NCBI RefSeq assembly: GCF_039555335.1
Contig: NC_092636.1
Span: 775,501-839,500, forward strand
Length of the DNA stretch: 64,000 bases
Reading direction: 5' to 3'
DNA from: Amphiura filiformis
Taxonomy: Eukaryota; Echinodermata; Ophiuroidea; Amphilepidida; Amphiuridae
Shown: positions 1-64,000 of the stretch, in pieces
How the letters are laid out: every line of letters starts with the position of its first letter
Numbering within the stretch: the stretch's first letter is position 1
Translations under genes and position numbers: made by a program
Notes under the pieces: model-generated
Told to the model about the DNA's origin: nothing
The model's database searches: none
The model's input: only the letters and a program-made list of their open reading frames with translations

Positions 1-61
1 CCTAATTTTTGTTTCTTGCGCCAACAATTTTTTTCTTGACAACTTTTAGTTAAAGGAGTCT

Positions 62-335
62 CGGGCAATCATAACATTCAGGGCTCCCACGGTCCTTGAA
101 AGTCCTTGAATTTGAAAACGCTTTTCAAGGCCTTTAAAGTCCTGAAAACTGCACACAGTCCTTGAAAGTCCTTGCAAATTGGAATTTAAAATATAATTTT
201 GACAAAATTTGGGGAGGAGCTGTCACTTTGTTAATATGTGCCGCATGGAGAGCGATCATGATTTTTGTGTTGTGGTAAGTCCTTGAAAATCGTGCTTTTG
301 GACCTTGAAAGTCCTTGAATTTTAAAAAGGTGCTG
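62..335. repeat. TCCTTGAAAG-rich dispersed repeat
   Basis: The phrase AGTCCTTGAA recurs about seven times with AT-rich spacers. Likely an old dispersed or minisatellite-like repeat. From 335 to 1060 I see only poly-T tracts and no supported gene. Confidence 0.5.
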
Positions 336-1069
336 GAACCCTGAACATTATTCCTATGTTACAAAAACAATTATCAAGCACGAATCACATGGTTTTATTT
401 AAAACAAACTCAAATTGACCATAAAAGCGAATAAAACAGTCGGCTCTCATCAACATTACGATATTCAAAATTCCCGCTACCGAAATTGTGTAAGTGCAAT
501 GACGTAATGGTTATTTGTGTCGTCAGCCTTCATTGTATTTAACTGGGACGTCATTGCACTCGACAATTTCAAGCGCCCGCAGCTCAACTTCTTTATTAGG
601 CAAAACATTTTTTTTTTTTGTTGTGTTGCCCTCAAGTGGGAAAAATTGAAATTTGGGTCGGTCGGTCGATTATCCTTCTTTTTTTTTTTTTTATTGTTTT
701 CTGTTTTTAAAAATCCCCACATATTAAATAATTCTTTTTCCATTAGGGAGATTTGTCAATTTTGACTAATCTGGATACTTGTTAGATTATCAATTTAAGA
801 CTAGTCTTTCAATAAAATATAATTCTGTAACTTTATTAAATTTAGGCCTGTTTTTGGTACTTTTTGCCCAATTTCACACGCATTGTCAGTTTGTTTTTAG
901 GAAAGTGCAGTCTCATGCCTGATGTATGTAGCCAAATGTTATGAATTTAACAAGTCATCAAGAGGAGCTATAAATCACTCTTGCAAATGCAACTGAAGAG
1001 GAGCTGTACTGTAGAAAATGCTGTTCCTGATTGTGCCTGATTAATTTATTTGTTGCATTATGCTTTCAG

Positions 1070-1128
1070 ACTTCAGAGGAACTGTTGTTGAATAACGGGG
1101 TGTGCCCAACTGAGAAGTGCCGGAGAAG
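1070..1128 (+). CDS. candidate internal exon, unrecognised gene
   Basis: A 59-base segment between a pyrimidine-rich acceptor (TGCTTTCAG) and a strong donor (AAG|GTATGT) is open in one frame, reading TSEELLLNNG and VCPTEKCRR. Splicing to the exon at 1809 keeps the frame across an AGA codon. The CRRRWKGL formed at the junction resembles the Trp-containing helix of MADF/Myb-like DNA-binding domains, but this is too short to assign. Upstream exons would lie left of the window or were not seen. Short exons defined by splice signals alone are often spurious. Confidence 0.35.
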
Positions 1129-1808
1129 GTATGTATACTTTACAATGCAATATATTTTTCTAATGTTTGCTGCATGTATACATTGACTGTCAAAATTCTG
1201 TCCTGATAATTGATTCACACCAACATTGCAACAGCAACTTGCTTTCTTCAGCTGTTGAAATTTAAAATATAAAACTGCATTAAATTGTGTTTTGTTATAT
1301 TGCAAGTCCATATAATACTGAAAACTTTTCATACAAGTATGATATTGTAATGTAATTTGTAATATTGTAATGTAATTTGTGTAAGGTAAGTATGTAAAGT
1401 AAGGTAATGTAAATATTGTAAGGTAAATTGTAGGTCAAGACTTCTACTAATGCACAGCTGTTTCAATTTAAATTCCCTTTAAATCATGGCACCAAAATCT
1501 TCCTGTGACAAAAGCCACCCCGACCGTACAGATTTGCTACAGAAGACCATTTGTTTGATAATGGCAACCATTTTCTTTGTTGTATAACTGCAAGCTTTAA
1601 TCATTGTTGAATAACTGCAAGCAAGTGCATGCGGTAGGAGATAGATTCTAGTCACTCGGATCTTCACAAGTTGCATTGATTTGTGGAAGCCCCACAAGAA
1701 ACAAACTGGGAAGTTGGTATGCATGGAGAAAAATGTATCACTGTTAAAAAATAAAAGGTGCAAGGTACTATATTAACCATCTATCTCTGTTTTGTTTTTG
1801 TCTTGCAG

Positions 1809-1863
1809 ATGGAAAGGTTTGTACATATGGAGTTCATTTGACTCAACACAATTTAAGGCATAG
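1809..1863 (+). CDS. candidate terminal exon, unrecognised gene
   Basis: It follows a long pyrimidine tract and TTGCAG. In phase with the exon at 1070-1128 it reads WKGLYIWSSFDSTQFKA and stops at TAG 1861-1863. An AATAAA at about 2065 could serve as polyadenylation signal, which would put the tandem repeat at 1865-2195 in the 3' UTR. Confidence 0.35.
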
Positions 1864-1864
1864 T

Positions 1865-2195
1865 GCCATGCTTACAACCTACACATTCGTGGAAACTCAT
1901 GTTGTGAAGCTGGAGGAATACTGCCTTCCTTTTTATTGATTTGATTTACGGTGGCATGATGACCAATGCTTGCAACCAATGACGTGTGGTGTGAAGCTGG
2001 ATCAAATGTGCCACCTTTTTATTTGATTCACAATGGTATAAACTATGCCCAATGCTTGCAACCAATAAAGTGATGTGAAGCTTGAGATACAACTATGCCA
2101 CCTTATTATACTAACCAGTGATTGGAAAATAGCTGCCACACTAGTGAGATGTTTGCAACCAATCACCAATGGTGTGAAGCTGGATACAAATATAT
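1865..2195 (+). repeat. degenerate tandem repeat, about 90 bp unit
   Basis: Three to four copies sharing GCTTGCAACCAAT followed by TGTGAAGCTGGA and a TGCCACCTT phrase. Confidence 0.6.
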
Positions 2196-2310
2196 CATGA
2201 TCAAGGAATATGAGTCTAAAGTTAATTTTTTATTAGTTCCGCAGTCCAGGAAATGCAGATACGCACTGGTGAATTGCGATCGCGTAGAAGGGACAACTTG
2301 ACAAGGTCTG

Positions 2311-2420
2311 TTGATATCAGAATGACATTCTTCGTACTCAGAATTCAATTTGATATGTCTGATGTGCTCTCATATCCCACAAAAAATACTGTCCAAACGC
2401 TCATTCCAGAGCCCTTAAGG
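2311..2420. mobile_element. half copy of the 16.2 kb hairpin element
   Basis: Matches one arm end of the element at 16185-16841: same order of ATATGTCTGATGTGCTCT, AATACTGTCCAAACG and GCCCTTAA. Confidence 0.7.
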
Positions 2421-2789
2421 TCCATATACTCCAAATATTTGATATAGAAGATTCCTTCAACAAGTATTTGTTATGCAATCTATTTCAATTCCCCGGTACA
2501 TGTAATTCTATCTTTTAACAAAATAATGTTAGTTGACCGAAAATCAAAATTTATGTTGGTTGATTGATATATATTATTGATTTTACATAATCAAACATTC
2601 ATTATAAATTAAACCTTTGGCTGCAATAGAATAGGATTTTATTAAATAACAAATACAATGTTGCATCAAATATTCTATGTCAAATAAAAAGTAATTGTTA
2701 AATTTATTGTTTGTCTTTCAAAATTTATTTAGTGATAATTACAAATATTTATTATTATTTTTGTGTATAATGTACTTTATGAGATTATA

Positions 2790-3235
2790 TACCGTACTGA
2801 CTGGTATAGTCCCACCCCGTTTTGGGGTGAACATTTTTCAAAATTGGGGTGGGACTATACTCAATTTCGATTTTTTTTTTTTTTTTTTTTTTGGTTTTGG
2901 AGTGTCCCTGGACCTAAACCTAAATGGTAAAGATCATTAATGGTTGATAAAAAAAAAAAAATTCAAAATTTAAAAATTTTAATTGTAGGCCTATGTGTTT
3001 TGAATAAATTTGTATACAAATTCAATGCATTTTGAATTCATAATAGAGTATGACATGAGTACAAATTTATTCAAAACATATAGGCCTAAATTTTTTTTTA
3101 ATCAACCATGAATGATCCTAACATTTAGCTCCAGGTCCAGGTACACTCCAAAACCGAAAATATTTCTCAGAATTTTTTGAAACTTTGGGGTGGGACTTTA
3201 CTCGAAGGTGGGACTATACTCGCGTCAGTACGGTA
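2790..3235. mobile_element. foldback (MITE-like) element
   Basis: Ends ACCGTACTGAC and GTCAGTACGGT are inverted, followed inside by GTATAGTCCCACC and its complement. Inner inverted arms around AGGCCTA and TGAATAAATTTGTA give a near-complete hairpin. No coding capacity. Target duplication unclear. Between 3240 and 3780 I see AT-rich sequence only. Confidence 0.75.
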
Positions 3236-3784
3236 ATTTATGTTGCAAAATACAGGAAACTTGTTAACACGAAATTGCTGGGGCTAATGAATTAAGTTTG
3301 TGGCATCATGAGTTTATTTATAAACTTGAGACTCTAAAATCACTGTTATCAGACATTTTGGTTAAGAGTGTGTTAACAAGTTTCCACTGTATAAAAACTT
3401 TTCAGATCTATTGTTTTATATATTATTAGAATTAATTTCACTTGCACATTAGTCTTGTTATTACTAATATATAATTTACACTAACAAATCATAAAGAATC
3501 ATACGTGCCAAATTAAGTTATATGATTTGAAAGCTCTCAATTTTTGGTTTGATTTATTTCAGAAATTCATTAAACAAAATTAATTTAATACCTTATTATA
3601 CATGTATATAGCTAATTTCTTTAGGCAAATGCATTTTTTAAATTTCAGAATCCAAAATCCATTCCATATAAGAATTTTTTAAATCAATTTGAAGTGCTGG
3701 AATACAATACAATGTTTACACCAAATTGTGGTTTCATCAAATTACAAATCCCTAAATATCTAAATGAGAGCAAGGAGTAATTTA

Positions 3785-4232
3785 GAAATGGAGAGGGGTG
3801 GGATGGTAAAACAGGAATGGGAAGGAATGGTAAGACTAGAGGGGGATCAATGGGTAGGGATGGTAAGACAGGAAAATAGTGAGGAATGGTACGACGAATG
3901 GGGAGGGATGCTGCAACAGGAATGGGGAGGGATGGTGTGACAGGAATGGGTAGGGATGGTACGACAGGGATGGTACGATAGGAATGGGGAGGGATGGTGT
4001 GACAGGAATGGGTAGGGATGGTACGACAGGGATGGGTAGGGATGGTACGACAGGAATGGGGAGGGATGGTGTGACAGGAATGGGTAGGGATGGTACGACA
4101 GGGATGGGTAGGGATGGTACGACAGGGATGGTACGACAGGAATGGGGAGGGATGGTAAGACAGTAATCAATGGAAATGGATTGTAAGATAGAAATGGAGA
4201 AGGGTAATATAGAAATGGAGAGGGGGTAAGAC
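3785..4232 (+). repeat. 24-bp purine-rich minisatellite
   Basis: Unit GGGATGGTACGACAGGAATG plus GGGA/GGTA, with a GTGTGAC variant, about 18 copies, degenerating at both ends. Both strands give long ORFs by periodicity only. Confidence 0.9.
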
Positions 4233-4604
4233 ACAATTCACCTTTCGGGAAATACCATAAGCCTTTGTGGGTAGACCTCTGATGTTGTCATGCCGATGTA
4301 CACATTGTTACTGCGCACTTCATGGCTTTCAAATGCACAGTAACGATGTTCGCTAAATGATGTACACATTGGCGTGGTGTCAAAGGACCACATCTCAGGT
4401 CTACATGCAAAGGCTTATGGGATTGACCAAAAATGTGAATTGGATAGGTGTACATGGAGGGTATGACAATGAAGACTCATTTCAGAAAAAGTGTTTGTTT
4501 TATATGTGGTGCATAATTGTGGTATTAAATGGCATGTGTATGCAATCTAAAGAATTGAAATGTATTGTTACATAAATAATGATGACTTGTGTAACCCTTA
4601 TCTT

Positions 4605-4845
4605 CAGATATGGTACTTGAATTTGTGCTTTTTTTGTAGTACAAACTTTTGTTGATACAATGTGGTGCATAATGGTGCATGGTGGTATGAAAAATGGTGA
4701 ATGGCTTGTAGATGATATGACGATTTATGATACCGTCATCTTCAGTAAAATGGTACTTGAATTTGTGCTGTTATGTCGTACAGACTGTTTGTTTACAATG
4801 TGGTGCATGGTGGTATTAAAATGGTGAATGGCTTGTGTATTATGC
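4605..4845 (+). repeat. tandem duplication, about 140 bp unit
   Basis: ATGGTACTTGAATTTGTGCT, TGTGGTGCAT and TGGTGAATGGCTTG recur in the same order at about 4610 and 4749; a more diverged relative starts near 4380. Confidence 0.6.
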
Positions 4846-4899
4846 AAATGCAAAGAATTGTAATGTATTGTTAATACAAAGTGAAATGTAAATGTATAA

Positions 4900-7300
4900 G
4901 AACATGTCCCTGGCATAGCGGGTGGTCAAGAGCATGAACCATTGATATGAATGATACAATTACCTCAAAGAATTGGAATGGTATTAGTCATCAAATGGAG
5001 ACATGCTAAAACCCAAAATACATTTGTATTTTTGAAAATGTGCTACTTGAATTCAAATGACATAAACTGTCATGATAGAGTGAATTTTAAGTGATAAGTG
5101 TAATGTTTAATGTAGGTGACTGACCCATGTTGTGGTAAATAAAATGGCTGTGAAGAACTCATATAGTTGTTAAGAAATTTGTGACAAATTTCTGTTTGAT
5201 ACTAAAATAAAATGTGATTAGAAAATATTTGAACCAATGTGTGTTTTGTTAGCTGTAGTTGTGATTGACCAAGAGCAGGAGATGTAATTCCGATCCAGCA
5301 AATGTCCTGATGAGGCTAAACTATAAAAAAAAAAGCTATGTCTCAAAGCAATTGGCAGTTCCAAACACGAATGCGGTTGTTTTTTTAAGATTTTTTTTTA
5401 AAGATTTAAAAAAAAAATTTGAATTAATTAATATGTCATTTGCTAGTGTTCTTTTTACTTAAAAGTACACAGCATAAAATTTAGGTTCTTTTACACAAAA
5501 AAAAACGGCAAAAAACTATAAAAAAAGGAAACAAAAAATTATTTTGTCATTTCAACCGAAATGGACATGCTAAGAAAAACAAAATTTGCATGGGCGCTTT
5601 GAGACGGGACTTTTTTTAACCTATGTATGAACCAAAAGTGAGTCATCAAATTTTTTTTGGTGAGGGCTCATTCCAGGCCTTGGGACTCGCTGGATATGAT
5701 TGAGGGGGGGGCACTATTTTTAAATAGAATTTGTCAAATTTTGATTCCAATGAGGAGGGGCATGCCACGCCCTATAAGACTGTGCCACAGAGTCCATCTC
5801 AATCTCATCCGAGCAAGCACAGGCCATTTGTGTATTCTTCTATCTGCAATCCAGTCCCAGTCGGTCCAGAGGCCGAAAACTAGAGTACAACCGGAGGCCC
5901 GCGAGACTGTATACAGCAAAAGTATAATGACATGTTGATCATCCAAATTCAAAATCACTGTAAAAAAGGCCACCAAATTTTAGGATCCGATCGGACTCAT
6001 TATGTTTTGATGAATCCAAGTGTGTGAAAATATCGGAGCCAAAACATAATAATGATAAAATTAGATGCTTTCGCCCAATATTTATTGGTCTTGCTATGAT
6101 TTTTAAAATATTGTACTCGACCATAGCTCTACCAATAGATATGGGCTCAATCGATCAATTTTATATCATTACTTGCCGGGTTCATCAAGTACCATCCCCC
6201 GAGTCCAATATGCTTCCTCCCAGCTATTCCCCAAGTGGGTTCATATCTGTCCTTCATAGAAATAGTGGGTACTCGTTATGAAGGGGCTTTTGGCATGATA
6301 GGCCTATTATCACTTCTACTAAATGCTGCTACTCATCAAAGCCTGTTCAGCATCCGTAGGCTACCTGTGAATGTCATCTGATAGGCATATTTGAGTTAAT
6401 AGTGAAAACGAGGAATTTTAATTTTGCGGATATTGAAAACAGCATTCAGCGGAAATTCACTAAACTGTAATTTAGAAGTCTCTTCATAATAAATAAATAC
6501 TTCAAATCTAACATTTCTGCTCGGGATACGTTTTGTTTATTTACATAGTTTGGGAATCCCGAATCGGTATTCCCCATAACGTAGCCAACCTCGCTGATTT
6601 GACTGTTTTAAGTTATTTACGAAAATGTGAAATAAACAATGATTTTGATAGGTAAAATAAAAAATAAATATTTTTCATGTAAAAATATTTAATTCTATCA
6701 TTTCTTTATGAACGTAAGTGAGAATTTGAATTTATTGGAACATTTAAGATGGGGATGCGTGACCAAGGTCATAGAGGCTACGCCGCAACTCAAACTTCCG
6801 CGAATCTCCGTCTGGCGCACGGGTTTCCGAATTTTGCACTGCTTAATCTTCGCACGTTGATATGATTTATGGCTGTCTTATCCCTGGAGAGTACTTGGAA
6901 ACTTCATTATAGTGTTTATAATGACAGTGGCTACCTCTGGATTTACTTCAAATTTTTGAGCAAATACGGGAAATATTTAAAAAAAAATTATTAACGCCAC
7001 GAACATCCAGATTTTAGTGATTTCATGACATGACTTGCAGCCAAAACACGGCGATTTTTTCCGATATAATCATCTCGAAATTCCTCCTGAATACATTTAA
7101 GACAAGCATTGGAATGATATTTCACAATATAGGTAAGCAGTTTTGTAACAGGTCTTCCGATTTTGAAAGGAATTCACTGTGTTTGTGCCTTGGTGCATTA
7201 TAAAATTTGCGACAGTAAAATTTAAACAATTTAAAAATGTGAAGGGCGCCATCATAGCTAATAAATCGCCGAGGTCACTCAATGGACGTCGTACTATAAG
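4900..7300. other. noncoding, AT-rich
   Basis: No supported gene or element. Poly-A/T tracts at 5320-5540. A more complex stretch at 5700-5920 has ORFs on both strands without recognisable homology or splice context. Confidence 0.4.
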
Positions 7301-7302
7301 GA

Positions 7303-7645
7303 ACATTGCATTTAAATTTCAGCTCAATTGGAGCATTTTGAAAACTTGACCTTTGACCCCTTTATTGACCCCTTAATGACCTTAAATGAATTTTAAAATA
7401 TTTTAAACATGTTTAGAATGTCTTAAAGATCATTGCATTTAAATATCAGTTCAATTGGAGCATTTCTGGAAACTTGACCTTTGACCCCTTTATGACCCCT
7501 TAATGACCTTAAATGAATATTTTAAACATGTTTAGAATGTCATAAGGATCATTGCATATAAATATCAGCTTAATTGGAGCATTTTTGGTTAAAATTACCT
7601 TTTTTGACCCCTGTGACCCCTTGGATGACCTCTGACGTTAGGAAA
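7303..7645 (+). repeat. tandem repeat, about 125 bp unit, carrying DR1 motifs
   Basis: Three copies starting ATTGCAT..AAAT.TCAG.T.AATTGGAGCATTT. The first two contain TGACCTTTGACCC (7347-7359, 7475-7487), a perfect inverted reading of the nuclear-receptor DR1 site; the third is diverged. Confidence 0.75.
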
Positions 7646-7748
7646 TATTTTTATCATATTCTTTACTTCTTTCTCTTTCATATGACACCACTTGGGGGTT
7701 CATACCTTCGTGGCATTTAAAGATATGTCCATTTTAGACCAAATGGTT

Positions 7749-7806
7749 GGTAAGTAAGTAAGTAAGTAAGCAAGTAAGTAAGTAAGTAAGCAAGTAAGTA
7801 AGTAAG
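7749..7806 (+). repeat. (GTAA)n microsatellite
   Basis: About 14 GTAA/GCAA units. Confidence 0.95.
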
Positions 7807-8706
7807 GGACATACACTAATATAGGCTGATACCATTTCATGGTTCAGCAAAAATAAGAGAAAAAGAAAATGTAATTTAAAGGAAAAATGTGAAAACAAAG
7901 GTGTGGGTTTTTTAAACGTTATCTTAAACTTTTGTTGTGTGATAGTTTGATGGTTAGTCACTCTTGACACCCCTGGCCCTGCGTATATATGTTAGTTAAA
8001 AGTTGCTTTTAAGATACATAGTTGGAACTTGGTTTGTGTTCACACTATGCCTGTTTTGCCCCGGGTCCCAAGTACAACCCAGGTCAGAACAGTTTTTGAT
8101 AATAAGGGTGAACAGAAAATAACCTAAAAGAAAGACACCTATTGATTGCTCTTGGGTCCATTTTCTACAGGTAACAATTTTTGAGATACCCTGTATATAT
8201 TAAGAGAAGCAAGAGCTATATGCAAACCACTGCTAACATTTGTGGTAGTAAGGTAATATGTAAGATAGTAAGCCACATAAGTAAGGTATGTTACTATTTT
8301 CAGCCTTTTCAATCACATCGTATAATAGTAACTTTAATAAGAATTCTATTTTACTTGAAGCGCTGCACATATCCCTCGCAACCTTTTAGTAAATTTACCC
8401 TGAACATTTGCGCATATATCTGTAGAATGGTGTACACCCACAGACCGGAGATTGAAGACAATGTATCTATAGAACTTAATACCGAGGAGACATTTCTCCA
8501 TTAATACTGCCTGTGTATAACAAGGAGAGACTGTATAAACTGTGTGGATTTCATTCTCTTATTATGTAGGCAGCGAGTATAGAGACAGTAATTAAACACT
8601 GACTGATATGCAATGAACCAGGGAGAGTATATTATCCATGACAATGTCCTCCATCTCTCATTTAAAGTAATTTTCACAAAGATGCATTGATTGGTTAGGA
8701 TATTCT

Positions 8707-8867
8707 AGTTGAAATACATACACCCCCTATTGGAAGACATGACTTTTAACAGGGGGTGTAGATTTCAAATGGAGTCACCCATTCAGGTAACCCCATTTAG
8801 ATGAAATTCACACTCCCTGAATGGGAGATTAAGGTCATGTCTTCCAAAAGGGGTTGTATTTCAACTC
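8707..8867. mobile_element. short foldback element
   Basis: Left arm GTTGAAATACA and TTGGAAGACATGAC is mirrored by GTCATGTCTTCCAA and TGTATTTCAAC. Resembles the element at 10340-10610. Confidence 0.75.
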
Positions 8868-9636
8868 AACAGCCCATTGATTGCTCGTGATTACACGCAT
8901 GTTCCTGTAAGTTTAAGCTTTTCGTTTCATTTCTAAATTGTGACATTGCAAAACTTTGACCTATATTCTCACATCCTACATATATCACAATATTTTTGTG
9001 AAAAATATATCAAATAACAGTATGTTAGCACAGATATTGGAACATTAGTGTCACTCGGTGATGCAAACTTTTATTTAAAAAATATCATATTTAAAAACTA
9101 TGAATTAGATAAATCTGCACCACTAAATGATATAGTTATTTTTAATATTTTACAGTAACAACTGACTAAACCTAAATTCTAATCAAATGCTAATTATTAC
9201 GCTCATTATTACTAAGTACAAGATCCTAACATGTTCATAGTTCATTCATATCTAAGTGGGAAAAGCATCAGCTGATCCAGTAAAGTGCTGCTCCAACCAC
9301 AAAAAACACTTGTTAAAAAACCCTACCCCCTTAACCTAAATGCCGATGTACTTGTAGTCATGAAAAAATTTTGTCCCAAAAATCAAATGTGTTCAATATA
9401 CTGTTCATATTACCTGTTGGCCCTACATTTTAACTCCAGATTAATTTTAGTTATTTTCAAACCTTTTTCAAAATATGTTTGCACAAAAATCATCAAATTT
9501 TTGCCAAATGTTGGTGATATTTTAGGGTCATTTTAGCCTCCAGAAAAAAAATTTTAAAAAAAATCCTGACCGACCATACTTGAAAGCAGGTTGTTGTTTT
9601 TTGGCGCCTAACAGACAATTTTTTTCTTTAATTCAG

Positions 9637-9768
9637 GAAGCTCATCTTTGGCTCTGCATTGACCTTCAAAACCCAGCCACCTGCTACAGGATACACCAGC
9701 AGCCGCAACAGAACTTGCAGATATCTTACAAAAGCGATTGTTACAAAGCCTGAATTACATCTACACAG
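9637..9768 (+). other. possible exon of unknown gene
   Basis: 132 bases framed by an excellent acceptor (TTTTTTTCTTTAATTCAG) and a donor (ACAG|GTTGTT). Base composition is richer in GC than the flanks. One frame is open throughout (KLIFGSALTF, KAIVTKPEL); no family recognised. Could equally be a noncoding exon or chance. Confidence 0.25.
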
Positions 9769-10339
9769 GTTGTTTCTTTGAAATATTAGCTTATTTCTTC
9801 ATCCACACAAGACAGATACATGTAGGATTAGTTTTGCTTATCGGATGATGCACTGTGCATACAAGGCACTGTAATGCCAGAGATATTCCTTGCTTATTCC
9901 TAGCCGTAACCTTTCTCCAATGTTAACATTTTACACATGGGTGGGGAGAATTCCACAATACAGGTCTTTTTGGCAGCAGAAAAATACCCAAACGAAAGGG
10001 GGTCGTAAATGAAATCTAGACAATTTTGACACCTTTTATACAAAATTATAGAATATTTGACAATTGTTAAAAATGAAAACATAAAAGGTCTTAAATTGTT
10101 CAGACAGTGATCAAATTCCGATCTCAGTTTTATTTAGAAATGTAGAAAATTTGGGTGATGAACCTAACATATTATTTTGCGTTTGGGCGTGAAGGACCAA
10201 ATGCTGGACTCAATATTGATTGATCAGTAGTGTCTGGGAAAACTGTGTATAGATACACAACACCATGTGTATATCTATCTCTAGAGAGACCTTTTTCCCA
10301 GAGAGCACAGCAACTTTTGCTGTCTACAATGTAAACAAT

Positions 10340-10610
10340 GGGCTATTCCATTAAAGATCCACACTACCCCTGTGGAAGATTTAGCCAAAGTCTTCCACAG
10401 GGGAGTCTGAATTTGATAGACAGTTGGGTAACTACTATTTGAAATACTCACTCCAGTTATCGTAGATATAGGTAAGGCCATAATACAGAGGAGAATGGGT
10501 GTCAAAATAATTAACCTGGACAAATTACATTTGAAAAACATACTCCCCCTGTAGAAGATATTTCCAAAATCTTCCACAGGGGTAGTATGGATTTTAAATG
10601 GAATAGCCCA
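10340..10610. mobile_element. foldback element beside the exon 2 donor
   Basis: TIR GGGCTATTCCATT followed by ACCCCTGTGGAAGAT, mirrored at the right end; an inner GTGGAAGAT hairpin is nested. Its right end is 27 bases from the GTGAGT donor of the TBC1D-like exon. Confidence 0.8.
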
Positions 10611-10637
10611 ATGGATGCTATTTAAAACTGAACTCAC

Positions 10638-11329
10638 CTGAGAACAAAATGAAATATCTCGAAACTTCTTGGTCAGCATAAATGACTTCTGATCTGGACT
10701 GATCAACGTCAACATAGCCTTGCCAATCTGAAACAACATAGTCCGGTTATGTCCCGTTTCTGCTGATATCGTGTCACGAGTTGCACTGTCCGACTCGCAC
10801 CGTGTTTTCTTGCGCGCCCGGTGCTACCCGTTGAACCTGTTCTTGCTCTCATCTCTTCCCTCACTACATTATAGAAGGCATCTTTGCCCATGAAGACGTT
10901 TTGTGAGATAGCTGAGGAAGAGTCTGAACTAATTGACGAGGATTCGTCTGATAATCCATCTATAGACTGAGATGTTATAAGAGTGGTTTTTCTTCTGAAC
11001 GAGAACTCACTGGTGGTTTAGGCCTATCTGTATGGTCAATGTCAGGAGCATCCTGATCACCAGCGGAATAGTGTCTCTTTCTCAAATGCCCAAGTCTTTT
11101 TTTTCTGCAAATCCACTTCGTGTTGCTTAAAAGCGTTCTATTGTGTCGTCGATCAAACTCGGTGGGGCTCGTTTGTGAGACACAGCCACACGTCCGCAGT
11201 ATAGAACTTCCAATATGGTGGCGGTGTTCTCTCGTAGACTTTCGATAAGCGGCCGTTGTCGTTGCTTGTTGATTCCTCCATGAGGGCATCTCTAGTTGCA
11301 TCACGGACAGCCGTGACAACATTCTGAAT
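10638..11329 (-). CDS. TBC1D4/TBC1D1-like Rab-GAP, second coding exon (disrupted frame)
   Basis: The acceptor CATTGCAG precedes 11329 and the donor CAG|GTGAGT follows 10638. The exon opens with [12 protein letters not shown] (end of PTB1, compare VISSIRQ). From 11213 it reads [18 protein letters not shown] and [10 protein letters not shown], the hallmark start of PTB2 in AS160. A Ser-rich linker follows ([30 protein letters not shown]), then [20 protein letters not shown] and [10 protein letters not shown], ending exactly where the vertebrate proteins continue with G[IV][KR]H.DHFGF. Reading all these blocks needs about five frame changes, near GGCCG (about 11250), T4 at 11129-11132, the 8-base run at 11097-11104, 10987-10991 and 10805-10808 (+ strand coordinates). 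Amino-acid conservation is high and breaks are almost all indels, which fits homopolymer assembly error better than long decay, although a recent pseudogene is possible. The linker SFRRKTT resembles an AGC-kinase (Akt-like) site, as AS160 has there; this is inference. Confidence 0.85.
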
Positions 11330-11389
11330 CTGCAATGGCAACAAGAAAATACGAGAGTTTTTAATTTTTACTTCACAAATATTAAGCAT

Positions 11390-14300
11390 TATTTTTCACT
11401 CTAGGTCTTTCAACTAATTTGTGTCCATCATAGATCACTCAGTACACATGCAGCTTCACGGGCAGCAACAATACAAAAGCTCAGCTAGTACCTTTGCAGA
11501 ACTGACAGCTAACCATGCTCCCGGATAGACTGCGCAAGGGGTTAAGCAGTGTACATGCTACTGTCACTACTTGTACGTGATGGTTACATTCCAAGATGCC
11601 CAAATATTATTTGAAAGGCATGTACATCTGCATCTTCATAGTTAAACCTTGCACCAATTAACATCCAACCAACACCGTGCTAGACTCCTTGAAAATCTTT
11701 TAAAAAACTATAGCAAAACTTCTTGGATTCACACGAAGACTGAAGTGTACATTATGTGAACAGCACAAGATACTCATGTACAACCATACCAAAATGACAT
11801 GATTTAAAGAACTTTCCCCTCCCTCTCTCTCTCTTGCTAGAACTTCAGAGCGGGCTTCAGAGCAGGTACATGCAAGTTCACATTGTGACCCGGACCCGGA
11901 TCCCTACACATAATACACTGAAGTGACCTCAAGTCTCTGATTTCAAGTAGCCTCATGAGGTATAATTAGACCATCACAGACCTGATTAGAACCAAATTTG
12001 TTTTGATTGTAAACATTACTATGCGCAAAGTCCACTTGTATCTAGATAGTAGACCCTGCGTAGTAAGCATGGTCATCAGGGCCGTAGCAAGCGGGCGGCC
12101 GGGGAGGCTATGGTCTCCACTTTTTGAGAAATATTTTGTTTTTCTTTATATTTTCTTTTGTATTTTGGCAGCCCCACATTTTAATAGTTGCCTTACATTT
12201 TTCCACCATGCTACAGCCAGGATGATCATTGTTTTATCTATAGTAAACAATTAGTTATAATCTCTCAAGTAAGTAATAATTATAAATAAGTACGGCAAGC
12301 AATGTTGTGATTCTTCTTCTCTGTTATCACTTAAAAATGGAAGCATGCTTCTGTCATTTTCTTTGGAGGAGGGGTCCCAAATTTGTGTGTAGGGGATAAA
12401 ATGTGTTTCAAAACAAATACAGTGAATGAGTGATCATAAAATTATCAAAATTCATAAAATTATATACATGCAAGCCAAAATGTGCTACGTTCACATTCTA
12501 ATTTCTGAGCTCCTTTTAGGCCTTTAAACCTGATCTTTTTGAAGTACTATGTTTTTGGAGTCCAATGCCAAGGAATTCTTACAGGACTACTGTAAACGGG
12601 CCTTCTCCCCGATGTGAGGAGCAGAATCAATTTAATCTTTTAAAGATCCACCACAGACTACCCCATTAGCAATGTTGATGAACTCTGCCGTTAATATAGT
12701 AGTACAATATAATTGCCTAGTTCAAACAGATAAAACAATTATTATTTCAATTACCAAACGTTTCCTGACAGTCATTACGTCATGTACCATCGAGATAAGC
12801 CCATTAATATTACCACTTAAAACCAAATAAACAAAACGTGCAGAAAATAGCGAAATCTGAAGCAGTCCATTTACTGGAGGCTTTAAGATAGTCGGGACAA
12901 TTGTATCAACTTACCCACTAACAACGTCATAGCGCAATCCTATTATGAATCACACCATGCAATCGCTATAAATAGTCAGAGCGGTCTCAAACAAGCCCTA
13001 TAGGCCACTGACTCAAGGAGTCATTTTAGCCATATTAGGCTTGTTGTTCATCTTGCATCATCACAATGAAACCATTGAAGGAGTATAAAGCCTTTTGAAT
13101 GTCACTCAAGTCAAATCTCATTAATATCAATCGGTTTATATTTTATAATTCAAGCACTAAGTGAAATCTCATCTACAACTACAATATCATCCATGCTGTC
13201 ATTGTCCTCTTTGCCAAAATTATAGCATAGCACCATGGAAATGATAGCACACAGAGTTGCAAGTGATATGCTATGCAATTGCGAACCCTAAAATGGGGCA
13301 ATCTCCTTGCCGGGGAAATTTGGTCATTTGGAGGGAAGTTTTGCTTTTCTGGATAAAGAAATACATAAGAAATGGTGGGAAATAAGTTGTTATCTCTCTT
13401 GCTGGGAAATAAACATATTTTCCAGGCCTGCTCAGACTCAAAGTCCATATCATTTGTAATCATAGTCATTGATTTATATAAAAAATAAATATTGGAGGAA
13501 AAATTTGATTTTTGATGGTAAAAATTGCACCCTGATTTTTCAAAAAGTGCACCCCCTCCCTGCAATTTCACATGAAAGTACAAAACCATTATCATTTAGA
13601 TACCCCTAAAATACAATTCCAAAAGATTTAGTGCAATCAGCATAGTTTTCTTATCATGTTTTCATGGGCCCCTCCTACACATTTCAGAAAATGCCATTTT
13701 GAACTACGCTAATTTGTTTAGTTTTTTCAACATTTTAGAATAAAGTTTCTCTTGCTGGAATTTTAATATACTGGTACTGACAATAACAAGAATTTTACCA
13801 CAATAGTTCAAAAAGCATGTTATTTTGGGCTAAGGTTGCCTTAGGACCTGCAATACACTCAGGAGCTTTGCAAAATAATTTTGCTTGCCAATGCAAACAA
13901 CTTGAAAGAATATCCACAGGTATCTTTGGATTTGAGCTACATGTACATGTACATGAAGTACTGTAGAAGTATGTGTAAATGGTCATATTTGCTCAATGTT
14001 ACAACGCATTATTATTTCATTTTTTATTTTGTCAGTTTCAAATGCTCTACTAGTACTAGCTTCATGTACAGATCATGGTAGCCTTTCAAAATGTAGCATA
14101 CACATTTTTGCACAATTTGTCTTATTTTATTTAAAGGAGTATTTCATGATCCGAGCATCCTCTTTTTATGACATTTTTGTGTGACCCTTAAGGGTATCCG
14201 TAGGGAGAACACTTTGTTTTACGGCCAGGTCTGGCCAGGTGCATGTTTGTTCGCAGTCTACAGGTGTAACTAGGTTGTTGTATATTCTATAATTTTCCTG

Positions 14301-15060
14301 GTGTGTTAACTGTGATTACATCTAGACACCAGTTTATTTTTTATTTGAGCGGGACCCTAATTTAATGATAAAAGCGCCGAAAAGAGAGGCCCGGCAAAAG
14401 CCGATTTGCAGACAATTTTGTAGCTACAGACAGCTCGTATTCCATATAACAACTACGGAAACCAATCAGTGCCAGAAGTGTTGATTTATATTTCATCCAC
14501 TTAGGTTTGGCTTTACCCACTAAAAGGTAAAACTTTAAGGCTGATCATTTTAATTATAAATGTAGTGTGTGTGTAAAAGTATATTTCTCAAAATGGAGGA
14601 GAGCGCCTATGACTATTGTCCGTTCTGTCTACATGGTCTATGATAATTATTTTCTTACCGAAATATATTCACTTAACACAGACCACGGTTGCCAAACAAA
14701 TGAGGGCAAACCGCTGGGTCAAATCATTGAAAAATCGCCCAATATTTTTTTTATCAACCGTTGGTTTCTATGAGATAAAAACTACCAGAAGTCGCGTAAG
14801 CCAATGTTGAGAAGTCATGCCATATTTTTCTTAACCATCAATTGGTGTCTATAGGACAGGAAATTGTCGCGAGGAAAATCTTCAAAACTCATCCTATTGA
14901 CCTAGGCCTATTACATCGCGGGTTTGGCAACCCTGCAATATATACAGTTATATAACATCGCACCGCATTGTGAGGTGAACGAACTGAATGTTGACATTGT
15001 ATTCAGGATTTAAAACAAGAACTGTCTTTAACCAGACAATGCGGTTGGTATAAAACATAG
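11390..15060. other. intronic, no supported gene
   Basis: Mostly unique AT-rich sequence. At 12088 a CAGGGCCGTAGCAAG start resembles a hAT terminus, but no right end was found. At 14720-14890 an ATCAACC/TAACCATC..TTGGT phrase is repeated about 100 bases apart. Confidence 0.4.
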
Positions 15061-15074
15061 CGTGTGATATCATG

Positions 15075-16160
15075 ATATCAACTTCAAAATCTAAAAACAA
15101 AAGTAAAGAAATAATTTAGGCGAAATAAATAAACAGCGTACAGCAGGTGCTATCTTGTCAATAATGATAAGAGGAACATGAAAAAAACCAGCAGAGAGCA
15201 TGCACCCCAGTAAAGAGTTAAATAAAGCAAGGAAAAATCATAATGTGCAGAAGGCCTACTTTTCGGATGATATTCACAGAAACAAAAATAAAGAACTAAA
15301 GATCTAAAAACAAAAGTAAAGAAAATGAGGCGAAATAAATAAACAGCGTACAGAATGTGATTATAATTATACACTTCGACCAAAAATTAAAAAAATACTT
15401 AACGCGACATAAATAAACAGCCATCTATCAAGAATGACAAGAGAGGAACATGAAAAAAAAACACCTAATATATGAGAGCATGCACCCCAATAAAGAATTG
15501 CTTTAAAATAAAACAATGAAAAATCATGACATGTGAAATGTATGTTGATACACTTATAAATAATACACAAGGACGAAAAAAAAAACACCTTATCTACCGA
15601 TATTTCCACAGTTAAACATACTCAGTGATCACTTGTACTAAAACAAAAATAAAGAAATACTTCACAAATGATTAGAGGAACACATAAAAAATAAATAAGC
15701 GAGCATGTCCCAAAAAAAATTAGTAAAAGATAAAATAATGATAAAAGCGTACAAGAAGGGGCAAAATATTTGTCGCATAAAAACTTATTAAATGCTCATT
15801 TGCTCTAAGATATTTAATGTTTGCAATTTACTCCTAGTTTATCATTTATTTATTATTTATCTAGGCTTATATATCTTTTATTTATTTATTTATTAATTTA
15901 TCTATTTATCAATTTATTTCAATATCATTATTATTAAGTGCCTATTTATAATGATATTTAAATCTATCAACATTATGCTTACGTCATCCAGGAGTTATTA
16001 TCCCACTTGAAATCGCCATATAAACACAAATTAATAAAGAAATACCCAATGGGTGAAATAAAAGCATGATCTATCTTTTCAAGAATGAAAAGAGGATATA
16101 AAAATATAACAGAGCATGTCCTATAAACATGATAAAGAATTATTTAAAATCGTACAAATG
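15075..16160 (+). repeat. degenerate A-rich tandem repeat
   Basis: Copies of AAAGTAAAGAAAT, GCGAAATAAATAAACAGC, ATGA.AAGAGGAACATGA and GAGCATGCACCCCA recur at roughly 100-220 base spacing, with a T-rich ATTTATT tract at 15840-15920. Confidence 0.6.
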
Positions 16161-16184
16161 TGAAACATGTAATATGACATATAC

Positions 16185-16841
16185 TTAAGGGATCTGGAAT
16201 GAGCGTTTTGAGCGTTTCGACAGTATTTTTTGTGGGAAATGAGAGCACATCAGACATGTCGAATTGCATTCTGAATACTAAAAATGTCTTTCTCATATCA
16301 AATAATTTTCATTTTTTGAAATTCACGATATAATGCAAATTTTATGACAAATTATTAAAATTTGATATTTTTCAAATGTTTGATATATAACAGTCCTCGA
16401 AGTAAATTTTATAAATCTAATGACATATTCTTAAAGTGTATGTAGCTGGGAGGAAAAGCCGACGATCAATTGAAAATTTTGACCTTTCATATTGAAGATA
16501 TGGATTTTATTTCCCAAAAATACCTTTTTTGGGGGGGGGAAATCCATATCTTCAATACGAAAGGTCAAAATTTTCAATTGATCGTCGGCCTTTCCTCCCA
16601 GCTACATATACTTAAAGAATGTATCATTAAATTTATAAAATTTACTTCGAGGACTGTTATATATCAAAAATATCAATTTTTAATGATTTGTCATAAAATG
16701 TGTATTAAATTGCGAATTTCAAAAAATCTAAATTATTTGATATCAGGACATTCTTAGTATTCAGAATGCAATTCGATATGTCTGATGTGCTCTAATGTCC
16801 CACAATAAATACTGTCCAAACGTTCATACCCCAGCCCTTAA
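16185..16841. mobile_element. long palindromic (foldback) element
   Basis: Two arms of about 300 bases mirrored around 16520. Shared words include GACAGTATT, AGCACATCAGACAT, CGACGATCAATTGAAAA and ATATTGAAGATATGGATTT. No coding capacity; would fold as one hairpin. Confidence 0.85.
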
Positions 16842-17989
16842 CATAAAACAAAATAAAGCGGTCATGATAATATGACATTAAGGGCGAACACCACTAATGA
16901 AGCGTCTTGGTTGAAATGCACGTGAAAATTACTGTCTTTCGTTGCTGAATTTGAGGCCTTTTTGGCTCTCATAGTTGCCTGATGTACCCGTTACATTTTA
17001 TTAAGAAACAAGGTAGTATAGTTTCTCTCCATTGATTTTGCAATAGCGTCTCCAGGAGGGGGGCTCAGAGGGGCTTTCAGATTTATTCGGGGCTTAATGG
17101 CTAAAATCGCCCAAAACCGCCTGATTTTACATATCCCTCTAGCGTTGGTTGTCAGTAGATTGCAGTCACTCCTCATCAAGTGTTGACAAAGACAACAGTG
17201 GTTGTTGAAACGTACACAGTAAGTGCATTTTCTTGGATCAGATACTACGAACTCTGGTTTACTAGTTTACTCTACCGATCCTGATGAATCTGTTCAATCA
17301 ATAACGATATCTGGGGGACCAATCACAAGCCAGATTCATTTAAAGATGCATTACATCATGACCAATTTTAGTTAGGCCAGAAATTGGCCTAACTCTCCAT
17401 AGAATCCCGTGTTAAAAAGTTATCCAATCCAAAGTCAGTAGTCCACTTGGGAAGCTAACAAACAGAGGCGACGGTGACTGAAAAGATTAGATGTGAAAAT
17501 CTATCAATTGTGCACAAATAATAATCAGAGTTTTAAGCTTAAATGCAATAGCCAGAAGCACAATTGGCAAGTGGAGTACGGAGAAGTCTAGCTACACCCT
17601 GGAAGGGAAAAAAACAGTATTTGAAACGAGGAAATGTGCAATATGACTTAATGTAATACATTAGAAAAGGCTTAAAAGGCAACTATTAGGCCCTGATTCA
17701 TATTTAATCATCATTTAGGCCTGTAAATTAGATTGTCTGTGTAAATTTAGCAGGATCCGACTTTTTATGACGACTTTCAAAATGTGTTACATTTCAGAAA
17801 CACCAAGCTGTTTGTGAGGTGGCGTTAGCTGTATGGGTTATAGGTTGAACTTTTTACAATATTTCTGGAAAAAAAATCCTGAAATCCATATATTAATTTT
17901 TACAATGGATGTGGTCATCTGACCTTCTGCTTGCAGAAAGGGAAGTTTTGAAGAACTGAGTTGTTTTCCGGCCCCTGTCTGTACAGAAA

Positions 17990-18375
17990 GTCAGTGGGGT
18001 TATTTACTGTTGTGCACCCTAAAAGGCCCTTGTCATAACCAATGGTGGCGGCATGATTTTTCCCGTGCATGAGGGTTTAGGGAAAATTAAATTATATGTC
18101 TAAACTTGAGGTTGCATGTGTAAAACATGGTCTTTTTTTAACGCATGTTTGGGGTATTGAAATGATATTTTTTTGGCTTGCACAATCATGGTAAAGATCC
18201 ATGTCATACATAAGAGATTATAGGACATACAATACTTGGTAGGCCTAATGATAATGCGTAAACTTTGTACCTGTTAGGGAACTGAAATCAGACTGAAAAC
18301 ACAAACGTCATTCGAGGCTCTGTCTCACCAGTTGCATTTACAAGGCCCTTGTTATAACCAGTGGTGGCGGATGAT
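17990..18375. repeat. duplicated CCCTTGT.ATAACCA segment
   Basis: GGCCCTTGTCATAACCAATG and GGCCCTTGTTATAACCAGTG, each followed by GTGGCGG.ATGAT, lie 330 bases apart. 16850-17990 is otherwise unassigned. Confidence 0.5.
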
Positions 18376-18714
18376 TTGTTTCTGGGGGGGGTCACACAAG
18401 GTTCTGAACAGAAACGTCACATACGGACCAACCCACACTACCGAGAACCGCGAAAGCCGAGAACCGCTCTAGTTCAGTATGTATTCACGAAAAAAGCTTA
18501 TTCCCAAAGTTTCAATTTTGCATTTGCGAGTTAGGCATGATTTATGTGTATATTACACTAGTTACTCCATAAGCCAGTGTTGTAATTTTGTTCTGGTATA
18601 CCAGAACGAAATTCAAATTTGACAATATTTTTGCTAAACGAAGTAATCTGCAAGAAATTTTTGGTACATGAACATAATGTAGCCAGAGGTTTCCAGTGGT
18701 ATAAAAAGTGGGGG

Positions 18715-19240
18715 AATGAGGCTCCCGGTGGGTTCAGTCTTCACTGACAATGTGTACGCATGATGGTTCCAATTAGGGGTACTTTTCAAGAAATGTCCAT
18801 GAATTTTCAAGGACAAAATTGTTCATGATTGTCCAAATTAGGGGTGTTTTGGATCAAAATTGTAATAAAAATAAAAAATAGGGTGTATTTCTAGGACTTT
18901 CGTCCGCGTTTTACCGCTACAGTTTTCGTTATTGTCCTCATTTCCCCGTGAAATATAGGGGGAAAATTCAAAAGCGTCCTTGAAATTGTAAAAATAGGGG
19001 TATTTATTTCGGAAAAATGTCATTGATTCCTTGTGATAAGGGGGTGAAATGAAAATGCGTCCTCAAAATGATAAAAATAGGGGAGGTTTTTGGGGGCAAA
19101 TTTTCCTTGATTTCATGCAAAATAGAGGGTAAAATTGCTGCAAATGTCCTCGATTCCCCGTGAAATAGGGGTCATTTTCAAATCCTGGAACGGTCATACG
19201 TCCTACCTTTAAATACAAACTGAACCCACCGGGATGAGGC
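18715..19240. repeat. tandem repeat bounded by inverted ends
   Basis: About five degenerate copies (AAAATAGGGG...AAATGTCC...ATTCC..GTGAAATA) lie between CCCGGTGGGTTCAGT (18725) and ACTGAACCCACCGGG (about 19219). This structure suggests a foldback element with an expanded core. Confidence 0.65.
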
Positions 19241-20035
19241 TGTGGATCACGAAATGCCATTTTAAATGTCAACTTGTAAGAGCACAAAAAGCACTTGTAA
19301 GTTTCATAAATGCAGCACATACATGCAGGTAAACAAATGGTTGAATGAGGTACATGCTCTACCAAGACCTTGTAACCTTTCAGCTGTGACTTGGATCACA
19401 TCAAATGCTACAGAGACTGCCTATACCTGATAATCCTGGTAGACAATGAGAGCTTCATTTGTAACATTTGAACAATGGACTTTCTTGGCTGTCAATAAAA
19501 GTTGTCTACATGTACATGATCCTACTGGGGCTGGTACCCAGGAGGGCACTCACCTTCTTTCTTATTTCTTTATTGAAAAAAGCATAATTTCCCTCAGGAC
19601 TGATTACCAAATTTTCCAGGAATGAGATTCCTGTATTACCCTTTTTCCCAAGTCCTTATAATATATTTTTAACCATGTAAAGTTTCTCTGGTTTATAAGG
19701 CAGAAAAAATAAGACTAATTTTTATAACACCATGTATTGATATAGAATGGCGTGCACGTTGTTGGGCGCAGTTTACGCTAGTTGTGCATTGTGTAATGCG
19801 TGATTGGCGCACACTTATGTGAATTTACGCGAGCGTGAGTTGGCACTTTATTGATGCACGCATTAACAAAAGCCGAATAATTTCCGCCTTATATAAGGTC
19901 AACAAACTTTACTAGCGTACAGTACAAGTATTTTACTGTATTCTATAATATTATCTAAATCTTGTTATTGTTGTACCAGTACTCATCAAATGTTTGTTGT
20001 ACCAGTAACTTAAATATGCTCACTTTTGGTATTGT

Positions 20036-20108
20036 AAAGCGTCCACAGGCTTTATGCATTGAGCGCTATAGAAATCTTTCTTAATACTTAGTAAATTATT
20101 ATTATTAT
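20036..20108 (+). mobile_element. SINE/LINE-type 3' tail
   Basis: GTAAAGCG..., GCATTGAGCGCTATAGAAAT and an ATTATTATT end are the common tail of L2/CR1-mobilised SINEs in animals. The body could start in the GCG-rich sequence from 19740. Confidence 0.45.
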
Positions 20109-20252
20109 CAACGCAATTTGCGTGTACCAATGTACTGGCCAATTATTCCATTTACACTGAAAATGTTCTTGTTTTTTTACATGGATGCATAAAGGGGATG
20201 ATATTGAACATTTTTGTACATGTTTGAAGAAAATGCAACGCAACCTATTTAA

Positions 20253-20605
20253 GTGGGTACTACACCCCTGGCCAATTATGTGCCTATTTTTGCATTTTTC
20301 TCAAAAATTATAGCGCATTGGTGACAAGTAAGATATATATATTATAGGGGCAAGGACTACAAGTTAACTACTGTACTGAAAATTCAGCTACTCAAGGCAA
20401 GTAGTTATTGATTTATTGATCAAATATTGGTTTTCCCTCATTTTTGACTGTAACTCCACAACTGTTGTCTGTGGTGAAATAAAATTTTCAGTGCAGTAGT
20501 TGTAGTCCTTGCCCCTATAATATACATCTTACTTGTCACCAATGCGCTATAATTTTTGAGAAAAATGCAAAAATAGGCACAAAATTGGCCAGGGTGTAGT
20601 ACCCC
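20253..20605. mobile_element. TTAA-flanked hairpin element, complete copy
   Basis: Flanked by TTAA at 20249-20252 and 20606-20609, as in piggyBac-type insertions. Arms of about 130 bases (TACTACACCCCTGGCCAATT; AAAAATTATAGCGCATTGGT) are inverted around a spacer. No ORF. Confidence 0.85.
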
Positions 20606-21174
20606 TTAAACCATATAGTAGTGCTCTAAGCATAACATGTAGCAACATCATGTTTATAAATAGCATCAAGTCCTGGCACAAGTTTACATTGAAAGTCAGA
20701 ATTGGGTAAAATGCCAGCTATTAAATCTATAAATACATGTAGCAACAAAAAAGTCTCTGAAAGACCATTCTCGAATCTCATAACCAATTTAAATATGATT
20801 ATCTTTGTAGTAGATATCCTTTCGGATTCTCAATCTGGTTTTAGATCCAATCATTACACAACAACAACTTTACTAGATGTTCAAGAATATATTCTTTTAT
20901 GGACAATGGTTTTGCAACAGGGGTTATATTTTTGGATTTAAAAAAAGGCTCTTGATACAGTAAATCATGAAATTCTAATTAATAAACTTGCTGAATATGG
21001 TATTAGGGTAATGAACTTGGTTGGTTTAAATCATACCTGAAGTAATAGGGCTCAAACTGTGCATGTTAATTATTTTCTGTCAGATTTCAAAACTTATATT
21101 TGGAAGTCTCAATCTTAGGTCCTCTGCTATTTATAATTTTTGTTAATTATTTACCTGATGTTGTAACTTGTAAG

Positions 21175-22122
21175 CAGGGTTCGCGTTTTAATGCGTCATT
21201 GCGTTCTGGATGCAAAATTTTGAAAATGGGTAAATATGGACGCACTGAATTTCTAAATCCAAGGAGGTTAAGGGGTCCAAAAAATCTCAACTGGACGCAT
21301 CCAAATCGCAGCCGGATTTACTGTGTAGAAATAAAAAATCCTCCCATTTAACAATGTTACTGTTTATCTACATAAATGTGTCATTAATTTTCAAAATCGC
21401 CACAAAAAGTCGTTGTTTTTAGGAATATCCAAGGCTGGGCGCCGTCAATTTTCAGTTCATATCGTCGCCGGTCATTATTTTAGCCTTCCAAAACTTTCAG
21501 AAAGTCCGGCATTCTAGACCCCAAATTGCATAATATGCACATCATTTTCCAAGCAACTGAACCCCTAAAATGGTGAATTATGGACTAATTTACTTCAATA
21601 ATTGATATATCACACAGTAATACTGATTTGTGAAGTAGAATTTACAGTAACTTCAGCCGTTTTTGGCCGTATCGCGAACTTTATGAGATCGAGTCCACCA
21701 TCTTGGTTTCTGGTTTTAAGATAAACAAAAATATACTGCCCTCTATAGGCAGTATAAAATTAATTATTGACCAGCCTCAGCAGGCTGTAGACATGGAATA
21801 TATACTTATATAGATAATATAAAATGAAATAAAATAATTAAATTAAATTAGATTAAATTGGATTAAATTAGATTTTAAAAATTAGATTAGATTAAATTAA
21901 ATTAAATTAAATTAAATTAAATTAAATTAAATTAAATTAAATTAAATTGTTAAAAAATTAACTTTTTTGGTATTTTTCAATTTTTTTTATTTTGAAAGAT
22001 TTTGGCGTTTTGAACCCTTTGTTTTTAGGTTTGGACGCCCTATTTTCAGACTAAAGGTGGGGTTAAGGGGTCCAAATAGCTTCCACTGGACCCCCTGTTT
22101 TAACCAGGCACCACTAACCCTG
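21175..22122. mobile_element. nonautonomous hAT element with 8-bp TSD
   Basis: CTTGTAAG stands at 21167-21174 and 22123-22130. Ends CAGGGTT and AACCCTG are inverted. An 8-bp target duplication with CAGGG termini is diagnostic of hAT. 948 bp, no transposase; contains an (AATTA)n run. Confidence 0.9.
21834..21947 (+). repeat. (AATTA)n microsatellite
   Basis: Pentamer tract inside the hAT element, purest from 21892. Confidence 0.9.
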
Positions 22123-22240
22123 CTTGTAAGACAGTAATGTATCTGCAGATGACACTTCTCTTATGTGTGAAGCAAAAAATGCTGATGACCTAAAAATGCA
22201 ACTTGAATCTAACCTACAAACTGTTGCTAACTGGTTTTAA

Positions 22241-22280
22241 GGGGGTACTACACCCCTGCCCAATTGTGTGCCTATTTTTG
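22241..22280. mobile_element. TTAA hairpin element, 5' fragment
   Basis: Preceded by TTAA (22237-22240) and matches the first 40 bases of the element at 20253. The rest is missing. Confidence 0.7.
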
Positions 22281-25200
22281 CAATATTTCCTTTTGTTTCC
22301 TGTTGTTTTGGAAACTCTTTTAATTGCTCATATCGTTGGAACTAGTTGTTCAATTTCAATGGGGTTTTCTGCAAAATGCAGCTTTGTAAATGCTGTTTAC
22401 TATCCTATAAGAAACTGAAAATTTAATATTTCAGTGTTCCGACTGATTTTGCTTGATCGCATCACCAATGTATATATGTCCTTTCCACAACATAATCTAT
22501 GTACCCTCTACTAGTACCCCTGTGAATGTCAAGTTCACAAATGGCATACTTAGTCTGCATTCCATGCATTCCTGAGCAGTCTGTTTACATGACATAATAC
22601 AACAAGAGGTTCATTATCCCTATACATTTGGTGGGACATTTGAGTAGGCCCAGCCGTAGCATGGCAGATGCAGCATTTTAATCCGATGAACAGAAAATAA
22701 AACTTGTTCAGTTTTAAACACATTTTTATTTTAAGATCAAAAATGGACAACACAGCAGCGATTTCAACTCAAGAAAACCCAAAACCAGTCTAAAAGATTG
22801 TTATAAAAAATATTAATTTCATGTTGATGACAGGAGATACAGCATTGTTTACTGATGTACACTATTTAATTTGTCAATTGTTTCTTTTGTACACCATACA
22901 TGTCTTCTAAGGCTATACCATGGATTCAAATTGATTAGCACCCTTTCAAGTACCGGTACGCTACATCTAAGTGAATTCATTTTTACATTCCAAGCAAATT
23001 ATGATATATGACAGTTACAATGGAAATTTACATGCATTCAAAATACTGTGCTTTGAAGGTAATTTTATTCTGATGTTTGATGGAATATAATAATTTTTGT
23101 ACAGGTGCATTACTGGGTGAAAAAATCTGCAAGAGAGATTTATGGAGGGCCGCTTATGGTAGGTTGCATTTTTAAGGGTTTACCGTCGTAACTAAACTTA
23201 TCGACCAAATTTTTTTTAATTGACATATTTTGTACACTAATAGTGTAGATAATAAATCGGTAAAAAAACCAGGGGGTGCCGGACCTCACTTTTGAGCTAC
23301 AGCCGTTTTAAAAGAGGTGTACATTTCCAAAAATCTCTGTACACTTCAATGGCAAAATCAGCAATTTTCCCAAAATATGCCACCTTTTGCGTTGTAGAAA
23401 AAAATTGTATCGATCAAATTTTTTTAATTTTATAATATATGTTATGAGAAAGAAAAAGCTCTTTAAATCACGCAAAAAAAATTGGGGGTACCGGACCTTG
23501 TTTTCGCGTAAATTGACCAAAATAGGTCAAAAATGCATTTTTTTTCTGCGACACCATGCGTAGTTAATTGCGTACATGGATATTTTGGTGCGTACCAACG
23601 CACTGGTATACACACGCGATCTGATGCCGGATAAGCGTTCGTTTACGCATATGGCCACAAAAAAGGAATTGTCTGTTTACGCAGGAAAGTTTTCACTGTA
23701 AAAAAAAGTTACATAAGAAGTTACCATATTAAATAGGAACAATTATTCTAATGATGTCGATTATTAAGACTTCATGCCTTAATATTCTTCCTAATTTGGT
23801 GTATTTTGGTCATAAACGGGTGTAAGAAAGACTCCCGTTCTGCAATCTGCAAAGATATTGGACCAAAGAGTTATCAAGTTACACAAAGTGAGGGATCGAC
23901 CAAAAAGAGGATTTATTAAACATGTTAAAGCGAAGCGTTTGACACCATGGCCGGAAGTGTTTGACTATAATAGGCCTAATTATTATAGGCATAGGCCTAC
24001 TTGCTTAGTGCCGTTTACCGAGAGGAAAACTTTTTTGGTCACAAAAACAATATAATACGGAATTATCTCGAAGTGGATTCATATCACATAGCAGTTCAAT
24101 TAAAGCAAAGTTAAACACTGGGTTACCTATAGCTGTAGAAAAACATTTCGCCTATTAGGCCATTTATTTTGACACATTTATTTGAAATTGAATAGTTTTG
24201 ATGGTGTTGTCTATATCGCATGCATTATGAATTCAGTGCACGTACATGTAGTAGGCCTAGGTCTTTACCCAATAACACAAAATGCTTTAAAGATTTAAAT
24301 GTTGGATTATAAACTTGCCGTGTTGCGTTTCATTTTGAAACGTTTTACCAACGTATAACCTTTAATAATAGGCCTATAATATATCGGTAGTGGTTACCCA
24401 ACATTTAGGCCAAAATATTATTTAAAACTAAAGAATTAACCAATTTATCCAACACTCGTTTAGGCCTAATGTTAAAAAAAACCTTGATTCTGTGTTTGTT
24501 GGGTAGGCATATTACTTCATACCATCTATTGGACCCTACTGTCGTAAGCCTACTTTCGGGGAGGGGTCCAGGTCCGTATCAGTGGAAGCACGCTGGCAAA
24601 ATTTGGTTTGTAGGCCTACATGTTATACTTCAGCGGCCATCTTTCTTGCGCTCAGCAAACATTATTTTCTTTATTTTGTGGCCCTGGTTATCGCCGGTGC
24701 GCAAAAATTGCATTGACACGCACCACACGCATCGTTCTCTGATATGTCTGCAACGCAGCGCAAAACACGACGCGGCGTACGCACGCCTTGAAAACAGGCG
24801 CAATAGTCAAGTCGAATCGGGTGACGACGGAAAACCCTTAACCATTGTTGACATACAATGTACTTGGGAATCAGGGCCGGCGCAACCTATGTGACAGGTC
24901 AAGTGATCGCCACACCAGTTTTGAGCAAAGCGGAAAAAAGTACCGGTGAATTAAAGAAAAAAGTATTATTTCTCCTATTATCCTATGAGCAATTTGAACA
25001 CTAAGCCTCTAAGCGCATCCAGAAACAAACTTTTCAAGGGGACCCCACACCGTTGGACGCTCCACTCAAATTGGATCCAAGGGCTTACATGTAGGCAGCC
25101 AGCCGTGTAGGGAGCGTTTTACACACCCAAATTTGTAACACATCCAGTTTTTGCCCACAAGGCCTATACTTTGTACACAAATCTTAAATTTACACACCCA

Positions 25201-25420
25201 GTTTTTTTAATTTACACACCCAAACCTTCAAATCCTGCCTAAGACCCTGATTGGATCTTACTGTATATTGGGAACGCCGCACCACTTTTAAATTCCTTGC
25301 ACCAGGCCTGGGAATTCCTTTTACAATAGTACTAAGTAGGTTTTCAATGCAGCTCTTTAAGAATGCTATCAAAGAAATTTAACAATATCGATCAGGGTAT
25401 ATTCGCCAGCGAAGTTACAT
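22280..25420. other. intronic, mostly unassigned
   Basis: Contains the duplicated segment at 23170-23500 (own entry), AGGCCTA-rich sequence at 23970-24480 and a CACACCCA-rich patch at 25120-25230. A 141-codon ORF at 24469-24894 shows no homology and no splice support. Confidence 0.4.
23170..23500 (+). repeat. two-copy tandem repeat, about 213 bp
   Basis: TTATCGACCAAATTTTTTT and GGGGGTGCCGGACCT at 23196/23273 recur as GTATCGATCAAATTTTTTT and GGGGGTACCGGACCT at 23408/23485. Confidence 0.6.
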
Positions 25421-25421
25421 A

Positions 25422-25819
25422 AGGCTAATGAAAGTCAATTCCGAGTTTATCGTCCCTTTTTTTTCCCAGGTTGGTGAGGTGACTTTTTCATTTTCATTAT
25501 TTCATCAGATTTCATTATTGACCTAAAGTGCGTGTTGATTTAAAGCCACACTCATACATGTTATTTATAAACATGTTTTTGTATGGGTAGGGACTAGAAA
25601 AGTTAGAAAAGAGCCTGGTTTTGGTTCCAAGTTATAAATTTATATGTTTTACAAACAAAAATATATGTTTCCAATTGCTAAAACTGGTGAAAACACTGAT
25701 ACTTTGAAAATAATGAATTATTTTGACATTTTTTTAATTTGACACGGGTGTTTTTGGTGTCCAAAAAGTGACGCGGGCGGGGGACGATAAACTCGGAATC
25801 GACTTTCACTCGCCTAATG
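25422..25819. mobile_element. foldback element
   Basis: AAGGCTAATGAAAGTC plus CCGAGTTTATCGTCCC is mirrored by GGGACGATAAACTCGG and GACTTTCACTCGCCT. Confidence 0.8.
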
Positions 25820-25974
25820 TTAATGTCAACGGGATCACACACTTGAGTTATGAAAAATGATCGATCAAAACAATCACCACTAAGTATGGCACTCGAAGGC
25901 ATACCAACATAGTGATCCAGTAACCAAGAGAATTATGTACGGTTACCGGTAACCACTTTGATGCTGAATTCCAA

Positions 25975-26323
25975 AGGATACCCCATCAAGTTGATAGCCA
26001 TTCATTGGAGACGAGGAGAAAATGGCACTTTTTTCTAGGCATGTTTCACTAAAATTTCATGCCACAAAAATTATGATTTCAAATTGCAAATACTTCATGA
26101 CACACAAATATTTTGCTTTACTTGTACTACGGTACTATACTACGGTAAGTACTTCTTCTTCTTGTAGGATATTGGCCAACATCCCTATAATTGAATCAAG
26201 CGGTCAGGGTGAAATTACAATTTTTGTTGCATTAAATTTTAGTGAAACATGCCTAGAAAAAAGTGCCATTTTCAATTTTCTCCTCATCTCCAATGAATGG
26301 CTATCAACTTGATGGGGTATCCT
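25975..26323. mobile_element. foldback element close to exon 1
   Basis: AGGATACCCCATCAAGTTGA and AGCCATTCATTGGAG are mirrored at 26287-26323; arms run on through ATGGCACTTTTTTCTAGGCA. It lies 140 bases downstream of the exon 1 donor, in the intron. Confidence 0.85.
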
Positions 26324-26462
26324 ACTAAAGCTGTATGATTTTGGTTTCTTTGCCCAAAATTATGAAATAAAGTACCCGGTAGTAAAAAGTAGTCAGATGT
26401 CAACAAGATTGTGTGTTTTTAATGCTGTATTTTTCTATACTCCACATTTCAAAGATACGTAC

Positions 26463-27153
26463 CATTTCAGCATCTGCAGCAGCAAAAATAAAGCATTTGA
26501 AATTTGCATCACTGTCAGGTCTCCACAAATAACCAAAGCTCTTCTTGTCATGTCCTCGACAAAATCGGGATATAAAAGTGGGTGTATGATGAAACAGTAT
26601 CAGGCCATTAGATTCTGATATGGCAATGGTACCTTTACCAGAAATCTGTAAGAAAACTCTTTGATCACGCTTTCTTATCCCTACGCTTTTTCTGCAATTA
26701 TCCAAGGTAACATAGGTTGTGTGATGCGTTTGTCTATCGCAATATCACCGCAGTAAGTCAGTTTGAAGTTGTAGATACACATGCCATCTTTACAGATGGA
26801 ATCCATTGCTATCCCTCTCATCCCTGATGATGGGGATGTTGTTTGGCACTTTCCCTCATCTCATCCTCCTCTTTGAATTTAAAGTTTCTCTGTGAGTGTA
26901 ACAAAGCTTCCGAATTCTCATCTTGGATATCAGTCAGCTTTGCGATCAGCGGATCCAATGGAATGGAATTTGGCCGTCTAATGGGTGACACAAATGCTGA
27001 ATTTGAAGAATCATCATTGTTATTGTGTACATTTCCTTCCGATTGCATAATACTCGGTGGACTACCGATTGTGGTATCTGAATGTTCACAATCCGCTAAT
27101 CCTAAACCACTGTCAACAGAGGCGTGTTTTTTCGATTTGGTTCTCTCACCCAT
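26463..27153 (-). CDS. TBC1D4/TBC1D1-like Rab-GAP, first coding exon (disrupted frame)
   Basis: TBC1D4/AS160 and TBC1D1 are cytosolic Rab GTPase-activating proteins controlling vesicle traffic (GLUT4 vesicles in vertebrates). The ATG at 27153 follows an in-frame TAA 18 bases upstream. About 110 acidic, Ser-rich residues come first, including RRPNSIP. A new frame from 26821 then reads YNFKLTYCGD and QPMLPWIIAE, matching the conserved PMLPW-[LV][MV]-AE block at the start of PTB domain 1. A third frame reads ISRFCRGHDKKSFGYLW and FKCFIFAAADAEM, matching the ISRFIHNSHD/CHVF part of PTB1. The exon ends at 26463 before GTACGT and joins exon 2 in phase 0. The two frame changes lie near a GGG at 26822 and an A5 run (T5 on the + strand, 26687-26691). 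No other premature stop falls within the matching segments. Family assignment is firm; the choice between TBC1D4 and TBC1D1 is not possible and probably predates their split. The N-terminal 110 residues have no homology I recognise. Confidence 0.85.
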
Positions 27154-27450
27154 GTTTCCATCTGAAGCTTACTCCGACACTTGTTTCTGTTTTAATAATC
27201 TCACCGGTCAGTTATGAATAGACCAAAGTTGTTGTAAAGCCCACCACAACGGGGTTTTCCGATGATTCATAGGACCACCAGCCGCACTTTGACGTTTGGA
27301 AACTACTGTACATCGCCATTCGCTGATATTCCTGCATATCAAGGAGCACCCAATCAATTATCGATTTGCGCAGGCGAGGCTATTCTTGCACACCGTTGAG
27401 TGAGTGCGCTAGACCAAAACAATGGACGTGACACTGTTTTCATCTATTTT
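27154..27450 (-). promoter_or_regulatory. probable 5' UTR/promoter of the TBC1D-like gene
   Basis: Sequence directly upstream of the start codon is richer in GC than its surroundings and free of recognisable repeats, up to about 27450. No clear TATA box. A placement from position only; an upstream noncoding exon cannot be excluded. Confidence 0.3.
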
Positions 27451-27924
27451 CCATAGGCCTAATAATTATTATTAAACTGTATGGTCGACTTCCTTTTCCT
27501 GTTATTTATAATAGCTTATAATAAGAATTATTGTGTTATCTTTATTCTCCAGACAGTGAGTCTATTTTTATTTATTTTCTGTATAAAAAGAAACTTTTTT
27601 TTACATTATTTAAAGTCCCATTCAGTGATCCCAGCGCAAGTGTAACTTAAAAGGTTAATTGTTTAGGCCTATAAATTGCTTACAAGTGAAGAATAAGTCA
27701 TTCAATTATTGTCAATGGGTATTTTTGAAATGAAAAAGTTGGCAAAAAAAACCGAAGAAAACAGCAGTATTGATAGGCCTATATAAATATTATTACAAAT
27801 TCATGTAAATGCCTTATTATTTTTGTCTTTTTACACAGTTTTCGGCTGAACTACTACTAGCAGGCTATATTAGCACTTCTATGACAATGACAAAGGTACC
27901 AAAATCTGAATTTTTACAATAATT

Positions 27925-28974
27925 GTCCGGATGAGCAAATCACTGAATGGCCCTTTAAAAGGCCTGAGCCCTGCATATAGGCCTAATTATAAAACTCGCG
28001 ATAACAATATCACCCTGCATAGTGCCAAATGTCTTGGTGTAAAGATAGATTCTAAATTACTTTGGCACGATCATGTTAAGGGGGTATTACACCCCTGTCC
28101 AATTTTGTGCCTATTTTTGCATTTTTCTCAAAAATTATAGCGCATTGGTAACAAGTAAGATATGTATATTATAGGGGCAAGGACTACAACTACTGCACTG
28201 GAAATCTTATTTCAGCACAGACAACAGTTGTGGAGTTACAGTCAAAAATGAGGGAAAACCAATATTTGAACAATAAATCAATAACTACTTGCCTTGAGTT
28301 GCTGAATTTTCAGTGCAGTAGTTGTAGTCATTGCCCCTATAATATACATAACTTACTTGTTACCAATTCGCTATAATTTTTGAGAACAAAAGCGATGTGC
28401 TAGAATAATATTGCGTGCCAACTAACTTACGTCTTCTGATATAATGTTTCCTATATTAGGATGGGAATCACTCCCAACTCGTGCAATGTACTTCAAATCA
28501 CTGTTAATGTTTAAATGTCTTAACGATATATCACCACAGTACATACATGAAAAGCATAATGTGAACACCAGACAAGCTGCGTCCAATTTATTGGCTCTAC
28601 CGCCTTGCACAAATGGTTATGACACTGTGTACCGTACTTTAAATCATCTTTTTCATACAGTGGGGTTGAGGTTTGGAATAAACTGAGTAATGATGTAAGA
28701 AGTTCAATAAATGTGCAGACTTTCAAGCAAAGATTCAAAAATTGAGCATGTACTTGTTAATGATGTAGGCCTATTTCTATTTTACTTTGAAAATTGTATA
28801 TATTTCTGTATTTTAATTTTGTATCTAATAGTTGTGTAGTTTATATAAATTGCATGTTGAAAATTGTTGCCTTTTAATGTTATGTAAATGTATTGCAGGG
28901 CCCCATGTAAGACCAGCTATCGGCTGAATTGGGCTACCCTGGATATGAATAAAATAAATAAATAAATAAATAAA
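27925..28974 (+). mobile_element. LINE 3' fragment with ATAAA tail
   Basis: Reads LHSAKCLGVKIDSKLLWHDH, then (after a TTAA hairpin insertion) ARIILRANLRTSSD, LGWESLPTRAMYFKSLLMFK and VEVWNKLSNDVRSS, the usual C-terminal blocks of CR1/L2-like RT proteins. It ends GGGCTACCCTGGATATGAAT and an (AAAT)n tail at 28951-28974. Frameshifted and 5'-truncated. Confidence 0.85.
28080..28388. mobile_element. TTAA hairpin element inside LINE
   Basis: Second long copy of the family at 20253, preceded by TTAA at 28076-28079; right end eroded. Confidence 0.8.
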
Positions 28975-29504
28975 CTTACCTCTACTCTATAAACAACATC
29001 ATTGTCGTTGAGCACATACCTAAAGAAGAGCTTAAAGATTCCATTAAAAATCCATGAGACCATTCGATGACACAATTCGATGTTAGTTCCGGGTTAATAG
29101 CTGCCAATGTCATGGCCAACTATACAAGCAAAACGACTGAACCTGAACTCATCGAAAGTTCGTAAAACACGTTCAAAAGCTATTCACAAGTCTGAACAGT
29201 AGGCCCCCCTAGGCCTAACATAATATATAAACTTTGATTTGCCAATGAAATAATTCTGAACACACTTAATTTCAAAATATGATTAATTTTCGAGCATTGT
29301 ATAATTTTTGTTTTGTTTTTGCTGTCATTTTAGTGTTTCTTTGTTTTTTGTTAAGGGCTGTGCCTTATTACTATTAGCCTTTCGGCCACATCCATTCCTT
29401 TGATGGCATTTTGATGCATTGGTATGTAGTACATATTTTTCTAATTTTTATGTGAATTGTGGGAATAAAATAAATTAATGAATGAAAAAAAATGTTGTTG
29501 AAGA

Positions 29505-30972
29505 AAACTATCTTGAGTAGACAGCAAAACACGTATAGCAAGTTGTGAAAATATCTTCAGTAGATAGCGAGATGTACTACACTGTATAGCCCCATTATGT
29601 AGCAATGTGCGAGTCCCGGGCCGAGAATGAACTATCTCAGTATACGTATAACTTAGTATTTAGAGTGAATTGCTATAATTTGTAATTAGGAGGGAAATCT
29701 GCTATCTTCAGTAGATAGCATTGTTTCGTTGGATGGCAATTTATATAAAATATTCCGTAGATAGCATTATTTAGTTTCAGGGCAATATACTCTCTTCAGT
29801 AGATTACATTATTTCATGAGAATAAAATACTTTTTTCAGTAGATAGCATTTGTAATTTGTAATTATAGAGGGAAATGTGCTATCTTCAGTAGATAGCATT
29901 GTTTCATGCAAGTAAATTGCTCAGTATTCAGTAGATAGCATTGTTTCATTGGTAGGCAACATAAATAAAATCTTCAGTAAATGGCATTATTTAGTTAGAG
30001 GGCAATCTCTTCAGTAGATAGCATTGTTTCATGAGAGTAAATTGCTATTTTCAGTAGATAGCATTATTTCATTAGAGTAAATTGCTATATTCGGTAGATA
30101 GCATTTGTAATAGAGGGAATTGTGCTATCTTCAGTAGATAGAATTGTTTCATTCGAGTAAATGGCTATATTCAGTAGATAGCATTGTTTCAAAGGAAGGC
30201 AATACTATATTCAGTAGATTAGCATTGTTTCATTAGAGGTCAATATGAGAATAAAATGCTATCTTCAGTATTTTCAGCTATCTTCAGTAGATAGCATTAT
30301 TTAGTTTGAGGGCAATGTACTCTCTTCAGTATACAGTGATACCATTATTTCATGAGAGTAAATTGATATTCAGTAGATAGCATTTGTAATTAGAGGGGAA
30401 AATGCTATATTCAGTAGATGCCATTGTTTCATTGGGAGGCAATGAATAAAATCTTCAGTAGATAGCATTATTTAGTTAGAGGGCAACATACTCTCTTCAG
30501 TAGATACCATTATTTCATGAGTAAATTGCTATTTTCAGTAGATAGCATTTGTTATTAGAGGGAAATATGCTATCTTCAGTAGATAGCATTGTTTCATGTG
30601 GAGGCAATATGCTATTTTCAGTACATAGCATTATTTAATTAGAGGGCAATGCTATTCAGTAGATAACATTGTTTCATTGGAAGGCAGTATACTATATTCA
30701 GTAGATAGCATTGTTTCATTGGAGGACAATGATATCTTCAGTAGATATCATTATTTAGAGGGTAATATACTCTCTTCAGTAGATAGCATTGTTTCATGAG
30801 AGTAAATTGTTATTTTCAGTAGATAGCATTATTTAATTAGAGGGCAATATGCTATATTCAGTAGATATCATTGTTTCAATAGAGGGCGATATACTCTCTT
30901 CAGTAGATAGCAACAATGCTATTTTCAGTACATAGCATTATTTAATTTAGAGGGCAATATGCCATTAACTTG
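29505..30972 (+). repeat. CTATCTTCAGTAGATAG tandem array
   Basis: About 30 degenerate units of 45-55 bases: a hairpin core (GCTATCTTCAGTAGATAGC, 7-bp arms), then ATT(G/A)TTT(C/A)ATT..AGAGGGCAATAT. One more unit occurs at 31686-31710 beyond a LINE insertion. Confidence 0.9.
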
Positions 30973-30974
30973 GA

Positions 30975-31682
30975 ATGAGCCAGGGCCTGGAATGAGCAAA
31001 TCAATAATGTACGTAAAAAAAGCCTAAAAGGTATGTTCATGCTAAAACAATGCAGGGCAAATTGTCTTCCTATAAGGATATTTTATGTACTGTGTATAAT
31101 GCTATTGTTCTGCCACACTTAGATTATTGTAATGTTGTATGGGGAAATTGTGGTGTTACTGTTTCAAAGAAACTATTCAAAACAGGGCTGCAAGAACTAT
31201 CTGTGGTGCAAATAGATAGTTCTGAACTTAATTGGAAACCATTAATTGATAGACAAAATGCAAATTGTTTAATTTTAACCTACAAAATCTTGCACCTCCT
31301 TATTTAAGTTATATTTTCAGTCATGTAAACAATAGCTATAATTTTCGTCAAAGCCAAAGTAATGTAACTATTCCCCTGCCAAGAACAGAGTACAAAAAGC
31401 GCAGTCTGTCATTATAGAGGTGCTGTAAACTGGAATGAACTAGAAAATAATATCCAAAACTCTCCAACATTGTATACTTTCAAAAATAATCTGAAAAAAA
31501 CATAATGTCATGTAAGCATAGTAATATGTAACCATAAAAGTATCATTTTGGCTTTTGACAATTAATAATTTTTGTAATACGTGTAAGTCTAGATAATAAG
31601 CTTTTGTAATTGTTTGTTATTTTGTACATGTATGTTTGTTTATGCACGGCCCCAAGGAAGAACAACAAAAATTGGGCTTTCA
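30975..31682 (+). mobile_element. LINE 3' fragment inserted in the array
   Basis: Reads VYNAIVLPHLDYCNVVWGNC, LNWKPLIDRQNANCL and GAVNWNELENNIQNSP, CR1/L2-like C-terminal blocks, frameshifted. Ends CACGGCCCCAAGG...TTGGGCTTTC. Array sequence resumes directly after. Confidence 0.8.
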
Positions 31683-31803
31683 GTGTTCAGTAGATAGCAT
31701 TATTTAATTAAAGGTTATAATCAAGTTTCGATTTGTGCCGAAATCGCTTGGAGGTGGTGCAGAATCAATGCTGAATTGATCAATTCAGCACCAATTCTCC
31801 CCC

Positions 31804-32627
31804 AGTGACGTAACTTTGGGTCAGGGTGCCTGGGGCGAAAGTAGATCGGGTGCCCCTGACCAAGGGTGTGCATGGTGCAGAACAAATTTAGCCATAGACC
31901 TACCGAGTAACTTACAAAGTGTTTCAGATCAAATTTATTTCATGTTTCAATGAACTTCATATTAATTTAAAAAATTCATCTTCTCAGTCCAACGTCTTTA
32001 CATTTGAAGATTTGTACGTAGCTATTGGTTGTGGCACCAGGGGGCAAGAATACAAAATGCCCCCTCTCCCTAAAACACTTGCGCGCGGGTGCTTGAAAAT
32101 ATGCACAAATACCACTAATTTGGTATAACCAAGTTGAATTTCAGTCTCAAATGACAATTTATGTTGCAATTCGTGCGAAGCGCGAAAATTTTGTGCTGAA
32201 GGGGGCACCAAAATGAAGAGTAATTCTATGCATGGTGAGTAAAGGTTTCCACTTCCTATAACAAAGTATTATCGTGTCGAAAGGATATCCAGGCCTACAA
32301 TCAACGAAAAAAGTCTTGGAACGCTTGCGTGTAAATAACGGAAAACTGTCACCCCCTCTCCCCCGTGCAATGTTGAGAAATACCAAAGTCTTCAGCAGTT
32401 TCCCAATGTGTTCCAACATTGATTGATGGGGAGAGGGGAAGGGTAAATCATTGTTGTAGATGTCATGCTTGTTCTCAGGGAAAATATACGTCATTTTCAT
32501 GATCATATGAGATTCTGCACGGAATTTCGACAGAGTGTACCAAGCGTTCCAATGACTTTTTTCGTAGATTGTAGATCCCCCCTTACTTCCTTCCTTACTT
32601 CAGAGCACATAGGAGTTACGCCACTGT
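31804..32627. mobile_element. possible old hAT-like element
   Basis: CAGTGACGTAAC and GTTACGCCACTG are imperfectly inverted and flanked by C-rich 8-mers that match only partly. Uncertain. 32640-33600 is AT-rich with no feature seen. Confidence 0.35.
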
Positions 32628-33612
32628 CCCCCCCCCCCACATTCCCTCCCTTGCTCTCCCCTAGCTATGCCACTTGAAAAATCACCAAAATCTATAAATC
32701 TTTTATAGTATATTACAATTGTGTAAAAAATTATTTTTGAAAATGGCTTTAACATGTTTAAATGAGGGTTTACCAAAGTGTGAATTTCATTTTCTAATTT
32801 AAAAAACTTGTTAAGCTTTCAAAACAAAGCAAAGCAAACACACACACACTAAATTTATTTTATTTTATTGCAAACGAATTCAACAAAAGCAATTTTCATG
32901 TAGTGTTCATATAACTATGATAATGGATTGATCTTGAGATAGGCGAAAAAACAGATCAATTCAATGAGAAAAAAATTCCTATCCGACCCCCGAAAGCGAT
33001 CGAGCGATATAGCTCCAAGGTCACATAAAATGGTAACAATTTCAATAAAAATTAATAAAACCATGTACATTTATACAGACATCTATATAAAAATCTGGAC
33101 TTGTGTCGCTAATTGCCAATGGAGGTACATTATTCTTTATTGCACATACTTTTCTAACAATTTAAACACGTAAAGCCTATGTACGATCTTTTTCAGAATA
33201 TACCTTTAGTTTTTTCAAAACCGATTTTTGTTGGCATATTTATTAAATCTATGAGCTAACTGTCAAATTCGCCCTATTTATAGTAAAACAGGATGATTTT
33301 CTGTTGGTCCGACATATCATAATTTTTCATATTATGATATGTCGGAACGATCGCAAATCATAGTCTCCTACAAAGCCAGTTTGGTTACGCTCCCTCCACA
33401 CTGGCTGTGTACTCGCCGTCCTATGTGTGAAATATTTCAAGTGAAGTTTATGTTGTTTTTTGCAAATTTCCAATGTTTTTCAACTATTTTATCATTTTGG
33501 AAGAAAAAAGAAACGAAAAATCTAAAAATTTAAAAAGATCATACATTAAGGCAAAAACAAGATCCTGTTCTACAGGCTGACACTTGCCAATTAATATACA
33601 ATACAAAGAGCA

Positions 33613-33992
33613 TTTGCGCCAGGGGGGCACTCCAACTTCGGAGGTGATGCGTATGTAGGGCTGTTAAGACCCCCCTTTTCAGGGTCGCTGTCACCCAAAG
33701 ACCCCATATTTTTCCATTTGATCTGGCACTCAAAGACCCTTACAAGTTCAATTGGAACAGCAACTTTCATTTATCGCTGATTTTGTTACTTATTTTGAAA
33801 AAACAAACAATTTGAAGCCATTTAGAACTAGAAATTCAATATTCGAGGTTTCTGTGACGCTGTTTCTGCTCTCACCTAATGGTCATGTTCTTACCCCATA
33901 TTTTTTACATTTTGCTCTCACCGAATGCCCCTTACTGCGAAAGTGCCAGCCTACACCCATATCCATTTCATATTGAAGTGCCCCCGGGCCAT
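33613..33992. mobile_element. GGGGGCACT-ended repeat
   Basis: Begins GGGGGGCACTCCAACTTC and ends TGAAGTGCCCCC. A relative with GGGGGTCACTC occurs at about 46708-47005. Confidence 0.5.
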
Positions 33993-33999
33993 TTCCAAA

Positions 34000-35290
34000 A
34001 GACTCAGAGCACTTACAAAACTACATTTGAAAGTGCATCTTAAACATATAAATATACAATATCAATTAAAACAGGTTAAGGAAACAAATAAGCTGAGCGG
34101 CTTGGCCAGGATTATTTTTCTGTTAGAGGCTAAATGGTCCTAAATATGTTTTTCAAACATATTTTGAAACTTTTCAAAAAATTCATTCAAAATCAATCCA
34201 CATCGGCCAAAAACGGCTGCTTTTAATTTCATATACTTAAAATATATCCTCAAAAGCTCCCAAAATGCAAATTCTGGGTAGGCATATTAGAACATATTTT
34301 TGGTCACTTTACATCAAATCAGTTTTGAGCATACATTAGATTAGAATGCATTTACTACTAGACAATGAAATTATTAAATACAGTCAAATATATTTTTAAT
34401 GCCAAATATCAGAGGATGATTTAAGGAAGCCCCATCATGCACTGTAAAAGTGTTATCACTAGAGTTTCAACTGCCACTTTACTTTTCAAATCCCATTGAA
34501 CTCTGTGCAAAAGATGTTGTTTTAGAATTACCCGTGTGTCATTATTATTTGGTCGATTTCAGATCTAAAGTGATGTATGCATGAAGGATAATTCACACCT
34601 TCTGTAGATAACATAAAATGTGAAATCGTCCAACTTTTTGAAGGTGTTTTTATTGTAAATATATCTGTCCAAATTCAAATTTAACCATGCACGTGTGTAA
34701 GCAGAAGGCGGGCAGTGGTGTCATGTTCACTCACACAGCTGTGCTGACCGCAAGACTCATCCTCTGGCCAAATATACAAGCCTGCATAATTATTAGGCTG
34801 TAATAGTTTTGGACTGAAGAAATAATCTCAAAGAGACACTTGATATATCTCATAATAACAAAATGCACTTTACAAATTAAACAAAAATTATACATTTGCA
34901 GTAATTTTGAACCAAAGTTACATTTGATGCAACACATGAAAAGTCAGAACTTCGCAGGTGAGGTCAATTTTGAGTTCAGTATTTCTGCTTTGAAAGCATT
35001 TTGCAAGCTTTAAAATAACACCTCATTTGCTAAAATTGATCAAGGCATTCATATAAAGTGAAAAGGCATTCCAAATTCTTACTATGTTCCTTATTTTTTT
35101 TATGTCTTTTGCCACAAAGTCCTCCCTTTTCATGTATCACATACAACAAGATAAAATACAATCAGTTTTCAAATTACAGTGGCAGCAAAAGTACTGGATG
35201 ACCAGCATCCATGCCCCAAACAGCAGCCGCTATTTATATATCTCAGCAGCATTGTTCACAGAATTGCATGTGAAGTTATTTAATCATGCA
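34000..35290. other. noncoding, with one dispersed repeat
   Basis: 34440-34530 (AAAAGTGTTATCAC.AGAGTTTC..CTGCCACTTTACTTTTC) matches 50050-50140. Nothing else recognised. Confidence 0.5.
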
Positions 35291-35292
35291 AG

Positions 35293-35515
35293 TTACTCTA
35301 ATTGATGAAGGTGACTGGATACTGCTATTTTTTTCCCAAATGCTTTCCTGTTCTGTATGTTGATTACGGTACTTCCAGTGTTCCAAGGGGACAATGTTCT
35401 TGGATGTTTTTGAAGCAGTCTTTTGTTTGCTTGGAACATTTGATAGGTTTTGCTGTGACAGGTGGGTGCATGGTTGAAGTACAGATGGACCAGGGCACAA
35501 TCAGATACCAAAACA
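35293..35515 (-). CDS. candidate 3' exon, unrecognised gene
   Basis: The acceptor TTTCTTTTTCAG precedes 35515. The frame reads VLVSDCALVHLYFNHAPTCH, then a basic helical stretch (MFQANKRLLQKHPRTL) and NRKAFGKKIAV, stopping near 35293. The composition is protein-like and unlike the low-complexity ORFs nearby. It may belong to the same minus-strand gene as the exon-like segments at 36263-36310 and 45589-45676, but the phases do not join cleanly, so this is only proximity. No domain recognised. Confidence 0.35.
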
Positions 35516-35627
35516 CTGAAAAAGAAAGTAAACAAGTGATTAACTAAAAGGACATAATATTATACCCAGTAAACAATGTTCATTGTATCCGATCCAGAAA
35601 ATGCACTTACTTGTCGAGTCATCGTAT

Positions 35628-35757
35628 GGGCAGGAAAAACCTCATGTGTCATTGGCCCCTGAACATGCTTAAAGTAAAACCTCCTATGTAACTGGTTGGC
35701 AGTTTTGTTTTAAACATGTTCAGGGGCCACAAACACATAGGTTTTTTCCTGCCCAAC
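35628..35757. mobile_element. short foldback
   Basis: GGGCAGGAAAAACCT and GGCCCCTGAACATG are mirrored by CATGTTCAGGGGCC and AGGTTTTTTCCTGCCC. Confidence 0.75.
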
Positions 35758-36262
35758 AACGTTGTGTACGTTTCAGCAAACACCATTACCTTTGTCAACA
35801 CTTGATGAACACTTGTTCAATCATAATATTATATTAAGACATATTTTGTGTGCAAAATTCCAGTCATGTGGTCACTTTGGATGAGAGAACCCACTAGTTA
35901 TTTAGGGAATGAATCAACAGTTCTTTAAACGAAAGACGTTTAGTTAGGGACCCTAGGGTGTCAAAATTCTGATTACTTTGCCTTTGATAAAGATCCTGCA
36001 AGGATCGAAAGCTCGGGCCATTAACCAAATTTGTACAAAAACTAGTTAAAATATCAGTCAAAGTTGATCTTCCTGTTTTGAATTGTCAACATTTCACGCT
36101 TGGTTTAAATTTTGGGGGTTGGTCTCCAAACAAAAGGAATTTTGTTTATGGGACATCATCATTGAACTTTCTGTTTGTTCCCTTATGTGGATCCAAATTA
36201 TTTCTACTAGGGCAATTTTTTGATTAATGCTGTCTGTGGAAATCTTGTAAAATGATACTTAC

Positions 36263-36310
36263 CTCTGCAAGTATCAACATGTAGGCAACTCCAACTTCCT
36301 TGGATACTTC
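36263..36310 (-). CDS. candidate small exon, unrecognised gene
   Basis: A 48-base open segment reading EVSKEVGVAYMLILAE ends at a strong donor (GAG|GTAAGT). The upstream AG at 36312-36311 is a modest acceptor; a better-looking TTGTTATAG acceptor further up would bring in an in-frame TGA. Weak evidence. Confidence 0.25.
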
Positions 36311-36319
36311 CTCATATCA

Positions 36320-37450
36320 TGAAAATACTATAACAAAGAAAATACAGACAATTAATTTACTGGTCACAAAGTTGCTGTTTCTTATCAGACTTTAGTGTGA
36401 TTTAAGGGGACATTAGCAGATTTATCAGTATTTGAAACAATTTGGTTAAATTCACAGCAATTTCCTCATATTTTTCAAAAGTATGTAGTGATGTAGAGGA
36501 TGTAGTGATCAGTAAAAATTTAGCAAGATTTGCAGTTATTGAATTTATCACCATAAAAATAAAGCACCATTTTATCAATCACAATTTGATGCAATTTCAA
36601 AATATTTACCGCAATTCAGCGATTTAGCCACCATTCAGCGTAATTGTATGCAAGTTAAAGCTATTTTTCACTAAACTGCAACTAACAGTATTTGTTTTAA
36701 ATTTGTTTGATTATGATGAGTGATTTACCATTTCCCCTTGTGACATAGAGCTACAATTTTGGTTGTTTTAAGGTCCACATATTGGCCGGGCATATTGGTT
36801 AACTTCTTAAAATGTGCCCAAAAAGGATCTAATTTGGAAGTCTGAAACATCACATAGGATTTGATTTTTTAATGAAAATATTTCCATAGTTAACATTCCC
36901 AGTTGTATGAGCAGATTTGTTTTTTTAAAACAAGGCCCAAATTGAAGTTGAGCAATAATTAATCTTAGCTACAGGCAGAATTGTCCCAAGTGGATCACTG
37001 TAAAATAAACATCCCATTTTCTGTTAACTGTACTTACATGGTTCAGGGACCCAAACTTCATTAATTGAAATAGGAAGACATCTAAAAATCGTTAACATCT
37101 AAACCATCTTATCAAATGCAGGCATCAATATCTGCAAAATGCAACAATCAAATTTAAAATATGAATACATTGATTTTCTAAATCATGTCATCTCACCAAG
37201 CACACAAAATCCAAAGAATGTGACAACACACAGAACATTTTACCTTGATCACATAACCCTCTGCAAAAACAAAGACATACACAACATGCATACGTACAAA
37301 CAATGCACATCACAATAGGTAGCAGAATAATAGGAAAATATTCTAAGTTTTATGGGTAAAATTATCCAAGAGTGTGATAAGGAATCCTTGTTAAGACGTC
37401 GGGGTAAATTCTCCGCATGAAATTTGAGGTTTTGAACTCCATATCATAGG
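36320..37450. other. noncoding, nothing recognised
   Basis: AT-rich, no repeat or coding support seen. Confidence 0.4.
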
Positions 37451-37914
37451 TGATGCTTACCTGGTAATCATTCTGTAAATTCCGAAGATGCCTATCATGG
37501 TAAACATGGTAACATCCCGAGGGCTCATCCTGAAGTATGTGGCCAATCCAACTACTTTTCTTGAATGGTCCTGGTTAGTGGTCTTTGCTGTACAGCTCAT
37601 CACTGTTTGTTACTCATTTAATGACATTGATGATACATAGGCAGTTGGTAAAATAAGCTTCACCAATTTAGCAAATCCATGACCTGACAGAATAAAATCA
37701 CTTACAAACAAAAAAGGGTGTCAGTAAAAAAATGCAATGAAAACAGGAACAGAATGCTCCAATCACCAAGCATTGGGCCCACTTTCTGAAGACAACCGAA
37801 GACAGTCCAGACAAGTACAAAATGAAAACAACACTCATACTGCCCACCTTGTTTGAACTAAATGCTTCTCATGAGTAGGTTTTTATGTACTGATGCAAAA
37901 AATGCAGGCTGGTA

Positions 37915-38045
37915 TCTCTAACCTAACCCCAAACCCTGGCCCTAATCCTAGTTCTAACCCTCCCCTACCTCTAACCCTAGCCCTAACCCCACTTCTAACC
38001 TGATCCCCTGGTCCTAACCCTATCTCTAACCCTAGCCTAACCAGA
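37915..38045 (+). repeat. degenerate CCCTAA-type tract, copy A
   Basis: Alternating CTAACCC, CTAGCCC and CTCTAACC words. Resembles interstitial telomere-like repeats; too degenerate to be a telomere. Confidence 0.6.
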
Positions 38046-38356
38046 TACCAGACACTGAACTCCCGATCAATATATAGATCTACTCACTTCAGTATTTCTT
38101 ACAAGCATGATGAACAGCAAGGATGTTATCTACACATTATGCAGGCTGAAAGGCTCAGGAAGTCGACATGGAGTGGGCTTCATACTCAGCAATTCAAATC
38201 AAATGCTCCGGCTATCCTTCACTTCCTCATCCTCCTTCACTTCCTCATCCTCCTCCACTCCTCATCCTCCTCCACCACTCGTCATCCTTCTCATCATCCT
38301 TCTCCTCAGGGACAACACAAACACATACAAAAACGTACAGAAAGCAAAATACTGAC

Positions 38357-38410
38357 CATTTATTGCCTCCTCTTCTTTCCTAACTCCAATTCCCGTCTCC
38401 ACAAAGCCAT
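38357..38410 (-). CDS. candidate exon inside duplicated module, copy A
   Basis: 54 bases with acceptor TTGTGTTTCAG and donor ATG|GTCAGT. Readable as GFVETGIGVRKEEEAIN in one frame, or MALWRRELELGKKRRQ plus stop in another. It is identical in sequence and borders to 42263-42316, so conservation reflects recent duplication rather than selection. Confidence 0.25.
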
Positions 38411-38624
38411 CTGAAACACAAAAACAAAAACAAAATAGAATAGAAATGTTAGTACATAAAATAATACAGCTATGCGCACCCTCTCCCCCCTGCCCTTCCC
38501 TATACCTTGCACTTGAACACAACATGAACAAAACAAGATAGACACAAACACAAAACATACATAAAAACATGACATAAAACATGAAACAAAAAAAACAGTG
38601 ACATAAACAGACAAAGACAGACAC

Positions 38625-39260
38625 AGACTGGCACGATCTCGGGAGCAACCCCTGAGACGTGGAAGTCAGGAGGAAAAAGCCAGCTCGATCTCGGGAGGTA
38701 CCTGAGACGAGTTAGCTGGGAGGGAGGAAGCCGGCTCAAACTCGGGGAGCCACCCCGAGACGAGTAAGCCGGCTAGATCTTGAGGAGCCACCCTGGGATG
38801 GGGAGACGCCCCAAGATGGGGAAGGGGCACCAGTCGCCGACAGTACTGTCTTGGTGATATACAATAGCAATTGTACTGTACAATTGGTCGGACAGGAATA
38901 CATACATAAAAACATGACATAAACAAAAAACATAAAACAGACAAAGACTACAAAGTGCACAAACAAGACAAGAAAGACAAACATACAGCTAGACAGTACA
39001 GACAAACACAAAAGAAAAAGAAGACCTGACAGACAAAGACAAAAGACAGACAAAGACTGGCACGATCTCGGGAGTCACCCCGAGACGTGGAAGTCGGGAG
39101 AAAGATCTTGAGGAGCCACCCTGGATGGACTCCCAAGATGGGTTAGGGCACCGGTCGCCGACAGTACTGTCTTGGTGATACAATAGCATTTGTACTGTAC
39201 AATTAGTTGCAATTTTACAGTACAATCGGTCGGACAGGAATTTATTTCTGCAAGAGCGGT
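38625..39260. repeat. CTCGGGGAGCCACCCCGAG minisatellite, copy A
   Basis: Units of about 55-60 bases around GATCTCGGGAG..CACC.CGAGACG, each able to form a short hairpin, followed by a block with AATTGTACTGTACAATT (8-bp arms). Two blocks, the second shortened. Confidence 0.75.
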
Positions 39261-39830
39261 CAGAGACATACAAGACACATAGAATCAGGAAGGAAGGAGT
39301 TAGGAAGGAGTAAAGACATGACAATGAAACCGAACAAACATGAGTACATAATTAAAAGCCTATTCAAGAATTTCAATTTCTAGATTTTGACTGCAAAACA
39401 GCAAATCAATTACTTACCAAACTCTAGTAAAATTTGCTTAAATTTAAAAGCCACTTTCTGTGCCATTCATGTTTTTACATACTTGGAACCCTTCACCATT
39501 GTCCCCAAGTGGTCACCACCTATATAGTACCATTCACCATTGTCATCCATTCCATAACTGATATATTCATCTGCATGCATTGATCTTCTGAAATGTTAAG
39601 TGTCAAATCATTCGTATTGAAATGTTAATGTTTCATTTTGAACAAATACTATACGATCAATCTAAGTCTAAATAACTTTGTCCAAACCGAGCACCTTACA
39701 ATTTTGCAATTCTAAAATACCACATCCTCATAGTCATTATAAAAGTTAAATATAATATATGATTGTCAGTGATAAAACCTGTCCTGTTTCCTTCCCTTTA
39801 TTAATGACTGCTTTGACATATCTCTGACAC

Positions 39831-39978
39831 CAGTGGTGTAACCAGTGGGGGCCGAGGGAAAGCTGCTGCCCCCTCCCCCGGGTACAAAACTGGGAAGAGT
39901 AAAAAATTGGGAAAAGACATTTGTTAAATCTGACACCCCCCCCCCCGGCCCCCCAGGTCAGGTCTGGTTACACCACTG
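39831..39978. mobile_element. hAT MITE in copy A
   Basis: TSD TCTGACAC at 39823-39830 and 39979-39986; TIR CAGTGGTGTAACCAG / CTGGTTACACCACTG. 148 bp, internal C-runs. Confidence 0.9.
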
Positions 39979-40509
39979 TCTGACACACATTTTCTAAGGA
40001 ACTTAATATAAAATTAATCACAAAATAGAATCATTTATATACCTCTTAGTCCAATAAATGAATTGCTATAACAATTGTGCAAATCCTGTTAAATTTGCTG
40101 CATTTGGCAGAGATACAATACTTAATAGTCCTATAGCGCCTTTCAACAGCACCCTTATTTGGTGGGAAAAGGTCACTGAACTTTACACAGAGGTCAAGTT
40201 CACGGTGGAATGGGGAAAAGTGAATTTCAGAGGGTGCAAAATCAACAAATTTTGCGCACAATTGCAACATAAGGTGGAAAAATGCATCCTGATTGGTAAG
40301 GATGATGGATTGCAGGAAAATATAAGTTTCAGGGGTTAAATTATACACTGTAAAGTGTGCTGAGGCTTGTGGATCAACGGCTAGACATTGTGCCTGTGCG
40401 TAGCGAACTATCAATCGCTGTGCTTCTTTTTTTTTTAAAGAAAGTGGTAAGAAAGAGTCCTTTTTATGAAGTTGGGGCAAATTAATGAAAGTTGGGGTTT
40501 TGTCAGTGC

Positions 40510-41282
40510 TGCAAGTACTTACCTGGTAGTGGTGTGCTCTCTCATTAAATCCAGTTGACCTCCGTTACAGTGGCCTAGTGGGTTGGGTTGAATGCACAGA
40601 TGTTAAGTGGTTCGTCATGACGGCTCTTCCTGATCTAAGTATGTATCCAATCCAACTACTTTTCTTGAATAGTCCTGGTTAGTGGTCTTTGCTTTACAGC
40701 TCGTCACCGTTTGTTACTCGATTAACATAGGCAGTTGGTAAGTAAGCTTCACTGATTTAGCAAAACCATGACCTGACACAATAAAAGCACTTAAGAAAAA
40801 AAAGTGTCAGTAAAAATGCAATGAAAACAGAACAGAATGCTCCAATCACCAAGCATTCTGTGCCATTTTTATGTTTTTACATACTATTGTCCCCAAGTGG
40901 TCACCTCCTGTCATATAGTACCATTCACATCCATTCCATAACTGATATATTAAATTGCATGCATTGATCTTCTGAAATCATCAAATGATTCATTTTGAAC
41001 AACAAATTATCAATCCAAGTTCGGCAAGAACCCCCCAAGTCGTAATAACTGTTCTTTATCCAAACTGAGCACCTTACATTTTGTGCAATTAATACCACCT
41101 AATATATCATTGTCAGTGATAAATTTCCCCCAAACACCTGTCCTGTTTCCTTCCCTATATTAATGCAGTGACAATAACACTTTGCTTTGACACATCTGAC
41201 ACAAACTTTTACCAATTTGCTAAGAAGCTTAATATCAAATTGATCACAAAATAGAATCATTTATAAACCTCTAGTCGTTACA
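40510..41282. repeat. tandem duplicated module, partial copy
   Basis: Matches the start of copy A (CCAATCCAACTACTTTTCTT) then jumps to the 39450-40045 part, lacking about 1.7 kb. It carries the empty hAT site at 41195-41202. Confidence 0.8.
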
Positions 41283-41839
41283 ATGCTTACCTGGTAACCA
41301 TTCGTTAAAATTTGGAAGATATGCCTATCATGGTAACCATGCTTGCTTCACCAATAATCTGCATAAATTGTGATAGTGGTGTCCTCTCATTGGCCCAGTG
41401 GGTTGGGTTGAATGCATAGATGTTACGTGGTTCGTCCTGAGGGCTCATCCTGAAGTATGTATCCAATCCAACTACTTTTCTTGAATGGTCCTGGTTTTAA
41501 AATAGTGGTCTTTGGTGTACAGCTCATCACTGTTTGTTACTCATTCATTGACATTGATGATACATAGGCAGTTGGTAAGTAAGCTTCACTGATTTAGCAA
41601 ATCCATGACCTGACAGAATAAAATCACTTAAGAAAAAAAAAAAAGTGTCAGTAAAAATGCAATGAAAACAGGAACAGAATGCTCCAATTACCAAGCATTG
41701 GGCCCACTTTCTGAAGACAAACAAAAGACAATCCAGGCAAGCACAACATAATAGACAACACCCATACTGCTCACCGTGTTTGCACTAAATGCTTCTCATG
41801 AGTAGGTTCTATGTACTGATGCAAAAATGCAGGCTGGTA

Positions 41840-41968
41840 TCTCTAACCTAACCCCAACCCTGGCCCTAATCCTAGTTCTAACCCTCCCCTACCTCTAACT
41901 CTAGCCCTAACCCCACTTCTAACCCTATCCCCTGGCCCTAACCCTATCTCTAACCCTAGCCTAACCAG
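41840..41968 (+). repeat. degenerate CCCTAA-type tract, copy B
   Basis: Duplicate of the 37915 tract with few differences. Confidence 0.6.
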
Positions 41969-42262
41969 ATACCAGACACTGAACTCCCGATCAATATATA
42001 GATCTACTCACTTCAGTATTTCTTACAAGCATGATGAACAGCAAGGATGTTATCTACACATTATGCAGGCTGAAAGGCTCAGGAAGTCGACATGGAGTGG
42101 GCTTCATACTCAGCAATTCAAGTAAAATGCTCCGGCTATCCTTCACTTCCTCATCCTCCTCCACTCCTCATCCTCCTCCACCACTCATCATCCTTCTCAT
42201 CATCCTTCTCCTCAGGGACAACACAAACACATACAAAAACGTACAGAAAGCAAAATACTGAC

Positions 42263-42316
42263 CATTTATTGCCTCCTCTTCTTTCCTAACTCCAATTCCC
42301 GTCTCCACAAAGCCAT
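42263..42316 (-). CDS. candidate exon inside duplicated module, copy B
   Basis: Counterpart of 38357-38410 with the same splice signals and reading; see that entry. Confidence 0.25.
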
Positions 42317-42532
42317 CTGAAACACAAAAACAAAAACAAAATAGAATAGAAATGTTAGTACATAAAATAATACAGCTATGCGCACCCTCTCCCCCTGTCC
42401 CTTCCCTATATCTTGCACTTGAACACAACATGAACAAAACAAGATAGACACAAACACAAAACATACATAAAAACATGACATAAAACATGAAACAAAAAAA
42501 CAGTGACATAAACAGACAAAGACAGACACAGA

Positions 42533-43265
42533 CTGGCACGATCTCGGGAGCAACCCCGGGACGTGGAAGTCAGGAGGAAGGAAGCCAGCTCGATCTCGGG
42601 GAGTCACCACGAGACGAGTTAGCTGGGAGGAGGAAGCCTGGCTCAAACTCGGGGAGCCACCCCGAGACGAGTAAGCTGGCTAGATCTTGAGGAGCCACCC
42701 TGGGATGGGGAGACGCCCCAAGATGGGGAAGGGGCACCAGTCGCCGACAGTACTGTCTTGGTGATATACAATAGCAATTGTACTGTACAATTGGTCGGAC
42801 AGGAATACATACATAAAAACATGACATAAACAAAAAACATAAAACAGACAAAGACTACAAAGTGCACAAACAAGACAAGAAAGACAAACATACAGCTAGA
42901 CAGTACAGACAAACACAAAAGAAAAAGAAGACCTGGACAGACAAAGACAAAGACAAAAGACAGACAAAGACTGGCACGATCTCGGAGCAACCCCTGAGAC
43001 GTGGAAGTCAGGAGGAAGGAAGCCAGCTCGATCTCGGGAGTCACCACGAGACGAGTTAGCTGGGAGGGGGGAAGCCGGCTCAAACTCGGGGAGCCACCCC
43101 GAGACGAGTAAGCCGGCTAGATCTTGAGGAGCCACCCTGGGATGGGGAGACGCCCCAAGATGGGGAAGTGGCACCAGTCGCCGACAGTACTGTCTTGGTG
43201 ATATACAATAGCATTTGTACTGTACAATTAGTTGCAATTTTACAGTACAATCGGTCGGACAGGAA
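42533..43265. repeat. CTCGGGGAGCCACCCCGAG minisatellite, copy B
   Basis: Same as 38625-39260 but with both internal blocks (about 440 bases each) complete. Confidence 0.75.
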
Positions 43266-43859
43266 TTTATTTCTGCAAGAGCGGTCAGAGACATACAAGA
43301 CGCATAGAATCAGGAAGGAAGGAGTTAGGAAGGAGCAAAGACATGACAATGAAACAGAACAAACATGAGTACATAATTAAAAGGTTATTCAAGAATTTCT
43401 AGATTTTGACTGCAAAACAGCAAATCAATTACTTACCAAACTCTAGTGAAATTTGCTTAAATTTAAAAGCCACTTTCTGTGCCATTCATGTTTTTACATA
43501 CTTGGAACCCTTCACCATTGTCCCCAAGTGGTCACCACCTGTCATATAGTACCATTCACCATTGTCATCCATTCCATAACTGATATATTCATCTGCATGC
43601 ATTGATCTTCTGAAATGTTAAGTGTCAAATCATTCGTATTGAAATGATTCATTTTGAACAACAAATATTATAAGATCAATCCAAGTCGAATAAACTTTGT
43701 CAAAACCGAGCACCTTACAGTTTTGCAATTCTAAAATAGAGTCATTATAAAAATATAATATATCATTGTCAGTGATTAATTTTCTCAAACACCTGTCCTG
43801 TTTCCTTCCCTTTATTAATGCAGTGACAATAACACTTTGCTTTGACATATCTCTGACAC

Positions 43860-44419
43860 CAGTGGTGTAACCAGTGCAGGCCCGATACAAAAAAAAAACT
43901 GGGAAGAAAAGCAAAAAATTGGGAAAAGATACTCAAAAAATTAGGCTTGCACATAAATACTACAACTTTTGATCAGAAGTTTTTAAATCTTACCCCCCCC
44001 CCCAGCCCTCGAATTAAGGATCTGAAGGGGCACAGCAACTTTTTTAGGGCAAGTTGATAATTGCCTTGGATTTTCACTGAAAAGGCAAGGCAGCACAGCA
44101 GTTTGTAATATTTCAAGAGGGCATCATGGCAACTGTTGAAAATTTGAGAAGGGCATCACCAAGGCAATTTCTCAAAAGTGAAGAAAACACACACAAACAT
44201 ACTATATATTTTTATAATGAAGGGGCAGGGCTGGGGCACCGACGGCAACTTCATTAGAGGGCACGGCAAGTGACTGCCTTGGGTAAAGGACATATTTTGA
44301 GGGCATTACGGCAGTGGGGATGGGCAGTTGGGCACCCACAGCAAAATGCCATGGGTGCCGTGGGTTAATTCGAGGGCTGCCCCCCCCCCCCCCGAAGGTC
44401 AGGTCCGGTTACACCACTG
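43860..44419. mobile_element. same hAT MITE in copy B, enlarged
   Basis: TSD TCTGACAC at 43852-43859 and 44420-44427, same target as copy A. Contains a nested element at 44003-44379. Confidence 0.9.
44003..44379. mobile_element. nested hAT-like element in poly-C
   Basis: TIR CAGCCCTCGAATTAA / TTAATTCGAGGGCTG. Lies in a C-run, so an 8-base C duplication fits but cannot be measured. Interior is rich in GGGCA/GGCA words. Confidence 0.8.
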
Positions 44420-44516
44420 TCTGACACACATTTACCAACTTTCTAAGAAACTTTATATTTAAATTGATCACAAAATAGAATCATTTATAAACCTCTTAGT
44501 CCAATAAAGGAATTCC

Positions 44517-45565
44517 CATAACAATTGTGCAAATCATGTTAAATTTGCTGCATTTGGCAGAGATACCGTATTTAGTCTTATAGCGTTTTTCAACAGTACC
44601 CTTATTTGGTGGGAAAAGGTCACACAGAGGTCAAGTTCAAAATTGCCTGGACCTGGTCGAAAATACAAGTAATGTGTTCCTCTAGTCATAAAGAATTACA
44701 AAAAAAGTATAGTTTGACCTATCTATGATGCACTGGAGTTACAAGCAAAAATGTAACATTGTGATATCATAGTCCTGTTTAATTTTGGCACAACAGGAAA
44801 CAAAATTGAAAAATTTTGTGGAAAATGGTCCTTTTCATGATAAATCAGAAAAATAATACTTTGGGCTATGTAGGATGTGTCATTACGTCAGTAACACATC
44901 AAAATCGACAATACCCATTGAGTGGCATTGCTATTGAATCAATTTGAGGGATTTGACCTTGACAAATTGTTATGAAAGCACCCACGATATAGTTTCTTCT
45001 AGTTTCTTGCAACAAGACAAATAATTTGAGACCAGTTTCATCAAAATCAGAGCAAATTTCATTTTTCTCCCCAGTGGGGCAAAATTGGACCTATGATATC
45101 ATAAATATGTTACTCTTTTGCTCATAACTCCATAACCATACGGCTATGTCAAAGTATACTTTATCTGAATCCTTATTACCAGAGGATCACAATGGTGTGA
45201 GTTTTGAACAGGTCTGAGTAATTTTGAACTTGCCCCTCTGTGCATTGGCGGCACTACGGGGACAAGGGGGCATTCCCCCCCCCCAAATATTTTTCTTTCT
45301 CCCCTAGGCAATTTTTTTTTGCATTTTTTTTTTTTGATTCCCCACCCAGAAATTCACTCCCCCATGCCCCCTCCATCCCCGAAAAAATCCTGGGGCTGCC
45401 ACTGCCTCTGTGCAAAGTTCAATGACCTTTTCTCTACTAAAATGAGGGTACTGTTAAAATGCCTCCATAGCCTAGATTAGCAGTATAAATACTATTCATC
45501 TGCCAAATATGACAACTTTAACATGATTTGCATGATTGTAGTGCATGTAAACTGAAATCAATTGC
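44517..45565. mobile_element. long inverted repeat with inner hAT
   Basis: Left arm AAATTTGCTGCATTTGGCAG ... CAGTACCCTTATTTGGTGGG is mirrored, diverged, by TACTAAAATGAGGGTACTGT ... ATCTGCCAAATATGACAACT. Only the left arm is present in module copy A. Confidence 0.6.
45243..45404. mobile_element. short hAT MITE
   Basis: TSD CCTCTGTG at 45235-45242 and 45405-45412; ends CATTGGCGGCA and TGGGGCTGCCACTG are imperfect inverted repeats. 162 bp. Confidence 0.85.
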
Positions 45566-45588
45566 ACTATCTTGTCGTTAATGCTTAC

Positions 45589-45676
45589 CTGGTAACCATT
45601 CTTTAAAATTTGGTGGAAGATGCCCATCATGGTAACCATGGTAACATTGACATCCCATGCTTGCTTCACCAATAAC
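45589..45676 (-). CDS. candidate exon with C/H-rich motif, intact copy
   Basis: 88 bases between CATCTTGCAG and CCAG|GTAAGC. The frame reads VIGEASM, GCQCYHGYHDGHLPP and NFKEWLP. Degraded relatives with the same donor occur at about 37456-37560 (reads GCYHVYHDRHLRN), 40510-40600 and 41296-41376 (contains a stop). The His/Cys spacing is suggestive of metal binding, but I recognise no family. This is the most intact member of the duplicated module. Confidence 0.45.
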
Positions 45677-45904
45677 CTGCAAGATGGAAAATATGTATTG
45701 TTATAGGTTAGTGATAGATTGTACTGAGGTCAAACAAAATACCCGGTACATCAAAACTACAAATATAATTTTTTAAACATTCCATATTCATTCCATAAAC
45801 CGCTCAGGTTGCTTTACAACATCATTTTGGGTGGGCGCTTATTTTTTACATTGTTTACGATTATGTAAACAATGTCCCAAAATATTGATTTTACCATGAT
45901 GGTT

Positions 45905-46300
45905 CCATTATTGGTAAATTGTGCTTTACAAATCCACTTGATTACTCACATTTTTAGACATTTCATCTTCCTTCAGAAGACTTTATCAGTAATGTGATGA
46001 ACCAACAACACTCCTACTCTCATCTCCAAGTAATAAATCGACAAAGACTCATGCAAGCAAACCAGATGGATTAGAGAAGCAATGTGGACCAACGTTATCA
46101 ACCGCGATGAAGGGACATACTCACTCAATCATGTATACATATGACCAGCTACTACAAAGAACTACACCCTCTGGAGATGAGAGTAGGAGTGTTGCTGGTT
46201 CATCACATTACTGATGAAGTCTTCCGAAGGAAGATAAAACGTCTAAAAACGTGAGTAATCAAGTGGATTTGTAAAGCACAATTTACCAATAATTGATATC
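45905..46300. mobile_element. foldback element
   Basis: ATTGGTAAATTGTGCTTTAC, ATCCACTTGATTACTCAC and GATGAACCA.CAACACTCCT are mirrored in the right half. Confidence 0.85.
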
Positions 46301-47050
46301 TAACAATCCTGATGAACTTATTCAAAGATGATGGTTCCATAGTGTTTGATGTAGTTGGTTCCTGCACATAATAATGGGGAATGTAGTAAAGTCGCTTGTT
46401 GGACAAAAAATGTTTGTTCCCCCTCTCGGCCCGGGCCTCTCGGCTTGCCAAAAATTGCTTCCACCCTCTCTTTCGATCGGCCAAAACATTCTTACCCCCA
46501 ATTTTACCTCCCCCAATGCTCATAATTTGTTTTTGCTCAGCCCTTAGGTAGCATACGGAACCTTGGAAACATAGTATAATCACATAAGTGTGTTTAAAGA
46601 GGCAAAATATGCAATATGACAATCAAAATATGACGTCACTACCAAACTTCAGGTGCCAAACGAAGGGGTGTTGGATCTGGCTGTAGGCCTATGCAGTATT
46701 ATTCCGGAGGCGGGGGTCACTCACATGTAAAGGTGGTACGAGTATGTGCGGCGGTCAAGGGTCCCTTTTTCAGACTCTCCGGCCTTTCGAAGACCCACAT
46801 TTGCATCATGCTCCAGTTCATTGAGCCTAACACTCAAAAAAGTGTCGCTCTTTAGCTCAAATTTAGAAACATTTTGAATTTGTTAGCTCCAAAACCTATA
46901 ATTTGGCCCAATTTTAGTTCACAGACCTCCACAAAAATGTTGAAATTCAGTTCTTAGTTCCCGGATCCCAAAGTTTGGCGCCGCACAATCCTACCAAAAT
47001 TTAACTTGAATGCCCCATCGTATTATTATTCATGTACATTCTAGACTTGC
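46300..47050. other. noncoding repeat remnants
   Basis: 46390-46510 (CCCCCTCTCGGC.., AAATTGCTTCCACCC) resembles 51220-51310. 46708-47005 is a relative of the 33613 repeat. No gene supported. Confidence 0.4.
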
Positions 47051-47056
47051 GTCTAA

Positions 47057-48538
47057 GGCTAGCTTCAGACTCCGTATTGTACGTACAATATTGTATGTAC
47101 AATACTTTTCGTGACGTCAAAAAGTATTACACGTGCAATAAATATACGTGCCACGACGAGTTGAATCAGATTAAATAACGCGCTATAACCCTTACGGTTC
47201 ATTGTTTGCTAAATCCAAGCGAGGTCACCAGAAAATCTATGCAAGAGAAATTTCTACTGCTGCTGATGAAAAATCCTAGAGTGCGTTTGGAGGTTTTTTC
47301 TGCACTTTACCAGTAGCCCTAATAAATTCATAAAACAATAAAAATCAAATAAAGATTTAGGGCAAATGTTTTTACAAAAGATATCGATTAGAGAATTACA
47401 GCAAGAGGCTTTGAGGATGCCGTAATCCTCTTGACCATCAACCAATCAGAGAGACATATTTCAGAAATATATTCGTAGGGATGAAACTCTTTCAACTCTG
47501 AAATATATATTTCAAGTAATCTCGTTTCACACTTTGGCTTGCAATAAAGCCACGAAGGGCGATAATGTTAATATACGATTTCAGTCAAATATTGGTGCAA
47601 ATATACGATTTCGGTCAACTATTTGGCTATCCTTTGCCCAAAATTATGAAATGTTTATTAGTAACAACAACTCTTAGGAGGGTTTTCGAGTAATTTTAGC
47701 GAAATAATGAGGTTAAATAAAAGAAAACCCACTTACAATTTTGGACGCTTAACTGTGGTGTTCTAGGGGAATTAAAATATCACAATTAACATGTTTAATT
47801 CAAAATCGTTGTCCTACAAGCACATGTTCAGATTGTGTGAACATTACAAATACAAACAATAAGGTTGAAAAATAAATAGCCATTTAAAAATGATTTTAAA
47901 AGATCGTCTATTTTGTAGCTTTATGACACTTAATAGGCCAAATATCTGCCTCTGACGAAAAAAAAAAATGTTTTCCATGCTGATTTGTTTTTGTAACAAG
48001 TACCGTATGTCATTTCAAAAGAAAGAAAAAAGGCGGATATTACTTTTAAAAACTCAACGCATTACTATTAATACGACTATAATTAATGAATGAAAAAAAG
48101 TATAGAAGGCGTTGCATCCGGTTCTGATGAGGGGGGGGCACAAGCCGTTTTCGGCAGTTTTCCTAGATCAATGGGGGGGGGGGGCTTCCGTGCCCCTAAC
48201 GCTACGGTTACTGCATTAACACGTTTATGGATGTATTGTGATGATCATAAGTAGGCCTATCATAACATGCCTCAACGATATCAATATGTAAAAAGGTGTT
48301 GTAAATTCATAACACGGCGTGTTATAATGTAACGAAAGCTATGCCAAAACTTTAAAAATTAACAAAAATATCAGTATCAATAAAATCAGAACCAGAATAA
48401 ATACAAAGGCCTACAAATAATACTTTTAAACTTTCTAAATCAATATATGACTAAATATCATAAAATACATAAAACAGCGTAATATTTATATGACTAAATA
48501 TCAGTATAAATGAATCTCTAAATCAATTAATCAATCAA

Positions 48539-48626
<88 letters not shown>

Positions 48627-49057
48627 AAATAAATAAATAAATAGGTCTAAATAGATAAATCTATAAATAAATAAATAAGATCTGAATGTGCCATTTATAT
48701 TATTATTACAATTTTAATATTATTAATATTAGTATTAATACGACGTATTATTAACTTTAAAAAGGTGCCCATTGATTATATAATAATTCAAGTACAGTTG
48801 AATCATGGTAGGTATTATGATACCTACCATGGTTGAATACAAGAAGACATTAAAAGATATTCATCATTCCGTGCACTCACTAAATTTAGAACTCCTAGAA
48901 ATTCGGCAACTCCGTATCAATTAAGCAACCAATGATTGTAGCAAAATATATATTTCCCCGGTACATACTATTTATTGCACGTGTAATACTTTTTGACGTC
49001 ACGAAAAGTATTGTACATACAATATTGTACGTACAATACGGAGTCTGAAGCGCGCTT
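47057..49057. mobile_element. 2.0 kb element with about 80 bp identical TIRs
   Basis: From CTTCAGACTCCGTATTGTAC inward, about 80 bases are identical in inverted orientation (47063-47145; 48970-49051), including palindromes TTGTACGTACAA and TGACGTCA. TAA on both sides (47054-47056, 49058-49060) fits a 3-bp PIF/Harbinger-type duplication; the superfamily is not certain. No convincing transposase. Confidence 0.8.
48536..48680 (+). repeat. (AATA)n microsatellite
   Basis: Long pure AAAT/AATA tract inside the 2.0 kb element. Confidence 0.95.
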
Positions 49058-49315
49058 TAACAAAGCAGTCATGTTAACAACAAACGATCATGATTAAAAT
49101 CCATTTAATCAATTAAAGATATAACTGAATTTCGTGAAAGCAATCTTGCTTTTTGGTTGTAGGCCTACTTTTATTTACAAACTGAATTTATTTGCATACA
49201 AAATTACTTAAATTAATCACGTGATGTGATCATTGATCAAGCATTATATAAGTATACACACAGTGATGAACGAAAATAAAAGACCTAAAAAGACCCTATT
49301 TTGCTGGACTCGAGG

Positions 49316-49406
49316 AGGACTCGAAGCCGAGTCCCCGAGTCCTGCATGGGGTCCGAGTCCGAGTCCGAGTCCTTAGCTTCCGAGTCCAAGTCCGAGTCCG
49401 AGTCCT
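49316..49406 (+). repeat. (GAGTCC)n hexamer repeat
   Basis: About 13 GAGTCC/AAGTCC units. Confidence 0.9.
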
Positions 49407-49409
49407 TGA

Positions 49410-52340
49410 AAATTTAATCTGATGACATATTGATCGTTTATTGATGTAGGCTAATTGTGCATGTATATGCCTACATGTACATGTACCATTGTTACAAATT
49501 ATTCACTGTATATTGATTTTTGGAACACCCTAATGAGAATTGGATATTTATGTGATATTATAGCAATTCTTTTCAAGAAATGTAAATTTTTTATGTATTT
49601 TTCAGTGGAATCACCCTGTATATTTTTGGCACACCCTGTATATCCACTCAAACTTTACATATTTGCAATCCTGACAATATATGCTTTCTAAAAATGTATA
49701 ATTTTACATATTTTGGGTGAAAACTTTTTGAAATACAAAAAAGGAGTTGATTTTTGGCAAATTGCAAGATGTGACGCAATTGGGTCCCACCTCAAAAAAC
49801 ATGACCATACAATAGAGTAATTAAAAAATTAAAATTAAAATCTTTTTTTTTTTTGGCCTTAGGAAGATTTTCAACATGGGGGGGGGGGCTGAAATTGAAA
49901 CATTTTTGGTGTCAGAAAATGTGCAAAATATAGGCCTAGGTCACAAACACCCATTTTATCATAATTGTATTAACGTCACCTAGGATTATTGGGGCTTGGG
50001 GTGAAAGGTATTCCACCCCCCAGCCCCACGGTATTGTATAATTATGATGAAAAGTGTTATCACCAGAGTTTCAACTGCCACTTTACTTTTCCAATCCCAT
50101 TGAATTCTGTACAAAAGTTGTTGTTTTAAAATTGTGTCTCACAGCAGTGTCTGTTTTAATACTTGGACGTCGATTTCAGAACAAAAGTAATACTTCTAAT
50201 TCACAGTGGGCCGATGCTATGCTAGTCATATCAGATATAACGACCAATAGATAAATGACTGGCTAGTGACTATCATTGAAGACTGATCGAGTTCCGCAAT
50301 TTTAACCCTTGATCCGAATATTGATTGACAAAATTGCAGCGAAGTTGTGAGTAATTCATTGTAGGCCTATATATAATATTATCAACAATTATAAAGTAAC
50401 AATTTTTTTATGTTATAGGGCCCTGTTCCCGGTCCTATTATTAAGCTGATCATAAGCTTACCGTTTTATAAAAGTAGTTTTTATCCTGGCCGGTAATCTT
50501 GTATCATCACCTATCAGCTCCTATCTGTCACACACGTCCGTCCTGTTCTGTTGTATACGCAATCAGATGGCCTTTAAAGATTCGCGCGAATTCAGTGAGT
50601 TCAGCCAGCCTTCATGGTTCAGCTGGTTCTGACGTTATGCTGGATATTCCATTCAGTCACAGAGGGGGTTCAAATTCACTGCTAGATCCAATGATGTACT
50701 GCGCATCACATTTGGCGTATAAACACATGCAACGCCACCACTGAATTTACACAAATTATTGATGTCTCTCATTATTTTTCATGTAGGCCTACCTCTTTAA
50801 AAATTACTCCAACCGGTTGAGATGAGAAAAATATTATTACGCCAAAACTGTTCCCTCACGTGATAAAAGTCACTTATGTTATGTGTTATGCTTATGTATC
50901 AATCCGCAAAAGAAACTAACATATAAGTTTAGCCTCAAGTTGTGTGACCAGTTTAAATTTACCTCAACAAGTTTAGCCTTGTCAAATGTCCAAGGCCTTT
51001 AAGGCCAAAAAATTGTTGTTTGATTGGCGTAACCCGATCGACTGAGACCCGACCCTAGACTTTTTTTTTTCTTATTTTTTTTTGCCTATTGTTTTTAATT
51101 TTAAAAACTAAATTAAAAAAAGAAGTTACAAGGCCTTTACCATACGCAATTTACCGTGCGTGTACAAAAATAATTTTTAATCTTTTTTATGTTACGCCAA
51201 TCAAACCCAATTATCCAGATATCCAATAGCGGGGGGGTGCTGGATAGTTTGAAAAAAAAATTGTCTCGACATCTGCCAGCAAAAAAATTGCTCCCACGGT
51301 TTTTTTCACATGATTCCCATCTGTTCCTTAAATTTTTGATTTTTTTGATAAATAAAAATATGTTATTATTAATCATGATGAACGCATCCTGTTGGAAATT
51401 ATACTGATGTAAAATGGTCATAAAGAGTTTATATAATTAGTGACAGTAAAAGTAGAGTAATAAACCTACTTACGAGGGGGTATCAACAAGTTTTAGAAAT
51501 CGCCCAGAAGTGAAAGAGCTATATCAATGAAATTTTGTCAGTGCAATCACTGATCGGGTGCGAGTTGCTTACAACGAGTACCTAGAGACAGAAATGCATC
51601 ACTTTCCAATATAAAATTGATGGTAAAAAGAATGCAAATAGAGGTTTGATCCAAATAAAGATGATGTAAATTGGAGAATTATAAGAAATGCAAAAACATG
51701 ATTCCATTTTGAAAGAGAATGTAGTAAACCGTAGTCGAAACAGTCAAAAGTAATCATGTAAAAAGTCAAAGCCAGTATAGCTAGCTAAATATTGGAAGTA
51801 ATAAATATTCAGATATAATATGAGACATAAGATAGATGCGGTGGTGAGTGAATTTTATCATTAAAAAGTTTTTAAAGTAAGCGCAAATGAATCGCGTAGA
51901 GTACAAAGGATGGTAGTGCAGGAAGTGGCTAGCGCACGTTATTAGCGTGGTAAAATTGCACTACATTGCTGTATATGGAATTGCTCGTGATAAAAAATCG
52001 GAGAAAGAATGATCAAAAATCAAATTAAATATATGTAAAAGAGCTTTAAGACGTATGGCAGCATTCAATATGGATTGTGTATGTATAAATAAGATAGGTA
52101 TTGAGTAAACAATTGTCAGTTAATGTAAATAAAAGACAGACCTGATGACAGGAATGCAAAGACATGGTGCAAAATGTATTTGTTTGTGTTATTTCGGGGT
52201 AAGAGTAGTACTTATTAATGGAAAAATTATTAAATTATCTAACCAAATTACGGAAATTGGGTTAAAATAATCATAATAGAGGAGACTAGTACTACTAAAG
52301 TGCATACAGCATAATGAAACAAAGCATCATTATCTCTTTT
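49410..52340. other. noncoding, nothing firmly recognised
   Basis: Contains the dispersed repeat at 50050-50140 (as 34440). 50440-50750 is more GC-rich and non-repetitive but shows no coding frame. 51470-52340 is AT-rich. Confidence 0.4.
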
Positions 52341-52352
52341 TTAACATATGGT

Positions 52353-52368
52353 GGCTCTGAAAAGAGCC
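52353..52368 (-). terminator. replication-dependent histone-type 3' stem-loop
   Basis: The minus strand reads GGCTCTTTTCAGAGCC, a 6-bp stem with a UUUC loop, preceded by AAAC and followed by ACCA: the metazoan SLBP-binding consensus with the flanks usual in echinoderm histone mRNAs. A purine-rich AAAAAAGAGA at 52342-52333 sits where the U7-binding histone downstream element is expected. Distance from the TAG stop (33 bases) is typical of histone genes. I saw no second copy in the window. Confidence 0.9.
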
Positions 52369-52401
52369 GTTTAAAAATTGATCTCAAAGTGAGATTGATG
52401 T

Positions 52402-52814
52402 CTACAGGCTTGGTGGTTGTCTTTCTCCCCATGAATTGCGGGGACGTCTTGCAGGGAAGGTTGGCTGCTCCGTCCTGTTGACGAAACGAAGGAAAAGCAG
52501 TTCAGCTCTGCGCCTCTGGGAAAGATCGGTGATCGCTTCTTTCAGATTTTGAAGTCTCGATTCACGCTCGATGTGGATTTTTTCTTCCATACAGTCAATC
52601 ACATTTGGAAGATTCTTGATTACCTTCTTGTGCAGTTTCTTCTCATACTTTCTAATGGTAGTTTTACCGTCCTCATGCAAGGCATGAGGGAAAGGTGTAG
52701 ACCCTGGAAGAAGAGGAAGGCTTGGTGCCGCTGGCATCCATTTCGGACAGATTTCTTGCTGATGAAGGCGAATATTATAATCAAGAAAAGCCTTAGCTTA
52801 TCCCGGTTGATCAT
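52402..52814 (-). CDS. short intronless non-histone gene with histone-type 3' end
   Basis: The open frame ending with TAG at 52404-52402 runs back to a TAA at 52800-52798; its first ATG (52737) gives 111 residues. An ATG at 52814 in good context (A at -3) lies in the neighbouring frame and would join it with one extra base in the T4 run at 52786-52789, giving about 138 residues. The product is Pro-rich at first (MPAAPSLPLLPG), then basic and charged with helix or coiled-coil character (TTIRKYEKKLHKKVIKNL, EKIHIERESRLQNLKEA), then FLRFVNRTEQP and a Pro/Arg tail. It matches no core or linker histone in any frame and no family I know. Local GC is clearly above the flanks. A canonical histone stem-loop lies 33 bases past the stop, so the mRNA is probably non-polyadenylated and S-phase regulated. 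Function unknown. Confidence 0.6.
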
Positions 52815-55346
52815 AATTTGACGTCTAGTGAAAATGTGGAGTTAGTAGCCCGTTTTTCTTTCGATTTTGTGAAGAAATCGAGAGTTGGCTATGTTGCTAT
52901 GTTTTACAGTTTGACAATGTTTTTTGAAACATTATCATTTTGCATGCTTTTTGCTTTGCTTACTATCTTCTGAAGATAGCATTTTGGGCATACAAAGAAA
53001 ATAATAAATGTTTTTTGGAACATTATTATTTTGCATGTTTTTTTATTTGCTTGCTATCTTCTGAAGATAGCATTTTGGGCATACAAGGAAAATAATTAGT
53101 ACCTCTTTTTTTTTTATCTTTAATGATTTTTTTGTTGTGGTTATTATTTTGACTATCTACTACTGAAGATAGCAATTACGGCGGGTTTATATAAGACAAA
53201 AGGTAAAAAAAATTCTTGCGTACTGAATCATCATTGGGGTTTTTTTTGTCTTGTTTTGTTTTGATTTTTTAATACCAGCCATGTTTTTGGCATATTTATT
53301 CCACATTTTTTCCTTTATGTTCCTGATAATCTTTACTATATAAGTGTCGTTGTAAATTGTGGTATGCTTCGGCATTTTAACATTTTTTATAGCTTTGCAT
53401 TCGATCTATTGTTTTTTTTTCTGAGCGCGTGGCCAATTACAGCCGTTTTGCCCAGGGGTTTTGCGTACTGAATCATCATCTAGAACGCGTGTTAGGCAAT
53501 GTTTTTTTGAAACATTATTATTTTGCATGTGTTTTGCTTTGCTTGCTATCTTCTGAAGATAGTATTTTGGGCCTACAAAGCAAATAATTAATACCTCTAT
53601 TTTTTCTTTATCTTTACTGATTTTTTTTGTGATTATTATTTTGACTATCTTCTGAAGATATATAGCAATTACGGCTGGTTTATATAAGACAAAATGTAAT
53701 TTCTTGCGTTCTGAATCATCATTGGTTTTTTGGTGTGTTTTTTTTTTTTTTTTTTTTTTTCTTTTTTTTTCTGCTTAACCTCTGCTATATAAGTGCCGTT
53801 TTAAATTTTGGCCAGCTTCGCCATTTTAACATTTCTTTATAGCTTTGCATTCAGCCTATTGGCTTTTTTTCAGCGCGCGGTCAATTATAGCCGTTTTGCT
53901 CTTGGATTTTGCGTACTGAATCATCATCTAGAACGCGGGTGTTAGGCAATGTTTTTTGGAACATTATTATTTTGCATGTTTTTTGCTTTGCTTGCTATCT
54001 TTTGAAGAAAGCATTTTGGGCCTACAAAGAATATAATTAATACCTCTATTTTTTCTTTATCTATAATGATGATTTCGTTTATAATTATCATTTTGACTCT
54101 CTACTGAAGATAGCAATTACGGCGGGTTTATATAAGACAAAAGTAGTCATCATTGTTTGGGTGGTTTTTTTTTTTTTTTTTTTTAAATACCAGCCATTTT
54201 TGGCATATTTATTCCACATTTTTTCCTTCATGTTCCTGATAATCTCTCTAATATAAGTGCCGTTTTAAATTTTGTTCAGCTTCGTCATTTTATCATTTCT
54301 TTATAGCTTTGCATTCGGCCTATTGGATTTTTTTAAAGCTCGCGGCCAATTATAGCCGTTTTGCCCCGGGAGTTTGCGTACTGAATCATCATCTAGAACG
54401 CGTGTTAGGCAATGTTTTTTGAAACATTTTTATTTTGCATATTTTTTTATTAGCTTGCTTTCTTCTGAAGATAGCATTTTGGGGCTTCAAAGAAAATAAT
54501 TAATACCTCTATTTTTATCTTTAATGATTTTTTGGTTTGCTTGCTATCTTCTGACGATAGCATTTTTGATCAATACCTATATTTTATTTCTTTATCTTTA
54601 ATAATTTTTACAGTTTGACAATGTTTTTTGAAACATTATCATTTTGTATGTTTTTTGCTTTGCTTACTATCTTCTGAAGATAGCATTTTGGGTATACAAA
54701 GAAAATAATTAATAACTCTATTTTTTATCTTTAATGATTTTGTTTTTGTGATTATTATTTTGACTATCTACTGACGATAGCAATTACGGCGGGTTTATAT
54801 AAGACAAAAGGTACTTTCTTGCGTACTGAATCATCATTTTTTTGTCTTGTTTTGTTTTGCTTTTTTAATACCAGTTATGTTTTGCATTTTTGTTTCTTAT
54901 TTTTTCCTTCATGTTCCTGATAATCTCTGCTATATAAGTGCCGATTTAAATTTTGGTCAGCTTCGCCATTTTAACATTTTTATAGCTTTGCATTCTACCT
55001 ATTGGCTAATTTTTCTGAATCATCATCTAGAACGCGTGTTAGGCAATGTTTTTTGGAACATTTTCATTTTGCATGTTTTTTGCTTTGCCTGCTATCTTCT
55101 GAAGATACCATTTTGGGCCTACAAAAAATATAATTAATACCTCTATTTTTTCTTTATCTATATATGATGATTTCGTTTATGATTATCATTTTGACTATCT
55201 ACTGAAGATAGCAATTACGGCGGGTTTATATAAGACAAAAGTAGTCATCATTGTTTTTTGTTTTATTTTTTTTTTTTAATACCAGCCATGTTTGGTATTT
55301 TTATTCCATATTTTTTCCTTCATCTTCCTGAAAATCTTTGCTATAC

Positions 55347-56366
55347 AGGGTGTCCCAGAAAAAATTACCGGGCGAATACATTTGAACGTAAGTCGAGAAA
55401 TAGACATCAAAATCCAAATATCAAAACATCAGCGTATAGCCCATCTTATTCTGCATCTTATACGCCAATTTGACTGGAATCGGTTGACTGAGTGCGAAGA
55501 AATGCGCGATTACATAATGCATGCATCAAATCACTCCATTCCAAGTTTGAAAGAAAGATCATTTAACACAATATGCACCAGCGGTTAACTGTCAATGGGC
55601 TTCAAATTTTGTTCTGTGAACTCCTTTTCGTTCTTTTTAAACAATCTGTTTCTTGCAAAACATTTATTAGGTTTTGTTCAAATTTGAAAACCTACATATT
55701 GAAAATGAAAGCTTGCATGTAAGATGCTCGGTACATGTAAATATCTTTTTGCGGTAATGTTGATATAAATGTTGCATACAGAACTATTGCATATTCCAGC
55801 TGGCTTAAAAAATACTCACACACATTAATGTTTTTGGAATTTTTCCAAGGAATTGTAATGCAAAGTTAAAATCTTTTAAAACTTCAACATTAATGTTGCA
55901 GCTATCAAAAATCACACGTAAAGCTGTAAGCACTTGATCATTGTCATTCCTGGCTCAAATGTTCTTCGAAAAAGTTAAAATATAACATAAAGAATTAAAG
56001 ATGGAAAGCTTCAAATTGCAGAAATCAAAGTTTTCTCGGACAAACTGATATTCATCTTCAGTGAGAGCATGAATAACATAACACCGTCGGATTATAAAAT
56101 AGATAATGTGGACTATAAAGTTATTGAGATACATAAACTTTAGGCAAGCAGTAAGCGAGTATGAAAATAGCGCTTTTGATCAAACTTGGAATGAACTGCA
56201 TTAATGCGCGCATTATGTAATCGTTAATTTCTTCGCAACCAGTCAACCGAATCAAATAAAATTTTCATATGTGATGCACAATAACATAGGCTATGCGTTA
56301 CATTTTAAACGTTTGGATTCTGATGTCTATTTCTCGACTTACGTTCAATTTTATTCACTCGGTAAT
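55347..56366. mobile_element. foldback element inserted in satellite
   Basis: Starts TA|CAGGGTGTCCCAGAAA; arms AAAAAATTACCG, TTGAACGTAAGTCGAGAAAT and AGACATCA are mirrored at the right end. The CAGGGTGTCCC start recalls Tc1/mariner-type ends; the right tip is lost. Confidence 0.75.
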
Positions 56367-57004
56367 TTTTTGCTTTGCTTGCTATCTTCTAAAAATAGCA
56401 TTTTGGGCATGCAAAGAATATAATTAATACCTCTATTTTTTCTTTATCTATAATGATGATTTCGTTTATAATTATCATTTTGACTCTCTACTGAAGATAG
56501 CAATTACGGCGGGTTTAAAAGTAGTTATCATTGTTTTTGTTTGTTTTTTGTTTTTTTAATACCAGTCATTTTTGGCATTTTTATTCCACATTTTTTCCTT
56601 CATGTTCCTGATAATCTCTGCTATATAAGTGCCGTTTAAAATTTGTTCAGCTTCGTCATTTTAACATTTCTTTATAGCTTTGCATTCGGTCTATTGGATT
56701 TTTTCTAAGCGCGCGGCCAATTATAGCCGTTTTGCCCCGGGATTTTGAGTACTGAATCATCATCTAGAACGCGTGTTAGGCAATGTTTTTTGAAACATAA
56801 TTATTTTGTATATTTTTTGATTAGCTTGCTTTCTTCTGAAGATAGCATTTTGGGGCTTCAAAGAAAATAATTAATACCTCTATTTTTATCTTTAATGATT
56901 TTTTTTGTGATTATTATTTTGCGTACTGAATCATCATTGTTTTGGGTTTTTTTTGTCTTGTTTTGTTTTGCATTTTTTAATACCAGCCATGTTTTGCATA
57001 TTGC

Positions 57005-57225
57005 TATTTTTTAACCCCAGACAAAATAATGAAATTGGAAGCAATGATTTGCGTCTTTGTCAGACGTTCAAGAGACATATATGATTTATTTGCAATAAGT
57101 ATGTAACACAAATATATAGCATGCATATAAGGAATCAGCACCCAAAACCTGGACTTATTAGCAAAACGATATTTAGATTTACAAAGGACCCTGATGAACT
57201 ATCAAAAGTCACCACCCCAATGTTT
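57005..57225. other. non-satellite segment in the array
   Basis: About 220 bases without match to the unit (ACCCCAGACAAAATAATG ... AGTCACCACCCCAATG), bounded by satellite on both sides. Origin unknown. Confidence 0.5.
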
Positions 57226-59297
57226 TTTGAAACATTATCATTTTGTATGTTTTTTTTATCTGATAAAAGGTCATTTTATAAGATAAAAGGTCATTTCTTG
57301 TGTACTGAATTATCATTTTTTTTTTCTCTTGTTTTGTTTTGCTTTTTTAATACCAGCCATGTTTTGCATTTTTGTTTCTTATTTTTTTCCTTCATGTTCC
57401 TGATAATCTCTGCTATATAAGTGCCGTTTTAAATTTTGGTCAGCTTCGCCATTTTAACATTTTTTATAGCTTTGCATTCGACCTATTGGCTTTTTCTCAT
57501 TATCATTTTGCATGTTTTGCATCTTCTGAAGATAGAATTTTGGGCCTACAAAGAATATAATTAATACCTCTATTTTTTCTTTATCTATAATGATGTATTT
57601 TATGATTATCATATTGACTATCTACTGAAGATAGCAATTACGGCGGGTTTATATAAGACAAAAGGTAATTTCTTGCGTACTGAATCATCATTTTTTTTGT
57701 CTTGTTTTGTTTTGCTTTTTAATACCAGCCATGTTTTGCAATTTTGTTTCTTATTTTTTCCTTCATGTGCCTAATAATCTCCGCTTTATAAGTGCCGTTT
57801 TAAATGTTGGTCAGCTTCGCCATTTCAACATTTTTTATAGCTTTGCATTCGACCTACTGGCGTTTCCTCTGAGCGCGCGGCCAATTACAGCCGTTTTGCC
57901 CAGGGATTTTGCGTACTGAATCATCATCTAGAACGCGTGTTCGGCAATGTTTTTGGAACATTATTATTTTGCATGTTTTTTGCTTTGCTTGCTATCTTTT
58001 GAAGATAGCATTTTGGCCTACAAAGAATATAATTAATACCTCTATTTTTTCTTTATCTATAATGATGATTTCGTTTATGATTATCATTTTGACTATCTAC
58101 TGAAGATAGCAATTACGGCGGGTTTATATAAGACAAAAGTAGTCATCATTGTTTTGTTTTGTTTTTTGTTTTTTAATACCAGCCATTTTTGGCATTTTCA
58201 TTCCACATTTTTTCCTTCATGTTCCTGATAATCTCTGCTATATAAGTGCCGTTTTAATTTTTGTTCAGCTTCGTCATGCGTACTGAATCATCATCTAGAA
58301 CGCGTGTTAGGCAATGTTTTTTGAAACATTATTATTTTGCATATTTTTTATTAGCTTGCTTTCTTCTGAAGATAGCATTTTGGGGCTTCAAAGAAAATAA
58401 TTAATACTTCTATTTTTTATCTTTAATGATTTTGTTTTGTGATTATTATTTTGAATATCTACTAAAGATAGCAATTACGGCGGGTTTATGTAACACAAAA
58501 GGCAACTTCTTGCGTACTGAATCATAGTTGTTGTTTTTTTTGTCTTCTTTTTTTTTGCCTTTTTAATACCAGTCATGTCTTGCATGTTTTTTCTTTTTTT
58601 TTCCTTCATGTTCCTGAAAATCTTTGCTATAACTGCCGTTTTAAATTTTGGTCAGCTTCGCCATTTTAACATTTTTTATAGCTTTGCATTCGACCTATTG
58701 GCTTTTTTTTTTTTTTTCTGAGCGCGCGGCCAATTACAGCCGTTTGGCCAGTGATTTTGCGTACTGAATCATCATCTTGAACGCGTGTTAGACAATAACA
58801 TTATTATTTTGAATGTTTTTTGCTTTGCTTGCTATCTTCTGAAGATAGCATTTTGGGCATACAAAGAAAATAATAACTTTGTTTTGCTTTTTTAATACCA
58901 GCCATGTTTTGCATTTTTGTTTCTTATTTTTTCCTTCATGTGTCCTGATAATCTCTGCTATGTAAGTGCCGTTTTCAAATTTTGGTCAGCTTCGCCATTT
59001 TAACATTTTTTTTTATAGCTTTGCATTCGACCTATTGGCTAATTTTTGCTGAGCGCGCGGCCAATTACAGCCGTTTTGCCCAAGGATTATGCGTACTGAA
59101 TCATCATCTAGAACGCGTGTTAGGCAATTTTTTTGGAACATTATTATTTTGCATGTTTTTTGCTTTGCTTGCTATCTTCTGAAGATAGCATTTTGGGCCT
59201 ACAAAGAATATAATTAATACCTCTATTTATCTATGATGATTTCGTTTATGATTATCATTTTGACTATCTACTGAAGATAGCAATTACGGCGGGTTTA

Positions 59298-61951
59298 TCT
59301 TACTATAAATAGGGGAATGTTGTGGGTGTGTGAACGGAAAAGCTCCGTCAGTTTCGACCCAAATGTCGCCAAATTCATACGGGAGATCGAGGAATTTACG
59401 GGAACGTGTTTAAACTTTATTTGGTTGAAAACGGTCAAGAATTGGCTGCCAAAACAGTGAAAATAGGGGTAAAAACGGGTTTTTTTGTTATGAAAATCGG
59501 CTGCCAGCTTACGCGCCACTGCAGCTCGCCGGCAGCGCGTCGGCGCCGCGTGCGTAATGCGCACTACGCCAATGTGCGCGTAAACGGCGCAAAGCCACGC
59601 GACTTGCGAGCCAGAGACCAGTGGACACAGTCAGTCGTGAGCCCAGACAAACGAGAACCTAGACCAATAACTTTGACTCGCGTAGTGAAGCCGACACTGC
59701 TTAGCAACAAATTTGACAAGGACGCATACCCGGACGCAAACAAGCAGACATGTTCGCGTCTATGGAACATGTTGCATTTGACGCGGCGATAACGACGCAG
59801 TAATCACGCAAACGAGCGTGTCAAACATGTATGCGATATTTCTCCGCGCCTAGTAACCCCGTCAATCCGTCAATATCACCTTGGATACGGGGCTTCACGT
59901 CCCGCTGTGGTAAAGGATGGGCAGTAATAGGTCTAGGTGGTATGTCTATGGTCGTGAGCACGCTCAAACGCTGCTCTGTGTGAAAGTAAATATGCATAAC
60001 AACCAGTGCGCGTAATGCTCCGTGGCCAATTATGCATACAAATTAGCTCATGACATTCCCCTGTTTGAAGAGCTCTCATTTCTTTGTTTTAACACGAAAA
60101 ATTACGAAACTTTCAAATTATCATGCCAACCCAATGAACTAGCACGTTGCGAAAAAAAAAGTAGATCCAAGTTTATTTGGATGAATAAATAGCGTGTGTT
60201 TCGAACTAACACATTTCAGTACAAATGTCGAAAAAAAAACAGTATTAAATTCCATTTTTCTGCAGTAATTGAAATAACACATTCGTATAATTCAAAAATC
60301 TGACCGATACAAAGATTTTGAATACAAATACCTCAAAAAATCCGTACGAATTGGCGTAAATCGACCAGGAGGTAGACACTTTTTTGCGAAGGCAAAATGA
60401 GATTCGAGAACAATCAGCCCATGACATTTCCCTGTTTGAAGAGCTCTAATTTCTTTATTTTAACACGAAAAGGTATCACTCTCTCAAATTAGCATTCCAA
60501 ACTAGTGAACTTGCATGTCACAAAAAAAGAAGGAAATCAAAGATTATTTAGATGAAAAATAAACGTGTGTTTTGAACTAAACAATTTCAGTAAAAAGTTG
60601 GGAAAAAAAGCATCATACTTAAACTTAATTTTGTATTTGTAATTTAAATAACACAATCGTAAGAATCACAAATATGAAAGATGAAACGGTTTTGTACACA
60701 AATGCCACGAAAATGTTGCACAAATTGACGTAAATCACCCGGGAGGTAGACAGTTATCGGCGAAGATGAAATGAGCTTTGAAAATATTCAGGTTTTTTAA
60801 AACTTTTTGTTTACTTATTTATGCTGTGGCGAACTTAAACGCGTATCACACTGTACACCACTTGCATAGCGCGAGCGTCACGCAAAGTTAACCGCGCGCC
60901 GGCGCGGTATTTGTGTTAGGGCGCGTACAACCCGAATGTTGATTGATAGCTGACGCAAAAAATACCACGAGAAAGGCCTGCAATTCGGTAAAATTCGCAT
61001 TTTTCCATCATTTTTGAAAGAACAATTTAGACACTTAATCTAAATAACACATACCTATAAATTTACCAAACGAAGCGGAATTATGTGAACTATGTGAAAA
61101 TGAAGTCAAAAAAGTTCATGATTAGGTAAATCGGAGGGGAGGTAGACGAATGTCGCCTAAGGTTTTCAATTTGGAAAAATTGAACAAAAAGTTAGTGTCA
61201 TTTAAACGATCAAAAACAACAAAAATAAAGCAAACTTGGTCTCGTTTTTTGTCACAGAATTAAATGTACATCCTCCTTAGCAATTTGAAATGTTTTTCAG
61301 AAAACAGATGACAGTATATACCTTATCTTTCAGGTCAGCCAGTGCTGAGCGTGTTTTTGTCTAAATTATTGTACACGGATTGCGAGCGAGAAACCATGAG
61401 ATTCTTCGAGATCCTCATTTCACAACTAGCCGATTCAGCTCATTAGCGACCGTGCTCACGACTGACTGGACATGATAATACGGAAAGAAGCAAAAATAAA
61501 TGACTAAAAGGTACATGGATGGGTCACGGGATTATGATAACGTTTGGACACGTCCGCAGACACGCTATGAGAGGACGTAATAAATACGGGAAAAAGATAT
61601 ATAAACAACATGAAACGGTACTATAAAGAAAAATTAAATTAAAATGAGGACAAAAAGGTACGAGTAATTATAGGCTAACGGGTTAAAGTGAAACGGGAAC
61701 CAAACAGAGAAGGAAATAAACTAATCAGGAAATAATAAGAAAAAAGAAGCTAAAAAGAGAAGAGATGGGAACGGGGTTAAATAAATAAACAACATGGAAA
61801 CTGAAAATCACAAGCATGACAAGCTAAGCAGAAGAAACTTTAAAAAAAAAAATGTAAGAAGAGACAGATTTATATAAATAAAATGTACCTTTTCAATGAT
61901 TCCACCTGTTCAGAAATTATTCCTGTTATAGTGAACGCTTCCATTTACTCA
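59298..61951 (+). mobile_element. Helitron copy 1 (nonautonomous)
   Basis: Starts A|TCTTACTATAAATAGGG in the satellite word GGTTTA|TATAAG, as Helitrons insert between A and T. Shares CTCCGTCAGTTTCGA, CATACGGGAGATCGA and CACTGCAGCT with copies 2 and 3. Lacks the 3' hairpin, stopping at CTCA where copy 2 begins. No Rep/helicase. Confidence 0.8.
59628..61468. mobile_element. 1.84 kb DNA element inside Helitron copy 1
   Basis: Perfect 15-bp TIR CAGTCAGTCGTGAGC at both ends; GACA duplicated at 59624-59627 and 61469-61472. Copy 2 shows the uninterrupted site at 62291-62310 (GACCAGTGGACATGATAATA). No transposase seen; superfamily open (4-bp duplications occur in Chapaev-like and some other groups). 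Confidence 0.9.
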
Positions 61952-62843
61952 TCTTACTATAAATAGGGAAATGTTGTATCTATATATCTATCTATGTATC
62001 TATGTATGCCTATAAAGGCTCCGTCAGTTTCGATCCAAATGTCGCCAAATTCATACGGGAGATCGAGGAATATACGGGAACGTGTTTAAACTTTATTTGG
62101 TTGAAAACGGTCAAGAATTGGCTGCAAAAACAGTGAAAATATGGGTAAACACGGGTTTTTTGTTATGAAAATCGGTCACCAGCCTACGCGTCACTGCAGC
62201 TGGCCGGCAGCGCGTCGGCGTCGCGTGCGTAATGCGCATTACGCCAATGCGCGCGTAAACGGCGCAGAGCCACACGATTTGCGAGCCAGAGACCAGTGGA
62301 CATGATAATAGGGAAAGAAGGAAAAATAATAAAGGACAAAAAGGTACATGGACGGGTCACGGGATGAAGCGGTACTATAAAGAAAAATTAAATTAAAATG
62401 AGGACAAAAAGGTACGAGTAATTAGACCAACGGGTTAAAGTAACTAAATGAAACGGGAACGAAACAAAGAAGGAAAGAAACTATTCAGGAAATGTAAGAA
62501 AAAAAGAAGCTAAAATAATGAGAACAGAATTTAATAAAAAAAACCATGGAAACGGGAAATCACAAGCAGCAAATAAAAAAAAAAAGATGCTAAAAAGGAA
62601 ATATAAGAAAGAACAGATTTAGAAAATAATGGGAACTGGGTTAAATAAATAAATAACATGGAAACGGAAAATCACAAGCTAAGCAGAGGAAACTAAAAAA
62701 GAAAATGTTAGAAGAGACAGATTTAGATAAATAAAATGTACGTTTTCAATGATTCTACCTGTTCAGTAATTTTTCCTGTTATAGTGAACGCTCCCATTTA
62801 CTCATCTAGCGGGGACCCGCGCGAAGCGCGGGTATCCCGCTAG
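61952..62843 (+). mobile_element. Helitron copy 2, complete short copy
   Basis: Begins TCTTACTATAAATAGGG and ends with a GC-rich hairpin and CTAG, followed by T. 892 bp. Confidence 0.85.
62808..62841 (+). terminator. Helitron 3' hairpin
   Basis: CCCGCGCGAAGCGCGGG nested inside GCGGG/CCCGC, two bases before the CTAG end; the RC-transposition termination signal of Helitrons. Confidence 0.85.
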
Positions 62844-64000
62844 TCTTACTATAAATAGGGAAATGTTGTATGTATCTATGTATCTATCTATGTATCATGG
62901 AAAGGCTCCGTCAGTTTCGATCCAAATGTCGCCAAATTCATACGGGAGATCGATGAATATACGGGAACGTGTTTAAACTTTATTTGGTTGAAAACGGTCA
63001 AGAATTGGCCTCAAAATCAGTGAAAATGTGGTACGTTGCTATGCTGGGTAAACAAAAAGGGAGTCAGTTGTCAAGCTAGCCCGTGCGCGTCGTACGGGCG
63101 TATCTAATGCCAAGCCGCTCGCGTAGCGCAGCGATAGCGCGCGGGTAACGCAGCACTACGCCATGTCGCGCGTAAACGACGCAGAGTCGCGCAATGAATG
63201 ATAATACGGGTGAACGACCATAGACATACCACCTAGACCTATTACTGCCCATCCTTTACCACAGCGGGAGGTGAAGCCCCGTATCCAAGGTGATATTGAC
63301 GGATTGACGGGGTTACTAGGCGCGGAGAAATATCGCATACATGTTTGACGCGCTCGTTTGCGTGATTACTGCGCCGTTATCGCCGCGTCAAATGCAACAT
63401 GTTCCATAGACGCGAACATGTCTGCTTGTTTGCGTCCGGGTATGCGTCCTTGTCAAATTCGTTGCTAAGCAGTGTCGGCTTCACTACGCGAGTAAAAGTC
63501 ATTGGTCTAGGTTCTCGTTTGTCTGGGTGAACGACCGACCGTAGGCGTAATAAATACGGGGAAAAGATGTGTGTTAAAAAGTACAAACAACATGAAGAGG
63601 TAGGCCTACTGTAATTTAAAAAGAAAACAAAATGAGGACAAACAGGTAGGCCTACGAGTATGTGGGTTAGCCTATAGTTAGTCACAGTAAGAAAATTAAA
63701 ACGGGAATAAAATAGGCTAAAGAAGGAAAGAATAATAAAATCTAATAAAATTAGATGATTTAAATAAAAAAGGCTATTAAACTGAGGACAGAACTAAATA
63801 AATAACATGAAAACGGGAAATCACAAGCTAAGCAGCAAATAAAAAATGAAGTCAACAGCGAACTGTAAGAAAGGACAGATTTAGAAAATAATGGGAACGG
63901 GATTGAGTAAATAAAAAACATGGTAACGGAAATTTGCAAGCTTAGCAGCAAAATGTTTTTAAAAAATGGAACAAAATTGGCCCATGTAGAAGAAACTAAA
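62844..64000 (+). mobile_element. Helitron copy 3, right end outside window
   Basis: Begins TCTTACTATAAATAGGG directly after the CTAG of copy 2. Carries at about 63207-63540 a segment homologous, in inverse orientation, to 59640-59955 of the 1.84 kb element. Confidence 0.8.

Follow-up and report, generated by a model that had tools for sequence, protein, structure and literature searches.

Can an animal gene that encodes no histone end in the 3' processing signal of replication-dependent histone mRNAs? The question is raised by a locus on the minus strand of the 64 kb stretch of DNA analysed here (the window), where a non-histone reading frame of 131 stop-free codons plus a TAG stop (52402-52797) is followed by a hairpin that, to our knowledge, is reserved in animals for histone mRNAs; how the 3' ends of histone mRNAs evolved early on has reportedly been surveyed. 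Present at the locus are the hairpin with its flanks, a downstream element and, just upstream, the end of a coding-like frame. The explanation favoured here, tentatively and at slightly less than an even chance, is a small non-histone gene that uses the SLBP/U7 3' end.

The covariance model RF00032 (Rfam, histone 3' UTR stem-loop), which scores the hairpin together with its flanks and the downstream element, matches the minus strand at 52373-52328 over its full length (model positions 1-46), scoring 39.8 bits where the gathering score is 34, with an E-value of 3.3e-8 (64 kb, 4227 Rfam families), and it is the sole Rfam match at gathering scores in the window. The stem-loop GGCTCTTTTCAGAGCC (52353-52368) starts 33 nt past the TAG stop and is flanked by AAAC on its 5' side and by ACCA on its 3' side, after which come TATGTT and the purine-rich AAAAAAGAGATAATG. 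The first-pass annotation had described a hairpin with AAC and ACCA flanks 33 bases past the stop and a purine-rich element after it; the former is present at 52368-52353, the latter at 52342-52328 inside the RF00032 match, and that observation holds as a whole. The intervening 33-nt 3' UTR (52369-52401, minus strand) contains neither AATAAA nor ATTAAA, and a stem-loop at such a short distance from the stop codon is a hallmark of replication-dependent histone genes. The predicted fold of the 53-nt stretch around the hairpin has the expected 6 pairs and 4-nt loop, with an energy of -9.3 kcal/mol (z -2.49) that was equally low in 5 of 200 shuffles.

The ACCA (52349-52352, minus strand) is the expected site of pre-mRNA cleavage. 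Passages of PMC6303110 place the cleavage of histone pre-mRNAs 5 nt (at ACCCA) and 7 nt (at ACCCACA) past the stem-loop; the CA found here lies 4 nt past it, one base closer. AAAAAAGAGATAATG (52328-52342, minus strand, inside the RF00032 match) resembles a histone downstream element and is the presumed U7 snRNA site. Pairing of 52348-52322 with what we take to be the 5' end of human U7, which may differ from the U7 of the species itself, gives -11.2 kcal/mol; 43 of 1000 shuffles equalled this energy, as did 68 and 87 of 1331 windows on the respective strands of 46-58 kb, so U7 pairing of the downstream element is a modestly supported prediction.

On the 5' side, the frame contains an internal ATG at 52737 that defines the 111-residue ORF (52737-52402, minus strand) already listed in the first-pass annotation. 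Coding phase, as judged by period-3, extends upstream of this ATG across 52759-52797, and a longer N-terminus is therefore favoured. A possible true start, ATG 52814 (52798-52814, minus strand), stands one base off the main frame, and it may be the natural start if one base near 52790 is faulty. The longer gene that had been proposed from this ATG is thus supported by the coding phase 5' of ATG 52737 and is burdened by the one-base change near 52790 that it needs to come into frame. The offset may be an assembly fault in a homopolymer or a real lesion; otherwise, translation may begin at ATG 52737. Neither TATA[AT]A nor CCAAT occurs on the minus strand over the 286 nt that precede ATG 52814 (52815-53100).

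Diverged repeats (52902-59214) begin about 90 nt upstream of ATG 52814 and recur to about 59.2 kb, with a 91-bp unit in 2.0 copies at 52916-53096, a 340-bp unit in 2.0 copies at 58549-59214 and pieces at irregular spacing between both; the palindrome CTATCTTCTGAAGATAG is found in several repeat copies within 52920-53598. Further along, the translations of 59334-59789 (plus strand) and 63380-63793 (minus strand) share an almost identical C-terminus of about 50 residues, evidently a dispersed repeat. Elsewhere in the window, two adjacent stop-free pieces at 20693-21348 (plus strand) resemble by eye the reverse transcriptase of a non-LTR retrotransposon, with no Pfam match at E up to 0.01.

The state of the 5' flank would suit a relic, namely a once-working gene with a histone-type 3' end that has become a pseudogene through a frameshift near 52790 and the loss of its promoter to the adjacent repeats: the frame of ATG 52814 does not match that of the ORF, though coding phase runs 5' of ATG 52737, repeats adjoin the flank, and TATA or CCAAT was not found upstream. 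Conversely, the hairpin, its flanks and the downstream element are intact and 131 codons are free of stops, from which it follows that any decay must be recent, and pseudogenisation is considered unlikely. Even if it were true, a non-histone gene with a histone-type 3' end would still have existed once.

The preferred reading of a working non-histone gene depends on whether the frame is coding, and the signs of this are moderate. Scanning the 64 kb with 300-nt windows at 10-nt steps puts the top period-3 value (3.53) at 52541-52840; in 201-nt windows the best value here (3.06) is second behind a place at 49331, and in 120-nt windows the ORF region lies outside the top 15. Over the whole of 52402-52758 the period-3 value was matched in 151 of 2000 simulations, because the C-terminal third of the ORF carries little coding signal. 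The GC content of 52402-52758 is 0.48, as opposed to 0.29 in 52815-53300 and 0.32 in 51900-52327, and equal richness is found in 3.8% of all 357-nt windows. Moreover, the minus-strand reading is poor in T at codon position 1 (0.12) and in G at position 2 (0.17), as is usual in coding DNA.

The length of the frame adds little: of 1000 simulations based on the local 482 nt, 40 contained a stop-free run of 131 codons or more on one strand or the other and 105 contained one of 118 codons or more, while the real window holds 18 runs of the former size and at least one such run appeared in 47 of 50 simulated windows. By amino-acid composition the ORF ranks second among the 60 stop-free stretches of at least 90 codons, yet its score (-0.02 bits per residue) is neutral in absolute terms and does not exceed what base content predicts; neither length nor composition proves coding by itself. 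The neutral score, together with a period-3 peak that comes first in 300-nt windows only, slightly lowers the likelihood of the gene reading and slightly raises that of a histone 3' end displaced to this site. The first of the 60, at 26821-27168 (minus strand), has the most protein-like composition in the window and looks like an exon of another gene, with no Pfam match at E up to 0.01 and no significant PDB match. The third is the opposite strand of the present locus (52435-52818, plus strand), stop-free over 128 codons, which has zero Pfam matches and probably just mirrors the coding phase of the minus strand. Period-3 cannot separate the two strands; the hairpin occurs on the minus strand only.

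An alternative that draws on the same figures is that a rearrangement brought a histone 3' UTR next to a stretch, or a terminal exon, with which it has no connection; in that case the ORF would not use the hairpin, would be noncoding, or would be part of a spliced, polyadenylated gene. A pyrimidine-rich, splice-acceptor-like stretch ending in CAG at 52761-52759 (minus strand) would agree with it, as would the failure of ORF length and composition to prove coding by themselves. However, the coding phase crosses this CAG and continues 5' of it, no histone coding remnant is present in six frames, and strand and spacing are consistent with a single unit; likewise, the three minus-strand frames of 52762-62758 contain no upstream exon with a Pfam domain at E up to 0.1. 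The nearest AATAAA or ATTAAA 3' of the hairpin is 1172 nt away, which also speaks against a polyadenylated gene, albeit weakly, since such signals were absent over 1053 nt in 280 of 2000 simulations. Taken as one, these variants of a borrowed 3' end are improbable. The favoured non-histone gene would probably be intronless, its frame being open from 52797 to 52402, but the acceptor-like CAG at 52759 and the 5' frame offset allow for an intron; its product would be a basic and helical protein some 111-137 residues long.

The encoded protein was sought among the histones and elsewhere. A search of the six frames of 52369-52902 with an E limit of 10 yielded no histone family (HMMER filters drop most matches above about 0.1), in agreement with the earlier statement that there is no histone in any frame, and the locus does not encode a recognisable core or linker histone. 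A histone in an alternative frame was rejected, the two other minus frames having no PDB sequence match at E up to 1. For the ORF itself, nothing passed the cut-off in Pfam (best E 0.055 for 118 residues and 0.047 for 111), and the best matches in PDB (E 0.094) and PHROGs (E 0.042) were not significant; tblastn found no paralogue in the window (best other E 1.5) and confirmed no relatives among 8 viral-contig and 81 prokaryote-contig pattern matches, leaving the ORF without a homologue in Pfam, PDB, PHROGs, viral contigs and prokaryote contigs. From ATG 52737 the protein has a mass of 12.96 kDa and a pI of 10.2, bearing out the basic character ascribed to it (pI about 10), and it lacks a lysine-rich tail. 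AlphaFold2, run on the single sequence of 118 residues, predicts one helix (residues 31-96) with loose ends (mean pLDDT 74.6, pTM 0.44), with ten-residue block means of pLDDT of 88-98 over residues 41-90. The description "coiled-coil-like" finds a counterpart in this one long predicted helix and little in heptad regularity, which is weak (47% hydrophobic a/d positions in the best register, 35% overall); a coiled coil is thus conceivable but poorly supported.

A basic protein coupled to a histone-type 3' end could also be a lineage-specific histone or linker-histone relative that has diverged past recognition, which would make the locus an ordinary fast-evolving replication-dependent histone gene; animals do have sperm-specific histones of limited distribution, according to parts of PMC5011920. 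The Pfam search with an E limit of 10, which gave neither a histone nor a linker-histone, the missing lysine-rich tail and the AlphaFold model, which gives one long helix and neither a histone fold nor a winged helix (single sequence, pTM 0.44), all go against it and make such a relative quite improbable.

The hairpin was also weighed against chance. A degenerate hairpin pattern matches once in the window with 0.09 matches expected, and at least one occurrence was seen in 8 of 100 shuffles. As controls served all 13 loci returned by the viral- and prokaryote-contig scans, 11 in viral contigs with the exact 16-base hairpin and 2 in prokaryote contigs with 19 bases; none of the 13 reaches the RF00032 gathering score. 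In two of the viral-contig controls the exact 16-base histone hairpin lies within RNAs of the bacterial RyeA/SdsR small RNA pair (L001:6161-6303, L005:468-610), and the bare hairpin sequence is therefore unspecific to histones. The 20-mer composed of the hairpin and ACCA has zero exact matches in viral contigs. Thus, the bare hairpin can arise by other routes, while hairpin, flanks and downstream element are jointly specific. That a chance hairpin merely adjoins a chance ORF is hardly credible, for although the bare 16-mer turns up in large collections by chance or within bacterial RNAs (11 viral contigs), flanks and downstream element raise the match in the window to E 3.3e-8 and 0 of 13 controls attain the cut-off.

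In sum, the non-histone gene is argued for by a full-length RF00032 match that is unique in the window and well above a cut-off which none of the 13 exact-hairpin controls attains, by the top 300-nt period-3 value directly upstream with a GC content above both flanks and a codon bias against T at position 1 and G at position 2, by the 33 nt between stop and hairpin and the short UTR, both shared with replication-dependent histone genes, by the long predicted helix, and by the absence of poly(A) signals over the next 1172 nt. Against it stand the missing TATA and CCAAT, the repeats some 90 nt upstream of 52814, the lack of a homologue, the weak C-terminal coding signal, the neutral composition, the unremarkable ORF length, an open opposite strand that scores almost as well, and the frame fault required if 52814 is the start. 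The interpretation first given to the locus, that of an unusual non-histone gene that would be coupled to S phase and perhaps encode a chromatin or sperm protein, is upheld in part: for the hairpin (RF00032), the downstream element, the non-histone status and the basic, helical nature of the protein. It is weakened by the missing TATA and CCAAT, the faint coding signal of the C-terminal third, the neutral composition and, for a start at 52814, the need for a frame fault.

If the gene is real, its expression can be modelled on that of replication-dependent histone mRNAs, as portrayed in sections of PMC2781718, PMC1924863 and PMC5011920. The locus would be transcribed into a pre-mRNA bearing a complete histone-type 3' processing signal; by analogy, SLBP would bind the hairpin, the U7 snRNP would pair with 52342-52328, and the cleavage enzyme would cut near ACCA, between the hairpin and the downstream element, to yield an mRNA without a poly(A) tail that may accumulate in S phase only or be stored in oocytes. 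The protein would then be made in step with DNA replication, fitting a chromatin-associated or packaging protein. That the locus is a true protein-coding non-histone gene of an animal, with an mRNA produced through the SLBP/U7 pathway and a further class of protein thereby tied to DNA replication, is somewhat less likely than the favoured explanation but still a serious possibility. Such a gene would join a known 3' module to a gene type new for it and be an exception to the rule that histone mRNAs alone carry such a 3' end, showing that the SLBP/U7 pathway can be captured by another gene and pointing to a protein required in proportion to new DNA. Among the matches listed for open-licence PMC titles and abstracts, none reports a non-histone animal gene with a histone-type 3' end, and earlier reports may exist.

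Compared with known systems, the locus resembles the Rfam family RF00032 (Histone3) in its full-length match above the gathering score and differs from it in being attached to a non-histone ORF. Like metazoan replication-dependent histone genes, it has a stem-loop followed by ACCA, a purine-rich downstream element, a short 3' UTR and a short basic protein encoded by an ORF without an evident intron; unlike them, its protein is not a recognisable histone, and TATA and CCAAT were not found. A single histone hairpin in 64 kb also sets it apart from clustered replication-dependent histone genes, for which clustering is typical and not required, isolated histone genes also being in existence. Replication-dependent histone genes, as characterised in parts of PMC5011920, have short UTRs, no introns, and a hairpin with a purine-rich HDE. 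Lastly, although lineage-restricted histones of the sea urchin sperm H2B type are recognisable histones and the ORF protein here is not, they provide, as far as the portions of PMC5011920 concerned go, a precedent for lineage-restricted basic nuclear proteins.
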